The notes beneath the pieces were generated by a model. It worked only from the letters and a program-made list of their open reading frames with translations, did no database searches and was not told the DNA's origin. The position numbers were made by a program, and so were the translations under genes. DNA of 64,000 nt, taken from positions 124,001 to 188,000 of the forward strand of contig CAINED010000021.1 in the NCBI GenBank assembly GCA_903847605.1. The letters run 5' to 3'. This document shows, piece by piece, positions 1-64,000 of this stretch. Within the stretch, counting starts at the first letter, position 1, and each line of letters begins with the position of its first letter. This DNA is from an uncultured Hyphomicrobiales bacterium (GTDB taxonomy: Bacteria > Pseudomonadota > Alphaproteobacteria > Rhizobiales > Beijerinckiaceae).

Positions 1-275
1 ACGAGGAAGACCAGCCGCCGCATCTCGTGCTGACGGACCCGTCGATTCCCATCGCGAAGAATCTACCGCTTTACGGCGAACCGGCGCGGCTTTATTGTCC
101 GGTCGGAGTCTATGAAGTCGTGTACGAGGATGATGCAAAGAAGACGAACCCACGCTTCGTCATCAACGCGCAGAACTGCGTGCACTGCAAGACCTGCGAC
201 ATCAAGGACCCCGCGCAGAACATCACTTGGGTTCCGCCCGAAGGATCAGGCGGACCGAACTATCCGAACATGTGA
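1..275 (+). CDS. Electron-transfer flavoprotein:ubiquinone oxidoreductase, C-terminal end (5' truncated by window)
   Basis: The reading frame is open from base 3 and ends at a TGA at 273-275, so only about the last 90 residues are present. They carry the C-terminal 4Fe-4S ferredoxin-like domain of ETF-QO: a CPVGVYE motif, then [13 protein letters not shown], and the closing [13 protein letters not shown] that is almost invariant in this family. The enzyme passes electrons from reduced ETF (beta-oxidation, amino-acid and choline dehydrogenases) to membrane ubiquinone. The catalytic FAD and quinone domains lie upstream, outside the window. A palindromic repeat follows the stop codon directly. 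Confidence 0.95.
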
Positions 276-287
276 TGTATGAAAATG

Positions 288-379
288 GTCATCCCGGACG
301 CCGAAGGCGATCCGGGATCGCATGGAGATTTATCGCTTGAAGATCCCGGATAAATCGCTTCGCGATTTTCCGGGATGAC
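288..379. repeat. 92-bp palindromic intergenic repeat (REP/BIME-like)
   Basis: The 11-base ends GTCATCCCGGA (288-298) and TCCGGGATGAC (369-379) are perfect inverted repeats. Further CCGGGAT/ATCCCGG half-sites lie inside, at about 308-320 and 343-352, so the whole unit can fold into a branched hairpin. A run of six T follows (380-385). It sits between the end of ETF-QO and the end of the convergent HpaB-like gene, where it may also act as a terminator. Its form matches the mobile palindromic repeats common in intergenic DNA of Hyphomicrobiales; copy number cannot be judged from one window. Confidence 0.7.
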
Positions 380-391
380 TTTTTTCAAAGC

Positions 392-1921
392 CTACCGCAC
401 CGCCCCATGCGCCAACGGCTTCGACAGCATTTCCTTGATCTGCTCGCGCATGGCGTTCTGGTTGTAGCTGCGCTGCAGGTTGATCCGGTTCCGGTTCGGA
501 TCGCCGCCATGCCAGTATTCGTAGATATCCTGGCGCATGCCGAAGGACGAGGCCGCGAGATCGTGCGCGAGACGGAAAAGGCGCGACTTGTATTCGACAT
601 CGACATCCTTGCCGCGCATGTAGCGGTCGAGATATTTGCGCACCTGCGGATTGGAGAGGTCACGCTCGCTCGGCTGCATGATGATGCCCGAGCCGCAGAT
701 CTCGCGCAGCAGTTCGGTCATCCGGCTCGATGTCTGCGCGAACCAGATATGCAAGCCCCGACCCGGACCAAGCGTCCACTGCCCTGACGGCGTAGGACCT
801 GCGAGGTGTTCCATGCCTTCCATCGAATGACGCCAGACTTCGCAATAGGTGACCATCTCGCCAAGCTTTGCACCGACTTCACGATACTGGTTGACGCCTA
901 TGGCTTCGGCCACCATCGTCGCGACGCAGGTCATCAGACGCATGCGGAAATAGGCGCGGCATAAATTGGCCCAGCCCAGAAAGTTGAAGTTGACGCTGCC
1001 GCCGCCCGCGCCAAGCATCTTGATCATCGGCGAGGGATCGTAAAGCATGAAGACGCGATCCCAGGGTACCAGCACATTCTCGAAGAATAGCATGGCGTCC
1101 TGCTCGTCCCACATTTGCAGCGGATGGCCCCACGAGCCGAACCAGCGCGAAACTGGTTCGCGCGCCAGCACTTTCAGGCCGGGCGTGTTCGTCGGGATCG
1201 AGAAGGCAATGACGCAGCGCGGATCGTTGCGATGCGCGAAGGTGGCGGAGAGAGCGACATAACATTCGTTGCTATGCGGGGCTGCTGTCGACAATTGCTT
1301 GCCGCCGGTGACGATCACGCCATCCTTCGTTTCTTCCACCACATGCAGCGCAATCATCTCGTCCTCGGGAACGGGACGCTGCTCGTTCTGCGTCTGCTCG
1401 CTGCGATCAACCTGCGGATCGCCGAGCGCATGCGTCAGGAAGAGATCGTTGCGCATGCAATGCTTGTAATAATTGGCGAGGTTCTCGCCAAAATCGCAGC
1501 GCGGGTGCTTGATGGCGCTGAAATTATCTTTGAGGTGCAGAGTTGAAATGATGTAAGGCGCGAGAATATCGGGACTGCGGCCGAGTTGGCCCCAGGTGAG
1601 TTCGCTCCACAATTCGCTGTTGCGGCGCTTCATCCGCAATTCGTCGGCATTGCGCGGCAGCAGCCAAGAGAGCGACGTGCGCACGCCGCTTTCGGAGTCG
1701 ACGAAAGTCATTTCGTCACGATAGGTGGTTGTCTGCTTGTCATAGACCGATGCGAGTGCGTCGATCATGTCCTTGAAGGCCGGATGCGTCGTGACATCGC
1801 TGACGCGCTCGCCGTCGATCCAGACCTCGCGGCCGTCCTGCAGGCTTTTCTTGAAACGGGCGCCGGTCATGGCGCCTTTGGCAGGCAAAGTCCGGGTATC
1901 GCGTTCGGCAAGGGCACTCAT
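392..1921 (-). CDS. 4-hydroxyphenylacetate 3-monooxygenase (HpaB) family flavin-dependent hydroxylase
   Basis: 509 residues, the usual size for HpaB-type two-component phenol hydroxylases, which use FADH2 from a separate reductase to add a hydroxyl ortho to a phenolic OH. Family hallmarks are the N-terminal TGARFKKSLQDGREVWIDGERV segment (split here as TGARFKKSL and GREVWIDGERV), the internal PVSRWFGSWGHPLQMWDEQDAMLFFENVLVPWDRVF block (recognisable by HPLQMWDEQDAMLFF), and the C-terminal acyl-CoA-dehydrogenase-like helical part. ATG at 1921 is preferred over TTG at 1924 because GGAG lies 8 bases upstream. It follows the LigB-like gene by 25 bp on the same strand, consistent with catechol formation followed by ring cleavage. 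No flavin reductase gene is next to it. The exact substrate is unknown. Confidence 0.88.
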   Translation of the reverse strand: MSALAERDTRTLPAKGAMTGARFKKSLQDGREVWIDGERVSDVTTHPAFKDMIDALASVYDKQTTTYRDEMTFVDSESGVRTSLSWLLPRNADELRMKRRNSELWSELTWGQLGRSPDILAPYIISTLHLKDNFSAIKHPRCDFGENLANYYKHCMRNDLFLTHALGDPQVDRSEQTQNEQRPVPEDEMIALHVVEETKDGVIVTGGKQLSTAAPHSNECYVALSATFAHRNDPRCVIAFSIPTNTPGLKVLAREPVSRWFGSWGHPLQMWDEQDAMLFFENVLVPWDRVFMLYDPSPMIKMLGAGGGSVNFNFLGWANLCRAYFRMRLMTCVATMVAEAIGVNQYREVGAKLGEMVTYCEVWRHSMEGMEHLAGPTPSGQWTLGPGRGLHIWFAQTSSRMTELLREICGSGIIMQPSERDLSNPQVRKYLDRYMRGKDVDVEYKSRLFRLAHDLAASSFGMRQDIYEYWHGGDPNRNRINLQRSYNQNAMREQIKEMLSKPLAHGAVR

Positions 1922-1946
1922 CAAGGATCTCCTCTATGTTTGTTCG

Positions 1947-2957
1947 TTACTGCCAGATAGCGAATGCGTTCGCCGTGCCGGTTCCGGCGGGGCTGCGGTA
2001 GCAGGGCACGTAGTCGACAAGTTTCATCGACATGCCCGCGCCATCGCAGGCTGAGGCGACCGGCAGCCAGTTCTTGATTTCCGAATTGCCGGATTGAAGA
2101 TGATCTTCAGGCAGACGTCCCAGCCCGGCATGATCGCGCTTCTGCATCAGGTCGAGCGCCAGGCGATCGAAGTTTTCGTCGATCACGAAATGCGTGAGAC
2201 CGCCGGATGCGATGAGCGCGACGCGAATATCCTTTGGATAGCTTTCAATGGCCGCGCGCAACCTGTCGCCGAGAGACACGCATTCCGCCGCCGAGGGCTG
2301 CGTCGGCGGGAAGAATGTATTGATGAAGAAGGGCACATGCGGAATCACGCGATCGTGCATGATGTTGCGGTAGATAAAGCCGTAGGCATGCGGCATGCCT
2401 GCGGACCAGGGCGATCCTTCGTTCGGAAAACTGTCGGCATGATCGACCGTGTGGTCCATGTCCGCCAAGGCGCCCGCCAGATGTTTCGCGAGACCCGCGG
2501 CGCAACGATAGGTCTCTTTTCTGGGCGGCTTGTGACCGCTTTCGGCGATGGCGACGCCCGGCGGCATCATCGCCCGCTGTTGGTCGCTCGCAGGTTCCGT
2601 CGTCACCGTGCTGCCGGTGTAAACGAAGAAATAGGGCGAATGGTCTTTTGAAAAGACTTCGTGCTGGTCGTCGCCGACGATGACAGCCGCATCGATTTGC
2701 GCGGCTTCGAATACGGCGGCCATTTCCTTGAGGGCGCTCTGGCAGGCCGCGTGGCGTCTGCGCCAGACATCTGGCGTCAATTGATCGGCGATCTTCTCTT
2801 CGGCGCGCAGCGCGACGAGATCAGCGTAATTATAGGTCTTGCCGCGGAAAGGATGTTTCCCCGCCACATCGGCGGCCACGCGCAGATGCCATTGATCGGG
2901 CGGCGTCGAAATCATCGGACCGTGAGACGTGCCCAGCCCCAGAACGAGCCGCGCCAT
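1947..2957 (-). CDS. Class III extradiol ring-cleavage dioxygenase, LigB-like
   Basis: 336 residues of the LigB catalytic fold (protocatechuate 4,5-dioxygenase beta subunit, gallate and related dioxygenases). The N-terminal LGLGTSHGPMI places a putative Fe(II)-ligand His at residue 12, GDDQHE puts a second at about residue 99, and a late SGGLTHF motif is typical of the family. There are ATGs at 2963 and 2957; 2957 is chosen because the AGGAGG ribosome site then has a 7-base spacing instead of 1. The gene is first in a minus-strand pair with the HpaB-like hydroxylase and is divergent from the Rieske dioxygenase genes. Its likely substrate is a catechol, hydroquinone or gallate-type ring made by those oxygenases; which one cannot be read from sequence. 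Confidence 0.85.
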   Translation of the reverse strand: MARLVLGLGTSHGPMISTPPDQWHLRVAADVAGKHPFRGKTYNYADLVALRAEEKIADQLTPDVWRRRHAACQSALKEMAAVFEAAQIDAAVIVGDDQHEVFSKDHSPYFFVYTGSTVTTEPASDQQRAMMPPGVAIAESGHKPPRKETYRCAAGLAKHLAGALADMDHTVDHADSFPNEGSPWSAGMPHAYGFIYRNIMHDRVIPHVPFFINTFFPPTQPSAAECVSLGDRLRAAIESYPKDIRVALIASGGLTHFVIDENFDRLALDLMQKRDHAGLGRLPEDHLQSGNSEIKNWLPVASACDGAGMSMKLVDYVPCYRSPAGTGTANAFAIWQ

Positions 2958-3151
2958 GCGCATTCCTCCTTTTTCCGATTGGCGGCGACGGCCGGGCGGT
3001 CCGCTTGCCGGATTGTGACGCGCGAATGTTCTGGTCCGCGCCGAAAGGGTCCATGATCCAGATCAATCCGCAAGCAGCGAAGGCATGCCTAATTTGCAAT
3101 GAGGAAATCCGCCCCCCGACGCACAGCGTCCGAAAACTGCACAGAGGGAAT

Positions 3152-4510
3152 ATGACGCCTCAGGATATCGAAGCGCTGGTGGACGACCGGCCTGCGGACG
3201 GAATGTTTCGCGTTCACCGCTCCGCCGTGCGCGAGAAGGCGATTTTCGACCTCGAAATGGAGCATATTTTCGAAAGCTCCTGGGTCTTTCTCGGCCTCGA
3301 CTGCCAGTTGCCGGAAAAGCATACCTACTTCTCGACCTATATCGGCAGGCAGCCCGTGGTCGTCTCGCGCACCGCAGACGACAAGATCGTCTGCTTCGTC
3401 AACAGTTGCACCCATCGCGGCGCGGTGGTGTGCCATCGCGATTCCGGCAAGGCGCGCCATCACGCCTGCCAGTATCACGGCTGGGTCTTCGACAGCGCCG
3501 GGCGCTGCGTCGATATCAAGGGCCAGAAGGAAGGCGCCTATACCGATGCGTTCCTTCGCGAGGACCATGATCTGCGCAAGGTGCGGGTCGGCAATTACCG
3601 GGGCTTTCTCTTCGGCAGCCTGAAGGAGGATGTGCCGCCGATCGAGGAGCATCTCGGCGACATCAAAACCTTTCTCGACCTGATGTTCGATCAGAGTCCC
3701 GATGGTCTGGAAATCGTGCCGGGTCCCGTACGCTTCACCTACAAGGGCAACTGGAAGCTGCAGATCGAGAACGGCACGGATCCCTATCACTTCACGTCCA
3801 CGCACACGTCCTACATCCAGATCCTGACCAAACGCACGAAGAGCAACAGCGCGGCGCTGACATCGTCGATCTACCAGAAGTTCGACGAGAACAGCATCTT
3901 GCGCGGCGCTTTCACTTTTCCGAACGGACATGCAGCGTTGTGGGGCGAAACACCTTCGTCGGAATCCCGCCCGATCGCCCTCAATTTCGATGCCGTCGCC
4001 AAGCGGGTCGGCGGACCGCGCGCGCGCTGGATGTTGCATACGCGCAATGTGAGCGTATTCCCGAACGTGCAGTTCGCAGAAAACGCCGCCCTGCAAATGC
4101 GCATCATCAGGCCGATCGATGTGGATCGTACGGAAATGGTGACCTACTGCCTTGCGCCACGCGGCGAGAGTAGGGAGGCCCGCGTCGCGCGCATCAGGCA
4201 ATATGAGGACTTCTTCAATCCCAGCGGCTTTGCGACGCCCGACGACACGACCGCCTACGAAGATTGTCAGGACGGCAATCGCAACGATGCGCTCGAATGG
4301 CATCAGGGCTATATGCGCGGCATGGCTGCCGTGAGACCCGGTGCCGACGAATTCGCACGCGAACTGGGCATAACGCCGCTCACCAGCATTTACGGACCTT
4401 TCAGCCTCGGCGACGAAACCGTCTTTCACCAGACCTATCGCTACTGGCGCGACAAGATCGCGAGCGGCATGCGCGCCAAGCGATGCCAGCGCGAGCTGGA
4501 AGGGGTTTGA
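3152..4510 (+). CDS. Rieske aromatic-ring-hydroxylating dioxygenase, large (alpha) subunit
   Basis: 452 residues. The Rieske 2Fe-2S motif is complete (Cys86/His88 in NSCTHRG and Cys106/His109 in CQYHGW), and the mononuclear iron site is visible as NGTDPYHFTSTH around residues 205-216 (Asp and two His). It therefore belongs to the BenA/XylX/anthranilate-dioxygenase type of terminal oxygenase, which forms cis-diols with electrons from a reductase and ferredoxin not found here. ATG at 3152 has GAGGGA upstream; the open frame upstream of it lacks family similarity. The beta subunit starts 2 bp after the stop, so the two are co-translated. Divergent from the extradiol dioxygenase, with which it shares the 194-bp upstream region. 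Confidence 0.92.
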   Translation: MTPQDIEALVDDRPADGMFRVHRSAVREKAIFDLEMEHIFESSWVFLGLDCQLPEKHTYFSTYIGRQPVVVSRTADDKIVCFVNSCTHRGAVVCHRDSGKARHHACQYHGWVFDSAGRCVDIKGQKEGAYTDAFLREDHDLRKVRVGNYRGFLFGSLKEDVPPIEEHLGDIKTFLDLMFDQSPDGLEIVPGPVRFTYKGNWKLQIENGTDPYHFTSTHTSYIQILTKRTKSNSAALTSSIYQKFDENSILRGAFTFPNGHAALWGETPSSESRPIALNFDAVAKRVGGPRARWMLHTRNVSVFPNVQFAENAALQMRIIRPIDVDRTEMVTYCLAPRGESREARVARIRQYEDFFNPSGFATPDDTTAYEDCQDGNRNDALEWHQGYMRGMAAVRPGADEFARELGITPLTSIYGPFSLGDETVFHQTYRYWRDKIASGMRAKRCQRELEGV

Positions 4511-4512
4511 GA

Positions 4513-5016
4513 ATGGCGGACGATGCCGCGGTGAAAAGCGCGAGCGAACTCCTCTATCGCGAAGCGCTGTATCTCGATACCCATGCCTGGAAGGACTGGC
4601 TCGATCTCTTTCAGGAGGACGCGGTCTTCTGGGTCCCCACCTGGAAGGACGATGGCGAGCCGACCTCGGACCCGCAGGCGGAACTGTCGTTGATCTACTG
4701 CTCCTCGCGCGACCAGTTGAAGGAGCGCATCGACCGTGTCGCCAGCGGACGCTCGATCGCCTCGCTGCCGCCGATGCGCACCGCGCATACGGTGTCCAAC
4801 GTGCTCGTGGAAGAGGCGGAGGCGCAAGCGCTGCGCGTGAAATCCGTCGCCACCACCCATGTCTACAACATCAAGAAGCGTGAGCAGAACGTCTTCTTCT
4901 CGTTGCAGGAGCATCTGCTGCGGCCGGGCCAGGACGGCCGCCTGGCCATCGCCAGCAAGAAATTGCTGCTGCTGAATGATTATATCCCCCGGATGATCGA
5001 CTTCTATACGATCTGA
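4513..5016 (+). CDS. Aromatic-ring-hydroxylating dioxygenase, small (beta) subunit
   Basis: 167 residues with the cystatin/SnoaL-like fold of BenB/XylY-type beta subunits: an early LLYREALYLDTHAWKDWLDLF helix (abbreviated), then FWVPTW, RTAHTVSNV and a C-terminal LLLNDYIPRMIDFYTI end, all characteristic. Beta subunits are structural partners of the alpha3beta3 hexamer and carry no cofactor. The ATG begins two bases after the alpha-subunit TGA, and the GAAGGGG at the end of alpha provides the ribosome site. After the stop, CCGGGG(5035-5040)/CCCCGG(5047-5052) could form a hairpin but has no following T-run. Confidence 0.9.
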   Translation: MADDAAVKSASELLYREALYLDTHAWKDWLDLFQEDAVFWVPTWKDDGEPTSDPQAELSLIYCSSRDQLKERIDRVASGRSIASLPPMRTAHTVSNVLVEEAEAQALRVKSVATTHVYNIKKREQNVFFSLQEHLLRPGQDGRLAIASKKLLLLNDYIPRMIDFYTI

Positions 5017-5128
5017 CGTCTGTTGCGGCTCCTGCCGGGGAAACCGCCCCGGTTGACATGGCGATTGCCGCACTCCCATGGTCCGGCGCCTGCGGTCGCA
5101 TCCTGCGGCCTTTCTTCGTCATGGACCC

Positions 5129-5812
5129 ATGAACTTCTTCCCGACGGACCTCGCCTCCTTTCTCGAAGCCATCCGCCAGAATGGCGATGTCGCCTACAGC
5201 ATGATGTTTGCGTGGGCCTCCTCGCATAGCCTGCTGATGGCGCTGTTCGGCGGCTATGCGGCAAATGCTGGCGTTTTGAATTACGGCGCCCTGATCGGCG
5301 TCTGCTGGATCGGCAGCTTCTTCGGCGACGTGTTCCGCTTCTGGCTGGGACGCAGGTTCGGCTCGCGGCTCTTTTCGCGGTTTCCGCGCATCGAAAAGCA
5401 TGTGAACACCGCCGCACGCCTCTCGCGCCGGCACTATCTCTGGATGATCCTTCTCCACCGCTATCCGCACGGCATTCGCGGCGTCGCGGGTTTTGCCTAC
5501 GGCATGTCCACGCTGCCCTGGGCGATTTTTCTGGCCGTTAATTTCGTGGCGGCGGGCATCTGGGCGGCAGCGATCGTCTCAACCGGCTACGCCTTCGGTC
5601 ACGTGTCGGAAAAGGTGATGAGCGACGCCTCCTCGTCGGTTGGCTTCGTCTTGCTCGTGGTCTTTCTCGGGCTTTCCTGGGTTCTGTCCAAGAAACTTGA
5701 AGAAGTCGCGGAAAGGGATGCTGCCGCCGCCGCGCCTGCTTTTTCCGGTCCGCCGGGTTCAGACGCGGCGCGGCGCGAACGCCGCCTGCGACGCAAGGCG
5801 AAGGCCGGTTAG
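5129..5812 (+). CDS. DedA-family (SNARE-associated/VTT) inner-membrane protein
   Basis: 227 residues, with alternating hydrophobic segments and the DedA signature: GSFFGDVFRFWLGRRFG (first re-entrant region, about residues 63-80), then LLHRYPHGIRGVAGFAYGMS and a conserved central Arg/Gly segment, a TM helix at about 140-160 and another at about 175-190, and a very basic tail rich in Arg and Lys. DedA proteins act in lipid scrambling, including undecaprenyl-phosphate recycling, and in proton-motive-force homeostasis. The ATG at 5129 is chosen because homology begins there. It is isolated, 112 bp after the dioxygenase genes, and its role here is not linked to them by any visible signal. A second DedA gene lies at 22256. 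Confidence 0.8.
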   Translation: MNFFPTDLASFLEAIRQNGDVAYSMMFAWASSHSLLMALFGGYAANAGVLNYGALIGVCWIGSFFGDVFRFWLGRRFGSRLFSRFPRIEKHVNTAARLSRRHYLWMILLHRYPHGIRGVAGFAYGMSTLPWAIFLAVNFVAAGIWAAAIVSTGYAFGHVSEKVMSDASSSVGFVLLVVFLGLSWVLSKKLEEVAERDAAAAAPAFSGPPGSDAARRERRLRRKAKAG

Positions 5813-5837
5813 AACGTCCACTTTTTCGCCCGATGCT

Positions 5838-6209
5838 CTACCCGCGAATTTCGATGTGTTCGCCATTGGGGCCGCGAAAGACGACGCGGCGCCAGCCCTC
5901 TTCCTCCGGCGCGCGCGCGGCGGTGGGGTGAGGCCGGGTTACATATTCGATGCCAGCGGCTTCCAACTCCCTGACGGCCTCATCGAACGAGTCCGCGATC
6001 AGACAGAAATGGAAACCCTGCATCGGCTCGCGACGCTCGCCGACAAGTTCGAGCACCGTACCGCCGAGACGCAGATAGGCGATTTCAAGCGACCCGCGAA
6101 CGGTCTGGCGCGAGTAAGTTTCGAAGCCGAAGTGCTTTTCATAGAAGGCGACTGAGCGCGCGAGATCGGCAACTTCCAGCGCGACATGGTCGATTCTCTT
6201 GTAGCCCAT
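5838..6209 (-). CDS. VOC (glyoxalase/bleomycin-resistance/dioxygenase) family protein
   Basis: 123 residues, one complete VOC module of two beta-alpha-beta-beta-beta units. It opens with RIDHVALEVADLARSVAFYEKHFGF, recognisable by IDHVALEV, and closes with FRGPNGEHIEIRG, giving the usual His and Glu metal ligands; the middle GFHFCLIADSFDEAV supplies a further His. Lactoylglutathione lyases and methylmalonyl-CoA epimerases share this form, but too little separates them to choose. It lies 16 bp downstream of leuS on the same strand and may be read through from it. Confidence 0.75.
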   Translation of the reverse strand: MGYKRIDHVALEVADLARSVAFYEKHFGFETYSRQTVRGSLEIAYLRLGGTVLELVGERREPMQGFHFCLIADSFDEAVRELEAAGIEYVTRPHPTAARAPEEEGWRRVVFRGPNGEHIEIRG

Positions 6210-6225
6210 GCCGCTTCTCCAGTTG

Positions 6226-8784
6226 CTAATCCCTGACGACGAAGTTCACTAGCCGGCCCGGCACTGCGATTTCCTTGACGATGGTTTTGCCGGCGAGGAT
6301 TTCAGCGACCCTGGGGTCGCCTTTCACCGCAGCCATCAGCGCGGCGGCGTCGATATCCGCGCCGGCCAGAACCTTGTGCCGCATCTTGCCGTTCACCTGC
6401 ACGGCATATTCGCGCTCAGCAGGCTTGGCGAGATCGGGATCGAATGTCGGCCACGGATGGTAGGCCAGAGTTTGCGCGTGGCCGAGCTTCGCCCATAGCT
6501 CCTCTGCGATATGCGGCGCGAATGGCGAGAGCAGCAAAACGAGATTTTCGACACAGACGCGCGGGCGATAAGGCATCGGCGTCAATTCATTCACGAATTC
6601 CATCATGCGCGAAATGGCGGTGTTGAAGCGCAGCGCCTCAATGTCTTCCGTGACCGTGCGTACGGTCATCTGCATCTTGCGATTAAGCGCATCTTCAGGC
6701 TGCACATCGACGATACGGTCCGTCAGCACCTGATCGTCGTCGTTGCAGACGATGCGCCAGGCGCGGTCGAGGAAGCGCCGCACGCCAGCGACGCCCTGCG
6801 TCTGCCAGGGCTTTGTGACATCGAGCGGCCCCATGAACATTTCATAGAGACGCATGGAATCCGCGCCGTACTCAGCCACGACATCGTCGGGATTGACGAC
6901 GTTGAAGCGCGACTTCGACATCTTCTCGATCTGCTGACTCACCTCTACCGAGCCGTCGGCGACGTGCTTGCCGTCCTTCGACAGGACGCGCTCGGGCTCA
7001 AAATAACGGCCCTGCGCATCGCGATAGGAGAAAGCGAGAATCATGCCCTGGTTGAACAGCTTCTGGAACGGCTCCTTGGTCGAGACCGCACCGATGTCAT
7101 AGAGCACCTTGTGCCAGAAGCGCGCGTAGAGCAGATGCAGGACCGCGTGTTCCGCGCCGCCGACATAGAGGTCGACGGGCATCCAGTATTTCTCCTTCTC
7201 CGGATCGACAAACATCTTGTCGTTCTTCGGATCGATGTAGCGCAGATAATACCAGCACGAGCCCGCCCATTGCGGCATGGTGTTGGTTTCGCGCACCGCT
7301 GGCGCGCCGGTGTTGGGATCGGTCGTGTGCAACCAGTCGTGCGCGCGGGCGAGCGGGGGCTGGCCATCGGCGGTCGGCCTGTAGTCGTCGAGTTCCGGCG
7401 GCAGTATGGGCAAAGAGTCCACCGGCAGCGGCACGATGGTTCCATCATGGCGATGCACCAGTGGGAAGGGTTCGCCCCAGTAACGCTGGCGCGAGAACAG
7501 CCAGTCGCGCAGCCGATATTGCACTCGGCCCTTGCCGAGACCCTTTTCTTCGAGCCAGCCGATGACCTTGGTCTTGGCGTCCTCGACGCCGAGGCCGTCG
7601 ATCAGCGGCGAGTTCATCGCCCTGCCGTCGCCGTCCCAGGCCTTGTCCTGCACGTCGAAGCCATCCGGCGCGGTCACCACCTGGACGATCGGCAGGTTGA
7701 ATGCTTTCGCAAAGTCATGATCGCGCTGGTCGTGGGCGGGCACGGCCATGATGGCGCCGGTGCCGTAGGACATCAGTACGTAGTCGGCGATCCAGATCGG
7801 GACCCTGGCGCCATTGACCGGGTTGATCGCGTACGCGCCGGTGAAGACGCCGGTCTTGGTCTTGGCGTCCTCGGTGCGTTCGAAATCGCTGAGCGCGGCG
7901 ACTTTGGCGCGATAGGCTTCGACATCACCCTTGCGGTCCGCTGCGGTGATCGAGGGCACCAGCGGATGTTCGGGCGAGAGGACGCAATAGGTCGCGCCCC
8001 AGAGCGTGTCCGGACGCGTCGTGAAGACGGTGAAATCCTTGTCCGTATCGGCGATGGCGAATCTGACCTCGGCTCCTTCGGAGCGGCCGATCCAGTTGCG
8101 CTGCATGGCCTTGACGCCTTCCGGCCAGTCGAGGCCGTCGAGGTCTTCGAGCAAGCGGTCGCCATAGGCGGTGATGCGCAGCATCCACTGCTTCATGTAG
8201 CGTTTTTCGACGGGGTCGCCCGTCTCGACATATTTGCCGTCCTTCACCTCTTCATTGGCGAGGACCGTATTAAGCGCCGGGCACCAGTTGACCGCGGCCT
8301 CGGTCTGGTAGGCGAGACCCTTCTCGTAGAGTTTCAGGAAGATCCACTGCGTCCACTTCACATAGTCCGGATCGGTCGTGGAGATCTCGCGGCTCCAGTC
8401 GTAGGAGAAGCCGAGGCGCTTGATTTGGCTGCGGAAGGTGTCGATGTTCTGTTTCGTGGTGACGGCAGGATGCACGCCGGTGCGCATGGCGTAGCGTTCC
8501 GCCGGTAGGCCGTAGGCGTCCCAACCCATGGGATGCAGCACGTTGATGCCGCGCATGCGCTTGTAGCGGCAGAAGATGTCGGTCGCCGTATAGCCCTCGG
8601 GATGGCCGACATGCAGGCCCGCGCCGGAGGGATAGGGAAACATGTCGAGCACATAGATCTTCGGCTTGCCGGGCTCCATCTCGACCTTGAAGGTCTCGTT
8701 CTCTTCCCAGTAGCGCTGCCATTTCGGCTCGACGGTCTTTGGATCGTAAGTCACTCTTGCTCTTCCTGCAGCCTTGCGGGCCAT
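6226..8784 (-). CDS. leuS: Leucyl-tRNA synthetase
   Basis: 852 residues, a normal length for bacterial LeuRS. Class I signatures are present: the HIGH-equivalent [11 protein letters not shown] near residue 50-60 (after [10 protein letters not shown]) and the KMSKS loop as [14 protein letters not shown]. The editing domain carries the [19 protein letters not shown] block (split here as [11 protein letters not shown] and YCVLSPEH), which includes the conserved threonine-rich motif, and the zinc-like and C-terminal tRNA-binding parts follow. ATG at 8784 (MARKAAG) is chosen; the frame stays open further upstream without family similarity. Charges tRNA-Leu in the cytosol. Divergent from the VOC dioxygenase at 8973. 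Confidence 0.97.
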
Positions 8785-8972
8785 TTTTGCGCGCGCCCTG
8801 CAGGTGCAAGAGGCCTTCGCCCTGCCTGTCCACACGCCGGATATGGAAATTTTGCCGGGCTGCGCTCTATCAGGATTTGCCGCAGGCGTCGATGGCGGGT
8901 CCGCGCGGCAGATGGTAGAGACTCGCACCTCGGACCCCGCCCTTGGCGGGTGAAAATTTGCGGGAGGGTCGG

Positions 8973-9863
8973 GTGATCAAGGTTAAACGTCTGGGGCACG
9001 CCTCTTTCACGACGCCGGACTTCGAGCAGCAGGTCGATTACTGGACCCATGTGATCGGCTTGCAGGCGGTGGAGCGCACGCGCGACAGCGCGCTTTTCGC
9101 GACCAAGCTCGGGCAGGAGGCCATCGCCATCGAGCGCGGCGCCGCGTCGCAAATGAAGAAGCTGTCGTTTCAGGTCGCGCCCGGCAGCGACCTCGGAGAA
9201 TTGCAGGCCAATCTGCAAAAGCATGGCGTGAAGAGCGAGACCTGTTCCGACATCACCCCGGGCGTCGCGAGGGCTGTCGCCTTCGACGATCCCAAGGGTA
9301 CGCGGATCGAGGTTTACGCCGACTGCAACTTTCACAAGCGCGACACTTCGGACACCGGGATCGGCCCGGTGAAATTCGGCCACGTCGCCTATCGCGTCGA
9401 GGACGTCCAGAAGATCACGGACTTCTATTGCGATGTCCTCGGCTTTCGCGTCAGCGACTGGCTTGGCGACCATTTCTCCTTCCTGCGCTGCGGCGTCGAT
9501 CACCACACAATCAACTTCGTGCGCTACGAGACGCCGGCGCTCCACCACATCGCCTTCGAGGTGAAGGACTGGTCGGAACTTCATCGCACCTGCGAAATAC
9601 TCGCCAAGAGCAAGATCCAGCTTGTGTGGGGGCCGCTGCGCCATATCGTCGGCCATAACATCGCCGCCTACCATCGCAGTCCCGACGAGGTGCGCATCGA
9701 AATGTTCTGCGAGATGGACCTGATGAAGGACGAGGAACTCGGCTATTGGGAGCCACGCCCCTGGCACGAAGAAATGCCGCTGCGGCCCAAGCGCTGGCCG
9801 AAGGAGACCTGGCGCAGCGCTTGGGGCTTCGGCTCATTCGGGACGTTTCCCGGATATCCGTAG
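8973..9863 (+). CDS. Two-domain VOC family extradiol dioxygenase-like protein (catechol 2,3-dioxygenase type)
   Basis: 296 residues in two VOC modules, the layout of type I extradiol dioxygenases (BphC, catechol 2,3-dioxygenase). The catalytic second module starts at about residue 128 with [15 protein letters not shown] (first His ligand) and continues through [21 protein letters not shown] (second His; shown here in part as HHIAFEV) to VRIEMFCEM (Glu ligand), so the 2-His-1-carboxylate triad appears intact. GTG at 8973 is the start, with GGGAGG 6 bases upstream. It may cleave a catechol, perhaps serving the oxygenase cluster 4-8 kb upstream, but the genes are not contiguous. Confidence 0.82.
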
Positions 9864-9872
9864 AGCGGCTTT

Positions 9873-10436
9873 ATGCGAACCCCGAAGCGCTCCGGCCTCC
9901 GCCTCGTCGCTCGCCTCATACTGGCACGACGGATATTGGGGCGGCTATTTGATTCAAAGCTGCCATACGAATTGAGCGCATATGAAAAGGCTTCCGGTAT
10001 TTCGATGCCGGTGTCCTTACTAAGCGAGGACCGGAAACTCACGCGGTCCATTATTGTGACGCGAAAGAAAGGTTTCGAGTCCGAACCGCCGGAAGTCGAT
10101 TTTAGATGGCGCGGCGATGAAGGCGGGCGCAACATCAAGACGAATGTGGAAGAGCTGAAAAGGCTACACACGCAGGTTTCAAATTTCCTGCAGCTTCACG
10201 CGGCAGGCGTCCCGACGCGATCGGTCGCACGGTCACCGATACAAAAGAGCCCGATCGGTCTTTTTGCGGACGGACCAGACCCTGCGCGGATCACGACGGT
10301 GTGTTATTCAAAAAGGGGCTATCCGGTCGCGGCACAATTCACCTCTCTGCGTGATATAGAAATATTCCGCAACGACTTGGAGCAGCTTATCTCATGGGCG
10401 GAGGCCGCGACCATATCTTCCGATCTGGTCAACTGA
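9873..10436 (+). CDS. Hypothetical protein
   Basis: 187 residues if read from ATG 9873; the later ATG at 10005 (MPVSLLSEDRKL) is equally possible and would remove a basic N-terminus of uncertain origin. No recognised domain, signal peptide or membrane segment. The C-terminal half (ARITTVCYSKRGYPVAAQF, then FRNDLEQLISWAEAA) looks like a small alpha/beta fold. Its composition is less GC-biased than its neighbours, which together with the sparse, AT-richer DNA after it suggests transferred or decaying sequence. It starts 10 bp after the VOC dioxygenase stop. Coding status is probable, not certain. Confidence 0.45.
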   Translation: MRTPKRSGLRLVARLILARRILGRLFDSKLPYELSAYEKASGISMPVSLLSEDRKLTRSIIVTRKKGFESEPPEVDFRWRGDEGGRNIKTNVEELKRLHTQVSNFLQLHAAGVPTRSVARSPIQKSPIGLFADGPDPARITTVCYSKRGYPVAAQFTSLRDIEIFRNDLEQLISWAEAATISSDLVN

Positions 10437-10874
10437 CGAAGTCACAACATGCTGGCAAAGGCTCCAATGGCTGCGCCCAAGTCGTGATTGATGCACAAGC
10501 CCCTAAGGCGCCCGCGTTACATGCGGAATTAGCATGGCTGCTGCGCTGCATGCGAATGACGATGCGCAGCGCAAGGCGACGCGCATTTCTATTCGGACGC
10601 AACATAAGCGTCGATCGGAATTCTCGACATCGAGCGCGAAAAACCGCTGGGCAACAGCTCTTTCTCTACTCTCACCAATTGAATAATGCAGGACGATCAA
10701 CGAGAATTCTCGGACGAAAGCACAATGTTCAAAGGCCTCTCGCTTGTAAAACTGCAGCCAAATTGAACGGAACGTGATGATTAAATTTGCGTAATGAACG
10801 CTATTTGATGTCGCCGCAGTGCAACATAGGTGTTAGAGGCTGGTTATCGCGACTCGAACCTGCGGGGGTTCCTC
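10437..10874. other. Intergenic stretch, 438 bp, no supported gene
   Basis: This stretch is visibly less GC-rich than its surroundings and holds only short frames without start contexts or codon bias. I see no tRNA cloverleaf: the GGTTATCGCGACTCGAACC-like string near 10842 lacks partner arms. The last 100 bases probably contain the promoter of the microprotein at 10875; an AT-rich patch (ATTAAATTTGCGTAATG) lies at about 10780-10798, but no convincing -35/-10 pair is visible. Confidence 0.5.
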
Positions 10875-10961
10875 ATGTTGCAGACACTCGACAAGGCGCT
10901 GACGCCGCTCGCATGGGCAACGATCATCGCCATGGTTATCCTGAGTATCTTCATTTCGTGA
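10875..10961 (+). CDS. 28-residue single-pass membrane microprotein
   Basis: An ATG with a strong GGGGG ribosome site about 6-7 bases upstream begins 28 codons: a polar amphipathic start (MLQTLDKALTPLAW) followed by an uninterrupted hydrophobic helix (ATIIAMVILSIFIS) and a TGA. That is one transmembrane segment with a short cytoplasmic or surface helix, resembling known bacterial single-TM microproteins. A compact hairpin follows 6 bases after the stop codon, which supports a discrete short transcript. I do not recognise a named family. Being so short, it would be missed by standard gene callers. Confidence 0.6.
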   Translation: MLQTLDKALTPLAWATIIAMVILSIFIS

Positions 10962-10967
10962 ATGCAG

Positions 10968-10995
10968 GGGCCGGCTCACGCCGGCCCTTTCGTTT
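10968..10995 (+). terminator. Hairpin terminator after the microprotein (possibly bidirectional)
   Basis: Perfect 8-bp stem GGGCCGGC (10968-10975) / GCCGGCCC (10980-10987), loop TCAC, then TTTCGTTTCG. The T-tract is interrupted, so termination would be moderate. It also lies just beyond the 3' end of the convergent MFS gene (stop at 11019). Confidence 0.6.
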
Positions 10996-11018
10996 CGCTT
11001 GACGGTCAACGCGGCTTT

Positions 11019-12245
11019 TCAGATTTCGAGCGCCTCTTTCATCGACGCCCTGCTCTTGAGAAACCACAACCCGGCAACCAGGCTGATGGCGGCGGCCAGA
11101 GCATAGGACCAGCGCAAGCCCGTCCATTCCGCGATGCCGCCGAACACCAGCGCGCCCAGCGCCGGCGTTCCCCGAAATACGAGGGTATAGAGCGACATCA
11201 CCCGCGCCCGCAGGCTGTCGTCCACGGCCGATTGCACCAGCGCCTGGACGCTGACCGAGAGCGTGTTCAGCGTGTAGCCGGACAGCGCGCAGAAAATGAC
11301 TCCGACCCAGAGTCTGTCCGTCGCCACCAGGCCAAAGGTGGCAACGACAAGACCGAAGAGCCCGGTGAAAGCCGCCGTCGTCAGCCCGGCCGCCCGGCCT
11401 CGCATCGCGACCGCCGTCGCGCTGATCATGGCGCCGACGCCCATCGCCGATGTCAGCCAGGCCAGACCGACGGCGTCCGACTTGAAGACAGCCTCGGCGA
11501 ATCCCGGCAGCATTTCCTGGAGCGGACGCAGGCAGGCCGAGGCGACCAGGAGCATCAGGAGCAGCGGGCCGATCCCGCGATGCTCGCGGACATAGGCGAA
11601 GCCGCCCGCAATATCCGAGAGAAAGCCTTTGCGACTGTTGTGCCGTTCGGGCGGCGGCACGTGCATCATGTGCATGAAGATCGAGAAGACGAACGTCCCG
11701 ACGAGATGGCCCCAGAAGGCGCCGAGCACGCCCCAGACGGGAATGATCAAGGCCGCGATTGCCGGTCCGACGAAACGGCTTGCCTGAAAGAGCGCGGAAT
11801 CGAGCGAGACGGCCGCCGCCACCAGCGGACGGGGCACAGTATGCGGCACGGTCGCATGCCGCGCAGCCCCGCCGAACGTCTGCACGACGCCAAGGGCAAG
11901 GGTGAGAACAAGCAGAAGTTCGATGGTCATCCACCCCGCCATCATGGCGGCGACGACGCAAGCGCACTGCACGAACTGCAGCCACTGCGTCAGCCGCAAC
12001 GCGTTGACCGGCACCACCCGGTCGATCGCCGCGCCGGCGAAGGGCGACAGGAAAAAGACGGGGATGAGGTCGGCAGCGGCAATCACGCCGAGCCACGCGG
12101 GCGAGCGCGTCAGCTCCCAGGCGAGCCAACCGACGCCGACGCGATACATCCACGAGGATATAGCGTGCGGCCCGAGGCCGATCATGAACAGCGCGTAATT
12201 GCGATGGCGGAACACCTCGATGATCGGCTGAAGGCGGGCGCTCAT
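11019..12245 (-). CDS. MFS transporter, EntS/MFS_3-like exporter
   Basis: 408 residues with about 12 hydrophobic segments. The N-terminus (FRHRNYALFMIGLGPHAISSWMYRVGVGWL, recognisable by FRHRNYALFMIG) and the LSPFAGAAIDRV loop after TM2 are typical of the MFS_3 group, which includes the enterobactin exporter EntS and related small-molecule exporters. ATG at 12245 is chosen (MSARLQPIIEVF), with GAGGA rather far upstream; an upstream in-frame ATG at 12323 would add 26 residues without similarity. It is divergent from the SET/ATP-grasp gene across 189 bp, so a shared control region and a link to that pathway are plausible but unproven. Confidence 0.8.
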   Translation of the reverse strand: MSARLQPIIEVFRHRNYALFMIGLGPHAISSWMYRVGVGWLAWELTRSPAWLGVIAAADLIPVFFLSPFAGAAIDRVVPVNALRLTQWLQFVQCACVVAAMMAGWMTIELLLVLTLALGVVQTFGGAARHATVPHTVPRPLVAAAVSLDSALFQASRFVGPAIAALIIPVWGVLGAFWGHLVGTFVFSIFMHMMHVPPPERHNSRKGFLSDIAGGFAYVREHRGIGPLLLMLLVASACLRPLQEMLPGFAEAVFKSDAVGLAWLTSAMGVGAMISATAVAMRGRAAGLTTAAFTGLFGLVVATFGLVATDRLWVGVIFCALSGYTLNTLSVSVQALVQSAVDDSLRARVMSLYTLVFRGTPALGALVFGGIAEWTGLRWSYALAAAISLVAGLWFLKSRASMKEALEI

Positions 12246-12434
12246 GTTCTTGTTCGTGCTTTCCTCGTCGCGCCCTCGCGGCGATCCATTTGCAACAGTC
12301 TGCGGAAAAACGGGGAGAGACAACCGGTCTGGAAATTTTATCCTTGGATATTCAGTTTCAATTCATTTACGGCGCGCAATAGAAGCAATACACAAATTCA
12401 GTTTTGGGGCCAGTTGCAGGGGACGAGGTCCAGT
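12246..12434. promoter_or_regulatory. Divergent control region between MFS exporter and SET/ATP-grasp cluster
   Basis: 189 bp, clearly AT-richer than its flanks. It holds two exact copies of ATTCAGTTT (12350-12358 and 12396-12404) 46 bp apart, which could be binding half-sites, and a GGACGAGG ribosome site at 12421-12428 for the plus-strand gene. I could not assign a confident -35/-10 pair. Confidence 0.4.
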
Positions 12435-14066
12435 ATGCCGTCAGCCAAAAGAGCCGTCAGCCGCAAGGCGCCGATCGAAGCGCCTGCTATTCAGCTGGAA
12501 AAGATCGTCAACCGCCGCGCGCCACGCATCCTTCTCGACCACGGCCCCTATGGCGACATCGTCAAGGCGGCAGGCGCGTTCAAGACCGGCGAGCGGATTT
12601 TCTATCTGTCCGGCGACATCATCGACCATCCGACCAAGTACACGATCCAGCTCGACGAGCATGACCATGTGCTGACCCGCGACAGCATGTGGCAATCCAT
12701 GAACCACGGCTGCGAGCCGAACGTGCGGATCGATGTGGAAAAGCGCGAGATGGTCGCCGCGCGCCCGATCAAGAAGGGCGAAGAGTTCAATTTCAACTAC
12801 AATACGACCGAATGGGCGATGGCCTCGCCCTTTCCCTGCGGCTGCGGCGCGCCGACCTGCGCTGGCGAAATCCGCGGCTTCAAATATCTTACGGAAGCGC
12901 AGCGCGCGCCCCTGCGCGATCTCGTTTCGCCCTATATCGCTCGCCGTTGGGCGGAAGCTGTCGATACGCCCGCGCCAAGCGTGCGCACGCTACGACCGGA
13001 AGTTCAGCTTCTCGCCCCCTATATGATCGAGAACGGCGTGGCCGTGAGCCCGGACTACGATGTCGATTCCTTCCGGAACGAGTTGAAGGGCTGGTTCGAG
13101 CCGCTGAACCTCGACTATGTCTGGCATCCCGTCACCCTCGGGACCATCGACGAGGTGGTCGCGCGCCTCGAACAGCGCATGAGCGATAAGGCGATCGTCG
13201 TCCTGAACCTGTGCGACGGTTCGGAGGACGACGGCTATCCCGGCAAGAGCCTCGTCACAGCGTTGGCGCGTGCGGGATTGCCCTATAGCGGCGCGGGCAG
13301 CACGTTCTACGAAGTCACGACATCCAAACTTGCGACCAAGCGCCTCCTGCGCGCCTCTGGCGTCTCGACCGGCGAATTCGTGGTCATCGAAGATGCCGAA
13401 CGGGATCTTCCGGTGGCGGTCGAAAAGATCGGCTATCCGCTCTTCATCAAGCCGGACATATCCGCCGGCAGCTACGGCATCAGTCTCGATTCGGTCTGCT
13501 ACGATCTGGAATCGGCGCGCGCCAAGGCCGAAAAGCTGCAGGGCGACAAGTATTTCTACTCCTGCGCCGTTTTCGCAGAACCCTTCATCGACGGGCGCGA
13601 GTTTACCGTGCTTGTGGTCGAGGATCCGACGCAGCCGCTCGGGCTTTATGTCCTGCCGCCCGGCGAGCGCGTCTTCGACAAGCGCGTGCCTGCGAACGAG
13701 CGCTTCCTCGCCTACGAGCGCTACTGGGAGCTTCCCGAAGAGCAAAGGCGCATACCTGAAGGCGAGCCCTATTACTGGTATCGCAGCGCGCCCGACGATC
13801 TGCGCGAGGAAATCGCCACGCTCGCGCGGCGCGCCGTTCGCGCGGTCGATGGCGCAGGCTATGCCCGCGTGGACATCCGTCGCTCGGAGAAACTCGGCAA
13901 GCTCTTCGTGCTCGAAGTGAATGCGCAGTGCGGTCTTTCGACCGACGATTCCTCGACGGTCGGCAGCCTGCTCAACCTGGCCGGCAAGAAAATGTCCGAG
14001 ATGATGGAGCGAGTGCTCGACCACGCCCTGACCCGGGCGCGGCGTCCGAACCCGCATAGCGCCTGA
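12435..14066 (+). CDS. SET-domain / ATP-grasp ligase fusion protein
   Basis: 543 residues in two parts. Residues about 22-150 form a SET methyltransferase domain: MNHGCEPN (89-96) is the NHS/C-type SAM motif, KKGEEFNFNY (113-122) the second signature, and Cys135/Cys137/Cys142 in FPCGCGAPTCAGE form a post-SET zinc site. Residues about 190-535 form a D-Ala-D-Ala-ligase-type ATP-grasp domain: the phosphate-contacting Lys339 (LFIKPDISAGSYG), the AEPFIDGREFTV strand with Glu382, and the metal-binding end FVLEVNAQCGLS (Glu494, Asn496). So one chain should both methylate and form an amide or peptide bond, or methylate what it ligates. Its ATP-grasp half is a close paralogue of the gene at 16179. It heads a plus-strand cluster with an ABC exporter. 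Start: ATG 12435 with GGACGAGG 6-7 bases upstream. Substrate unknown. Confidence 0.85.
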   Translation: MPSAKRAVSRKAPIEAPAIQLEKIVNRRAPRILLDHGPYGDIVKAAGAFKTGERIFYLSGDIIDHPTKYTIQLDEHDHVLTRDSMWQSMNHGCEPNVRIDVEKREMVAARPIKKGEEFNFNYNTTEWAMASPFPCGCGAPTCAGEIRGFKYLTEAQRAPLRDLVSPYIARRWAEAVDTPAPSVRTLRPEVQLLAPYMIENGVAVSPDYDVDSFRNELKGWFEPLNLDYVWHPVTLGTIDEVVARLEQRMSDKAIVVLNLCDGSEDDGYPGKSLVTALARAGLPYSGAGSTFYEVTTSKLATKRLLRASGVSTGEFVVIEDAERDLPVAVEKIGYPLFIKPDISAGSYGISLDSVCYDLESARAKAEKLQGDKYFYSCAVFAEPFIDGREFTVLVVEDPTQPLGLYVLPPGERVFDKRVPANERFLAYERYWELPEEQRRIPEGEPYYWYRSAPDDLREEIATLARRAVRAVDGAGYARVDIRRSEKLGKLFVLEVNAQCGLSTDDSSTVGSLLNLAGKKMSEMMERVLDHALTRARRPNPHSA

Positions 14067-14251
14067 GCAAATGGCCACGCTCCCTGCGGCGCGTGGCAAG
14101 GTGAAATGCAATTCCTATCAGCAGCTTGCCCGGAGTTATCCGGCATTCAGGCAGCATTCATGCGCCCGGTGTGAACGTGTCCATTGCGTGCTGACGAAAT
14201 GATCCGGCGGGGGCCCGGACGCCAGAGCGCCGGTTTCGAGGACATTTCACC
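14067..14251. other. Spacer between SET/ATP-grasp gene and small ORF
   Basis: Part of a 323-bp gap between recognised large genes (14067-14389). A hairpin GCCACGC (14074-14080) / GCGTGGC (14091-14097) with a 10-base loop follows the stop codon but lacks a T-run, so it may be an mRNA-stability element rather than a terminator. No other signal recognised; the rest of the gap is the small ORF at 14252. Confidence 0.4.
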
Positions 14252-14374
14252 GTGACGCCCGCTCATTCCATTCCGCGGCTTGCCATTCTGCGGCTTGCCG
14301 TTTCGTGGCTGACGCTGCCCGCGCTCCGTGCGCTGCTGGCCCGCGCCAGGAGCGGCCGTAGCATGTTCCGTTAG
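14252..14374 (+). CDS. Putative 40-residue small cationic ORF in the SET/ATP-grasp cluster
   Basis: GTG start with GAGGA 9 bases upstream (14238-14242), 40 codons, TAG at 14372, and only 15 bp before the ABC exporter. The peptide is strongly basic and hydrophobic with no Lys, Asp or Glu and about eight Arg. It contains imperfect five-residue repeats (IPRLA, ILRLA, VSWLT) that mirror a 15-bp tandem DNA repeat (about 14269-14313). About three quarters of its third codon positions are G or C, as in neighbouring genes. It could be a membrane-active or exported peptide, a leader peptide, or chance. It lacks the acidic/Ser/Thr core seen in graspetide precursors, so calling it the ATP-grasp substrate would be speculation. 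Confidence 0.35.
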   Translation: MTPAHSIPRLAILRLAVSWLTLPALRALLARARSGRSMFR

Positions 14375-14389
14375 TCCGGAGCGCGCTTC

Positions 14390-16171
14390 ATGCGGGATAT
14401 GTTCTTCAGCATCGCCGGTTACGCCAAGCGCTATCGCCTGACTGTTTTTCTGCTGTTCGGCGGCCTCGTTCTCGAAAGCCTCTATGACGTCGGCGTCCGC
14501 TATTCGATGAAGTTCGTCATCGACAAGGCGGTGGTCGAAGGCGACATGCCCGCGCTCATGTTGATCCTTGCGGCGCTGGCGGTGGGGGCGGTGATTTTCA
14601 ATTTCGTCGTCATCGCCTGCGACTATTACTGGGCGCGCATCGGCGGCAGGATCGTCAACGACATCCGCTTCGACATGTTCAACCACCTGCAGTCCCTGCC
14701 GGTGGGCTACTACCGCCGCCAGTCGTCCGGCGATCTGTCGGCGCGGTTCAACGCCGATGTCGGGCAGATCGAAAACGGCATGATCCTCGCCTTTCCGATG
14801 GCGATGGCCGGCCTCGTCGAAATCATAACCACGCTCGGCCTGATGCTGTTCGTCCACCCGATCCTCGCGGGCATCGCCGCGATCGGGATCATTTTCAGCC
14901 TGCTGGTGCCGCGCGTCATACAGGGCAAGGCGCTCGACGCCTCCTTCGTGCTGCGCAGCGAGGAAGGCCGGATGATGGGCCATGTGCAGGAAAATCTCGG
15001 GGGGCAAAGCGTCATCAAGGCCTATGGCCTCGAAAACCATGCCTCGAAGGATTTTTCGAAAAGGCTCGACGAGTTGCTGGTCAAGCTCGCCCGCGCGAAT
15101 TTCCTGTCCTATCTCGTCTCGCGCCTGCCGAGCCTGTCCTTCCTGATGCTCCAGCTTGTCGTCCTCGGCGTCGGCGGCTGGCTCACCATCAACGGACGCA
15201 TCACGGTCGGCGATCTCGTCGCCTATCAGGCGCTGCTCATCGGCCTGAACTCGGCAATCCATAATCTCACATGGATGGTGCCGTCCTTCATCGACGCCAC
15301 CGCCGGCTGGCAGCGCATCCGCGAAATTCTCGACGAACCGCTCGGCATCCAGGACCGGCCGGGCGCGCGCGATCTCGGCCGCTTCCTGACGTCCATCGAC
15401 GTGGAAAAGGTGAGCTTCAAATATCCGACGGCGGAAGTGGCAACGCTCAATCGCGTCGATCTGAAGATCGAAGCCGGACAATATGTCGTTTTCGTCGGAC
15501 GAAGCGGCGCGGGCAAGAGTTCGATCATCAACCTGATCCTGCGCTTCTACGAAGTGACGGACGGCCGCATTCTCGTCGACGGACAGGATCTGCGCGATGT
15601 GACCATGCGGTCCCTGCGTTCGCAGATCGGACTTGTTTCGCAGGAGATCACGCTTTTCGACATGTCCGTGCGCGACAATATTCGTCTGGGCGCGCTCGAC
15701 GCAACGGACGAGGACGTGATCGCGGCCGCCAAGGGCGCGGAAATCCACGATCTCATCATGACTTTGCCCGAGGGCTACGACACGTTCGCGGGAACGTCTG
15801 GCTCGCGTTTTTCCGGCGGCGAACGCCAGCGCGTCGCCCTCGCCCGCGCGCTGGTGCGCAAGCCCGCCATTCTGGTGCTCGACGAATTTTCTTCGGCGCT
15901 CGACCCGACCACGGAAGCGGAAATCCTGCAGACGATCGGGCGCCTCAAGGGCACCTGCACGATCCTGTCGGTCACCCATCGCCTGTCGATGGCGGAGGCC
16001 GCCGACAAGGTCGTCGTCATGCGCGCCGGGCGCATCGTCGAAATTGGCACGCATGAGGAACTGATCGGCAAACGCGGAGAGTATTCGCGCCTGTGGAAAC
16101 GCGCGGTCAGCGAAGAAAGAGGCGGGCCCACGCCCCCTGAACCGGCGGCATCCGCCACGCCTTCGGATTGA
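14390..16171 (+). CDS. ABC exporter, fused permease and ATPase (type IV, MsbA/LmrA-like)
   Basis: 593 residues. Six TM helices in residues about 15-310 form an ABC_membrane domain, followed by a nucleotide-binding domain with Walker A GRSGAGKSS, Q-loop in VSQEITLFD, signature FSGGERQRVALARAL, Walker B ILVLDEFSSALD and switch His in VTHRLS. This half-transporter would act as a homodimer and export lipids, peptides or small hydrophobic molecules. No peptidase C39 domain is present. ATG 14390 has GGAG about 9 bases upstream. The next ATP-grasp gene starts 7 bp after the stop, so exporter and ligase are almost certainly co-transcribed, which points to export of the ligase product. Confidence 0.9.
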   Translation: MRDMFFSIAGYAKRYRLTVFLLFGGLVLESLYDVGVRYSMKFVIDKAVVEGDMPALMLILAALAVGAVIFNFVVIACDYYWARIGGRIVNDIRFDMFNHLQSLPVGYYRRQSSGDLSARFNADVGQIENGMILAFPMAMAGLVEIITTLGLMLFVHPILAGIAAIGIIFSLLVPRVIQGKALDASFVLRSEEGRMMGHVQENLGGQSVIKAYGLENHASKDFSKRLDELLVKLARANFLSYLVSRLPSLSFLMLQLVVLGVGGWLTINGRITVGDLVAYQALLIGLNSAIHNLTWMVPSFIDATAGWQRIREILDEPLGIQDRPGARDLGRFLTSIDVEKVSFKYPTAEVATLNRVDLKIEAGQYVVFVGRSGAGKSSIINLILRFYEVTDGRILVDGQDLRDVTMRSLRSQIGLVSQEITLFDMSVRDNIRLGALDATDEDVIAAAKGAEIHDLIMTLPEGYDTFAGTSGSRFSGGERQRVALARALVRKPAILVLDEFSSALDPTTEAEILQTIGRLKGTCTILSVTHRLSMAEAADKVVVMRAGRIVEIGTHEELIGKRGEYSRLWKRAVSEERGGPTPPEPAASATPSD

Positions 16172-16178
16172 CGCGCCG

Positions 16179-17303
16179 ATGCCCACCAGCGCTCATCCCA
16201 ACCTGAAACACGTGGTCGTCTTCGCCCCGTATATCGAGGAGAACGGCAAGCTCGTCAGCCCGCATTACGACCTGCCGGACTACAGGGCGGAGATCGCAGG
16301 CTGGCTGACAGCGCTCGGCCTGTCCTTCGAATGGCAGCCGATTACTGCGCGCAATCTCGCAGGCGTCGTCGCGCATTTGCGCGAACGCGCGCAAGTTCGC
16401 GACACGCTCGTCTTCAATCTCTGCGACGGATCGCAGTCCGATGGCTATCCCGGCGTCGAGGTCGTCGAAGCGCTGGAAACCGCCGGCGTTCCCTTCACCG
16501 GCGCAAACTCCGGCTTCTATCGCCTGACGACGGCCAAGTCCGCGATGAAGGAGGCGCTCGCAGCGCACGGCGTGCCGACAGCGCCGTTCAGGATGATCGA
16601 GGATATCGACGCAGACTTGCAAATTGCGGCGCGCGAGATCGGCTTTCCTCTGTTCATCAAGCCGGATGTGTCCGCGGGCAGCTACGGCATTCAGATCGAT
16701 TCCGTCTGCTACGATCTTGCCGCTGCGCGCCGAAAAGTCCTGCAATTGGAGGGGGGGCTGCACGGCCAGAGTTTCGAGGCCGGCGGTATCCTGGCGGAAA
16801 AGTTCATCGAGGGGCGCGAGTTCACCGTTCTCGCCGTGGAAGACGAAACCCAGCCTCTGGGGCTCTGGATATTGCCGCCGGGCGAGCGCGTTTTCGACAA
16901 GCGCGTGCCGCCGCGCGAGCGCTTTCTCGCCTTCGAGCGCTACTGGGCTTTGCCTGAAGCGGAAAGGCCTATTCCGGAGGGCGAACCCTACTACTGGTAT
17001 GCTTCGGCGCCGCCGGAACTTCGAGCGCAGCTTAAGGACATCGCACGCCGCGCCATGCGCGCGGTCGGCGGTACGGGCTATGGCCGCGTCGACCTCAGGC
17101 TCGACGAGCGCAGCGGCCAAATTTTCGTTCTCGAAGCCAATGCACAATGCGGCTTGTCGTCGGACGATTCCTCGACGGTGGGAAGCATGCTGAAGCTTGC
17201 CGGGGAAGACATCGTCGATGTGATTGCGCGCGTTCTGCGGCATGGTATGGAGCGTACCGCAACGGGATCGCAAATTCTTGTGGATGCGGACGCGCGTAGC
17301 TGA
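16179..17303 (+). CDS. Stand-alone ATP-grasp ligase, D-Ala-D-Ala-ligase-like
   Basis: 374 residues; one full ATP-grasp ligase aligned along its whole length with residues 190-535 of the SET/ATP-grasp protein at 12435. Shared blocks include APYIEENG/APYMIENG, FNLCDGS..DGYPG, FIKPD.SAGSYGI.., LPPGERVFDKRVP, and the EGEPYYWY segment. Catalytic residues: Lys161, Glu207, Asp305, Glu319 and Asn321. It has no SET domain. Ligases of this type join a carboxylate to an amine via an acyl phosphate, usually giving a dipeptide or amino-acid conjugate. Starts 7 bp after the ABC exporter. The tandem paralogy suggests successive additions of similar residues or a heteromeric ligase. Substrates unknown. Confidence 0.88.
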   Translation: MPTSAHPNLKHVVVFAPYIEENGKLVSPHYDLPDYRAEIAGWLTALGLSFEWQPITARNLAGVVAHLRERAQVRDTLVFNLCDGSQSDGYPGVEVVEALETAGVPFTGANSGFYRLTTAKSAMKEALAAHGVPTAPFRMIEDIDADLQIAAREIGFPLFIKPDVSAGSYGIQIDSVCYDLAAARRKVLQLEGGLHGQSFEAGGILAEKFIEGREFTVLAVEDETQPLGLWILPPGERVFDKRVPPRERFLAFERYWALPEAERPIPEGEPYYWYASAPPELRAQLKDIARRAMRAVGGTGYGRVDLRLDERSGQIFVLEANAQCGLSSDDSSTVGSMLKLAGEDIVDVIARVLRHGMERTATGSQILVDADARS

Positions 17304-17370
17304 TCATGTCTTCACATTCCGCCGCCCCCTACTGCGCGTCCAACCCCGGCATTTCGAAAGTCCGCGCTGC

Positions 17371-18825
17371 ATGAAAATTTGCGTTCTGCAACATTCCTAC
17401 GAGCGTTCGGAGATGCTGCGCGAACACGCGCAATACGATCCACCGCGCGATCTCTCCCATCTCGCGCCGGACTGGTCATTCACGCATCTCTTTCTGCACA
17501 AGGCGACGATCTACAACCAGCTCAAGGACGCCAAGAAACAGAAGTTCGATATCTATGTGAACCTCTGCGAGGGGCAACTCACGTGGGATATCGCTTCGGT
17601 CGATGTCATTCATGCGCTCGAAAGCCTCGATCTCCCTTACACCGGCCCCACGGCCGCCCTCTACGAACCGCGCAAGGATGCGCTGAAACTCGTCGCCCGC
17701 TATGCGGGCGTCCGTTCTCCGCGCTTCGCAGCGGTTGCAAATGAATCGGAAGTGCCGCGCGCCATCCGGCATCTGCGCTATCCGCTGTTCGTGAAGCCCA
17801 ACGGCAGCGGCGACAGCTGGGGCATCGACGCAGCGAGCTTCTGCCACGACGCCGGCGCGGTTGCGCGCAAGACGGCGGAGCTTTTGCGCCAGCACGATTC
17901 GGTTCTGATCGAGGAATATGTCGGCGGGCGGGAATTCTCGGTGCTGGTCGCCGCCGATCCCGCCAATCCGAAAACGCCGCGCGCCTGGCCGGCGATCGAG
18001 TTTCGCTTTCCCGAGGGCGAAAGCTTCAAGACCTACGATCTGAAGAATGCGCAATTCCTGCCGGCGCAGAACGTACGCGTGAGGGATGCAGGCCTCGAAG
18101 AAGAACTCGTGCGCGCCGCGCGGCAGTTCTTTCTCACCTATAACGCCGTCGGCTATTGCCGCATGGATTTCCGTCTCGACGACGAGGGTGTCCCGAATAT
18201 CCTCGACGCGAATTTCACCTGTTCGGTGTTCTATCCCGACAAATATCTGGGAACCGCGGACTACATCCTGAAGCTCGATCCCGGCGGCCCATCGGAATTC
18301 TTCCGCCACATCGTCCATGAAGGCATTGCGCGCTGGAAGGCGCGGCAGAATGCCTTTGTCGTGCGCAACGATGGACTTTCGGGCCTTGGCATCGAGGCGG
18401 CGCGAAATCTCAGCAAGGGCGACATCGTCTTCAAGGGCGAGGAACTCTCGCAACGCATCGCGACAAAGCGGTGGGTCGAGACAAATTGGACCGAAGAGGA
18501 AAAAGTCACCTTCGCGCAATACGCTTATCCGCTCGACGACGAAGTGTTCATACTGTGGTCGAACGATCCGCTGGACTGGTCGCCGCAAAATCATTCCTGC
18601 GATCCGAATTGCGCCTATGACGGGCTCAATGTCGTCGCGTTGCGCGATATTGCCGAAGGCGAAGAGCTGACGCTCGACTATGCCGATTTCTGCAGCGAGA
18701 CCTCGGCCGAGTTCGAATGCCAATGCGGCGCAATCAATTGCCGCGGTAAGGTCAAAGGATCGCCGGGGAATTCCGTTTCGCTGCGAGAGCAGCGCCGCCG
18801 GCTCCTCTGCGTTCCGGGCAAGTAA
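17371..18825 (+). CDS. ATP-grasp ligase / SET-domain fusion (reverse domain order)
   Basis: 484 residues. Residues 1-315 are an ATP-grasp ligase, divergent from the other two in the cluster: Lys142 in LFVKPNGSGDSWGI, EEYVGGREFSVLV (Glu181/182), and a metal-binding end ILDANFTCSVF where Asp279 replaces the usual Glu. Residues about 326-465 are a canonical SET domain: GLGIEAARNLSKGD (338-351), QNHSCDPNC (406-414), GEELTLDYADF (430-440), and post-SET Cys450/Cys452/Cys457 in FECQCGAINCRGK. Compared with the protein at 12435 the two domains are in the opposite order. ATG 17371 is chosen because family similarity begins there (MKICVLQHSYERSE). The tautomerase follows 19 bp later. Confidence 0.87.
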   Translation: MKICVLQHSYERSEMLREHAQYDPPRDLSHLAPDWSFTHLFLHKATIYNQLKDAKKQKFDIYVNLCEGQLTWDIASVDVIHALESLDLPYTGPTAALYEPRKDALKLVARYAGVRSPRFAAVANESEVPRAIRHLRYPLFVKPNGSGDSWGIDAASFCHDAGAVARKTAELLRQHDSVLIEEYVGGREFSVLVAADPANPKTPRAWPAIEFRFPEGESFKTYDLKNAQFLPAQNVRVRDAGLEEELVRAARQFFLTYNAVGYCRMDFRLDDEGVPNILDANFTCSVFYPDKYLGTADYILKLDPGGPSEFFRHIVHEGIARWKARQNAFVVRNDGLSGLGIEAARNLSKGDIVFKGEELSQRIATKRWVETNWTEEEKVTFAQYAYPLDDEVFILWSNDPLDWSPQNHSCDPNCAYDGLNVVALRDIAEGEELTLDYADFCSETSAEFECQCGAINCRGKVKGSPGNSVSLREQRRRLLCVPGK

Positions 18826-18844
18826 AGCGCATCGGGAGGTTCGC

Positions 18845-19084
18845 ATGCCGCAGGTCATGGTCCGCCATCTCGCCGGCGTGTTCACGCGCGAGCAGCAAAC
18901 TCAGCTCATGCAGGACATGATCGACGCCTTCGTGCGTGTGGGGGGCGAAGGCATCAGGCCGAACGTCAACGTCACCATCGAGGAGGTCGCCTCCGGCCTC
19001 TGGTCTGCTGGCGGCCGGATTCTGACCATCGAGGAAATCGAGGCCCGGCGGCGACAACGCGCTGAATCGGAAGAAAATCCCTAG
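18845..19084 (+). CDS. 4-oxalocrotonate tautomerase family protein
   Basis: 79 residues, the size of 4-oxalocrotonate tautomerase/MIF-superfamily monomers. The start codon is followed by Pro (MPQVMVRHLAG), and after Met removal this N-terminal proline is the family's catalytic base. The rest fits the beta-alpha-beta fold (FTREQQTQLMQDMIDAF helix; NVNVTIEEV strand). GGGAGG lies 6-7 bases before ATG 18845. Last gene before a 145-bp gap in the SET/ATP-grasp cluster. It may isomerise an enol or imine intermediate of that pathway, or be a general hydratase/tautomerase; nothing in the sequence decides. Confidence 0.75.
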   Translation: MPQVMVRHLAGVFTREQQTQLMQDMIDAFVRVGGEGIRPNVNVTIEEVASGLWSAGGRILTIEEIEARRRQRAESEENP

Positions 19085-19229
19085 GCTATGTCCCAGCTGC
19101 CCCTTGCTTTGACCTTCCGTTGCGCCATCTGCGGCTTGGCAGGCCCGAAATGTCGTGCAAGTCTAGCGACAGACGGGAGCGGCCGTTGCGGGAATACGGC
19201 CTGTCACAGGGAGCGTCCGCGCGTAGAAA

Positions 19230-20477
19230 ATGACACTGGAAAGCACGCATCGGGATAGACACTCATCCTCGCTACGGTCCATTTCCGGCTTCAAAGAAGC
19301 GCTGGGTGGGGCTGTCGCAAGCAAGCTCGTCAGTCTGGTGGAAGTCGGCAGACTGACCGTGGTGACGCCGGCAGGGCGCGTGATTGAAAGCGCGGTCAGC
19401 CAACCAGGCCCCGAGGGCACGCTTGTTCTTCATAACTGGCGTGGATTGCGACGCCTTCTGACGCAGGGCGATCTCGGCTTTGCGCAAGGCTATTTAGACG
19501 GCGACTGGTCTTCGCCCGATCTCGCCGGCCTGATCGGCATGGCGGACCGCAATTCCGATGCGCTGATCCGCTACATAGAAGGTTACGCGCTGCTGCGCTC
19601 GGCCAATCGCCTGCGTCACAAGATGCGCGCGAATACGAAGCGCGGCAGCCGCAAGAACATCGAGGCGCATTACGACCTCGGCAACGATTTCTACAAGCTC
19701 TGGCTCGATCCGACGATGACCTATTCGTCGGCGATCTTCGCGCGCGACTACGACACGCTCGAAGAGGCGCAACAGCGCAAGATCGCGCGCATCGTCGAAC
19801 TGATGGATGTACCCAAAGGTGGCAGCGCGCTCGAAATCGGCTGTGGCTGGGGCGCCCTGTCGCGCGCGATCGCCTCGGCGGGCGCAGGCCATGTCGTCGG
19901 ACTGACGCTCTCGCCCTCCCAGCGCGCCCATGCTCTGGCGGCGATCCGCGGCACGGAGCTCGAAACGAAGACCGACATCCGGCTGCAGGATTATCGCGAT
20001 ATCAGGGGCTCGTTCGACCGCATCGTCTCCATCGAAATGATCGAGGCTGTCGGCGAGCAATACTGGCCGGTTTATTTCAAGGCCATTCACGACCGCCTCG
20101 TCGATGGCGGACATGCCGTCGTACAGGCGATCACGATCTGCGAGAAACGCTACGAGGCCTATCGCTCAAGCGTCGATTTCATTCAGCGCTATATTTTCCC
20201 CGGCGGCATGCTGCCGACGCCGACGATCATTTCCGAACAGGCGAAACAGGCGGGTCTGGTCGCGAGTTGCGCCGAGACCTTCGGGCAAAGCTATGCGAAG
20301 ACGCTCGCCATCTGGCGGCAGCGCTTTCTTGCGCACTGGCCCTCGATCATGCCGCAGGGTTTCGACGAGCGTTTCAGGCGGATGTGGGAATATTACCTCG
20401 CCTATTGCGAGGCGGGCTTCAGGAACGGCACGATCGACGTCGGCCTCTACAAGCTGGAGCGGCCTGCACGCACATAG
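19230..20477 (+). CDS. Cyclopropane-fatty-acyl-phospholipid synthase family SAM methyltransferase
   Basis: 415 residues with the two-part CFA-synthase layout: an N-terminal lipid-binding segment (GDLGFAQGYLDGDWSSPDL) and a C-terminal Rossmann methyltransferase with ALEIGCGWGALS as SAM motif I, GLTLSPSQ, MIEAVGEQYW, and IFPGGMLPTP. Such enzymes add methylene or methyl groups from SAM to unsaturated phospholipid acyl chains at the membrane; relatives act on other substrates. Lies 145 bp after the tautomerase on the same strand, so it may belong to the SET/ATP-grasp cluster or be independent. A second, divergent CFA synthase is at 31083-32336. Confidence 0.88.
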   Translation: MTLESTHRDRHSSSLRSISGFKEALGGAVASKLVSLVEVGRLTVVTPAGRVIESAVSQPGPEGTLVLHNWRGLRRLLTQGDLGFAQGYLDGDWSSPDLAGLIGMADRNSDALIRYIEGYALLRSANRLRHKMRANTKRGSRKNIEAHYDLGNDFYKLWLDPTMTYSSAIFARDYDTLEEAQQRKIARIVELMDVPKGGSALEIGCGWGALSRAIASAGAGHVVGLTLSPSQRAHALAAIRGTELETKTDIRLQDYRDIRGSFDRIVSIEMIEAVGEQYWPVYFKAIHDRLVDGGHAVVQAITICEKRYEAYRSSVDFIQRYIFPGGMLPTPTIISEQAKQAGLVASCAETFGQSYAKTLAIWRQRFLAHWPSIMPQGFDERFRRMWEYYLAYCEAGFRNGTIDVGLYKLERPART

Positions 20478-20662
20478 AGCAATGGGCGAAAACTAATTTC
20501 CCGTCAGCGACACCTGATTTGCCCGATTCCGGTCACGATTGCGTTTCCCGCAAACTGTGAGATCATGATTCGCGAATCACCCGGAGAGCATGTTTTCGCT
20601 GCCGGCATTCGACTTCACTTTGTCGCGTCACTTGGCAAGACCATCCGGAAAGGAGGCTGTGC

Positions 20663-21058
20663 ATGAGTGAGTCCGGGTTGCAGGCAGTTCGCGACGAATT
20701 GATCGAATGGTCGCAACCGCTGATCATCGACCAGATCAACCGCTTCTATTTCCGCCGGCTGTTTCACAACGCCCCGGAAGCGCGCGAACTCGCCATCCAT
20801 CACTACCGGGTGTGGCGGCACATCTTGCGCGAGGAAATGGACGAGGCGACGCGCCTGCGCACGAAGCTCAACGCGCGCGCCGCAGAGGTCGGGCTGGCGC
20901 CTGGCGCGCTCGACGACGTGGACCGCGCGGTTCTCGACGAACTCATGGATGTCGTGGTGAGCCGCTTCCGGCGCACGCCGCAGGTCGCCCGCTCCTATGG
21001 CGTCACGCTACTCGACACCGCGACGAGCCTCGCGCGCGCCAGGCTGGCGGCCGCCTGA
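20663..21058 (+). CDS. Conserved hypothetical small helical protein
   Basis: 131 residues, largely helical by pattern, beginning MSESGLQAVRDELIEWSQ. AAGGAGG lies about 6 bases before ATG 20663, a strong start context. No signal peptide or membrane segment; rich in Arg and Ala with the repeated acidic-basic spacing of a helical bundle (DELMDVVVSRFRRTPQVARSYG). I do not recognise a family. Separated by 185 bp from the CFA synthase, and followed 82 bp later by the helicase gene; no clear functional link. Confidence 0.6.
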   Translation: MSESGLQAVRDELIEWSQPLIIDQINRFYFRRLFHNAPEARELAIHHYRVWRHILREEMDEATRLRTKLNARAAEVGLAPGALDDVDRAVLDELMDVVVSRFRRTPQVARSYGVTLLDTATSLARARLAAA

Positions 21059-21140
21059 ATTCTTTGGGGATCGCTTTCCGTCGTGCGAAAGTCGGCCCGG
21101 CGCGAATCGCGCCGGATCGAACGCAACCCCGGAATTCGCT

Positions 21141-22235
21141 TTGCCCCCCCACTGGTCGCCGCAACAGGATGCCGCGCTGAAGGACGTGTCGCGCTGGCTG
21201 AAAGGCCATGGCGGACAGGTGTTCCGCCTGTTCGGCTACGCCGGGACGGGCAAGACGACGCTCGCCAAACATCTAGCCGAAAACATCGATGGCGACGTGT
21301 GCTTTGCCGCCTTCACCGGCAAGGCGGCGCTGGTGATGCGGGCGCGCGGCTGCGAGGGCGCGCGTACATTGCATTCCCTGATCTACCGGCCGCGCGAACT
21401 CGACACGGAAGAGCCGACCTTCGTGCTCAATGGTGACAGCGACGCCGCCAAGGCGAGCCTCATCGTCGTCGACGAATGTTCGATGGTGGACGAGGAACTC
21501 GGCCGCGACCTTCTCTCCTTCAACAAGCCGGTACTGGTGCTCGGCGATCCCGCACAATTGCCGCCTGTGAAGGGCGGCGGCTTCTTCACGGAAGCCGAGC
21601 CCGACGCGATGCTGACGGAAATCCACCGGCAGGCGGCTGACAACCCCATCGTGCGCCTGTCCATGGATGTGCGCGAGGGCGGCGCGTTGCGCCCGGGCGC
21701 CTATGGCGAAAGCCGCGTCATCCGCCGCGCCGACATCGACACGGAGTCTGTGAAGAACGCCGACCAGTTGCTCGTCGGCACCAACAAGACGCGACGCGCC
21801 TATAACAGGCGCATGCGCGAAATTCTCGATTTCAAGTCCGTAACGCCAGAGGCCGGCGACAAGCTCGTCTGCCTCAAGAACGACCGCCCCAAGGGCCTGC
21901 TCAATGGCAGCCTCTGGCGCACCAAGACGACCGCAAACCTGCGGCGCGGACGGCTGCGCATGACTGTCGTGCCGGAAGAGGAACAGGGCCTCAAGGGACA
22001 ACGCATTTCAGTCGTGCCGCAATTCTTCGAAAGCGACGAGGAAGTGCCGTTTTCGCTGCGCAAGAATTCCGACGAATTCGACTATGGGTATGCGCTCACG
22101 GTACACAAGGCGCAGGGCTCGCAATGGGATGACGTGATCGTGTTCGACGAATCCTGGGCTTTTCGCGAGCATCGCCATCGCTGGCTCTACACTGCTATAA
22201 CGCGAGCCTCGCAACGGCTGACCGTTGTGATGTAG
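21141..22235 (+). CDS. RecD-like superfamily 1 ATP-dependent helicase (AAA_30/UvrD_C_2 type)
   Basis: 364 residues. Walker A FGYAGTGKTTLAKHL, Walker B SLIVVDECSMVDEEL, motif III LGDPAQLPPVKGGGFF, and the C-terminal UvrD_C_2 block YALTVHKAQGSQWDDVIVFDE with YTAITRASQRL match SF1B helicases of the RecD/exonuclease V alpha type, but this is a short stand-alone form without RecBC partners. Probably acts on DNA ends or structured DNA. No ATG is available; TTG at 21141 is the only plausible start after the preceding stop at 21058 and lacks a clear ribosome site, so the N-terminus is uncertain. Confidence 0.85.
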   Translation: MPPHWSPQQDAALKDVSRWLKGHGGQVFRLFGYAGTGKTTLAKHLAENIDGDVCFAAFTGKAALVMRARGCEGARTLHSLIYRPRELDTEEPTFVLNGDSDAAKASLIVVDECSMVDEELGRDLLSFNKPVLVLGDPAQLPPVKGGGFFTEAEPDAMLTEIHRQAADNPIVRLSMDVREGGALRPGAYGESRVIRRADIDTESVKNADQLLVGTNKTRRAYNRRMREILDFKSVTPEAGDKLVCLKNDRPKGLLNGSLWRTKTTANLRRGRLRMTVVPEEEQGLKGQRISVVPQFFESDEEVPFSLRKNSDEFDYGYALTVHKAQGSQWDDVIVFDESWAFREHRHRWLYTAITRASQRLTVVM

Positions 22236-22255
22236 GTCGCAAAGGGGAGTAATCC

Positions 22256-22783
22256 GTGGAGGAAATGGCCAAATCCGTCATGGAATTCGTGCGCGCCAAT
22301 CAGGCGTGGGCCGTTCCCATCGTCTTCGCCATGTCGTTCGCGGAATCGCTTGCCTTCGTCGCCCTGCTGGTGCCGGCCACCGTGATACTCTGGGGCGTCG
22401 GCGGGATGATCGGCGCGGCCGGGCTCGATTTCTGGCCGATCTGGTTTGCAGCCGCCATCGGCGCGGCGCTTGGCGACTGGCTCTCCTACTGGCTCGGCTA
22501 TCACTATCACGAGCAGATCGCACGCATGTGGCCGCTGTCGAAATACCCCGATCTGATGCCGAAGGCGAAAGCCTTCTTCGAAAAATGGGGCGCGCCGGGC
22601 GTCTTCATCGGTCGCTTTTTCGGGCCGTTGCGCGCGGCCGTGCCGCTCGTTGCCGGCGCGGCGCAAATGCCGCGCGTGCCCTTCCAGATCGCGAACTGGA
22701 CGTCGGCTTTCGTCTGGGCGACGACGACGCTCGCGCCGGGCGCCATCGGGCTCGACTATATCAAGAAGATGTTCGGATGGTGA
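22256..22783 (+). CDS. DedA-family membrane protein
   Basis: 175 residues, shorter than the DedA protein at 5129. It shows TM helix 1 at about residues 17-40, the conserved FAESLAFVALLVPATVIL region (recognisable by FAESLAFVALL), the GAALGDWLSYWLGY re-entrant motif, and FIGRFFGPLRAAVPLVAGAAQMP with the essential Arg. GTG at 22256 has AGGGGAG 6 bases upstream; the ATG at 22265 is the alternative. The stop overlaps the next start (22777) by 7 bases, indicating translational coupling with the YbaK-like protein. Confidence 0.85.
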   Translation: MEEMAKSVMEFVRANQAWAVPIVFAMSFAESLAFVALLVPATVILWGVGGMIGAAGLDFWPIWFAAAIGAALGDWLSYWLGYHYHEQIARMWPLSKYPDLMPKAKAFFEKWGAPGVFIGRFFGPLRAAVPLVAGAAQMPRVPFQIANWTSAFVWATTTLAPGAIGLDYIKKMFGW

Positions 22784-23286
22784 GCGAGGCGTCTGCCGGA
22801 TCGCGCCTGGCCGCACCGCGCCATCCGGAGGCGCTGCGCATTCAGTCGGTGTTGGGGGCATCGTTCGAAGTGGTGGAGTTCGAGGGATCCACGCATACCG
22901 CCGCCGACGCCGCCGCGGCCATCGGCTGCGATGTCGGGCAGATCGCGAAGTCGCTGGTGTTTGCAACGCGCAAGAGCGGGCGTTGCGTGCTTGTCGTCGC
23001 ATCGGGCGCCAATCGCGTCGACACGAAGAAGATCGCGGACATAGCAGGCGAGCGGGTGCGTGCAGCCGATGCCGACTACATCCGCGATGTCACGGGCTTT
23101 GTCCCCGGCGGGGTTTCGCCGGTTGGTTTCAAGACGAAGCCGCTCGCCATTCTCGATGCGGACCTGCAAACCTTCGAGACGATCTGGGCTGCCGCAGGAT
23201 GCGCGAGCGCCGTGTTCGAGCTGACACCGGCGCAATTGCGCGGTCTCACTGGCGCCGACTTCGTGGAGATTGCGAAGCGGGAGTGA
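22777..23286 (+). CDS. YbaK/EbsC-type aminoacyl-tRNA deacylase
   Basis: 169 residues. The YbaK/ProX fold is shown by STHTAADAAAAIGCDVGQIAKSLVF (recognisable by GQIAKSLVF), VLVVASGANRVDTKKIA with the conserved substrate-binding Lys, and GFVPGGVSPVGF, the GGxxPxG loop of the active site. These proteins hydrolyse mischarged tRNAs (for example Cys-tRNA-Pro or Ala-tRNA-Pro) in trans. The ATG overlaps the DedA stop codon. Confidence 0.85.
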   Translation: MVSEASAGSRLAAPRHPEALRIQSVLGASFEVVEFEGSTHTAADAAAAIGCDVGQIAKSLVFATRKSGRCVLVVASGANRVDTKKIADIAGERVRAADADYIRDVTGFVPGGVSPVGFKTKPLAILDADLQTFETIWAAAGCASAVFELTPAQLRGLTGADFVEIAKRE

Positions 23287-23293
23287 GCGTCGA

Positions 23294-24166
23294 TCACTTG
23301 ACGGGATGATAAATGAGATTCTCGCTCCGATAAAATTCGCTTGCCATCTCGACCGCCGGACGCCAGCGCAAGGTCGAGAGCTGCTCGAGATCGAATACGG
23401 GATCCTGTTCGCTTCCTGCATAGAAGCGATTGGCGACATTCAGGTCCTCGATCCGCAATCCGCGCAGCGACAGGCATGTGGGAACCAGCATTTCGGCATG
23501 GCCGCGATAGCCCGTTGCGTGAAACTCGTGAACCGCCGATACGCCCGCCGCAGAGAGCCTGAAAATCGGCAGGAACGCTCTCGTGAGATTTTCTTCCGGC
23601 ACGGCTTTGCCCGCAGGCTGGTGAAATGTGGGCCAATAGACCCAGTCTGCGGTGTCGCTGAGACGCCGAATGTGGGCGGTCACGAGATCGGCCGGCGAAT
23701 GTTCGAACGCCCCTAATAGCGTGCGCCAATCGCCGGTGAATTCGACATCGTATTCTATCTGCCAATAGTGCTGGCAGGCGTGCCTTCGCGCAAACCAGAG
23801 CAACGGAAAGTGTCCGGAACCCGGGACAATGCAGCCGCGCGTGAAGGAGGAATAGCCGAGGCTTCGTTCGAGCATGCGCGCATTGAAGGCGAAGGCATTT
23901 TCGATGCCGCGGGGAATATCGCGGCAGGCCGAATCGTGGAGGATGAATACGTCGGCAAACCCATGCAGGTCGGAGGACAGTCTGGCATGGCGCGCCGCGA
24001 TCTCCGGCGTCCACTTGTGAGTGAGAAAAAGAACGCATTGCGGCCTGTCGAAGCCCCTGCTTCGCAAAGCGCGGATGCGCCGGCTATCGAACAGGTTTCC
24101 AAGACGTCGCATTCGATAGCCGCAATCGCATGCAAAAACTGTAGCCCGTGCAAATAGCTCCTGCAC
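23294..24166 (-). CDS. Glycosyltransferase-like protein of uncharacterised family
   Basis: 290 residues from a GTG at 24166; ATG at 24112 (MRRLGNLF) is an equally good start. No signal peptide. A central block YWQIEYDVEFTGDWRTLL with an acidic E-x-D motif, and alternating hydrophobic strands, resemble nucleotide-sugar-binding GT-A folds and the DUF3405-like group, but I cannot place it firmly. Convergent with the YbaK-like gene, stops only 8 bp apart. No polysaccharide locus surrounds it. Confidence 0.5.
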   Translation of the reverse strand: MQELFARATVFACDCGYRMRRLGNLFDSRRIRALRSRGFDRPQCVLFLTHKWTPEIAARHARLSSDLHGFADVFILHDSACRDIPRGIENAFAFNARMLERSLGYSSFTRGCIVPGSGHFPLLWFARRHACQHYWQIEYDVEFTGDWRTLLGAFEHSPADLVTAHIRRLSDTADWVYWPTFHQPAGKAVPEENLTRAFLPIFRLSAAGVSAVHEFHATGYRGHAEMLVPTCLSLRGLRIEDLNVANRFYAGSEQDPVFDLEQLSTLRWRPAVEMASEFYRSENLIYHPVK

Positions 24167-24396
24167 GCGCCGCGCCCCGAAACGGACGACGAAAATGGAT
24201 TACAGTTTCGCGCGCCGCCAGACAAGTTCGGTCGGCCGCCGGAATTCGGGACGACGACGCGCATGTTCATTTCATCGGGGCCGCGAAATTCAACGGGTCT
24301 ATGGCTGGTCGCGCCAATGAAAGCCGTCGCCTTCGTCTCCGCCGCCACTGGACCTCGGGTTCGCGCACTGCGCGCCCCGAGGATGTGGCGCGTGCC

Positions 24397-26544
24397 TCAC
24401 TTCGCCAGCGGGTCCGGGCGAAGCTGGAAATGCGCGGCGAGCGGCTTGGTGCCCTTGCCGCCTTCGATCAGCCAGGGGGTGCGGTCGCCGTTGGCGGCCC
24501 ACAGGCCCCTGCCCTTCCAGCCTGCATTGGGATCGTCGATGCGGCCGTCGAAGCCCTTGGCGTAGAAGCCGAGCGGATAGGGCACGCGCAGCGACACCAT
24601 CTTGCCGTCCTTGTTGAGGGCGACGAGGCCGTCCATCAGGTTGGCGGTCGACATTGGAATGTCATCCCCGAGGCCGAAGGTGTTGTGCTGGTCGACCCAT
24701 GAATAATAGCTCGACTCGGCGCTGTTATCGCCGATGCCCTGGAATCCGGGGCCGGGATATTTGTGGAAGCTCCAGCCCTCGGGGCAATGATCGCCGGTCG
24801 CCTTGGGGCCGTTGAGCGGGCCCTTGCACTTGCGGCGGTCGAAAGCGCCCATGTGGCCGCTGGCGAGCGACACCCAGACGACGCCCTGCTTGTCGATGTC
24901 GCCGCCACGCGGGCCGAAGCCCGGCATCGGCACGTTGAAGACTTCGGTGATGCCGGTGTTCATCGGATCCGGACCCGGCACGAAGCGCGCGACAGCGCCG
25001 GGGAAACTGCGGAACGTGCCCCAGATCGAGCCGTCGGTCGTATGCGGCATGACCGCGTAGAAATTGCCGTTGATGCGGCGGTCCTTGTTGGGATCGGCGG
25101 GCTGGCCGGGTTCGGTATATTCACCGCGCTTGCCGTCTCCACTGGTGTCGAGCACGAAAGGCGACCAGCCCTGCGCGCGCTTGATGTCGCCGGTCTCATC
25201 GAGAAGCTTCGTATTAATCCAGGCGGCGACATTGGCCGAACCACTCATCCACAATGTCTCGTTCGCGTCATAGCCGAACTGCAGATGATGGGAGCCGAAA
25301 CAGGTTTGCAGCGGCGTATATTTCTGCGTCTTCGGATCGTACATCGTCACCCGGCGATTGGTGCGCTCGATCGGGAAGATTTTTGCGGAGGGATGATCGC
25401 CGCCCTTGCGGCACCAGTCCGGATTCTGCGGCGCGTGACCGGTCGCGGCGAGCCACAGGCGACCCTGACGATCGAACATGGAATTGTGATTGTTCGCCTT
25501 CGAGTCCCAGATATCCTCCTCGCCCCAGTAGGCGGAGGGTTGCAGGATCTTGACCGCGCCGGCATTGCCCGGCCCCAACGCCAAGGGCATGTCCGGCGTT
25601 GTAGGCAGCGTGAACGACGTTGCCGTATTCTTCACGGGATCGAGTATGGGCATTTCGTTGCAGGCGTGTTCGCATTGGCCGTAGAGCGGACCATAAGCGT
25701 TGACCGTAGGATAGCGCCGGTCGCTCGCGATGAGATCGTGCAGATATTGCTTGGGATTGTGCCAATCGCGCAGGGTGACGACGATATTGCGTTCGACGCC
25801 CTGCGGACGTTCGGGTTTCGCAAACGGCAGTTCGCCATTGGCGACGCGCTGCGTCCAGTCGCCGAGGTATTTGAAGGGCACCGAATTGAAATCGCCAGCC
25901 AGCAGGTTGATCATCTGCTCGCCGGACTGGCCCGATTGAACGCGCCGCATCCAGGCTTCGGAATGATTGCCAAATTCGCCGAAGGCCTTGGGTATGGTGC
26001 GCGTCGAAAGCTGGCCGAGCTGATGGCAGCCGACGCAGCCGTTGTTCTTCATCACGTTGAGATAGCGCGGCAGCGTGATGTTCTTGGGTATATCCGTGTG
26101 GCCGCCGAAATCGCTCGACGGCGGTATCTTCATCATCGAATACCAGTAGATCGCCGGATAATATTTCGCTGCGTCCGCCTCGGTCGGCGCGAGCACCGCC
26201 GTGTGATTGACCGTTTTGCCGGGCTCGCTCTTCACTTTATTGGAGTCGACGAGGCCATAGCCGCGCACCCACACATCGTAATTGGCCTTGGGAAGATCGG
26301 GGATGACATAGCGGCCCTGATCGTCTGTGACGACGATGCGGATGAAGCGCACCGGCAGGTCGCGGGTTTCGGCAATCACCCACACGCCGGCTTCAGGCCC
26401 CTTCGGACCCGTGACGATGCCACCGATGTCATCGGCGTCGATGGCGGGAGCCTGCTGCGCCTGCGCCAGCAGTGGCGCGGCGCAAATAAAAGTTGCGAGC
26501 GAAACGGAAGCCGCAAGGCGGCGCAACGATGCCCTCGAAATCAT
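24397..26544 (-). CDS. Periplasmic carboxypeptidase-regulatory-like / beta-propeller protein with a haem c motif
   Basis: 715 residues. A Sec signal peptide (RRLAASVSLATFICAAPLLAQAQ, cleaved near residue 30) precedes a carboxypeptidase-regulatory Ig-like domain (about 40-120: IVTGPKGPEAGVWV ... DDQGRYVIPDLP). A CVGCH haem c attachment motif lies at 170-174. The remainder, about 250-700, has Trp/Gly-rich blade repeats (for example GGDIDKQGVVWVSLASG) like the lyase/SMP-30 propellers. ATG 26544 has GGGAGGG upstream. Likely an exported redox or binding protein; a partner for the haem is not visible nearby. Monocistronic by spacing. Confidence 0.7.
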   Translation of the reverse strand: MISRASLRRLAASVSLATFICAAPLLAQAQQAPAIDADDIGGIVTGPKGPEAGVWVIAETRDLPVRFIRIVVTDDQGRYVIPDLPKANYDVWVRGYGLVDSNKVKSEPGKTVNHTAVLAPTEADAAKYYPAIYWYSMMKIPPSSDFGGHTDIPKNITLPRYLNVMKNNGCVGCHQLGQLSTRTIPKAFGEFGNHSEAWMRRVQSGQSGEQMINLLAGDFNSVPFKYLGDWTQRVANGELPFAKPERPQGVERNIVVTLRDWHNPKQYLHDLIASDRRYPTVNAYGPLYGQCEHACNEMPILDPVKNTATSFTLPTTPDMPLALGPGNAGAVKILQPSAYWGEEDIWDSKANNHNSMFDRQGRLWLAATGHAPQNPDWCRKGGDHPSAKIFPIERTNRRVTMYDPKTQKYTPLQTCFGSHHLQFGYDANETLWMSGSANVAAWINTKLLDETGDIKRAQGWSPFVLDTSGDGKRGEYTEPGQPADPNKDRRINGNFYAVMPHTTDGSIWGTFRSFPGAVARFVPGPDPMNTGITEVFNVPMPGFGPRGGDIDKQGVVWVSLASGHMGAFDRRKCKGPLNGPKATGDHCPEGWSFHKYPGPGFQGIGDNSAESSYYSWVDQHNTFGLGDDIPMSTANLMDGLVALNKDGKMVSLRVPYPLGFYAKGFDGRIDDPNAGWKGRGLWAANGDRTPWLIEGGKGTKPLAAHFQLRPDPLAK

Positions 26545-26625
26545 TCCATCCCTCCCAGAATGCGGCCGCGCAAACGCGGCCTATGGAAGGGATGCTACAC
26601 GAATTCACCGGCCCTCAACAGCCGG

Positions 26626-27741
26626 TCAGACGAGGCCTCCCCACACCTCGTGGGCGACTTCCACGGCGAGCGCGAGCTTGCGCTTCTGGACGTCCTCGGA
26701 AATCTTGTTGCCTGGAGCAGTGCTGGCAAAACCGCATTGGGGGCTGATGCAGAGCTGGTCGAGCGGAACAAATTTCGCGGCCTCGTCGATGCGCTTCTTC
26801 AGCGCGTCCTTAGTCTCCATCGCAGCTTCCTTGGAGGAGATGAGGCCGAGCACGACACGCTTGCCCTTGGGCACGAAACGCAGGGGCGCGAAATCGCCGG
26901 CGCGGTCCGTATCGTATTCAAGAAAGAAGCCGTCGACGCCTGACAGATTGAACATCGCATCCGCAATAGGCTCATAGCCGCCTTCCGCCATCCACATGCT
27001 CTCGTGATTGCCGCGACAGGTGTGCATAGTGACGCCAAGCGTATCGGGCCGTCCCTCGATAATGCCTGCGACGATGCGCGCATAGGTTTCCGGCAGCTTC
27101 TTGGGATCGAGCCCGTCGCGCGCCGCCTGAGCGCAGATGCCTTCATCGCAAAGAGCGGCGAAGGAGACGTCGTCGAGCTGTAGATAGGTGCAGCCCGCTT
27201 CGACGAAGCCTGCAATCTCTTGCCTGTAAGCCTCAGTGATATCGGTCCAGAAGTCATTCTGGTCGGGGTAAGCAGCATCGGCGACGACCTTGCGGCCCCC
27301 GCGCATGTGCATGTAGGTCGGCGAGGGAATGCACATCTTGGCGCGGGCTTTTGTATGCGCCTTCACGTAAGCGAAGTGATCCACCATGATCGGCTTGCTG
27401 CGCTTCACTTTCTTCGTCACGGCCAGCATGGACGACGTGGTGGCGGCTTCGCCTGAACTGCCCTTGAAGCTCACGGCATAGTCCGACTTCGTCGCTTCAA
27501 CTCCTTCAAAGCCGGTGAGAAAATCGACGTGCCAGAGGGCGCGGCGGAATTCGCCATCGGTGACGGCCGGAAGCCCCACGGATTCCTGGAGTTCTATGAC
27601 TTCAAGGATAGCCTTGTTCTCGACCGCGCGCAGCGCAGCGGCGTCGATGCGTCCGTCGGCGAATTGCGCGCGAGCCTCTTTCAGATAGGCGGGGCGCAGG
27701 AGCGAACCGACATGATCGGCGCGGAACGGAGGGACTGGCAT
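26626..27741 (-). CDS. Cobalamin-independent methionine-synthase-like methyltransferase (MetE C-terminal / YxjG family)
   Basis: 371 residues, the length of stand-alone MetE C-terminal-domain proteins. The opening PFRADHVGSLLRP (conserved His and Ser), then TDGEFRRALWHVDFL, QLDDVSF, HTCRGN and the late CISPQCGFAS (zinc-ligand Cys in CGF) fit the family's zinc site. Full MetE uses methyl-tetrahydrofolate polyglutamate; these short relatives act on other methyl donors or related thiols. GAGGAG precedes ATG 27741. It lies 24 bp downstream of the GntR regulator gene, so the two form an operon under the palindrome at 28502. Confidence 0.85.
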   Translation of the reverse strand: MPVPPFRADHVGSLLRPAYLKEARAQFADGRIDAAALRAVENKAILEVIELQESVGLPAVTDGEFRRALWHVDFLTGFEGVEATKSDYAVSFKGSSGEAATTSSMLAVTKKVKRSKPIMVDHFAYVKAHTKARAKMCIPSPTYMHMRGGRKVVADAAYPDQNDFWTDITEAYRQEIAGFVEAGCTYLQLDDVSFAALCDEGICAQAARDGLDPKKLPETYARIVAGIIEGRPDTLGVTMHTCRGNHESMWMAEGGYEPIADAMFNLSGVDGFFLEYDTDRAGDFAPLRFVPKGKRVVLGLISSKEAAMETKDALKKRIDEAAKFVPLDQLCISPQCGFASTAPGNKISEDVQKRKLALAVEVAHEVWGGLV

Positions 27742-27765
27742 GGATAACTCCTCTGTTTGAAAAAT

Positions 27766-28485
27766 TCAGCGGCAGAAGGCGACAATGCGATTGTCGCCGA
27801 TTTCGGTATCGCCGTTCTCGGCGCGGTCGAGGTTCATGCTTCGCTTTTGCACGTGGACGTGTTCGCGCAGCAGCGCTTCGGCGCGCGCTCCCTCGCCCTG
27901 ATCGAGCGCATCGACGATCTCATAGTGCTGGCGATGGGCGTACATAAGATCGCCGAACATCTGCGCGGCGTCGCGCTTGTCGAAGGCGATGACAGCGGGA
28001 TCGGCGAACGGGATCCCATGAATGCGGGACAGCGTGTCGGCGAGGAAGCCCTGGCCGGACGCAGCAACAATCAGCCCGTGGAAGCGGCCGTTCATCTCGC
28101 CATAGGCGTTGGCCCCCGCCTCGGTCAGTTTGCCTTGCGCCACGATGGCGTCGCCATCGGCGAGGCACTCGCGCAGGCTGCGCACAAGCGCGCGCGGCGC
28201 GCCCTTCTCCGCGATCTTGCGGGCGGCATGGCCTTCGAGAAGTCCCCGCAGTTCAACGGCTTCCAGAACTTCGCGAAAGGTGAAGCCGCGCACGGAGAAG
28301 CCGCGCGCGCCGCTCTCGACCAGAAGCCCCTCGCGGGCCAGCACCGGCAGCGCCTGGCGCACAGGGGTGCGCGAGAGGCCGAGCATGTCCGCAACCGAAG
28401 CCTCCGACAGACGCTCGCCCGGGGCGAGGCGGCCCTGAAGGATCATTTCCCGGATTTGCGCGAGAACGGCGGATTGCTGCTTCAT
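27766..28485 (-). CDS. GntR-family (FadR/FCD subgroup) transcriptional regulator
   Basis: 239 residues: a winged helix-turn-helix at about residues 8-68 (REMILQGRLAPGERLSEASVADMLGLSRTPVRQAL, recognisable by LSRTPVRQAL) and an all-helical FCD ligand-binding domain at about 75-215 with the metal-site His residues in MNGRFHGLI and HRQHYEI. It would bind a small carboxylate or metabolite and control the downstream methyltransferase gene and itself. The perfect palindrome centred 23 bp upstream of its ATG is the likely operator. Confidence 0.88.
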   Translation of the reverse strand: MKQQSAVLAQIREMILQGRLAPGERLSEASVADMLGLSRTPVRQALPVLAREGLLVESGARGFSVRGFTFREVLEAVELRGLLEGHAARKIAEKGAPRALVRSLRECLADGDAIVAQGKLTEAGANAYGEMNGRFHGLIVAASGQGFLADTLSRIHGIPFADPAVIAFDKRDAAQMFGDLMYAHRQHYEIVDALDQGEGARAEALLREHVHVQKRSMNLDRAENGDTEIGDNRIVAFCR

Positions 28486-28501
28486 GGATCCCGTTTTTAA
28501 T

Positions 28502-28515
28502 TTTGGGATCCCAAA
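28502..28515. promoter_or_regulatory. Putative GntR operator, 14-bp perfect palindrome
   Basis: TTTGGGATCCCAAA, centred between 28508 and 28509, about 17-30 bp upstream of the GntR start codon. The TGG-N4-CCA core is the spacing FadR-type winged-helix dimers recognise, so autoregulation of the GntR/methyltransferase operon is likely. It also lies at the end of the toxin gene (stop near 28530). Confidence 0.6.
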
Positions 28516-28529
28516 TTGTCAAATCGCCT

Positions 28530-28931
28530 TTAACGTCTGACGCGCTTGTGTCTTCGCTCACGTATGGCCGCGGCGGCCGAGCGAGCGATCCGGGCGGCAA
28601 ATGGTTTGCTGAATTCACCCAGCGGATTGGGCTCTGCCAGGTAAGGGCTGATTTCGAGATCGTCCTCATTCCATTCGTCGACAATCACCCAGGCAGGTGT
28701 CCGTAAACCAGCCCTGCGCGCCTCCAGAGCCGGTATTTCCAGCGCCGCGCGACTGTCACCCTGAGGCTGGCTTGTGACTGGAAAAAGCATCGTCAGTCTT
28801 TCCGCGCCCGCTTTCACGATGACCTGAACGCAGACCGGACGGTCTTTCCGCCCGCTCTCCTCACCCCGCTCGTGCTGGCGCGCCCAAAGGTAGGAATAAC
28901 GAAACACAAGCCCCGAGCGGACCTCAGGCAT
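28530..28931 (-). CDS. PemK/MazF-like toxin of a type II toxin-antitoxin module
   Basis: 133 residues. The opening SGLVFRYSYLWARQHERGEESGRKDRPVCVQVIV (recognisable by GRKDRPVCVQVIV) has the PemK/MazF pattern of a basic K-x-RP strand. It is followed by LFPVTSQPQ, EIPALEARRAGL, and WVIVDEWNED, which parallel the THSPP, EIP and SWVV-E-N blocks of that family. Such toxins are sequence-specific mRNA endonucleases. The ATG (28931) overlaps the antitoxin stop (28924) by 8 bases, the classic TA coupling. The very basic end (RERRHKRVRR) is unusual. I infer the family from pattern, not alignment. Confidence 0.6.
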   Translation of the reverse strand: MPEVRSGLVFRYSYLWARQHERGEESGRKDRPVCVQVIVKAGAERLTMLFPVTSQPQGDSRAALEIPALEARRAGLRTPAWVIVDEWNEDDLEISPYLAEPNPLGEFSKPFAARIARSAAAAIRERRHKRVRR

Positions 28932-29175
28932 CGTCCATGGTCTCGGCGGCCGTCTCCAGCGCCCTCGAATACGCCTCGGCCTCGTCAGCCGAAATATCGC
29001 CGGCATAAACGGCGCGACGGCCCGACGCCTTGGACATCAGGGAATCGAACTGATCGGCCGCTATCAGAACGAATGTCCGCTTGCCGCGGTTGGTAATATC
29101 CACGGGACCGCGATGGGCGGCCTGCGCCACCTCACCCGAACGGTGCGCCAAATCGGTCAGCGTGAAGGTCTTCAT
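28924..29175 (-). CDS. Phd/YefM-like antitoxin
   Basis: 83 residues. The N-terminal KTFTLTDLAHRSGEVAQAA plus GPVDITNRGKRTFVLI is the Phd/YefM DNA-binding fold, with a bend at PVDITNRGK; the C-terminal SADEAEAYSRALETAAETMDDA (abbreviated as an acidic tail) would neutralise the basic toxin. It is the first gene of the pair and overlaps the toxin start. The 26-bp palindrome just upstream is the expected binding site for autoregulation. Confidence 0.75.
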   Translation of the reverse strand: MKTFTLTDLAHRSGEVAQAAHRGPVDITNRGKRTFVLIAADQFDSLMSKASGRRAVYAGDISADEAEAYSRALETAAETMDDA

Positions 29176-29193
29176 AAGCTCAATATAACAATT

Positions 29194-29219
29194 ATTGCCA
29201 AAATTGCAATTTTGGCAAT
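29194..29219. promoter_or_regulatory. TA operator/promoter: perfect 26-bp palindrome
   Basis: The half ATTGCCAAAATTG is followed directly by its exact reverse complement. On the minus strand TTGCCA (29218-29213) and AATAAT (29196-29191) sit 16 bases apart as a candidate -35/-10, so a Phd-type dimer bound here would block the antitoxin-toxin promoter. It lies in the 48-bp gap between the antitoxin start and the fhs stop. Confidence 0.65.
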
Positions 29220-29223
29220 TTGA

Positions 29224-30897
29224 TCAAAACAACCCCTCCACATTCCCCTGCGCATCGAGCCCGATCCGCATCGCGGCCGGCTCGCGCGGCAGGCCGGGCA
29301 TGGTCATGATGTCGCCGCAGATGGCGACGACGAAGCCGGCGCCGGCCGAGAGGCGCACCTGGCGCACGGGGACGATGTGGCCGGAAGGCGCGCCGCGCAG
29401 ATTCGGGTCGGTCGAGAAGGAATATTGCGTCTTGGCGATGCAGACCGGCAAAGCGCCGAAGCCCATGTCCGCGAAGCGCTTGAGATCTTCCGCTGCACTG
29501 CCTTCGAGCTGGATGTCGGCCGCGCCGTAAATGGATTGCGCGACGGTGCGTATCTTCTCCGCCAGCGGCAGCGCCGTGTCGTAGAGCGGTTTGAATTTCG
29601 ATGCGCCGCTCTCTGCGATTTCGACAACACTGCGCGCCAGAGCCTCGCTTCCTGCGGAGCCATTGGCGAAGTGTGTTGCGATATGCGCGCGCACGCCCAG
29701 TTTTGTCTTGCAGGCATCGAGCAGGAAATCGAGTTCGGCCTGCGTGTCCGTTCCGAAACGGTTGATGCCGACGACGGCGGGAACGCCGAACTTTTTGAGA
29801 TTGGAAATGTGCCGTTCGAGATTGGCGAGCCCCCTGGCGAGCGCACCGACATTTTCCTGCGCGAGATCGGCGCGCGCCACGCCGCCGTGCATCTTCAGCG
29901 CGCGCACGGTCGCGACGACGACAGCGGCGGAGGGCGTCAAGCCTGCAGAGCGGCATTTGATGTCGAAGAATTTTTCCGCACCGAGATCAGCGCCGAAGCC
30001 GGCTTCGGTCACGACATAATCGGCAAGGCGCAAAGCGGTGCGCGTCGCCATCACGGAATTGCAGCCATGGGCGATGTTCGCGAAGGGGCCGCCGTGCACG
30101 AAAGCGGGCGTGCCCTCGATCGACTGAACAAGGTTCGGCTGCAACGCATCCTTCAGCAGAACGGTCATCGCGCCCGCCGCGCCGAGATCGTTAGCCGTGA
30201 TCGGCTTGCGCTCGCGGGTATAGGCGACGACGATGCGGCCGAGACGTTCCTCAAGATCGGCGAGGTCGCCCGCGAGACAGAAGATGGCCATGACTTCGGA
30301 TGCGACCGTGATGTCGAAGCCGTCCTCGCGCGGAAAGCCGTTGGCGACGCCCCCGAGCGAAGACACGATCTGGCGTAACGAGCGATCGTTCATGTCGAGC
30401 ACGCGGCGCAGCGCAACGCGGCGTTCGTCGATGCCGAGCGCATTGCCCCAGTAGATGTGATTGTCGAGCATGGCGGCGAGCAGATTGTGCGCCGCGCCGA
30501 TGGCGTGGAAATCGCCGGTGAAGTGCAGGTTGATCGCCTCCATCGGCACGACCTGCGCATAGCCCCCGCCGGCCGCGCCGCCCTTCATGCCGAAGCAGGG
30601 ACCAAGCGAGGGCTCGCGCAAACAGATAACGGCCTTCTTGCCGATGCGCGTGAGACCGTCGCCGACGCCGACGGTCGTCGTCGTCTTGCCTTCGCCCGCA
30701 GGCGTCGGCGAGATGGCCGTCACCAGGATCAGCTTGCCCGGATTGCGATCTTCGATGGCGGCGATGAAGTCCTTGCCAACTTTCGCGATGTGCCGCCCGT
30801 AGGGTTCGAGGGCTTCGGCTGGTATTCCGAGTTTCCCGGCAATGTCAGCAATCGGTTGAAGTCTGGCCGCACGCGCAATCTCGATATCCGGCAACAT
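29224..30897 (-). CDS. fhs: Formate--tetrahydrofolate ligase
   Basis: 557 residues, typical size. The P-loop [43 protein letters not shown] (recognisable by [14 protein letters not shown]), and [12 protein letters not shown] are diagnostic. It converts formate, ATP and THF to 10-formyl-THF, feeding one-carbon metabolism. ATG 30897 with GGAGGGAG upstream is chosen over longer frames. Stops 5 bp before the TA palindrome. Its neighbour, the MetE-like methyltransferase 1.5 kb downstream, is also one-carbon related, though in a separate operon. Confidence 0.97.
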
Positions 30898-31082
30898 CAG
30901 GCGTTCTCCCTCCGGCCTTGCAGCATTCGCGCCGCAAGCTCCCACGCCATCAGTTGCAATCGCGCCAGATAAGGTCAAGCCGTGGGCGACATTGCCGGTG
31001 CAGTCCGAGCAATGAACATGCATCTCATGGTCTGCTTTGGGCGCGCTCCCATCGGCCGGCACAAAACAATCGAAGCGTGCCT

Positions 31083-32336
31083 CTACTCTCCGGCCATGCG
31101 CATTGGAGCCGGCTGAGGTTCGCGCGCGCGCAACTGGCGTTCACGTTCGAGAATATAGTCGCGGGTGAAAGGCACAACATTCACATCACGGGCAATCTGC
31201 AATTGATAGACGATATTCTGGCCGAGTCTGAAAGCGGCTTCGGAGGCCGCAAGATAAAACTCCCACATGCGGCAGAAGCGTTCGTCGTAAATGGCCTTCG
31301 CCTCTTCGCGCCGCAAGGTGAAACGCTCGCGCCAGCGTTTCAGCGTTTCCGCATAGTGCAGGCGCAGAATTTCGACATCGCAGATCAGGAGGCCCGCCTT
31401 CTCTATGGCGGCAGCAAGTTCGGACATGGCGGGAATATAGCCGCCGGGAAAGATATATTTGGCGATCCAGGGATTGGTCGCGCCCGGCCCCTCCGGTCGC
31501 CCGATGGTATGGATAAGAGCGACGCCGTCTTTTTCCAGCATATCCGCGATCTTGCGAAAATAGGTTTCAAGCCAGGCTGCGCCGACATGTTCGAGCATGC
31601 CGACGGAGACGATACGATCGAACTTTTGATCGATGGCGCGGTAGTCCTGAAGGCGAAACGCGATGTTGTGGCGCCTGCCGCTTTCGAGCGCGCGGCGATT
31701 GGCGATTGCAAGCTGCTCGGTCGAGAGCGTGACACCGGTGATTTTCGCCTCGCAAGCCTCTGCGAGATAAAGCCCCATGCCGCCCCAGCCGCAGCCGATG
31801 TCGAGTACGCTATGGCCGGGATCGACCAGCAGTTTCGCCGCAATATGCCGCTTCTTGGCGAGTTGCGCGTCTTCCAGCGTATCGTCCGGGCTCGCGAAAT
31901 AGGCGCAGGAATATTGCATGTCCGGATCGAGGAAGAGCGAATAAAGGCGCACGTCGAGATCGTAGTGATGGGCGACGTTGTTGCGGGACGCGGCGGCGAA
32001 ATTGTTCTGGCGCAAGCGGCGGGTGGCAAAGCGCGCCTTCTCGAGGAACCGCAGCCAGCCCGCCATCTCCATGGCGTCGTAATTGCGAAGGGCGAGTTCG
32101 ACGAATTCGTAGAGATCGGCCCCGGCGATTTCGATATCGCCGTCCATATAGGCTTCGCCGAGAGTCAGCGCCGGATTACGCAGAAAGCGCAGTTCGGCGC
32201 GCCGGTCGCGAAAAGAAATTTCGATGGGTTTGCCGGCGCCGTCGCCGGCGGGAAAACGGTGTCCCTTGCTCGTCCTGACGGTCAAATTTCCGAAGCGGAC
32301 GAGTTTACCGCACAGGGTTTCAAGCAGCTTGTCCAA
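31083..32336 (-). CDS. Cyclopropane-fatty-acyl-phospholipid synthase (second copy)
   Basis: 417 residues. SAM motif I as [57 protein letters not shown], and a preceding [26 protein letters not shown] (abbreviated [11 protein letters not shown]) which is the classic CFA-synthase HYD motif. TTG at 32336 is preferred to TTG at 32363 because AGGAGG lies 5 bases upstream. It differs from the copy at 19230 over most of its length, so the two probably serve different substrates or conditions. Divergent from hemA. Confidence 0.9.
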
Positions 32337-32724
32337 GGAGACCTCCTGCCCAAGCCAACGCAAGTTTCGCCCCGCTCCACCGCCGGGGCCGGAACCATCC
32401 CCCTGCCGTCACGCTCTTGTGAAGCCATGATTTCGGGTTTCGCGGCGGCTGCAGGAAGGCCTGGCAATGCTGCCAAACTGCGCGAAACTGTCAAGCCCTG
32501 CGCGGCTTTCCTGCGAATTGGACCAGTTCTGATCTGCCTCAAAGCGCCCGGTTTTTGCGCGGGTTAGGTGAGACCATCCGCCACTCCCCGGCGGCCCTCG
32601 CGCCTCGACGCCAACCGGGATATATGCTTCAATGAATATGAAAGGCAGGCCGCATCCCCTCGAACGGGTCCGGCCCCGCACGCCGGAAAACGCAAGGTCC
32701 GGCCGCGACCAGGACGGGATGGGG
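32337..32724. promoter_or_regulatory. Divergent region between CFA synthase and hemA
   Basis: About 388 bp. On the minus strand TTGACA (32494-32489) is a perfect -35 for the CFA synthase but the -10 17 bases on (AGCATT) is poor. On the plus strand AGGA at 32711-32714 serves hemA. I looked for an FNR/Anr-type TTGAT-N4-ATCAA box, as hemA genes often have, and saw none. Confidence 0.35.
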
Positions 32725-33993
32725 ATGGACTACAGGCGTTATTTCGATCAGGCCATCGGCAGATTGCGCGATGAGCGGCGCTACCGCGTGTTCGCCGATC
32801 TGGAGCGTAATCCGGCCCGTTTTCCCGTCGCGCAATGGTATCCGCTCGGCGCCAATGAGACCGCTCCGCGCGACGTCGTGATGTGGTGCTCCAACGACTA
32901 TCTCGCCATGGGACAGCATCCGGCCGTGATCGAGGCGGCGGCGCAGGCCGTGCGCGAGTTCGGCGCGGGCGCCGGCGGCACACGCAACATCTCCGGCACC
33001 AACCATCCGCTGGTGCGGCTGGAGGCGGAACTCGCGGGCCTGCACGGCAAGGAAGCCTGCCTCGCCTTCACCTCCGGCTGGATTTCCAATCTTGCGGCGC
33101 TCGGCACCATCGGCCAGCTTCTGCCCGACGGCCTCATTCTCTCCGACGCCCTCAACCACAATTCGATGATCGAGGGCATCAAGCGTTCGGGCTGCGTGAA
33201 GCAGATTTTCCGCCACAACGACACCGAACACCTCGAAGAACTGCTCAAGGCCGCTGGCAAGGAGCGCGCCAAGCTGATCGTCTTCGAGAGCCTCTATTCG
33301 ATGGACGGTGACATCGCGCCTGTCGCGAAGATCGCCGAGCTCGCCAAGAAATATAACGCGCTCACCTATGTCGACGAAGTCCATGCCGTCGGCATGTATG
33401 GCCCGCACGGCGGCGGCATTTGCGAACGCGAAGGGGTGATGGACCAGATCGACATCATCGAGGGCACGCTCGCCAAGGGTTTCGGCACGCTCGGCGGCTA
33501 TATCGCGGCTGACGCGAATATCTGCGACGCGGTGCGCAGCTACGCGCCGTCTTTCATCTTCACGACAGCGCTTCCGCCTGCGGTGGCTTCGGCAGCGCTG
33601 GCTGCCGTTCAGCATCTGCGCCACTCGAACGAGGAGCGCGTACGCCACCAGCGTCAGGCGCAACTGACGAAATCGGCGCTTGAAGCGGCCGGCATTCCCG
33701 TGATGCCGAATACCTCGCATATCGTGCCTGTATTCGTCGGGGATGCCGAACTGTGCAAGGAAGCGAGCGACATCCTGCTCGAAAAGCACTCGATCTATAT
33801 CCAGCCGATCAACTATCCGACCGTCGCGCGGGGCACGGAGCGGTTGCGCATCACGCCGACGCCGCGCCATACCGAAGAGCATATCGCCGGTCTCGTCGAC
33901 GCGATGGTTTCGGTGTGGAAGGAACTCGGCCTGCCGCTGTTCCAGCCGATCCCGCAGCATGTGATCGCCTTTGGGCCAGTCGCTGCGGAATAG
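32725..33993 (+). CDS. hemA: 5-aminolevulinate synthase (C4 pathway)
   Basis: 422 residues from ATG 32725 ([14 protein letters not shown]), where homologues usually begin; ATG 32719 adds two residues and cannot be excluded. It matches alphaproteobacterial [22 protein letters not shown] (abbreviated), [34 protein letters not shown] (part), and the PLP lysine in [11 protein letters not shown]. It condenses glycine and succinyl-CoA to start haem and tetrapyrrole synthesis, a pathway found in alphaproteobacteria rather than most other bacteria, so it supports the taxonomic call. Confidence 0.97.
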
Positions 33994-34015
33994 AACGCTG
34001 CATCGTCGCGACAGC

Positions 34016-34047
34016 AATCTTCTTCGGGTGACTGCCCTTTGAAGATT
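34016..34047. terminator. Weak stem-loop between convergent hemA and RTX gene
   Basis: AATCTTC (34016-34022) pairs with GAAGATT (34041-34047), with an inner GGG/CCC pair in the loop. It fills the 55-bp gap between two convergent stops. There is no clear T-run in either direction, so this is a tentative bidirectional terminator. Confidence 0.3.
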
Positions 34048-34048
34048 T

Positions 34049-37000
34049 CTATGCGGCGACGGTGAAATCCCCCGCTGTAAGCGTTGGCATTCCCGTCAGC
34101 GTCGCGATGTGCACGCGCGCGGTTGCGCCGTTGCCGTCGATGTCGAAATAGAGCGCGCCGTTCGAGGTGTTGTAGATGAAGCGGTCGTCGCCATCGCCCG
34201 CAAAGCCTGTTCCGTTCGAAACGAACCGGTTTGCGGCGAGCGCGCCGGCTGCGAGACCGCCGCCGAAGAGCGAGGCTGACACTTCGATCCTGTCGCCCGC
34301 CGCGAAGTCTCGAATGCCGTCGCGGTCCGCCGCGAGATTTTGCAGCACGAACGTGTCCGCGCCCGCATTTCCGAACAAGGTGTCGATGCCCGTGCCGCCG
34401 ATCAGGCGATCGTTGCCGGCATTGCCGGTCAGCGTGTCCGCGCCGTCGTGACCCATCAGCGTATCGTTGCCTGATGCGCCGAAGACTAGATTATTGAACT
34501 CGTTGCCCTGCAGGGTCAGTCCGGTCGATCCTCCGTTGGCATAGAGGCGCTCCACATAGACGCCCGCGCCGAGCGTATAACTGACGCTCGCATAGGCGAT
34601 GTCGAGCGTCCCCTCGCTCGCGCCCTCGTGCAAAACATCGCTGGCGTCATCGACATAATATTTATCGTTGCCATTACCACCGGTCATGTCATCGATGCCG
34701 CCGCGTCCCTCGAGAATATCGTTGCCATCGTGGCCGAACAGCGTGTCGTTGCCCGTATTACCCTGGATATTGTTGGCGAGTTCGTTGCCGTGCAGGGTCA
34801 GCGCCGTCGCGCCGGCATTGGCGAACAGGAACTCGATGGTCTGGCCCGCGCCGAGCGTATAATTGACCGTGGTGAAGACGCGGTCGCTGCCTGCGTTGCC
34901 GGTCTCGACGACGATATCGCCGGCATTGTCGACGAAGTAGCGATCGTCGCCCGCGCCGCCGGCCATTGTGTCGACGCCTTCGCGCCCGTTGATCGTATCG
35001 GCTCCGCCGCCGCCGTTGATCGTATTGTCGCCGGTGCTGCCGGTGAGCGTGTCGTTGAAGGCCGAGCCGATGAGATTTTCGATGCCAGTCAGCGTGTCCG
35101 TGCCCGCGCCGAGCGTGTTCTGCGCGGTCGCCAGCAGCAGGCTGACTGTTACTGCGGATGTCGCTGTCGCGTAAGTCGCGGTGTCGGTGTCCGCGCCGCC
35201 GTTCAGCACGTCGTTGCCGGCGCCGCCGTCGAGCGCATCATTGCCATTGCCGCCATTCAGCGTGTCATTGCCATCGAGACCGTTCAGCGTATCGTTGCCG
35301 CCATTGCCATTCAGCGTGTCGGCGCCGGTGTTGCCATCGATGCGATTGGCGGTGTCCGAGCCACCGAGCGACATGCCCGTAGTCAGACGCGCGATCATCG
35401 TTTCGATCTCCGAGGTCGCGCCGAGCGTGACGTTGGCAAAAGCCTCGACGCGATCCGCCGTGCCCTGACCTGCAAGCTCTATGGCGAGGTCCGTCGACTG
35501 ATAGAGATAGTAGCGGTCGTTACCGAGGCCGCCGCGCAATTCGTTGGCGGCGATGAGATCGCTGATGAGCATATCGTTGAAGTTCGAGCCGATCAGGATC
35601 TCGATGCTTACAAGCGTATCCGTCCCTGCGCTTCCTGTGTTCTGCGCCCCGGCGACCCGCATGTCGATATCGACCGCCGCGGAAGCGCCCGCGTAACTCG
35701 CCGTGTCGATATCCGCGCCGCCATCGAGCAGATCGTTGCCCAGGCCGCCTTCGAGACGGTCGGCGCCGCTATTGCCGTAAAGCTCATCATTGCCTTCGTT
35801 ACCAAACAGGACATCGTCGCCGTCGAAGGTCTGTACGATATCGTCGAATTGCGAGAGATCGAGCGTGAAACGGGCGATTGCGGAATATGTCACCGTTCCA
35901 TATCCGGCCGATACGAAACTATCCGTCCCATTGGCTACGGACGCGGTCGATCCGCTAAAGTCTATCGACAAAGAATTGTCGCCGGGCCCGGCAAAGATAT
36001 TATCCGTTCCATCGCCAATCAGACTGATCGAATCGTCGCCGTCCTGCGTATTGACGGTGTCGTTGCCCGCGCCGAGCGAAACGGCATCACCGAAAAAGCC
36101 GGTTATGAAATTGTCGTTCCCCGAGCCGGTCGAAATCGTGAAGCGGTCGACGCCCTCGAAATTGACATAATAAGCCGTGCCGAAAATCTCGTTGTTGTAG
36201 AAAGTACCGTAGATGTCGCCATCGGCAATCGTCGTGTGATAAAGCGTGTAACCGCCGGTCACGTCTCCTGATGTCGCAGACCAGTCGATGATCAGATGAT
36301 CGTCGTCCGCCGCTCCCAATCCCATAAGGGTATAGTCGACGCCGCCGCGAAAGATTACCGTGTCGTTGCCGGCGCCCGTCACGAGCGTGTCCGTCAACAA
36401 GCCGTCCAGCGTGACGATCCAGTCATGGCCGGAGCCTGTCACCAGCGTCAGCCGTTCGATGCCTTCGACGAAATTGCCGCCGCCGATGTCTTCATTCAAC
36501 AGGGCGGTTTCGAGGTCCAGCACGATGTCGCCGGCCTCGAGCGAGAGATCGCCTTGCCAATGATCGATGCCTGCGCCGCCGTCGATCGTTACGTTCCCGC
36601 CGAATGTATTGACCGAATCGTCGCCCGCGCCCAACGACACCATGTCGTCGAAAAAGCCCAAGGCAAAACTGTCGTTGCCGGAGCCGGAGAAGATCGTGAA
36701 ACGTTCGACCCCTTCGAAATCGACACGGTAACCGGCTTGCGTATTGTAGAATGCGCCGAGGATGTCGCCTTCGGGTATCGTCGTCTGGTAGGTGAGATAG
36801 CCGCCGGTGACATCTCCCGTCGTCGCCGCCCAATCGACGATCAAATGATCGTCGTCTGCAGCCCCAAGCTCCATGCCAACGGTGTCGTTTCCGCCGGCGA
36901 CCTGAACAACGTCGTTGGCAGCGCCCGTCGCTATCGAATTGCCCTGTGCGTTGTCGACCAAAACAAAATCGGTCGTTCCGGAAATCGTGACGTCCGATAC

Positions 37001-37225
37001 GCCGGCGTCCAGCGTGAGAACGATGCCGGAGGTCGCGGTCAGGCCGACAATCGTCAGGTTATCTTGGGTAATTGTCGCCGATGAAGCAGACGCGAAACTG
37101 GCCTCGATTTCGACCGTGTCCCCATTGGCGGCCGCGTCCAACGCGGCCTGAATGCTCGGAAAATCCGTGGGAACACGAATAATGGCCATCGAAATCGCGC
37201 TTTCGGCGAGAAAATTCGCAGCCAT
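34049..37225 (-). CDS. RTX calcium-binding secreted protein
   Basis: 1058 residues. The N-terminal part (IRVPTDFPSIQAALDAAANGDTVEI, in part PSIQAALDAA) resembles the start of NosD/pectate-lyase beta-helix proteins. Two tandem segments at about 120-216 and 303-400 repeat the pattern LGAADDDHLI.DW..T.GDVTGGY ... FEGV.RFTI..GSGND. From about 480 on come RTX nonapeptides (GGxGxDxLx), for example GGNGNDALDGGAGNDVLNGG. The end has the RTX-toxin/serralysin C-terminal form without Cys. Such proteins leave through type I secretion with an uncleaved C-terminal signal and fold on binding Ca2+; no type I exporter genes are adjacent. Function (adhesin, S-layer or enzyme) is not assignable. ATG 37189 (MAIIRVP) is an alternative start; neither start has a strong ribosome site. 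Confidence 0.85.
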   Translation of the reverse strand: MAANFLAESAISMAIIRVPTDFPSIQAALDAAANGDTVEIEASFASASSATITQDNLTIVGLTATSGIVLTLDAGVSDVTISGTTDFVLVDNAQGNSIATGAANDVVQVAGGNDTVGMELGAADDDHLIVDWAATTGDVTGGYLTYQTTIPEGDILGAFYNTQAGYRVDFEGVERFTIFSGSGNDSFALGFFDDMVSLGAGDDSVNTFGGNVTIDGGAGIDHWQGDLSLEAGDIVLDLETALLNEDIGGGNFVEGIERLTLVTGSGHDWIVTLDGLLTDTLVTGAGNDTVIFRGGVDYTLMGLGAADDDHLIIDWSATSGDVTGGYTLYHTTIADGDIYGTFYNNEIFGTAYYVNFEGVDRFTISTGSGNDNFITGFFGDAVSLGAGNDTVNTQDGDDSISLIGDGTDNIFAGPGDNSLSIDFSGSTASVANGTDSFVSAGYGTVTYSAIARFTLDLSQFDDIVQTFDGDDVLFGNEGNDELYGNSGADRLEGGLGNDLLDGGADIDTASYAGASAAVDIDMRVAGAQNTGSAGTDTLVSIEILIGSNFNDMLISDLIAANELRGGLGNDRYYLYQSTDLAIELAGQGTADRVEAFANVTLGATSEIETMIARLTTGMSLGGSDTANRIDGNTGADTLNGNGGNDTLNGLDGNDTLNGGNGNDALDGGAGNDVLNGGADTDTATYATATSAVTVSLLLATAQNTLGAGTDTLTGIENLIGSAFNDTLTGSTGDNTINGGGGADTINGREGVDTMAGGAGDDRYFVDNAGDIVVETGNAGSDRVFTTVNYTLGAGQTIEFLFANAGATALTLHGNELANNIQGNTGNDTLFGHDGNDILEGRGGIDDMTGGNGNDKYYVDDASDVLHEGASEGTLDIAYASVSYTLGAGVYVERLYANGGSTGLTLQGNEFNNLVFGASGNDTLMGHDGADTLTGNAGNDRLIGGTGIDTLFGNAGADTFVLQNLAADRDGIRDFAAGDRIEVSASLFGGGLAAGALAANRFVSNGTGFAGDGDDRFIYNTSNGALYFDIDGNGATARVHIATLTGMPTLTAGDFTVAA

Positions 37226-37321
37226 TCAATCCAAAACTTGACGTTACGGCAAGTGCAGAATGCGGACGCTCATGCGGCGCACCCCTCCACTATGACGTCC
37301 CGGGCGAAGCTCGCCCGAGAT

Positions 37322-38068
37322 TCAAAACTCTTCCAGCAGGCGCCCGAAGCCGGCAATCTTGTCGTTGATGCCGTTGGCGCGCAGCGCGTGCCAGTAGGTC
37401 GCCGTATTGATGGCAATGACTGGCTTGCCGAGCCACATTTCGGCGGCCGCGGCGAGGCGGATCATCGACATATTCGTACCGACCTGCACGATGGCATCGA
37501 CATCGTCGCCATCGAGTTCGCGCAAAACGCCGCGAAGCTCCTCCGTCGTGACCTCCGCGATCGAAATCCACGACCGCCGCTTGAGCGAGATTTCACGCAC
37601 GGTCTCATAGCCCATGTCGCTGAAGTAATTGGCGACTTCCCGGTTCATGGAGGGCCAATAGGGCGAGACGAACGAAATTTTCTTGACGCCGCCGTAAGTG
37701 CGCAGCGCTTCGGCGCAGGAATGGCTTCCGATGCTGATCTTGACGCCGCTTTCGTCCTCGATCGTCTTCTGGAATTTGTCGGCGCCTTTCGCCCCGTTAA
37801 AGAAAGTGACGGCCGACATGCCCATCACGAGGTAATCGGGCTCGCAGGTCATCACGCTGCGCACGGCATCGAGCGTATTGGAACCGATCAGCTCCGTCGC
37901 CGTACGGGCAGAAGCATCGTCGATGGCATTGGCATTCGGCGTGAAGATGCGGGCATAGTGATTGGTCACGCCAATCGGCCGCATGGCTTCGAAGTCCGGC
38001 TGAACGATCGTATTCGTGGACGGTCCGAGAACGCCGAACTTGCGCCTCCAGCCCAGTACGTCAGTCAT
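37322..38068 (-). CDS. Maleate isomerase / arylmalonate-decarboxylase-like (Asp/Glu racemase superfamily)
   Basis: 248 residues. The pattern KFGVLGPSTNTIVQPDFE near the N-terminus, YLVMGMSAVTFFNG, and VQVGTNMSM are the loops of maleate cis-trans isomerase-like proteins of the Asp/Glu racemase superfamily. The second cysteine of the canonical pair is not obvious: the expected first position reads as GMSAVTF and the second as VQVGTNMS, so key Cys residues may be replaced or displaced. It could convert maleate to fumarate or act on a related diacid. Divergent from the receptor gene at 38287. It fits the maleamate/maleate theme of the plus-strand locus that follows. Confidence 0.65.
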   Translation of the reverse strand: MTDVLGWRRKFGVLGPSTNTIVQPDFEAMRPIGVTNHYARIFTPNANAIDDASARTATELIGSNTLDAVRSVMTCEPDYLVMGMSAVTFFNGAKGADKFQKTIEDESGVKISIGSHSCAEALRTYGGVKKISFVSPYWPSMNREVANYFSDMGYETVREISLKRRSWISIAEVTTEELRGVLRELDGDDVDAIVQVGTNMSMIRLAAAAEMWLGKPVIAINTATYWHALRANGINDKIAGFGRLLEEF

Positions 38069-38286
38069 ATGATCTCTCCCCGGCGGTTTCAGAATAAAGC
38101 CAATGGCCGTGTAGCGCCTTCGCGCACTCTAGGACATGTCGCAAGGGCCCGCAAAATCCGGCCATGCGGCACTCTTGTACGGACGAAATGTTTGTCAACA
38201 AGAGGCGGCGCTGATAGCCTTTCCGGCGTCTTCTATCCAAATCGACGGCGGATGCGACTGCCGCGGAAGACCTAAGGGAAGTTGTC
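38069..38286. promoter_or_regulatory. Divergent control region of the catabolic locus
   Basis: 218 bp between the maleate-isomerase-like gene (-) and the Bug receptor (+). CTCTTGT (about 38172-38178) and ACAAGAG (about 38198-38204) form a 7-bp inverted repeat, a possible regulator site. No regulator gene is adjacent. Confidence 0.3.
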
Positions 38287-39306
38287 ATGTTGCGAAGTAC
38301 CGAGAATGCGCCGAACCGCACCCGAAGGACGCTGCTGGCGCTGGCCGCCCTTGCGCTTCCCGCCGCCTTATCCCCCCAGGCAAGCCTGGCGCAGAATACG
38401 CCGGCATGGCCGACGCGCACGATCAAGCTGATCATTCCGCTCGGTCCAGGCTCGGGCGCGGACATCAGCGCCCGCATGCTCGCGCCGCGCCTGCAGGCCA
38501 GGTGGGGGCAAAGCATCGTTGTCGAGAACAGGCCCGGCGGCGACAGCCTGATCGCGCTTGGCGCTTTCGCGCAGGCGAACGACGATCACGTCTTCTTCTA
38601 CGGCCCCGCCGGAACGATCACGCCGCACATCTTCCAGCACGAAAAGCTGCCCTACGACCCCGTCAAGGATGTGCGCCCCATTGCGAGCATTTCCGCGACG
38701 ACGCTTGCGATCGCCGTGCCGACAGCGCTTGGAATCAATTCGCTGAAAGATCTCGTCGACCGCGCGAAGAAGGAGCCCGGCGTTCTCAATGCGGCGACCG
38801 CGCCGGGAATTGCCGAAATGTTCTGGGACGGCTTCGTTGCGCGCGAGGTAATGAAGATTCCCAAGGTTCCCTATCGCAATATCGCCGAGGCGACGAACGA
38901 TGTCGGCGAGGGACGCTTGCAGATCATGTATTCGTCCCTGCCGATGATCAAACCCGGCGCGCAGGGCGGCAAGGTCAAAATTCTCGCCATCACCAGCGCC
39001 AAACGCGTCGACTCCGATCCCGACATTCCCACCTCGGCCGAAGCGGGATTTGGACATTTCGCCATGTCGGGCCTCGTCGGCATGGTCGGCTCGCGCGCCG
39101 TTTCGGATACGCTGCGCCGCCGTATCGGCACGGACATTCTCGACGTCACGAAAGATGCCGAGTTTTCGCAGAAGCTACTCGCTACGGGCCAGGTTCCGCA
39201 ACTTGCGGGCGCCGACGAATTCGAGAAAGAAATCGAACGCCAGATCAAGCAAATCGCGGAAGTTGCGACATTGCTCGGCCTCAAACGCAAGCATCGCCAG
39301 GAATAA
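38287..39306 (+). CDS. Bug/TctC-family tripartite tricarboxylate transporter substrate-binding protein
   Basis: 339 residues. A twin-Arg/Sec-like signal (RTRRTLLALAALALPAALSPQASLAQN, abbreviated) ends near residue 36, then the Bug fold: PTRTIKLIIPLGPGSGADI (the phosphate-like loop of the ligand site), VVENRPGGDSLIAL, VPYRNIAEATNDVGEG, and a C-terminal ARLxEI-like region. Binds carboxylates in the periplasm for uptake by a TctA/TctB pair, which is absent from this window. As first gene downstream of the divergent promoter it suggests uptake of the acid handled by the genes at 39518-45368. Confidence 0.85.
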   Translation: MLRSTENAPNRTRRTLLALAALALPAALSPQASLAQNTPAWPTRTIKLIIPLGPGSGADISARMLAPRLQARWGQSIVVENRPGGDSLIALGAFAQANDDHVFFYGPAGTITPHIFQHEKLPYDPVKDVRPIASISATTLAIAVPTALGINSLKDLVDRAKKEPGVLNAATAPGIAEMFWDGFVAREVMKIPKVPYRNIAEATNDVGEGRLQIMYSSLPMIKPGAQGGKVKILAITSAKRVDSDPDIPTSAEAGFGHFAMSGLVGMVGSRAVSDTLRRRIGTDILDVTKDAEFSQKLLATGQVPQLAGADEFEKEIERQIKQIAEVATLLGLKRKHRQE

Positions 39307-39517
39307 AGTGACGAGCCTCGAATGGCGGAAAGGCAGGCCATGCGCCTGCCTTTTCCTTACGCTATTGTCATTGCGGCGCGCGGCGATCGATCGGCACGTT
39401 TGTCGCTTTTTGCGGGTGCTGCCCGTTCCAAGCAAAGCGAATGCTCCTGTTGATATGCACGGACATCTGGGGCAGGATTAATCGGCCGAATGTTCCACCC
39501 GGCGGGATGCGGAGAAT

Positions 39518-40723
39518 ATGAAGAAGAACGAAGACAGGGTCATCATCGTGGGCGCCGGTCCGGTCGGTCTTGTGGCGGCAGCCTGCCTCGGCAAAGCCGG
39601 AATCAAAACGACAATCCTCGAATTGCATCACGAGTTGCCGAAAGACTTGCGCGCCTCGACATTCCATTCGCCGACGCTGGACATACTCGACCGCTTCGGC
39701 GTCACGCCGCGCTTGATCGAGCGCGGGCTCATTGCGCCGAACTGGCAGTTCCGCGACCGCCGCGAAGGTGTCATCGCGACATTCGATCTTTCCGTTCTGA
39801 AGGGCGAAACCGCGCATCCCTATCGCCTGCAATGCGAACAGTGGAAGCTTTCCGAAGAGATGCGCACGGTTCTCGAAGCCGATCCCGCAGTCGATCTCAT
39901 CTATAATACGGAAGCCATCGATGTCGCGCAGGACGACGATGGCGTGACGTTGAGCGTACGCAATCCCGATGGCGGCGAGGAGACGATGCGCTGCCGCTAT
40001 CTCATCGCGACGGATGGCGCGCGCAGCGTTGTGCGCAAGACGCTGGATATTCCCTTCGAAGGGCAGACATTGCCGGAGATTTTCCTGTCGATGTCCACGA
40101 CATTCCCGTTCGAAGAGCACTACGACGATCTCGCCACCATTGCCTATATGACCGACCCCAAAGAATGGGCAGTCCTCTTGCGCACGCCGACGCTCTGGCG
40201 CGTGCTGCTGCCGACCGATCCGAACTTCACGGTCGAGCAGATCAAGGATCCCGACGCCATGCAGGCGCGTCTGCAAGGCGTTTGCGAAAATCCGGGTGGC
40301 TACGAGATCGTTCACGCGACCGACTATCGGGTGAACGAACGCGTGGCGCGCCATTACGTTTCGGGTCGTGTGTTTCTCGCGGGCGATGCGGCGCATGTGA
40401 ACAATCCGCTTGGCGGCATGGGCATGAACGGCGGCATTCACGACGCCATCAACCTCACCGAAAAGCTTGTCGAAATATGGAACGGCCGTCAGCCCATCGA
40501 GATCATGGGCCGTTACGAGCGTCAGCGCCGCAAGGCCGCCCTCGACGCCGTGCAGGCGCAAACGCTGCGCAATCGCCGCATCATGAACGAGACCGATCCG
40601 GCAGCGCGCAAGGCCTTCCACGAAGAATTGCGCGCCACTGTGGCCGATTTCGCAAAGCACAAAGCCTATCTGATGCGTTCGTCGATGATTCAATCGCTAA
40701 GGGAACTCGAAGCGGTGGACTAG
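39518..40723 (+). CDS. FAD-dependent aromatic monooxygenase (PheA/TfdB type)
   Basis: 401 residues. Rossmann motif VGAGPVGLVAA (residues 11-21), DGARSVVRK near residue 165 (the DG motif), and GRVFLAGDAAHVNNPLGGMGMNGG (abbreviated GDAAHVNNPLGG) as the GD motif define the class A flavoprotein hydroxylases (p-hydroxybenzoate hydroxylase fold). These use NAD(P)H and O2 to hydroxylate aromatic or N-heteroaromatic acids. GGAG lies about 8 bases before ATG 39518. It is in series with lyase and hydratase genes for ring-fission products, so it may be the ring-hydroxylating step (for example of a hydroxypyridine), which I infer only from context. Confidence 0.82.
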   Translation: MKKNEDRVIIVGAGPVGLVAAACLGKAGIKTTILELHHELPKDLRASTFHSPTLDILDRFGVTPRLIERGLIAPNWQFRDRREGVIATFDLSVLKGETAHPYRLQCEQWKLSEEMRTVLEADPAVDLIYNTEAIDVAQDDDGVTLSVRNPDGGEETMRCRYLIATDGARSVVRKTLDIPFEGQTLPEIFLSMSTTFPFEEHYDDLATIAYMTDPKEWAVLLRTPTLWRVLLPTDPNFTVEQIKDPDAMQARLQGVCENPGGYEIVHATDYRVNERVARHYVSGRVFLAGDAAHVNNPLGGMGMNGGIHDAINLTEKLVEIWNGRQPIEIMGRYERQRRKAALDAVQAQTLRNRRIMNETDPAARKAFHEELRATVADFAKHKAYLMRSSMIQSLRELEAVD

Positions 40724-40868
40724 AACGGCGAGCGTCCGATGGCATAAGCGTACGCGGTGGGAATGGCTTTGAAAATGGCGGTTTGTCTATCGTACGAATT
40801 TCCAGAACCGGCGTTCCCTCGCCAGAGACGGACGCCAGTGCCCAACACTGTCAATGAGAGCTTGAACA

Positions 40869-41732
40869 ATGGCCGATCCGAAACTGAAACAGGCAATCAG
40901 GAATGGCGAGTTCATCCTCGCCCCCGGCGTATTCGATCTCATCTCGGCGATGATCGCCGATACGATCGGGTTCAAGGCCCTCTACGTCACGGGCTATGGC
41001 ACTGTGGCTTCCTATCTCGGCCTGCCAGACGCGGGCATCGCGACCTATCGCGACATGGTCGAGCGCATCGGCCAGATCGTGAAGCGCACATCGACGCCTG
41101 TCATTGCCGACGCCGACACCGGCTACGGCGGCCTCCTGAACGTGCGCCACACGGTACGCGGCTATGAAGAGGCCGGCGTCACCGCGATCCAGATTGAGGA
41201 TCAGGAATTTCCGAAGAAATGCGGTCATACGCCGAACCGCCGCGTGGTTCCGCTCGACGACATGCTGCGCAAGATCGAAGTCGCCGTCGACAGCCGCACG
41301 AGCGACGATTTCCTGATCATCGCGCGCACTGATGCGCGCACGGGTCTTGGTCTCGACGAAGCCATCCGCCGGGGCCAGGCCTTCGCAAAGGCCGGCGCTG
41401 ACATCGTTTTTGTCGAGTCGCCGGAATCGGTCGAAGAAATGCGCGCGATTACCGAGGCCGTCGATGCGCCGCTCTTCGCCAACATCGTCAATGGCGGACG
41501 CACGCCCCTACTGAGCGCCGACACGCTCAAAACGATGGGTTATTCAGTCGCGATCCACCCGGCCATAGGTTTCCTCTCTGCGGGCGCGGCGTTGCGCAAG
41601 GCCTATGCCGATCTCAACAAGAACGGCGAAACCAGCGCCGAAATCGACCTCTATTCCTTCGCCGAGTTCAACAAACTTCTCGGCTTCGAGGATGTGTGGG
41701 ACTTCGAAAAGAAATATGCTCAGGTTCCCTGA
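40869..41732 (+). CDS. Isocitrate lyase/PEP mutase superfamily lyase (2,3-dimethylmalate or oxaloacetate/methylisocitrate-type)
   Basis: 287 residues. The TIM-barrel hallmarks of the ICL/PEP-mutase superfamily: [15 protein letters not shown], the metal-binding [20 protein letters not shown] with the catalytic KKCGH loop, and RTDAR and FVESPES. The KKCGH form fits C-C lyases such as 2-methylisocitrate lyase, 2,3-dimethylmalate lyase or oxaloacetase rather than PEP mutase itself. It is followed by LeuC/LeuD-like hydratase genes, the arrangement expected for a hydratase-lyase pair acting on a substituted maleate or malate. Confidence 0.8.
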
Positions 41733-41758
41733 GCGCAACGCCGCATGAACGGGCAGGA

Positions 41759-43171
41759 ATGACGAAAACGCTTTACGACAAGCTTTGGGAGAGTCACGTC
41801 ATCCGCACCTACGATGACGGCTCTGCCCTGCTATATGTCGACCGTCATCTCATGCATGAAGTCAGCACGCCGCAATCCTTCATCGCCATCGAAAAGAAGA
41901 ACGGAACTCTGGCGCGTCCCGCCGCGAATCTCGCCGTGCCGGATCATGTTGTTCCTACAACCAGACGCGACAAGCCCATCGCCGATCCGCTGGCGCGCGC
42001 ACAGACGCAGCGCCTCGTCGAGAATGTGGCGCGGCACAAGGTTCCCTTCATTCCGCTGAACGATCCGCGTCAGGGCATCGTACATGTCATCGGTCCCGAG
42101 CAGGGCTTCACTCTGCCCGGCATCGTGCTCGCCTGCGGCGACAGCCATACCTCGACGCATGGCGCATTCGGCTGCCTCGCCTTCGGCATCGGCGCATCCG
42201 AATGCGGGATCGTCATGGCGACGCAAGCGATACGTCAGCAACGCGCGCGCACGATGCGCGTGAATATCGCCGGTGAGCGCGGACCATTCATCAACGCCAA
42301 GGATATCGCGCTCGCGCTGATCGCACGCATCGGCGCGAACGGCGCGGCCGGCCACGCCGTCGAATATGCAGGGCCCGTCATCTCCGCCATGCCGATGGCC
42401 GAGCGCATGACGCTTTGCAACATGTCCATCGAAGCCGGCGCGCGGGTCGGCATGATTGCACCGGATGAAACGACGTTCGCCTATCTCGAGGGCCGGCCGA
42501 TGGCGCCCACGGGCGAGATGTGGCGTCGCGCCATCGATTACTGGCGCACCCTGTCCTCCGATGCCGACGCCGCGTTCGATCGCGAAATCACGCTCGATAT
42601 CTCCAGCGTCGAACCTTACGTCACATGGGGCACGTCGCCGGAAGACGCGCTTCCCATTGGCGGCCGCGTTCCTTCACCCGATGAAGTCGCCGAGCCGACA
42701 CGACGTACCAGGCGCGAACGCGCGCTCGCCTATATGGGTCTGAAGCCGGGCACACGGCTTGAAGACATCGGCATCGATGTCGTCTTCATCGGCTCGTGCA
42801 CCAACAGCCGTATCGAGGATCTGCGCGCCGCAGCGGCGGTTGTCGAAGGCCGGCGCGTTGCAAAAGGTGTGAAGGCCATCGTCGTGCCCGGCTCGGGTCT
42901 CGTTTGCGAACAGGCGGAGCGCGAAGGCCTTGCGCAGGCCTTCCTCAATGCCGGCTTCGAATGGCGGCAGCCCGGCTGCTCCATGTGCGTCGGCATGAAT
43001 GGCGATACGCTTTCGCCGGGCCAGCGGTCAGCCTCCACATCCAATCGCAACTTCGAGGGACGGCAGGGCATCGGCGGGCGCACTCATCTCATGAGTCCAG
43101 CCATGGCCGCCGCAGCAGCCATCACCGGCCATCTCACCGACGTGCGCAAACTGGCGGCGACACGCGCATGA
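41759..43171 (+). CDS. Aconitase-family dehydratase, large subunit (LeuC-like; maleate or methylated-maleate hydratase candidate)
   Basis: 470 residues, the size of LeuC. The 4Fe-4S cysteines lie in [10 protein letters not shown] and GCSMCVGMN, and [12 protein letters not shown] and SVAIHP-type substrate loops are present. ATG 41759 has GGGCAGGA upstream. Two-subunit aconitase-family enzymes include isopropylmalate isomerase, (R)-citramalate/maleate hydratase and 2,3-dimethylmaleate hydratase. With a maleate isomerase-like gene, an amidase and a lyase nearby, a catabolic hydratase is more likely than leucine synthesis. The small subunit overlaps the stop. Confidence 0.8.
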
Positions 43172-43788
43172 CACCATTCACGACACTCGAATCCGTTGCC
43201 GCCTTTCTGCCCGAGCAGAATGTCGACACCGACGCGATCTATCCCGCGCGCTATCTTCTGCTGATGGAGCGCGACGGTCTCGGCCCCTATCTTTTTCGCG
43301 ACCGGCGCTATCTCGGCGACAATAAGCGCAACGACGGTTTCGTGCTCGACCGCGAGCCCTTCACGCAAGCGCAAGTGCTGATTGCGGGCTCCGGCTTTGG
43401 CTGCGGTTCGAGCCGCGAACAGGCGGTGTGGGCGCTGACCGGTTTTGGCATTCGCTGCGTGATCGCGCCGAGCTTCGGCGAAATCTTTGCCGGCAATGCG
43501 GTCAAGAACGGCTTGCTCACGATCACCCTGCCCGAAGACATCGTTATGCAACTCGGCGCGGCCGCCGAACGCCGCGCGGTGTTCCGCATCGATCTTGAGA
43601 CGCGCGAAGTGCATGTGGATGGCGAGAGGGTCGCATCCATCGACATTGGCGACAATCGGCGCGCGGCCCTGTTGAACGGATGGGACGAGACGGACATAGT
43701 GCTACGAGAGGACGGCGAGGCCATCGCAGCCTTCGAGGCGCAGCATCGCATCGCCCAGCCCTGGCTTTTTCAGGAAGCGGATACATGA
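43168..43788 (+). CDS. Aconitase-family dehydratase, small subunit (LeuD-like)
   Basis: 206 residues, swivel domain: [11 protein letters not shown] (substrate-carboxylate loop), [18 protein letters not shown] (canonical SSRE), [18 protein letters not shown]. The ATG overlaps the large-subunit stop (ATGA), so the two are translated together as a heterodimer. The next gene in turn overlaps this stop by 4 bases. Confidence 0.82.
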
Positions 43789-44429
43789 GCGAAGACCTGA
43801 TCGAAAACTACAAGCGCGCTTTCGGCCGCAGCGTCGGTTTCGGTGAGAGACCCGCGCTCGTGCTCGTCGACTTCGCCAAGGCCTATTTCGATCCAGCCTG
43901 CGAACTTTATGCCGGCGTCGAGAATGCACTTGCATCGGCCCTGCGCATTCGCGCGGCGGCGCGCGAAGCCGGCATTCTCGTGGCGCTGACGGAAGTCGTC
44001 TATCAGGATGGCGGCATCAACGGCGGACGCTTTTATGAGAAGTCGAAGCCGCTGCATAATTTCATCAAGGGCCGCAAGACCGCGGAATTCGCCGATGGCC
44101 TCGTTCCCTATCCCGACGAGATCATCGTCTCCAAGCAATATCCGAGCGCCTTCTTCGGCACGTCGCTCGCGCCGACATTGACGGCCAACGGCATCGACAG
44201 TGTCATCCTCACAGGGCTTTCGACGAGCGGCTGCGTGCGCGCGAGTTGCGTGGATTCGATGTCATATGGTTTCCGCACCATCGTGGTTGCCGACGCCTGC
44301 GGCGATCGCCATCCCGCGCCGCATGAAGCCAATCTCTTCGACATGAATGCGAAATATGCCGATGTCGTCTCGGAATCCGATGTGCTGACGTATCTGGCGG
44401 GTTTGCGCGCGAAGCGTGCGTCTTCATAA
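43785..44429 (+). CDS. Isochorismatase-family amidohydrolase (maleamate/half-amide hydrolase candidate)
   Basis: 214 residues. Catalytic triad of the cysteine-hydrolase isochorismatase fold: Asp in ALVLVDFAKAYF (about residue 28), Lys in VSKQYPSAFFGT (about 117), Cys in TGLSTSGCVRAS (about 151). Relatives hydrolyse N-carbamoylsarcosine, nicotinamide or maleamate, releasing ammonia. ATG overlaps the preceding TGA, so it belongs to the same transcript. Between a hydratase and a cyclic amidase, hydrolysis of a half-amide such as maleamate is the best guess. Confidence 0.82.
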   Translation: MSEDLIENYKRAFGRSVGFGERPALVLVDFAKAYFDPACELYAGVENALASALRIRAAAREAGILVALTEVVYQDGGINGGRFYEKSKPLHNFIKGRKTAEFADGLVPYPDEIIVSKQYPSAFFGTSLAPTLTANGIDSVILTGLSTSGCVRASCVDSMSYGFRTIVVADACGDRHPAPHEANLFDMNAKYADVVSESDVLTYLAGLRAKRASS

Positions 44430-44462
44430 CATCCAGGACACAGAGAAAGCGGGGAGTTGAAC

Positions 44463-45368
44463 ATGGATTACGATTTCGTTCCGATTTCGAAGCGCAAGCC
44501 CTTACGATGGCCGAACGGCAAGCGCATGGCCATCATGCTGACCAATAATCTCGAACATTGGGACAAGGTGCGCGAATCGCCGAAGCCCTATTACCCCGGC
44601 GGCCCTGGCATTATCGGCGGCGACCTGCCCGGCAATGTCTACGATAATCCCAACTTCACCTGGCGCGAATACGGCCAGCGCGTCGGCATCTGGCGGATCA
44701 TGGATGTGTTCGATGCCTACGGCGTGCCCTCGACCTGCACGGTCAATGCAAAGACCTGCATCGAGCGGCGAGAGATCGTCGATGCCGCACTGGAGCGCGG
44801 CTGGGAACTCGTCGCGCACAACTATGTGCAATCGGACCTGCTCACCGATTTCATGTTCGACGAGGCGAAGGAGCGCGAGGTCATCCGCGAGACATTGCGC
44901 GTCTATAAGGATGTCGTCGGCAAGCCGGCGAAAGGCTGGCTCTCGTCCTCGCTGCGCTCGACGCTGAACACCATCGACATCATTGCGGAGGAAGGCCTGA
45001 TCTTCATCACCGACCTTCTCAACGATGACCAGCCCTATCTCGTGAAGACGAAAAGCGGCAAGCCGATGGTGTCGATCCCCTATACGTCGGAGGTGAACGA
45101 CTTCACGGTCTTCATGCGGCAGGGCATGGATTGCGACGGCGCCTTCAAGGTGTTCAAGGAACAGTTCGACTGGCTTTATGCCGAAAGCGCCAAGAGCGGC
45201 CGCTTCATGAATATCGGACTGCATCCGCATGTCATCGGCCAGCCCTTCCGCATTCGCGCGCTGCGCGATTTCCTCGCCTATGTGAAGCAGTTCGACGATA
45301 TCTGGTTCGCCACACGCGAGGAAATCGCCGAGTGGTATCTGAAAAACCACCAGAGCCACATTGGTTGA
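44463..45368 (+). CDS. Polysaccharide-deacetylase-superfamily protein, PuuE/cyclic amidase type
   Basis: 301 residues. The NodB fold is shown by LTNNLEHWDKVRE near the N-terminus, PSTCTVNAKTCIERR, GWELVAHNYVQSDLL, and HPHVIGQPFRIRALRDFL, the features of PuuE-type (metal-independent allantoinase-like) members. The usual metal Asp pair is replaced by N-L-E-H, typical of the amidohydrolase branch rather than true deacetylases. GGGGAG lies 6 bases before ATG 44463. Such enzymes open cyclic imide or ureide rings; given its neighbour amidase, opening of a cyclic imide to a half-amide would fit. Last gene of the plus-strand locus. Confidence 0.75.
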   Translation: MDYDFVPISKRKPLRWPNGKRMAIMLTNNLEHWDKVRESPKPYYPGGPGIIGGDLPGNVYDNPNFTWREYGQRVGIWRIMDVFDAYGVPSTCTVNAKTCIERREIVDAALERGWELVAHNYVQSDLLTDFMFDEAKEREVIRETLRVYKDVVGKPAKGWLSSSLRSTLNTIDIIAEEGLIFITDLLNDDQPYLVKTKSGKPMVSIPYTSEVNDFTVFMRQGMDCDGAFKVFKEQFDWLYAESAKSGRFMNIGLHPHVIGQPFRIRALRDFLAYVKQFDDIWFATREEIAEWYLKNHQSHIG

Positions 45369-45370
45369 TG

Positions 45371-45412
45371 TCCGGCTGGCCGGATGACGCCATTCGGTCA
45401 GCCAGATCCCGC
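45371..45412. terminator. Stem-loop between convergent genes
   Basis: GGCTGGCCG and CGGTCAGCC pair over 9 bp with one G-U wobble, around a 12-base loop, in the 84-bp gap between convergent stops at 45368 and 45453. No T-run follows on either strand, so the terminator role is tentative. Confidence 0.3.
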
Positions 45413-45452
45413 GAGAAGACAGAAATTTTCTGAATTTCGTATCGCTACGAAG

Positions 45453-46742
45453 TCACATCCCTACTGGCCTTCCCGCCGCAGCCACCAGAAGCTTCTTCCC
45501 ATCGAACATGCGTTTGGCGACGCGGTTGACCTCGTCGAGCGTCACCGCAGCAATCAGGCCATTACGCTGATCGAGAAATTCGACCGGATAATCTTCGACC
45601 TGCAGCGAGACGAGATTGCCGGCGATCTTGGTCGACGTATCGAAGCGCAGGGCATAGGAGCCGATCAGGTATTTCTTCGCCTTTTCGAGCTCGTCCGCCG
45701 TGGGCCCATCCTTCACGAGGCGGGCGATCTGTTCTTCAATTACCGAGATCGATTCTGCGGCGCGCTCGTTCTTCGTGGACGTGCCGCCGGAGAACAGCGC
45801 CGCCTTGTTGTAATTATGCAGATGGCTCCAGACGGAATAGGCGAGGCCGCGGACTTCTCGCACTTCCTGGAACAGCCAGGACGAGAACGTGCCGCCGCCG
45901 AGAATGTGATTGACGACGATGGCCGTCATGTAATCGGGATCCTTGCGCGGGATCCCCGGCAGGCTGAAGCGGATTGCCGTTTGCGGCACATCGAGGTCGA
46001 CCACCGTGCGCGCACCGGAGGACGGTTCGATTTCCGGAACGTCCGCAACATCCGGATTTTCAGGCAGGTCGCCGAAAACCTTGTCGATATATGCCGTCAG
46101 ACGCGCTGCATCGATCGCGCCAACTGCCGCGATGCGAAGGTTGCCGCGCGCCATGATTTTCCGATGCAGTGACGCGATGTCTTCGCGCGCTATCGCCGGC
46201 ACCGTTTCGAGATCGCCGCTCACCGGATTGGCGTAGGGATGGGCGGGAAATGCAGCGCGCCGCCACGCGCGGCCTGCGAGTGCGTCGGGATCGTTGGCCT
46301 CGTGCTTGAGGCCGGCAACTGTCTGGGCCTTTACGCGTTCGATCGCATCGGCGTCGAAGCGCGGCTTGTTGACGGCGAGCTGCACCAGGTCGAAAGCGCT
46401 ATCGACATGACGCGACAGCGTCTTGAGATCGCCGCTCAGCGTGTCATGTCCCGCGTGGAACGAGAGTTCCACTGCCTTGTCGTCGAGCGCGCGATGGAAC
46501 GCATCGGAATCGAGATCCCCCGCGCCTTCGTCGAGCAGGGCGGAGAGCATGTTCGTAGCGCCCGCCTTGCCGGCGGGATCGTTGGTCGCGCCCGCCTTGA
46601 AGGCGAAGTCGAAGGCGACGAGTGGAACGGCGTAATCCTCGACCAACCACGCTTTAATGCCGCGTGGCGTGACGATCTGTTGAACCTTGCTGGCGCGCGA
46701 AGGCGCAGAAGGCTTTTCCGTAATGGGCGCGTGGGCGGTCAT
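45453..46742 (-). CDS. M16 peptidase homologue, non-catalytic subunit (PqqL/MPP-alpha type)
   Basis: 429 residues with the two homologous M16 halves. The place of the HxxEH zinc motif reads as LSALLDEGAGDLD, lacking both His and the Glu, so this chain cannot bind zinc. The C-terminal R/Y pair region (GLAYSVWSHLHNYNKAALFSGG, abbreviated GLAYSVW) that positions substrate in the partner's site is kept. It lies 26 bp downstream of the catalytic M16 gene, matching the active/inactive heterodimer arrangement. Exported or periplasmic location is unclear: no signal peptide is evident. Confidence 0.85.
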   Translation of the reverse strand: MTAHAPITEKPSAPSRASKVQQIVTPRGIKAWLVEDYAVPLVAFDFAFKAGATNDPAGKAGATNMLSALLDEGAGDLDSDAFHRALDDKAVELSFHAGHDTLSGDLKTLSRHVDSAFDLVQLAVNKPRFDADAIERVKAQTVAGLKHEANDPDALAGRAWRRAAFPAHPYANPVSGDLETVPAIAREDIASLHRKIMARGNLRIAAVGAIDAARLTAYIDKVFGDLPENPDVADVPEIEPSSGARTVVDLDVPQTAIRFSLPGIPRKDPDYMTAIVVNHILGGGTFSSWLFQEVREVRGLAYSVWSHLHNYNKAALFSGGTSTKNERAAESISVIEEQIARLVKDGPTADELEKAKKYLIGSYALRFDTSTKIAGNLVSLQVEDYPVEFLDQRNGLIAAVTLDEVNRVAKRMFDGKKLLVAAAGRPVGM

Positions 46743-46768
46743 GAATGCGCTTTCGATAAAGGTTGACG

Positions 46769-48124
46769 TCAGGCAGCCGCGACTTCTTCGCGCTGCAGAA
46801 GAAATCCGGTGACGGAGCGTTGATCCTGCAACCAGCGCGCAGCGGCGAGTTTCACCTGATCCGCGGTCACGGCATCCATGCGCTCGGGCCATTCCTGAAT
46901 GTCCTTCACGCCGACGCCGGTCGTCAGCGACGAGCCGTACCAGCGTGCGAGCGAGGCCTGCGAATCCTGCGCATAGACAGCATCGGCGATGAGACGGGTC
47001 TTGGAGCGTGCGAGGTCGGCATCGTTGACGCCGTTCTTTGCAACATCGGCAACAACGGCGCACATGGCGTCATCGAGCTGTTCGAGCGAAACCTCCGGCG
47101 ACGGCACGCCGTAAACGAAGAAGCGCGTATCGTCGAGCGACTGACCCCAGTAATAGGCGCCTGCTGCGACGGCGATCTTGTCGTCGACGACGAGCTTTTT
47201 ATAGAGCAGGCTCGTCGGCCCGCCACCGAGAAGATGACCGAGAATTTCCAGCGCCTCGGCTTCGCCCGGTCCCGCGGTCGCGTAGGAGGGCACGAGATAG
47301 ACACGCTGCGCGCTCGGCTGCTCGACCTTTTCGTCCGAGAGCCTCACGAGACGATGCGCACGAGCCGGCGGCTCCTGCGGACGCACGCGCATCGGCGCGT
47401 CGCCGCTCGCGGGGATCTTGCCGTAGGTCTGTTCCGCAAGCGCGCGAACCTCGTCCGCCTCGACATCGCCCGCGACGATCAGGATCGCGTTTTGCGGGGT
47501 GTAGAAGCGCCTGTAATAGGCGATCGCATCCTCGCGATTGAGGCTTTCGATCTCGTGCTGCCAGCCGATGATCGGCTTGCCATAGGGGTGATGCGTGAAG
47601 AGCGCAGCCTGCACGGCTTCGCTCAACTGCTGCGAGGGATCGTTGTCGGTGCGCATGCGGCGCTCTTCGAGCACGACGTCGCGCTCGGGCGTCACGACTT
47701 CGTCCGACAGAACGAGATTGGTCATGCGGTCGGCCTCGAATTCCATCATCACGCCGAGATGTTCTTTCGGCGTGCGCTGGTAATAGGCCGTGAAATCGTA
47801 GGAGGTGAAAGCGTTCTCCTGACCGCCGAGTTCGGCGATGACTTCGGAGAATTGGCCCTTGGGATGGCGTTCCGTGCCCTTGAACATCAGGTGTTCAAGG
47901 AAATGCGCGATCCCGGACTTCATCTGCGGGTCATCGGCCGCGCCGTTACGATACCACACCATATGCGTCGCGACCGGGGCGCGGCGGTCGGGAATCACAA
48001 CCACGTCCATGCCGTTGCCGAGCTTGAAGGTCGAAATCGCCGGCCCCTTCGAATGGGCTCCGGCATCGGCGCCGGGCGTCAGGCCGTTGGAAGATACGGA
48101 CGGTGAAGCGGTCTGGGCGGGCAT
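46769..48124 (-). CDS. M16 zinc peptidase, catalytic subunit
   Basis: 451 residues. GIAHFLEHLMFKG gives the inverted zinc motif HxxEH, with the distal Glu in VLEERRMRTDN. First of a two-gene operon with the inactive homologue downstream. M16 pairs degrade peptides, and in alphaproteobacteria they resemble the mitochondrial processing peptidase. The upstream -35/-10 at 48229-48201 is a plausible promoter. Confidence 0.93.
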   Translation of the reverse strand: MPAQTASPSVSSNGLTPGADAGAHSKGPAISTFKLGNGMDVVVIPDRRAPVATHMVWYRNGAADDPQMKSGIAHFLEHLMFKGTERHPKGQFSEVIAELGGQENAFTSYDFTAYYQRTPKEHLGVMMEFEADRMTNLVLSDEVVTPERDVVLEERRMRTDNDPSQQLSEAVQAALFTHHPYGKPIIGWQHEIESLNREDAIAYYRRFYTPQNAILIVAGDVEADEVRALAEQTYGKIPASGDAPMRVRPQEPPARAHRLVRLSDEKVEQPSAQRVYLVPSYATAGPGEAEALEILGHLLGGGPTSLLYKKLVVDDKIAVAAGAYYWGQSLDDTRFFVYGVPSPEVSLEQLDDAMCAVVADVAKNGVNDADLARSKTRLIADAVYAQDSQASLARWYGSSLTTGVGVKDIQEWPERMDAVTADQVKLAAARWLQDQRSVTGFLLQREEVAAA

Positions 48125-48200
48125 GTCTGTCCAATCCGTTGTGCCGATAGAGGGCGTTTCCCGATTCGCGCCGGTCGCCGGCGCGTTGCGAAGTGTGCTC

Positions 48201-48229
48201 TATATAGGCGAGCCGCAGCGCGCCGTCAG
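48201..48229 (-). promoter_or_regulatory. Putative sigma-70-type promoter of the M16 operon
   Basis: On the minus strand CTGACG (48229-48224) and TATATA (48206-48201) are separated by exactly 17 bases, 77 bp upstream of the M16 start codon. Both hexamers match four of six consensus positions. Confidence 0.4.
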
Positions 48230-48240
48230 CGGCAACAGGG

Positions 48241-48284
48241 GCATGCCCCGAAAAAGTTGCCCGACTTTTTCGAAAAGGGCATGC
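48241..48284. repeat. 44-bp palindromic intergenic repeat
   Basis: GCATGCCC (48241-48248) and GGGCATGC (48277-48284) are perfect inverted ends. The interior CGAAAAAGT / ACTTTTTCG (48249-48257 / 48264-48272) extends the stem, leaving the loop TGCCCG. The sequence form is that of the frequent ATGC...GAAAAAGT...ACTTTT...GCAT intergenic repeats of rhizobia and relatives. Confidence 0.65.
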
Positions 48285-48300
48285 CGATCTATAGTCAGGA

Positions 48301-48332
48301 TAAACAAAAACCGCGCGGGCAGGCCCGCGCGG
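48301..48332 (-). terminator. Strong rho-independent terminator of the 48363-49067 gene
   Basis: Perfect 10-bp stem CCGCGCGGGC (48311-48320) / GCCCGCGCGG (48323-48332) with a two-base loop, followed on the minus strand by TTTTTGTTTA. It lies 31 bp after the exported-protein stop codon. Confidence 0.85.
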
Positions 48333-48362
48333 CGTGTCGAATCGGGAAATGCCCGGTCGCTA

Positions 48363-49067
48363 TCAGTCGACCTGACGGGCCCGGCGCTGCTCTTCGCGAA
48401 GCTGGGCGCGGGCGTCGCCGAGATTGACCTCCTCGCGCACTTCGAACGTGTACCTCTGGGACTTCTTCGCCGTGCGATAGCCCTTCGGCGGATCGGTGAG
48501 ACGCCCGCGCGGCGGCTCCTGCCCGGCGACAAGGTCGCGCGTGGTATCGGGCGCGGACGACGTCGTCTTCATCACGCGCCAGAATTCCGTGGGATTGCAG
48601 AGTTCGCCGAGGTCGCCATTCTGGCAGCTTTCCCGCCGGGGATCGCGCGGGGCGTTCTGCTGCAGGCGGCCGATGGTGCGAATTTCATGCGCGCTCATGG
48701 CGCCCATACGGTGGTCGTTGTCGGCGGCCAGCGGACGCGGCCCGCCACCGTTACGGCCGACGCGCTGGAGATCGTAATCCTTCGGCCATGCCGGATTGCG
48801 TTGCGCGACAGGGGCCGCGGGCGGCGGAAGTTGCGTGCTGGGTGGCAGCACCAGCGGGGCGCGCTCGCGATAATCGATACGGGGCTGCTCCTCGCCGCCG
48901 CCAAGCCCGAAACCAATGCCTGCGCCGAGGAGGCCTTTCACGGTCTCGAAAATGTTCTGGTCGCCGTCGTCGAGCGCGAGCGCCGGGGTGGAGGCTCCAA
49001 AGCCCAGGAACAGCGCGGCGCCGGCGGCCAGCAGGGCCTTTCGGGCGGTCGATGTACGATGGTTCAT
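48363..49067 (-). CDS. Exported hypothetical protein
   Basis: 234 residues from ATG 49067 (MNHRTSTARKALLAAGAALF), with a clear Sec signal peptide (ending ...STPALALDD near residue 30). Then comes a Gly-rich stretch (FETVKGLLGAGIGFGLGGG), a Pro-rich linker (PPSTQLPPPAAPV), and a soluble part with two Cys that could pair (SCQNGDLGELCNPT). I recognise no family. Terminated by the strong hairpin at 48301. It lies between the M16 operon and lspA and on the same strand as both. Confidence 0.7.
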   Translation of the reverse strand: MNHRTSTARKALLAAGAALFLGFGASTPALALDDGDQNIFETVKGLLGAGIGFGLGGGEEQPRIDYRERAPLVLPPSTQLPPPAAPVAQRNPAWPKDYDLQRVGRNGGGPRPLAADNDHRMGAMSAHEIRTIGRLQQNAPRDPRRESCQNGDLGELCNPTEFWRVMKTTSSAPDTTRDLVAGQEPPRGRLTDPPKGYRTAKKSQRYTFEVREEVNLGDARAQLREEQRRARQVD

Positions 49068-49165
49068 GCTCAGACCCTCTTGCTTCACGCGGGGCAGCGA
49101 GCCCTCAATTTCCGGCGAAATCGGGGCAACCTGGGGCAAATACATGAAAAACAGCCCGCGAACAG

Positions 49166-49672
49166 TCAATTCGAAGGTTCTGTTTCCTTTTTGCCACTGC
49201 CGAAGAATGAATCATACAGGAGCAGGGCCACCCCGGCAACAATCGCCACATCGGCGATGTTGAAGACATACCAGGACAGACGGCCCCAACGCTCCGTATC
49301 CAAATACAGATAGGCGAAGTCCGCCACCGCCCCGTAGACCGCCCGGTCGATGGCGTTGCCGATAGCGCCGCCGACGATCAGCCCGAGGCCGAGGCTCAGC
49401 AGCGGGGCGATCGAGCGCCACATCCACACCGCGAGCGCTATGGTCGCGGCGACCGTGAAAACGAACAGGCCCCAGCGCGCCAGTTCGGTGTGGGCCTGGA
49501 ACATCGAATAGGAGACGCCCCGGTTCCAGGTCATCACGAGATCGAAAAACGGCAGCACATGGACGGGCTGCCGTCTCGCAATATCGAAAACATGCAGCAG
49601 CCAGACCTTGGAGGCCTGATCTGCAACGAGAGCGATGGCAGCGGCGATGAGACCGAGCTGTCGCGGCGTCAC
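49166..49672 (-). CDS. lspA: Prolipoprotein signal peptidase (signal peptidase II)
   Basis: 168 residues, four TM helices. The catalytic aspartates lie in [12 protein letters not shown] and [11 protein letters not shown], with the conserved NRGVSYSMF region. GTG 49672 overlaps the ileS stop (GTGA at 49672-49669), so it is translationally coupled to ileS in the common ribF/ileS/lspA arrangement. Removes signal peptides from lipoproteins after lipid attachment. Confidence 0.95.
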
Positions 49673-52600
49673 GCCGGCAGCTCCGCCAGACGTCCCGCCG
49701 CTTTCAACTCCCGCAGGGCCTGCGCATCGCGCGGCGTGACGCCGGGATATTCTGGTTCGGCGGTCGCCGGATCGAAATATTTCCACGAGCGCAGGCACTT
49801 CACGCCGCTCGCGCGATGGGGAACCACCGCGACGCCCTTGACCTCGTCGAGGCGGAAGGCATCCGCGGGCCCCTCGCCTGCTTCGATGCGGATATCCGAG
49901 GTGATGCAGACTTCGGCGAAATCCACGCCGGCGACTGCGGCGCGCGCGGCCTCGTCGGCGACGTACACCACCGGGCTTGCTTCGAGAGAGGAGCCGATGC
50001 GCTTCTGCGCCCGCTCGAGTTCGAGCGCGCCCGTGACCGCGCGGCGCACGTTACGGATGAGCTTCCACTTCGCTGCCAGCGCCTCGTCGCGCCATGCCGG
50101 GGGCACGCGCGGGAAAAATTCGAGATGCACCGAGTCGGCTTCCGCATAACGTGACAGCCATGACTCCTCGCAGGTGAAGGGCAGGATCGGCGCGAGCCAT
50201 ACGGTCACAGCACGGAAGATTTCGTCGATGGCCTTCAACGCTCCGATGCGTTTCGCGCTCGAGATCGGCTCGCAATAGAGCGTGTCCTTGCGAACGTCGA
50301 AGTAGAAGGCGGAAAGGTCGGTGTTCATGAACAGCGACAGCGCCGCGATCACTTTTTTGTAGTCGAAATTCGCATAGGCGTCGCGGATCTCGCCGTCGAG
50401 TTCGGCGAGGCGGTGCAGCATGAGGCGGTCGATCTCCTCGAGCTCCACGTTCGCGGCTTGCGCGGGGTCGTAATGGGCGAGCGCGCCGAGCATCCAGCGG
50501 ATCGTGTTGCGCAACTTGCGATAGGTTTCCGAGAAAGTGGTGAGCACATTCTTGCCGATCCGCAGATCGTCGGAATAGTCGGATGCTGCGACCCAGAGGC
50601 GGAGAATGTCTGCGCCCGAATCCTTGATGACGGTCTGCGGCGCGACGACGTTGCCGAGGGATTTCGACATCTTGCGGCCGTTCTCGTCGAGCACGAAGCC
50701 GTGCGTCAGCACGACATCGTAAGGCGCGCGACCGCGGGTGCCGCAGCTTTCGAGCAAAGACGAATGGAACCAGCCGCGATGCTGGTCAGAGCCTTCGAGA
50801 TACATCACCTCGTCAGGTCCCCCGTCGCGCAGGCGATGGATGCCCGATAACCCGGGAAAGTGCTGCGCATCTTCCAGCGTGAATGCGTGCGTCGATCCCG
50901 AGTCGAACCAGACGTCGAGCACGTCGTCGATCTTCTCGTAGTCGGCGGCTTTATAGTCATCCGCGAGGAAACGCTGCGCAGCGCCTTCGGCGTACCAGGC
51001 ATCCGCGCCTTCCTGCGTGAAGGCTTCGGCAATGCGCCGGTTCACGCGCTCGTCGACGAGAATGTCGTGCGTGCCCTTCTTCACGAAAACCGCGATCGGC
51101 ACGCCCCAGGCGCGCTGGCGCGACACCACCCAGTCCGGGCGATTGGCGATCATGCCGGTGATGCGGTTCTCGCCGGCGGCGGGCACCCAGCGCGTTTCGG
51201 TGATGGCCGTGAGCGCGAGGTCGCGAAGGGTGGGAGCGTTGTGGCCGATGCCCGCTTGCGCCTGCTCCCCTCCCCCTTGTGGGGAGGGGTTGGGGGTGGG
51301 GGTTGCGAGAACTTCGGAGCCCTGCACGACCCCCACCCCGCCGGCTTCGCCGTCGACCCTCCCCACAAGGGGGAGGGTAGAGTCTGCCATCCCCTTATCC
51401 ATCGCAATGAACCATTGCGGCGTGTTGCGAAAGATCACCGGCTTCTTCGAGCGCCAACTATGCGGATACTGATGTTTGAGTCGTCCGCGCGCGATGATGT
51501 TGCCAGCTTCTTGCAGGGCCTTGATCACGGCGTCATTGGCGTCGCCCTTGTTGCCCTTGTCGTCGATGACGCGCTTGCCCGGAAAACCCGGCGCTTCCTT
51601 CGTGTAGAAACCGTCGGCATCAACCGTATAGGGGATGCGCGTGTCGATGCCGCGTTGCGCGAGCATGCGGCCCGAGGCCATCCAGATGTCGAAGTCCTCG
51701 CGGCCGTGGCCGGGCGCGGTGTGCACGAAGCCCGTGCCGGTGTCGTCGGTGACGTGATCGCCATCGAGCAGCGGCACGTCGAAATCATAGCCGTGATGGG
51801 CGAGCGGGTGTGAGCAGGCGAGAATATCGGCGGGATCGACGGCGCGCACACGAACGAATTGCTCCACTCGCGCCGACTTGAAGACATCGGACGCGAGGCG
51901 GTCGGCGAGCACGAAGAGCGCGCCCTTCTTCGCCCAGTTGTCGGCTGCCGCCTCGGTGACCCGATAGAGGCCATAGTCGATCTTGTGCGAATAGGAGATC
52001 GCGCGATTGCCTGGCAGCGTCCAAGGCGTCGTCGTCCAGATGACGACGGAGGCGGATTTCAGATCGTCGAAGATATCGTCAGCGGCTGCGACATCGTCGG
52101 GATTTTCGCCACTCTGCTGCGCGGCCTGTTGCACGGCAGTGCGTGCGGCCGGATTGATCGCCTTCACCGGGAATGCGACATGCACGGTATCACTGGTGTG
52201 ATCTTCGTACTCGACTTCCGCCTCTGCCAGAGCGGTTTTCTCGACAACGCTCCACATGACCGGCTTGGAGCCGCGATAAAGCAGCCCGTTCGCCGCGAAT
52301 TTCATGATCTCGCGCGCGATCTGCGCTTCAGCGGCATAGGCCATCGTGAGATAAGGGTTCGACCAGTCGCCCTCGACGCCCAGACGCTTGAATTCCTCGC
52401 GCTGCACATTCACCCAATGATCGGCATAGGCGCGGCATTCCTGGCGGAAGGCGATCATCGCGGCGGCGTTGGAGAAGTCCGGCTTCTGTTTGCCCTTGGA
52501 GCGGTAGTTGTCTTCCTCGATCTTCCACTCGATCGGCAGGCCGTGACAGTCCCAGCCCGGCACATAGTTCGAATCCTTGCCGAGCATCTGCTGGCTGCGC

Positions 52601-52857
52601 GTCACCATGTCCTTGAGGATTTTGTTCAGCGCATGGCCGATATGGATGTTGCCGTTGGCGTAGGGCGGGCCATCGTGCAGCACGAATTTCGGGCGGCCTT
52701 TGCCGGCGGCGCGCAGCTTGCCGTAGAGGTCGGTTTTCGCCCAGCGCTCGAGGATCTGCGGCTCCTTCTGCGGCAGGCCGGCGCGCATGGGAAAATCGGT
52801 CTGCGGCAGGAACAGGGTTTTCGAATAGTCGGGGCCTTTGTCGGGCGTATCGGTCAT
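49669..52857 (-). CDS. ileS: Isoleucyl-tRNA synthetase carrying an in-frame repeat insertion
   Basis: 1062 residues, longer than the usual length of about 1000. HIGH motif as [17 protein letters not shown] as [10 protein letters not shown], editing domain [12 protein letters not shown], and WCHGL-type [11 protein letters not shown] all intact. Between [11 protein letters not shown] (ends at residue 488) and [10 protein letters not shown] (from residue 543) lie about 54 extra residues, rich in Gly and Pro (including [12 protein letters not shown]), encoded by the palindromic repeat at 51265-51381. The neighbouring motifs (FIAMDK... [19 protein letters not shown]) are normal, so the enzyme is probably active with a surface loop. 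ATG 52857. Confidence 0.96.
51265..51381. repeat. Palindromic repeat element inserted inside ileS
   Basis: Two inverted arms share CCTCCCCCTTGTGGGGAGG and GGGTGGGGG: the left arm runs from 51265 to 51302, the right arm from about 51328 to 51381. The left and right arms also fold internally. The whole insert is in frame (162 nt, 51232-51393) and adds a Gly/Pro-rich loop to the synthetase. The arm sequence is of the type found repeatedly between genes of alphaproteobacteria. Confidence 0.8.
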
Positions 52858-53053
52858 GTCGGGCGGGTCCGGAATCTCGGTCGCGCGCGTGGCGAAGACG
52901 CGCGCAAGTTGCGGTGCAATTAGATGATTTGGGCGCAAAACGCCAATTCCCGGCCGCTCTCAGCAGGCCGGGCCGGTAATTCGTATCGTGTGCCAACGAG
53001 GCCGGATGGTCATACTCTCAATTTAGCAGGCTGTGCCAAAAAGCGGAAGGTGC

Positions 53054-54022
53054 TCAGCGCGAGAGTATGGCCCGCGCCTCTTCTACATCCAGCTCGATCC
53101 GCGCCTTCAGCGCGTCGAGACCGTCGAACTTTTCCTCGCCCCTGATCCATTCGACGAAGTCGACCTCGACTTCGCGGCTATAGAGATCGCCGGAAAAGTC
53201 GAAGACGAAGATTTCGAGCAACGGCGGCCCGTTGTCGACGGTCGGACGCCGTCCCCAGCTGGCGACGCCGCCATGGGTCACGCCGTCGATGACGATCCGG
53301 ACCGCATAGATCCCATGCCGCAACTGGTTCGAAGGCTCGAGCACGAGATTGGCGGTCGGGAAACCAAGGGTGCGGCCGAGCTTCTGGCCATGAACGACCT
53401 CGCCGATCACGAAATAGTCGTGCCCCAGAAGATCGCGCGCCCGCGCCACATCGCCCGCCAGCAGCGCCTTGCGCGCGTTGCCGGAGTGGACGGCTTCGAG
53501 GCTTCCGTCGGCGTCCGCGACAATCTTGCCGATGATTTCGACATCGAAGCCGTGGCGCTTGCCCGCCGCGCGCAGGAAATCGGGCGAGCCGGAGCGGCCC
53601 TTGCCGAAATGAAAATCGTAGCCGACGACGACGCCGGAGACGCCGAGCCTGCGGATCAGAATGTCCTGCACGAATTGTTCCGCATCGAGCGACGCCAACG
53701 CCGCATCGAAGCTGAAGACGATCAGGCCGTCGATCCCCAGCCGCTCCAGCGCCTTCGCCCTGGCGGCCTCGGGGGTCATGCGGAAGACCACGCTCTTTCC
53801 CGCGAAATAGTCGGCGGGATGGGGCTCGAACGTGAGGACCGCCAGCGGCGCCCGGCGCTTTTCCGCCAGCACTTTCGCGCGCGAGATGACGGCCTTGTGG
53901 CCGCGATGAACGCCGTCGAAATTGCCGATGGCGACCACCGGCGCCGCGAGCGCAGGCGGCAGGGCTTCGGGATCGCGAACGGCAGTGAAGCGTCGGGCCG
54001 GCGCGGTCGTGGCGGAAGTCAT
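53054..54022 (-). CDS. ribF: Bifunctional riboflavin kinase / FAD synthetase
   Basis: 322 residues. The N-terminal nucleotidyltransferase domain shows IGNFDGVHRGHKAV and the FSFDAALASLDAEQF and GYDFHFGKG segments; the C-terminal flavokinase domain shows GRTLGFPTANL and GIYAVRI and GGVASWGRRPT. It makes FMN and then FAD from riboflavin. ATG 54022 is chosen. Located upstream of ileS on the same strand with a 196-bp spacer, as is usual in proteobacteria. Confidence 0.95.
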   Translation of the reverse strand: MTSATTAPARRFTAVRDPEALPPALAAPVVAIGNFDGVHRGHKAVISRAKVLAEKRRAPLAVLTFEPHPADYFAGKSVVFRMTPEAARAKALERLGIDGLIVFSFDAALASLDAEQFVQDILIRRLGVSGVVVGYDFHFGKGRSGSPDFLRAAGKRHGFDVEIIGKIVADADGSLEAVHSGNARKALLAGDVARARDLLGHDYFVIGEVVHGQKLGRTLGFPTANLVLEPSNQLRHGIYAVRIVIDGVTHGGVASWGRRPTVDNGPPLLEIFVFDFSGDLYSREVEVDFVEWIRGEEKFDGLDALKARIELDVEEARAILSR

Positions 54023-54496
54023 GTGAGATCGGATCTTTCGGCTGATACCGGCGCGCGGAGAGACCATGGCAGGGGGAGCATCGTCAAGTTGGTCTGCGTC
54101 AAGTTGCCTGTTTTCGATCTGACGCAATGCCGCAGGCGTTCCAATGTGGCAGAAAAATTCAGGAAGCAGGTCATGAGCGCTTAAAGGACTATCGGAGCGT
54201 TGCGCGCCGTCTACGCGGATGCGGTGTGCCGCGCCGCGGGTTGCGCCGGAACGGCGGTCGAGGCCGCCTTCGCCGCCGGTTAAAGACGGCGGTTGCCGTC
54301 TTTGCTCGCTGGTGGTTCTCGGAACGCCCGCTTCCCCATCGTTAAGCGCTAGTAAAATCAACAGTTTTAGTGAAGTTTTAACAATCGGGCTTAACGGCCC
54401 GGCAATCTGTTTCGGTCATTGTGAAGTCAGGCTTTCAAAGCCGGCGCGCCCCTGGCGATGGTGCGATGGCTGACTTCTGACAGGACGGAGAAACGG
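54023..54496. promoter_or_regulatory. Divergent region ribF / response regulator with CtrA-box-like sites and a hairpin
   Basis: 474 bp. A perfect hairpin AAAGACGGC (54282-54290) / GCCGTCTTT (54295-54303) with GGTT loop may mark the end of an unannotated transcript. Downstream AT-rich sequence holds two near-matches to the CtrA site TTAA-N7-TTAA: TTAA-N7-TAAA at 54342-54356 and TTAG-N7-TTAAC at 54367-54382. No small ORF with support. Confidence 0.4.
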
Positions 54497-54889
54497 ATGA
54501 ACCTCGATCCCGGCATGCCCATTCTGGTCGTCGACGACTACCAGACCATGGTGAAAATCATGCGCAATCTCTTGAAGCAGATCGGCTTCGAGAATGTCGA
54601 CGATGCTTCCAACGGCGCGGCGGCGCTGGAAAAGATTCAGGCCAAGGAATACGGCCTCGTCATTTCCGACTGGAACATGGAGCCGATGACCGGCTACGAA
54701 CTGTTGCAGAAGGTACGCGAGGGCGGATCCAACGCCAACGTTCCCTTCATCATGGTGACGGCGGAGTCCAAGACAGACAACATTGTCGCGGCGCGCCGGG
54801 CCGGCGTCAGCAACTATCTCGTGAAGCCTTTCAACCAGCAGTCGCTGAAAGCGAAGATCGATCAGGTCTTCAGCCAGAAGGCGGCCTGA
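54497..54889 (+). CDS. Single-domain response regulator, CheY-like
   Basis: 130 residues, one receiver domain: acidic pocket VVDDYQT (Asp13/14), phosphoacceptor in VISDWNMEPMTG (about Asp60), Thr in MVTAESK, and Lys in LVKPFNQQ. No output domain. GGAG lies 6 bases upstream. In alphaproteobacteria such stand-alone receivers act in motility (CheY) or cell-cycle phosphorelays (CpdR, DivK). With CtrA-like sites upstream, a cell-cycle or motility role is plausible. Confidence 0.9.
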   Translation: MNLDPGMPILVVDDYQTMVKIMRNLLKQIGFENVDDASNGAAALEKIQAKEYGLVISDWNMEPMTGYELLQKVREGGSNANVPFIMVTAESKTDNIVAARRAGVSNYLVKPFNQQSLKAKIDQVFSQKAA

Positions 54890-54898
54890 CAGCTTCTA

Positions 54899-55804
54899 TC
54901 ACCACGCGAGTTTGGTCATGGCGGCCATGGGCTTGTGCTCATGCGCCGCCATCAGTTTTTTCAGCGCCGCGAGATCGAGATCGCCGCTGCGTCCGTTTGC
55001 GTCGGCAGGATGCAATTCGGCGCGATGAATGCCCGTCGTAATGAAGATCGTGTCCATGCCCCGGCTCACCGCGCCGCCGACATCGGTGTGCATGCCATCG
55101 CCAATGGCGAGAATACGCTGCAATTGCGGCTTGCGCCCGAGATGCTTTGACGCCAGTTCCATGGCGCGTTCGTAGATCGGCGCGAAGGGCTTGCCCGCCT
55201 GCAAGACGCGACCGCCGATTTTCTCGTAAGCCTGCGCAATCGCGCCCGAGCAATAGATTTCTCGCTCGCCCACATGCACCACGATATCGGGATTGGCCGA
55301 AATGAATTCGAGATCGCGCGCGCGCATCTCGTCCAGGGCGGACGCATAATCGCCCGGCGTATGATCGTCGTCGAAAAGACCCGTGCAGACGACATATTCG
55401 GCCTTTTCCAGCGCGACGAGCGGAGGACGCAATCCTGTCTGCTGCTCCAGAATTTCGAACAATGCGTGATCGCGCACAGGACCGACATGATGCAGCGGCG
55501 ACAGGCCATGTGCGGCGATGAAGGCGAGCGTCACGTCGCCGGAGGTTACGACCGCGTCGAATGTCCCTTCGGGGACGCCCAGCCCCTCGAGCTGTTTCAA
55601 TACCGGTGGAAAGGGACGCGGCGCATTCGTCACGAGAATGACGGTCTTTCCCAGATCGCGGAATTTGCGCAGCGCCGCGCAGGCTTCGGCAAAATGCTGG
55701 CGGCCGTTGTGAACGACGCCCCAGATATCGGAGAGGATGACATCGTAGCGCTCCGCAATTGCGGATATGCCCGACATGACGGGAATTTCGACTGACGTAT
55801 TCAT
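54899..55804 (-). CDS. HAD-superfamily (subclass IIA) hydrolase
   Basis: 301 residues. Motif I DVILSDIWGVVHNG, motif II LVTNAPRP, Lys in LQAGKPFAPIYERAM, and motif IV AIGDGMHTDVGGA match class IIA HAD phosphatases of the NagD-like group with a C2 cap; motif I has Ile where a second Asp usually stands (DxD in the consensus). ATG 55804. Substrate not predictable; a general sugar- or nucleotide-phosphate phosphatase is typical. Confidence 0.88.
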   Translation of the reverse strand: MNTSVEIPVMSGISAIAERYDVILSDIWGVVHNGRQHFAEACAALRKFRDLGKTVILVTNAPRPFPPVLKQLEGLGVPEGTFDAVVTSGDVTLAFIAAHGLSPLHHVGPVRDHALFEILEQQTGLRPPLVALEKAEYVVCTGLFDDDHTPGDYASALDEMRARDLEFISANPDIVVHVGEREIYCSGAIAQAYEKIGGRVLQAGKPFAPIYERAMELASKHLGRKPQLQRILAIGDGMHTDVGGAVSRGMDTIFITTGIHRAELHPADANGRSGDLDLAALKKLMAAHEHKPMAAMTKLAW

Positions 55805-55848
55805 GGGCGGACGGCTAGCGCGCTTTCCAGCCGGATGCAATCGCCCCG

Positions 55849-56538
55849 CTATTTCCGCTCCGCATCGACCCGCAGGCGGGGGCCGTAGAGCGACACCATG
55901 CCCCTGATGTCGCCACGCTGAAGATCGCGCGTGCGCTCGTCATAGCGCCAGGACATCAATTGACCGCTTGCGGAGGGATGATCGAGGCCCAGCACATGGC
56001 CGATCTCGTGAGCGAGCACGTAACGCAGGTCATAGGATTTCAGATCGCCGTCGAAGCCGGTCTTCCAGCGTGCGCTCGTATTCAGGCATATGAGCCCGCG
56101 CGTAATTTCGCCCTGAAGCATGTTTCCCGCCGGCCTGTGAATCACGTCGGCGAAGGCGATACCCTGCGGTGTCTCCTGCGCCCCGATCAGGACGTCGGCT
56201 TTGGAAGGATCTTCCGTGAACTCAAAATCGACAGCGGCGATACTCTGCCAGTAAGTGAAGGCGCCTGCAGCCTCCCGCAGAAGACCAGCCCTCTCCATGC
56301 CCTTGGATGTCGCAGCAACCATCTGGCCGCAGTTCCTGGCCTCGGCTGTGCTGGTCGCGCTATCGACGAGGCTCCAGGTCAGCTTGAGGGCGCCACGAAG
56401 AGGCTGCGGCCAGGCCAGGGTGCGCCCGCCGATTTGCAGGCGGACAAAGACTTCGTCCGTTTCAGCAAAGGCTGCAGGTGCGGCAAAGGTTGCCGCGAGC
56501 GCAAACGTAACCGCAAAGAGCTTTCCAACTTTTCGCAA
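55849..56538 (-). CDS. Secreted matrixin-type zinc metalloprotease
   Basis: 229 residues with a signal peptide (VGKLFAVTFALAATFAAPAAFAE, abbreviated; cut near residue 25). AHEIGHVLGLDHPS is the HExxHxxGxxH zinc motif and GQLMSWRYDER supplies the Met-turn, so the metzincin site is complete. Small secreted matrixin-like proteases occur in several alphaproteobacteria; no propeptide Cys switch is evident. Divergent from the Bug receptor gene at 56747 across 208 bp. Confidence 0.85.
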   Translation of the reverse strand: MRKVGKLFAVTFALAATFAAPAAFAETDEVFVRLQIGGRTLAWPQPLRGALKLTWSLVDSATSTAEARNCGQMVAATSKGMERAGLLREAAGAFTYWQSIAAVDFEFTEDPSKADVLIGAQETPQGIAFADVIHRPAGNMLQGEITRGLICLNTSARWKTGFDGDLKSYDLRYVLAHEIGHVLGLDHPSASGQLMSWRYDERTRDLQRGDIRGMVSLYGPRLRVDAERK

Positions 56539-56746
56539 TTAGTCCCCCAAGCCGCGTTTTCAACGCGATTCGTTGGCACATCATAGAGTTTTCTGCATCC
56601 TGCGCTCAAGGTTAGAGAACAAGCAGGTTATGCTCAGCGGCGCGGCATAATGACCAATCTTGCGACGCAGGCGGAAGCCTCGCTTTTGCGCGCGGCTAGG
56701 GAGAGGCTATGCTCGCGCGCCAAAATGGTTGGGAGTACGGGAAGAC

Positions 56747-57775
56747 ATGAATCCGAATTCGAGCGCCTGCCTGTTCGCCAGCCTGATTTCGCTGGTCAGC
56801 GCAAACGTCGCGACCGCCCAGTCCCAGGATTTTTACGCGGGCAAGCGCATCACTGTTATCGTCGGCACGGCGGCAGGCGGCGGCTACGATACTTACGCGC
56901 GCATGATCGCGCGCTACATGCCGCCTCACATTCCGGGGCAGCCGACGTTCGTCGTGCAGAATATGCCCGGCGCGGGCAGCAATGTTTCCGCGGCCTATAT
57001 TCAGAATGTCGCGCCGAAAGACGGCACGTTCATAGGCTCCTATCAGTCCGGCCTTGTGCTTGAGCCGCTGATCGGGTCGCGCCCGATCAATCACGATCCT
57101 TCGAAGGCGCAATATCTCGGCAGCGCCAACGACGATATCTATATTTGCATCGCGCGCGCGGATTCGCCGGCAAAAGAATTCAAGGATGCGTTGACGACCG
57201 AAATGGTGATGGGCGCGAGCAATTCGAGTTCAACCTCGGATTATTCGATGATGTTCAACGCCATACTGGGCACGAAATTCAAGATCGTGCTCGGCTATCA
57301 GGGCAGCCGCCAGATATCGCTCGCGATCGAGAAAGGCGAGGCACATGGCGCCTGCGGCTTTGCCTGGCCTTCTATTTCCGTCACCCAGCCCGGACAATTC
57401 GAAAGCGGCGCGCTCAAGGTGATCGCGCAGGCGCATTCGACAGGGCATCCAGACCTCAACAAGAAGGGCGTGCCGTTGGCAGGCGACTTCGCGCGCACAC
57501 CGGAGGACAAAGCTGTCCTCGATTTCTTCTTCAGTCAGACCCGTTTCGGCCGGCCCTTTGCCGTCGCCGACGGCGTCCCCGCCGAGCGTGTCGCGCTGTT
57601 GCGCAAGGCGTTTGCGGCGACAATGGAAGATCCGCAGTTGCGCGCCGAGGCTGCAAAGATGAAACTCGACATCGACTATGTGAAAGGCGAGGATTTGCAG
57701 CAACTCGTCGCGAAGATCTACGCCGCGCCACCCACGGTCATCGAGCGCACCAAGGCCGCGCTCAATCCGAAATAA
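56747..57775 (+). CDS. Bug/TctC-family substrate-binding protein
   Basis: 342 residues. Signal peptide (LFASLISLVSANVATAQS), then VTIVGTAAGGGYDTYAR, MPGAGSNVSAAYIQNVAPKDGT, and the C-terminal KGEDLQQLVAKIYAAPP pattern of Bug receptors. No TctAB genes nearby. Spacing of 23 bp to the RidA gene suggests co-transcription; the pairing could be for a nitrogenous or carboxylate substrate whose breakdown releases enamines. ATG 56747 is chosen over an upstream in-frame ATG at 56660 because the signal peptide starts here. Confidence 0.8.
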   Translation: MNPNSSACLFASLISLVSANVATAQSQDFYAGKRITVIVGTAAGGGYDTYARMIARYMPPHIPGQPTFVVQNMPGAGSNVSAAYIQNVAPKDGTFIGSYQSGLVLEPLIGSRPINHDPSKAQYLGSANDDIYICIARADSPAKEFKDALTTEMVMGASNSSSTSDYSMMFNAILGTKFKIVLGYQGSRQISLAIEKGEAHGACGFAWPSISVTQPGQFESGALKVIAQAHSTGHPDLNKKGVPLAGDFARTPEDKAVLDFFFSQTRFGRPFAVADGVPAERVALLRKAFAATMEDPQLRAEAAKMKLDIDYVKGEDLQQLVAKIYAAPPTVIERTKAALNPK

Positions 57776-57798
57776 TTTCACCGAGAGGAGCAAGCAGG

Positions 57799-58182
57799 AT
57801 GGCAAAATTCATGAACCCGGACGGCGTCGCGAAACCGACGGCCAATTATTCGCAATGCGTGGAAGTGCCGGCCGGCGCGCGCCGCCTCATTATCTCCGGC
57901 CAGGTCGGCGCGAAGCCGGATGGAACGGTCGTTCAGGGCGCAGAAGCGCAGACGGAGCAGATTTTCGACAATCTCGAAGCCGTGCTGAAAGCCAACGGCA
58001 TGGGACTGACGGATGTCGTGAAGATCGTGAGCTATTGCGTGGGCCGCGAACCACTGGCTGGCATGCGTACTGTCCGCGCGCGCAGGCTTGGCACCCATGC
58101 GCCGACCAGCACGCTTGTGGTGGTTGCAGGATTGGCGAACCCTGAATATTTGATCGAGATCGAAGCGGAAGCCGTCAAATGA
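57799..58182 (+). CDS. RidA (YjgF/YER057c) family enamine/imine deaminase
   Basis: 127 residues, trimeric chorismate-mutase-like fold: PAGARRLIISGQVGAKPDG, QTEQIFDNLEAVLKANG, DVVKIVSYC and the closing VVVAGLANPEYLIEIEAEAV. The family's catalytic Arg position near 105 is not kept in the usual R-x-x-x form, and GLANPEYLIEIE replaces the L-P/K-G(A)-L-V-E-I motif, so activity is uncertain. AGGA lies about 5 bases before ATG 57799. Confidence 0.85.
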   Translation: MAKFMNPDGVAKPTANYSQCVEVPAGARRLIISGQVGAKPDGTVVQGAEAQTEQIFDNLEAVLKANGMGLTDVVKIVSYCVGREPLAGMRTVRARRLGTHAPTSTLVVVAGLANPEYLIEIEAEAVK

Positions 58183-58220
58183 TGTTCAAGGTAGCGTCAT
58201 AGTTGGCATTGGAGCATGAC

Positions 58221-58433
58221 ATGAGCGAAACAAAATCCATCGTGATCGACGTGAAGGGCATGACCTGCCAGGGCTGCGTCAACGCCGTCACGCGCATCGT
58301 CAAGCGCACCGATCCGCAGGCCGACGTGAAGGTCGACCTTGCTGCAGGACGTGCGGATGTGACGTCGAGCGTCAGTCCGGACGTCATCGAGAAGGCGATC
58401 AGCGCCGGCGGCTACGAAGCCCACGCGCGGTAA
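58221..58433 (+). CDS. Heavy-metal-associated (HMA) domain protein
   Basis: 70 residues, ferredoxin-like HMA fold: VKGMTCQGCVNAV with the CxxC metal-binding pair and a final AISAGGYEAHAR. Copper or zinc chaperone-like; no partner ATPase is adjacent. GGAG is 6 bases upstream of ATG 58221. Confidence 0.85.
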   Translation: MSETKSIVIDVKGMTCQGCVNAVTRIVKRTDPQADVKVDLAAGRADVTSSVSPDVIEKAISAGGYEAHAR

Positions 58434-58434
58434 A

Positions 58435-59154
58435 TCACGCGGGGTGCGGGACGGACACGATGTGTCCGTCCACGATATGTACGCGCCGGTCCGTCCGGGC
58501 GGCGAGATCGAGATCGTGGGTGACGACGACGATGGCCCGCGAATGGCGGCCATCTTTCTCTTCGTCCACGAGTTCCCGGAAAATTTTCAGCACCTGATCG
58601 CTCGAAACCGTGTCGAGATTGCCGGTCGGTTCGTCCGCGAGAATGACTGCGGGGTCGTTGGCGAGGGCCCGCGCGATGGCGACACGCTGGCGCTGGCCGC
58701 CGGAGATCCGGTCCGGCGTTTTTTCGACATGTCCGGCAAGTCCCAACCTTTCAAGCAGCATGCCCGCGCGCTGCCGCATCTCATTCTCCGAAAGGCGTCT
58801 GAGCGCGCGCATCGGCAGCATCACATTGTCGAGCAGCGAAAATTCCGGCAGCAGAAAGTGAAACTGAAAGACGAAACCAAGCGTCGCAAGGCGGATCGCG
58901 GCGCGCTCCTCTTCGCCCAGCTTGCTGGTCGCGCGCCCCTGAACGAAAACTTCGCCGCTAGTCGGCAGATCGAGCAATCCCAGAAGATAAAGTAACGATG
59001 ATTTGCCCGAACCCGAAGGGCCGGTAATCGAAACGAATTCGCCGGGCAGCACGCTGAAGTCTATATTCTCGATCAGCGTCGTCGGCACCGCGCCGCCAAT
59101 GACGCGCGTACCGCCACGAATTTCGAGCAGCGGGTCGGGGCCTGGCGGGCTCAC
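58435..59154 (-). CDS. ABC transporter ATP-binding protein (MacB/LolD type)
   Basis: 239 residues. Walker [16 protein letters not shown]-loop [13 protein letters not shown], signature [15 protein letters not shown], Walker [14 protein letters not shown], His in VVTHDLD. GTG 59154 overlaps the permease TGA (GTGA). The third gene of the HlyD-permease-ATPase operon; LolD-like sequence [15 protein letters not shown] is typical of MacB or lipoprotein-type systems. Confidence 0.9.
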
Positions 59155-60386
59155 GAGGCGCCTCTGATAATGTCGACCGGCTGCAAGGCCGCCGCCTTGC
59201 GCGCCGGAAAGAAGCCCGCGATCCCCGAGGCTATCAGCGCGACGACGCCGGCCAGCACATAATGGAAGAAAGAATAGTAGATCGGCAGGTGCGTCGCGTC
59301 CATGAAGGGCGAGCGTATCTCGATCGTACCCATGATGCGGCTCAGCACATAACCGAGCGCCCATCCAATAAGCATGCCGATGATGCCGATGATCAGCGCT
59401 TCCAGAACGAAAATGCGGCGCACGGTGCGCGACGTGAACCCCAGCGATTTCATGATGGCGATATCGCGCGTCTTTTCATGCGTGATGGTCGAGACGATAT
59501 TGTAGGTGCCGAAGGAAGCGACCAGCAGAATTGCGCCGACGACCGTGTACATGATGATGTTGCGGATCTGGAATGCCGACAGAAGATCCTCGTTCGCCTC
59601 CAGCCATGAAACGGATTTATAGCCTGTCTCGTTCTCGATGCGCGCAGCGACATCGCGCGCCGCCATGGCGTCGCGCGTGCGAATGCGGATTTCGTTCACG
59701 AGGCCTGTCTGCCCGGCAAGGATTTGGGCGGTCTTGAGCAGCGTATAGACCTGCGTCTCGTCGAGGCTGCTGATGCCTGTGTGGGTAAAGCCAACAACCG
59801 TCACAGCCATCACCCGCCCGTTGCCGCCGGTCAGCGAGATCGTATTGCCGATGCGCGCGCCGAGTTTCGCCGCAAGCCTGTCGCCCATGATGACCGCGTT
59901 GGAGGACTTGTAGAGCGCCGCAAGCGAACCTTGCCTGATCTGCGTCGCGAGTTTCGAAACATGTTCCTCGCGGCGCGGATCGATGCCGATGACGCTCGCC
60001 GCCGTATCGCGCCCTGCAAAGCGAATGACGGCCTTGGCCTGCACAGAGGGCGCGACAGCGCCGGGAATCCAGCCTTCGAGCGCGGCCATGATGGCGAAAG
60101 GATTCTTGATGCCGGGCCTTAACGCGACTGTTTTCAATCCGTGCAACTCCGCCGCATCGAAAGTCGCTTCGGCGGGCTGCGGCGGCGCGCTGCGGCGCTG
60201 ATCGGTGATGGATATATGCGCCATGGAATCGATGAGCTGCGCGGTGAAATCGCGCTGCGATCCCTCCATCAGCGCCGCCATCATCACGGAAAACCCGACG
60301 CCCGTCGCGACGCCGAGAATGCCGACGATGGTCTGACGCATGCGTGCGCGCACATGCGTTGTCGCGATGGAGAGAACGAGGTTCAT
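59151..60386 (-). CDS. ABC transporter permease (FtsX/MacB-like)
   Basis: 411 residues: TM1 near residues 20-40, a long periplasmic MacB_PCD domain (about 45-265), then three TM helices in the FtsX block (LVASFGTYNIVSTITHEKTRDIAIMKSLGFTSR, recognisable by EKTRDIAIMKSLGFT; a later GWALGYVLSRIMG). Overlaps the adaptor stop by 4 bases upstream and the ATPase start by 4 bases downstream. Mechanotransmission-type exporters expel macrolides, lipids or peptides with an outer-membrane channel. Confidence 0.9.
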   Translation of the reverse strand: MNLVLSIATTHVRARMRQTIVGILGVATGVGFSVMMAALMEGSQRDFTAQLIDSMAHISITDQRRSAPPQPAEATFDAAELHGLKTVALRPGIKNPFAIMAALEGWIPGAVAPSVQAKAVIRFAGRDTAASVIGIDPRREEHVSKLATQIRQGSLAALYKSSNAVIMGDRLAAKLGARIGNTISLTGGNGRVMAVTVVGFTHTGISSLDETQVYTLLKTAQILAGQTGLVNEIRIRTRDAMAARDVAARIENETGYKSVSWLEANEDLLSAFQIRNIIMYTVVGAILLVASFGTYNIVSTITHEKTRDIAIMKSLGFTSRTVRRIFVLEALIIGIIGMLIGWALGYVLSRIMGTIEIRSPFMDATHLPIYYSFFHYVLAGVVALIASGIAGFFPARKAAALQPVDIIRGAS

Positions 60387-61396
60387 GACCCGGCCGCCCG
60401 CGCCGTAACGCGCGCGCCGTCGCGCAGGCTCGCCGTTGCCGGAGAGACGACCTGCGTACCCGCCTCAAGCCCGGAAACGATTTCTACGAAGCGCGTTCCG
60501 CGAATGCCAGTCTCGACCTTGCGGCGCACGAGTTTGCCATCGTTCACGACAAAGACATTTCCGTCGATCACGGCCTCGGCCGGCAGAAGCAGTGTGTCCT
60601 TTTTCTCGCGCGTGACGATATTGGCCTCGACGCTCATGCCGATGCGCAGGGTCGTGTCGTCCGGCAGGGTGAGATAGACGCGAAAAGTTTTGGTCGCGGG
60701 GTCGCCCTTTGGCGTGATTTCCCCGACAATCGCGGCGAGGCCCGTACTGCCGAGGCCTTCGCTGCGCAACAGCGCAGTCTGCCCGCCGCGCACGCGCGCG
60801 ATATCGTCTTCGCTCACGTCCGCAACGATGCGCAGGGGCTTGGGCGGGCCGACCCAGATCAGCACATCGTTGACACCGGTGCCCGCGACCTCGCCGATTT
60901 CGCCGTCGCGCCGCAAAACTACCCCCTCCATCGGCGCGCGCAATTGCAGATCGTCGATACGATCCTTCTGCGCCGTGACGCGCGCTTCATATTCCTGCAA
61001 TTGCGTGACGGCCTGATCGAGGCTCGTCTGCGTCGCCGCATTGCGCGCAACGAGGCTGCGAATGCGTTCGACATCGAGCGCAATCCGGCGCTGTCGCGCT
61101 TCCAGCTCCGTCAGCACGGCGCGCTCCTCGGTGTCGTCGAGCTTTACGAGCACTTCGCCCTTGCTGACGGGCTTGCCTTCGCAATCGCAGATCCATTCGA
61201 TGCGCTTGCGCGTCAGGGCGACGACTTTTGCCCAGCGGATAGGCTCGATCACGCCGGTGGCATAGACGATCTCGGCGGCCGTGCCGCGCCGCGCTTCGAC
61301 GAGCGTCACGTTCGCGCCGAAAGCGCCCGACCAGTAATACCAGCCGATGCCCAGCGCAGCGGCGACCGCGATCAGAAATCCCAGAACCGTTCGCAT
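60383..61396 (-). CDS. HlyD/MacA-type periplasmic adaptor protein
   Basis: 337 residues with an N-terminal TM anchor (VLGFLIAVAAALGIGWYYW), lipoyl halves (GEVLVKLDDTEE, and LRAPMEGVVLRRDGEIGE), a coiled-coil hairpin at about 85-140 (LTELEARQRRIALDVERI...) and beta-barrel/MP segments with GMSVEANIVT. First gene of the adaptor-permease-ATPase operon. ATG 61396. Confidence 0.9.
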   Translation of the reverse strand: MRTVLGFLIAVAAALGIGWYYWSGAFGANVTLVEARRGTAAEIVYATGVIEPIRWAKVVALTRKRIEWICDCEGKPVSKGEVLVKLDDTEERAVLTELEARQRRIALDVERIRSLVARNAATQTSLDQAVTQLQEYEARVTAQKDRIDDLQLRAPMEGVVLRRDGEIGEVAGTGVNDVLIWVGPPKPLRIVADVSEDDIARVRGGQTALLRSEGLGSTGLAAIVGEITPKGDPATKTFRVYLTLPDDTTLRIGMSVEANIVTREKKDTLLLPAEAVIDGNVFVVNDGKLVRRKVETGIRGTRFVEIVSGLEAGTQVVSPATASLRDGARVTARAAGS

Positions 61397-61545
61397 CGCT
61401 CCTCCGGAAGCCGCCAACCTTTATTCAGGATAGCAGCCACGCGGCGTTGATACATCTCATTCCATTTGCTTGTCCCTGGCGGGCCTCCGCCATGTTTTTC
61501 CCACAGACCTCATGTGATATGAGGCGCGCTCGCAGGGGAAGCCTC

Positions 61546-62874
61546 ATGTCGCAATCCGTTCTCGCGCCCAACGACCTCGAAGCCTACTGGATGCCCTTCA
61601 CCGCGAACCGGGCGTTCAAACAGGCGCCGCGCATGCTCGGCCGCGCAAAGGACATGCATTATTTCACGCCCGATGGCCGCAAGCTCATCGACGCGGCCGC
61701 GGGGCTCTGGTGCTGCAATGCCGGCCACAGCCGCGATCCCATCGTGAAGGCGATTCAGGATCAGGCCGCCGAACTCGATTTCTCGCCGCCGTTCCAGTTC
61801 GGACATCCCAAGGCCTTCCAGCTTGCCACGCGTCTTGCCGACCTCGCGCCCGGCGATCTCGATCACGTTTTCTTTTCGAATTCGGGTTCGGAAGCGGTCG
61901 ACACTGCGCTGAAGATTGCCATCGCTTTTCACAATGTGAGCGGACAGGGCGCGCGCCAGCGCCTCATCGGGCGCGTGCGCGGTTATCACGGCGTCGGCTT
62001 CGGCGGCATCGCTGTCGGCGGCATGGTCGCAAACCGGAAATTTTTCGGCTCCGCGCTGCCCGCAACCGATCACCTGCCTGCAACCTACAATCGCGCCGAA
62101 CAGGCTTTCACGCGCGGCGAGCCGGAATGGGGCGGCCATCTCGCCGACGAACTCGAAAACATCGTCGCGCTGCATGACGCCTCGACCATCGCGGCTGTCA
62201 TCGTCGAACCGATGGCAGGATCGACAGGCGCATTGCCTGCTCCCAGGGGCTATCTGCAGAAGCTGCGCGCCATCTGCGACAAATATGGAATTCTGCTGAT
62301 TTTCGATGAAGTCATCACCGGCTTTGGCCGGTTGGGCCATGCCTTTGCGGCCGAGCGCTATGGCGTCGTGCCCGATATGATCACCTTCGCCAAAGGCGTC
62401 ACGTCCGGCACGGTGCCGATGGGCGGCGTGATCGTGCGCAAACATGTCTATGACGCGTTCATGAAAGGGCCTGAGCACGCCGTCGAACTTTTCCACGGCT
62501 ATACCTATTCGGCCCATCCGCTGGCCTGCGCCGCCGCGCTGGCGACGCTCGACGTTTATGAGAAAGAGCATCTCTTCGAGAATGCGCGCAAGCTCGAGAG
62601 CAAATGGGCGGACGCCGTGCATTCGCTGCGTGGACTGCCGAATGTCGAGGACATCAGAAGCATCGGCATCGTCGGCGCCATCGATCTCGCCCCGAAAGCG
62701 GATGGCGCGGGCAAGCGCGGTCTCGACGCGATGAACGAGGCCTTTCACCGGCAGGACATGCTGGTCCGCGTCGCCGGCGACACGATCGCGCTATCGCCGC
62801 CGCTGATGCTCAACGAAAATCACATCGCCGAGATCGTCGACAAGGTCGGCAAGACCATTCGCGCGATTGCGTGA
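61546..62874 (+). CDS. Class III omega-aminotransferase (beta-alanine:pyruvate transaminase-like)
   Basis: 442 residues. GLWCCNAGHSRDPIVKAI, SNSGSEAVDTALKIA, RVRGYHGVGFGG, IFDEVITGFGRLG and the PLP Lys in ITFAKGVTSGTVPMGG define class III PLP aminotransferases of the omega-amino-acid:pyruvate type. AGGGGAA precedes ATG 61546. May use beta-alanine or other omega-amines from the cell's N-heterocycle and polyamine catabolism, though no neighbour proves it. Confidence 0.93.
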   Translation: MSQSVLAPNDLEAYWMPFTANRAFKQAPRMLGRAKDMHYFTPDGRKLIDAAAGLWCCNAGHSRDPIVKAIQDQAAELDFSPPFQFGHPKAFQLATRLADLAPGDLDHVFFSNSGSEAVDTALKIAIAFHNVSGQGARQRLIGRVRGYHGVGFGGIAVGGMVANRKFFGSALPATDHLPATYNRAEQAFTRGEPEWGGHLADELENIVALHDASTIAAVIVEPMAGSTGALPAPRGYLQKLRAICDKYGILLIFDEVITGFGRLGHAFAAERYGVVPDMITFAKGVTSGTVPMGGVIVRKHVYDAFMKGPEHAVELFHGYTYSAHPLACAAALATLDVYEKEHLFENARKLESKWADAVHSLRGLPNVEDIRSIGIVGAIDLAPKADGAGKRGLDAMNEAFHRQDMLVRVAGDTIALSPPLMLNENHIAEIVDKVGKTIRAIA

Positions 62875-62887
62875 ATCGCGACCGCTC

Positions 62888-63607
62888 TCAACCCGCCAGT
62901 TCGTCGATAATAGAGGCCAGCTTGTCCGGCGCGTCGAGCATCACATGATGCCCGCAAGGCAGGTCCCATGTGCGCCAGCCCGGGGCCTTCGCATATTTGT
63001 GCAGGAAGGAATCGAAGCCCGGGTTCGCATAGCCGGAGCCGCGGATATAGGCTTTTACAGGCACGCGATCGAGCGCGCCGGTCAGGCGCAGCGTCGAGAA
63101 GGTCACGCCAAGGGGTTGCGGCGTCATTTTCGCATTCACCCAGGCAGCGTGTTGCGGATCGCCGATGACGAAATCTTCCGCTTTCGGCACAGGGCGGGAA
63201 ACCTCGTGCCGCGCCAAAGCGTCATTGATGATCTTCATGCGTTCCGGAGTCTGCATCATCAAATTGCTCTGCCCGTCTTCGGGCACGAAGGCGTCGAGAT
63301 AGACGAGCGCATGCAGCCGGTCGGCGACTTCATCCGCCGCGCCGGTGCCGGGCCATCCCGCATAGGAATGGAGCACGAGAACCGCGTCGTTCAAGTCCTC
63401 CCATTTGAAGACATTGACGATGTCGCGGATATGCGTGTCGAGCGTGATCATCCCGCTCATCAGATGCGAGCGCTCGCCGAGGCCAGTCATCGTCGGCGTA
63501 TAGACGTCATGCCCGCGCGCACGCATGAGCCGCGCAAAATCACGCCAGCACCAGCCGCCATGCCATGCGCCATGCACGAGAACGATGGGGCGTTTGGTTG
63601 TGGTCAT
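62888..63607 (-). CDS. Alpha/beta-fold hydrolase
   Basis: 239 residues. Oxyanion region LVHGAWHGGWCW, nucleophile elbow LHSYAGWPGTG, Asp near LVYLDAFVPEDG, and catalytic His in LPCGHHVMLDAPD. The elbow reads L-H-S-Y-A-G rather than the usual G-x-S-x-G, so the first Gly is replaced, as in hydroxynitrile-lyase/salicylate-esterase-like members. Substrate unknown. Stops 13 bp from the convergent aminotransferase. Confidence 0.85.
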   Translation of the reverse strand: MTTTKRPIVLVHGAWHGGWCWRDFARLMRARGHDVYTPTMTGLGERSHLMSGMITLDTHIRDIVNVFKWEDLNDAVLVLHSYAGWPGTGAADEVADRLHALVYLDAFVPEDGQSNLMMQTPERMKIINDALARHEVSRPVPKAEDFVIGDPQHAAWVNAKMTPQPLGVTFSTLRLTGALDRVPVKAYIRGSGYANPGFDSFLHKYAKAPGWRTWDLPCGHHVMLDAPDKLASIIDELAG

Positions 63608-63620
63608 GATTTTCCTCCCG

Positions 63621-64000
63621 TTACGCGCCGATAGCCAGCCGGATATCTTCGACCCGCGCTAACAAGGTCATATCGTTTGTTGCCGACTGGCGAAATCCGA
63701 ATTTAAGATAAAACTGCTTCGCCTTCTCGTCGATCGCGTGCACCAGAATCACTGCGATGCCATGCTCGTGGCCAGCGCGTTGGGCGCGGAGCATGACGTC
63801 CTTCAAAAGAGCAGCGCCGATACCTTTTTTCTGTTCCCGCAAGTCAATCGCCAACCGTCCCAGCACCATTGCGGGGATTGGATCTGGCATATTGCGGCGG
63901 TAGCGGCTGGGCGCATCGGCAGTGCAGATCGAACCGGCCGCGAGCGCACTGTAGCCGACGACATGTTGGCCGCGGCATACGACAAATGTCCGGGACGCGC
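63621..64000 (-). CDS. GNAT acetyltransferase, TacT-like type II toxin (5' truncated by window)
   Basis: The frame runs beyond base 64000, so the N-terminus is outside. The visible 126 residues show the TacT-type layout: FVVCRGQHVVGYSALAAGSI, RRNMPDPIPAMVLGRLAID (the strand before the pyrophosphate loop), REQKKGIGAALLKDVML as the acetyl-CoA Q/R-x-x-G-x-G/A motif, and the late FYLKFGFRQS. Toxins of this kind acetylate the amino group of charged tRNA and are partnered by a ribbon-helix-helix DUF1778 antitoxin normally encoded just upstream, which would lie just outside the window. Confidence 0.85.
   Translation of the reverse strand, partial: ASRTFVVCRGQHVVGYSALAAGSICTADAPSRYRRNMPDPIPAMVLGRLAIDLREQKKGIGAALLKDVMLRAQRAGHEHGIAVILVHAIDEKAKQFYLKFGFRQSATNDMTLLARVEDIRLAIGA

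Follow-up and report, generated by a model that had tools for sequence, protein, structure and literature searches.

A gene set of SET domains and ATP-grasp ligases with a small methylated peptide or amine as its probable, often exported product

We describe a gene set of an uncultured Hyphomicrobiales bacterium that combines SET domains with ATP-grasp ligases; its product is probably a small peptide or amine that is methylated and, in many cases, exported. Gene sets of this kind are small and scattered widely among bacteria. The set lies in the window, by which we mean the whole stretch of 64,000 nucleotides that was analyzed. Our preferred reading, held with confidence only somewhat better than even, is that the four genes at positions 12435-18825 form a small-molecule pathway of ligation, SAM-dependent methylation and, where an exporter exists, export. 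Each part belongs to a known family; the combination is undescribed as far as we have searched, and its nearest kind are the ATP-grasp small-peptide pathways.

In this pathway, the Ddl-fold ligases, namely G, GS, and that half of P0001 which is a ligase (all defined below), would turn a carboxylate into an acyl phosphate and couple it, in two or three rounds, to an amine, which may be that of a second amino acid. Methyl groups from SAM would be placed by the SET halves on sulfur or nitrogen, either in the building block or in the product; the fusion of SET to ligase would keep methylation and ligation together, and the exporter, where found, would carry the product out of the cell. We infer the ligation to a short peptide or amide, the action of the SET parts on small molecules and not on protein, the order of the steps, and the export.

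Layout of the locus

The five open reading frames of the preliminary description were confirmed on the plus strand at the coordinates given there (Table 1), and its gaps of 7, 67, and 19 bp between P0002, P0003, P0004, and P0005 are correct; a gap of 323 bp lies between P0001 and P0002. Throughout, S denotes the standalone SET gene, G the ATP-grasp ligase, and GS the ATP-grasp::SET fusion, so P0001 is an S::G fusion. Four SET matches were found in the genome, two of them being P0001 and P0004. Searching plasmid records with P0004 gave 28 matches, all below 60% identity and none covering more than 80% of the protein. A promoter scan returned none, but as shuffled sequences would give just 1.5, the result is uninformative. 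Elsewhere in the window, the ORFs at 9873-10436 (187 aa) and 20663-21058 (131 aa) are without a Pfam match at E ≤ 0.001.

Table 1. Coordinates of the cluster and its neighbors in the window.
Feature	Position	Strand	Description
MFS gene	11019-12323	minus	upstream of P0001
P0001, SET::ATP-grasp (S::G fusion)	12435..14066	+	543 aa; PF00856 and PF07478 above Pfam cut-offs
P0001, N-terminal BurB-like SET with post-SET cysteines	12435-12971		residues 1-179 (approximate)
P0001, Ddl-fold ATP-grasp ligase half			residues 186-543 (approximate)
P0002, type-I ABC exporter (TMD+NBD)	14390..16171	+	593 aa; PF00664, PF00005
P0003 (G), standalone Ddl-fold ATP-grasp ligase	16179..17303	+	374 aa; PF07478, 53.6 bits
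P0004 (GS), Ddl-fold ATP-grasp (N) and SET with post-SET cysteines (C)	17371..18825	+	484 aa; PF07478 and PF00856 both above Pfam cut-off
P0005, tautomerase-like ORF	18845..19084	+	79 aa
Cyclopropane-synthase-like gene	19230-20477		downstream of the cluster

In G711, a relative of the same genus, two contig ends carry the genes: the S::G fusion (70%) and the ABC exporter (87%) lie on one, G (73%) and GS (85%) on the other, with the same outer neighbors as in the window. The contig ends are consistent with the order of the window, split by the assembly. The slot of the tautomerase, which had been counted among the pathway genes, is empty in G711. P0005 scored 16.3 bits against PF01361, below the Pfam cut-off of 22, and no relatives of it at E ≤ 1e-4 were detected among the ORFs of at least 60 aa in loci L009-L084. 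Therefore, P0005 probably stands outside the pathway.

Conservation and spread of the core

Scanning genome contigs for exact short motifs yielded 75 loci with a GS-type core; as the motifs were taken from only two alphaproteobacterial sequences, the scan is incomplete. By record label, 58 loci belong to Bacteroidota groups, 7 to Gemmatimonadota, 4 to Alphaproteobacteria, 3 to Acidobacteriota, and one each to 'Deltaproteobacteria', Verrucomicrobia, and Williamsia. The locus labeled Williamsia (Actinomycetota; L053) probably comes from a mislabeled bin, its G grouping with Bacteroidota.

The presence of GS is by construction, since the search used it, which does not apply to G and S. The core of the set taken as one pathway in the preliminary description recurs in other genomes, and the second ATP-grasp ligase is kept beside the fusion: G adjoins GS in 68 of the 75 loci, from five phyla by record label, and the exact pattern S-G-GS is found in 37. 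S is linked in 45 loci, and L046 adds one in which it is fused to G, giving 46/75. Partial copies of G stand at the contig start in L029 and L059, and L084 has S-G on a contig that ends before GS. The fusion in L046 (8261-9931) comes from a Chitinophagaceae MAG and may be an assembly error; by its position in the ligase tree, it is apparently independent of the fusion in the window.

The genes also occur together when they are not adjacent. Among 248 genomes of the order of Lacibacter, presumably Chitinophagales, both S and GS were found in 27, S only in 2, GS only in 4, and neither in 215 (Fisher p 1.3e-29, with genome relatedness ignored and with thresholds picked after viewing the match lists). 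S-G and GS lie on different contigs in the genome of L061 (G731), G lies on a contig other than that of GS in the genome of L037, and in G1091 a distance of 1.7 Mb on the contig separates S from G-GS. The retention of S and GS despite their being unlinked points to one function, and the presence of the core in 75 loci to an association above chance. Neighbors that came together by chance, with the SET proteins, ligases, and exporter serving unrelated functions, would fit the absence of an exporter beside many relatives and the absence of S near G-GS in 29 of the 75 loci (20 of these with more than 1500 bp upstream), but conserved order, co-occurrence, and repeated fusion make this explanation extremely improbable. 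S was found in none of the 7 Gemmatimonadota loci. We are confident that S, G, and GS belong to one pathway. The single pathway of the earlier reading is partly supported: gene order, unlinked co-occurrence, and S::G fusions speak for the link between SET and ATP-grasp, whereas the tautomerase and obligatory export are not supported.

Two further S genes were seen in G1019, a genome without a GS match (L107:3704-7246 and L108:6806-12780). The first has as its neighbor a TPR protein that carries a CHAT domain, and the second lies 2.7 kb from a TPR-looking protein.

Relatives of P0004 are rare among organisms close to that of the window, being detected in 2 of the 6 listed genomes of the window's genus (own genome counted), 2 of 149 of its family, 2 of 199 of its order (own counted), and 1 of 385 of its class, the last being the genome itself. 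GS-like genes were present in 4 of 247 genomes of the phylum Acidobacteriota, two of them SET-less and one degenerate, and in 32 of the 248 genomes of the order of Lacibacter, 31 of them full length. So patchy a distribution, both inside one genus and between phyla, is suggestive of horizontal transfer of the gene set.

Ligase and SET parts

An ATP-grasp ligase fold of the D-Ala-D-Ala ligase type is predicted in the structural models, and entries of the Ddl family fill the best 50 listed fold matches of each model. The residues K120, K124, K161, E207, R303, D305, E319, and N321 of G, as well as C324, are kept in 72/72 aligned sequences, and R264 and D266 of GS in 71/71. A Ddl fold with conserved residues of the ATP- and metal-binding type could also mean that the ligases make a modified peptidoglycan dipeptide, which the SET parts would methylate. 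However, the three cluster ligases scored 76.8, 64.9, and 58.6 bits against TIGR01205 (Ddl), for which the cut-off is 245.65, whereas a separate Ddl of the same genome, on contig C62, reached 275.1 bits. The identity of a housekeeping Ddl was thereby ruled out. In addition, no cell-wall genes were found among the eight window neighbors scanned, and such a variant would not need an exporter, so that we consider it very unlikely. Unlike Ddl, two of the three cluster ligases are fused to SET, and the cluster ligases have an NLCDG/NLCEG stretch with a conserved cysteine three residues past the asparagine.

A tree of a subset of 34 sequences, rooted at the midpoint, joins the G domain of P0001 with P0003 and the P0003 orthologue of G711 (98/98), and both G of L070 with the single G of L072 (100/99); the first G of L011 forms a long branch of uncertain position. 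We had considered the two G domains of the window as an ancient pair common to other clusters and rejected this, as the tree groups them within the lineage. The duplication of G looks lineage-specific and seems to have occurred more than once. Such repeated gain of extra ligases fits a number of ligation steps that would vary between the clusters.

SET methyltransferases are best known for marking histones, and research on SET domains has, to our knowledge, dealt almost exclusively with the methylation of lysine in proteins. The SET residues, on whose conservation the preliminary description had made its reading depend, are kept in most relatives. In S, N90, H91, C93, P95, Y122, E126, C135, C137, and C142 are present in 47/47 sequences. 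In the alignment of GS, N407, H408, and C410 are kept in 69/71 and Y437 in 66/71, and the three post-SET cysteines in 68/68 sequences with letters there. In L070 (5253-6545) and L072 (4384-5529), GS retains an intact ligase half, but its SET half is short and degenerate. No SET-domain structures were among the listed fold-search matches of either model, the lists being filled by the ligase domain; hence, the SET fold is assigned from sequence and Pfam.

When the S profile was compared with solved structures, BurB scored 93.1 bits and the next entry 48.9. As a control, another SET protein of the genome was compared by its 105-aa core, which had viral vSET as its best match; BurB was absent from the best 60 of its 81 matches. 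The SET half of P0004 is equally near BurB and KMT2D (43.0 vs. 42.4 bits). BurB of Burkholderia thailandensis (PDB 9l4t, 9l4v) is described in the available passages of PMC12542666 as a SET-domain methionine S-methyltransferase that acts on free methionine. For the first SET domain, lysine methylation is therefore not the best guess, since the target of its nearest solved relative is the sulfur of free methionine. Like BurB, S has post-SET cysteines and a tyrosine at the place of Tyr124 (Y122, 47/47), and the equivalents of Thr73, Gln75, His81, His93, Cys95, Tyr124, and Glu128 are invariant in 31/31 S rows. On the other hand, the equivalent of Arg133 is found in 1/31, of His138 in 3/31, and of Ser88 in 0/31 rows, and the SAM contacts Arg133 and His138 of BurB are not matched in P0001, which has Ser131 and Gly136. 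The Y124F variant of BurB retains over 60% of its activity according to the same passages (PMC12542666). Together with the differing positions, this means that the substrate of S does not follow from the residues held in common with BurB.

Given that BurB is its closest solved relative, S could make S-methylmethionine on the way to DMSP-like compounds, with the ligases just conjugating or storing the S-methylmethionine. We regard this sulfonium pathway as distinctly unlikely, since several BurB positions differ in S and no DMSP-pathway decarboxylase, transaminase, or dehydrogenase was found among the eight window neighbors scanned. BurB is standalone in its DMSP route, and no ATP-grasp partner is named in those passages of PMC12542666, whereas S in the window is fused to a ligase.

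The cluster could instead act on protein, the ATP-grasp enzymes adding amino acids to it and the SET parts methylating its lysines. Protein lysine is the target of most characterized SET enzymes. A eukaryotic parallel is TTLL12, in which, as described in passages of PMC3520985, SET-like and tubulin-tyrosine-ligase-like domains stand in one chain. The resemblance is that of SET-like and ATP-grasp-like domains in a single chain, but by these descriptions the ligase domain of TTLL12 is of the TTL type (PMC3520985). Against protein modification speak the matches of the ligase parts to the Ddl family, which occupy the best 50 listed per model, the action of the closest solved relative of S on free methionine, and the recurrence of exporters as neighbors. 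We therefore judge protein modification unlikely and prefer the small-molecule pathway.

Exporters and known systems

P0002 scored 362.7 bits against the NCBIfam MsbA model, below the cut-off of 602. Among the 66 loci whose sequence extends 1200 bp or more past GS, 35 have a gene there with the ABC transmembrane domain (TMD) only; those scanned, three in number, are PF13748 and lack the ATPase half of P0002. The site beside GS is where one would look for a partner exporter. The gene is on the strand of GS in 33 of 34 clustered loci and on the opposite one in L065, and on the contig of L052 the TMD family is read on both strands. TMD-only genes beside GS were recorded at L016:11566-12456 and in 33 further loci. 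One was also seen in G1209, a genome without a GS match (L110:7248-8138), with a 74-aa ORF nearby, close to the contig end, that gives a weak GS match (37 bits).

The other 31 of the 66 loci have no TMD gene, although two of them, L070 and L072, carry a full, P0002-like ABC exporter inside the cluster. In the order of Lacibacter, TMD and GS occur together in 14 genomes, TMD alone in 1, and GS alone in 17 at the chosen threshold; 14 of the 31 GS-positive genomes thus have the TMD gene. Fusions without the exporter, which by the earlier reading would count against a single pathway, are therefore common, yet the link among S, G, and GS stands; what is not supported is obligatory export.

The best matches of P0002 were found in G711 (87%), G728 (46%), G722 (43%), and G721 (42%). 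They adjoin cluster genes in G711, G722, and G721, and a SET-less GS-like ligase in G728. The next exporter in these four genomes scored at most 276.6 bits, except for one on contig C104 of G722 (422.5 bits). In the order of G722, 5 of 130 genomes have a P0002 match at E ≤ 1e-105. Three of the five are additional to the genomes above. In one of them, G1256, a more distant P0002-like exporter is divergent to a GS gene (L123), and near the distant P0002 relatives of the other two, G1348 and G1248 (L121, L122), no match to S, G, or GS was present. SET and ligase genes thus accompany this exporter group often, though not always, in two phyla; close relatives of P0002 stand next to cluster genes in other Alphaproteobacteria and in Acidobacteriota.

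On contig C104 of G722 (L114:2335-8026), two SET genes lie between a P0002-like exporter with a cNMP-binding domain and a gene for carboxynorspermidine decarboxylase. The decarboxylase scored above its cut-off, and a carboxynorspermidine-synthase-like gene 405.6 bits, below its cut-off of 800; this may be a methylated-polyamine cluster. In G728 (contig C52, L098:996-7182), the P0002-like exporter is convergent to the SET-less GS-like ligase, and the cluster also holds LicD, cupin-like, and nucleotidyltransferase-aminotransferase genes.

Like the present set, graspetide RiPP clusters hold an ATP-grasp ligase next to other tailoring genes (PMC8939145). Unlike those of graspetides, the cluster ligases are of the Ddl type. 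No conserved precursor peptide was detected among 409 plus-strand ORFs of 20-80 aa, from 700 bp upstream to 500 bp downstream; the largest group of these ORFs came from 10 loci and, in the six rows listed, lay inside the TMD gene. A RiPP or graspetide cluster was rejected, as a conserved precursor was not found on the plus strand of the flanks. For an anti-phage defense system, PADLOC gave nothing specific: at E ≤ 0.001 no model matched P0001, P0003, P0004, or P0005, nor the single TMD gene and the single S that were scanned, and P0002 matched four models, best mad3, through its ATPase part.

Iyer and colleagues (2009) reportedly treated ATP-grasp amidoligases, and Aravind and colleagues (2011) are said to have covered chromatin methylation; either may contain an earlier mention of the pairing. 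Among the literature matches listed, and subscription papers aside, no description of the SET/ATP-grasp pairing was found; SET domain and ATP-grasp were named together in PMC3520985, the TTLL12 paper, and the passages of PMC3980110 make no mention of a ligase, fusion, or operon.

It is possible, though doubtful, that the gene set represents a new, non-ribosomal way of making peptides or amides, with bifunctional SET::ligase enzymes coupling SAM methylation to the ligation of amino acids. The products would be sulfonium- or N-methyl-bearing di- or tripeptides, often exported, and the ligase pair would extend over at least five phyla. If so, SET enzymes would have a general role in the small-molecule metabolism of bacteria beyond BurB, and the conserved SET-ligase fusions, twice in one locus, would make such a role directly testable. 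Carriers in culture, by record label, include Lacibacter cauensis, L. luteus, Ferruginibacter paludis, Sediminibacterium roseum, and Ginsengibacter hankyongi. The gene set points to an uncharacterized metabolite of environmental bacteria, isolates among them.
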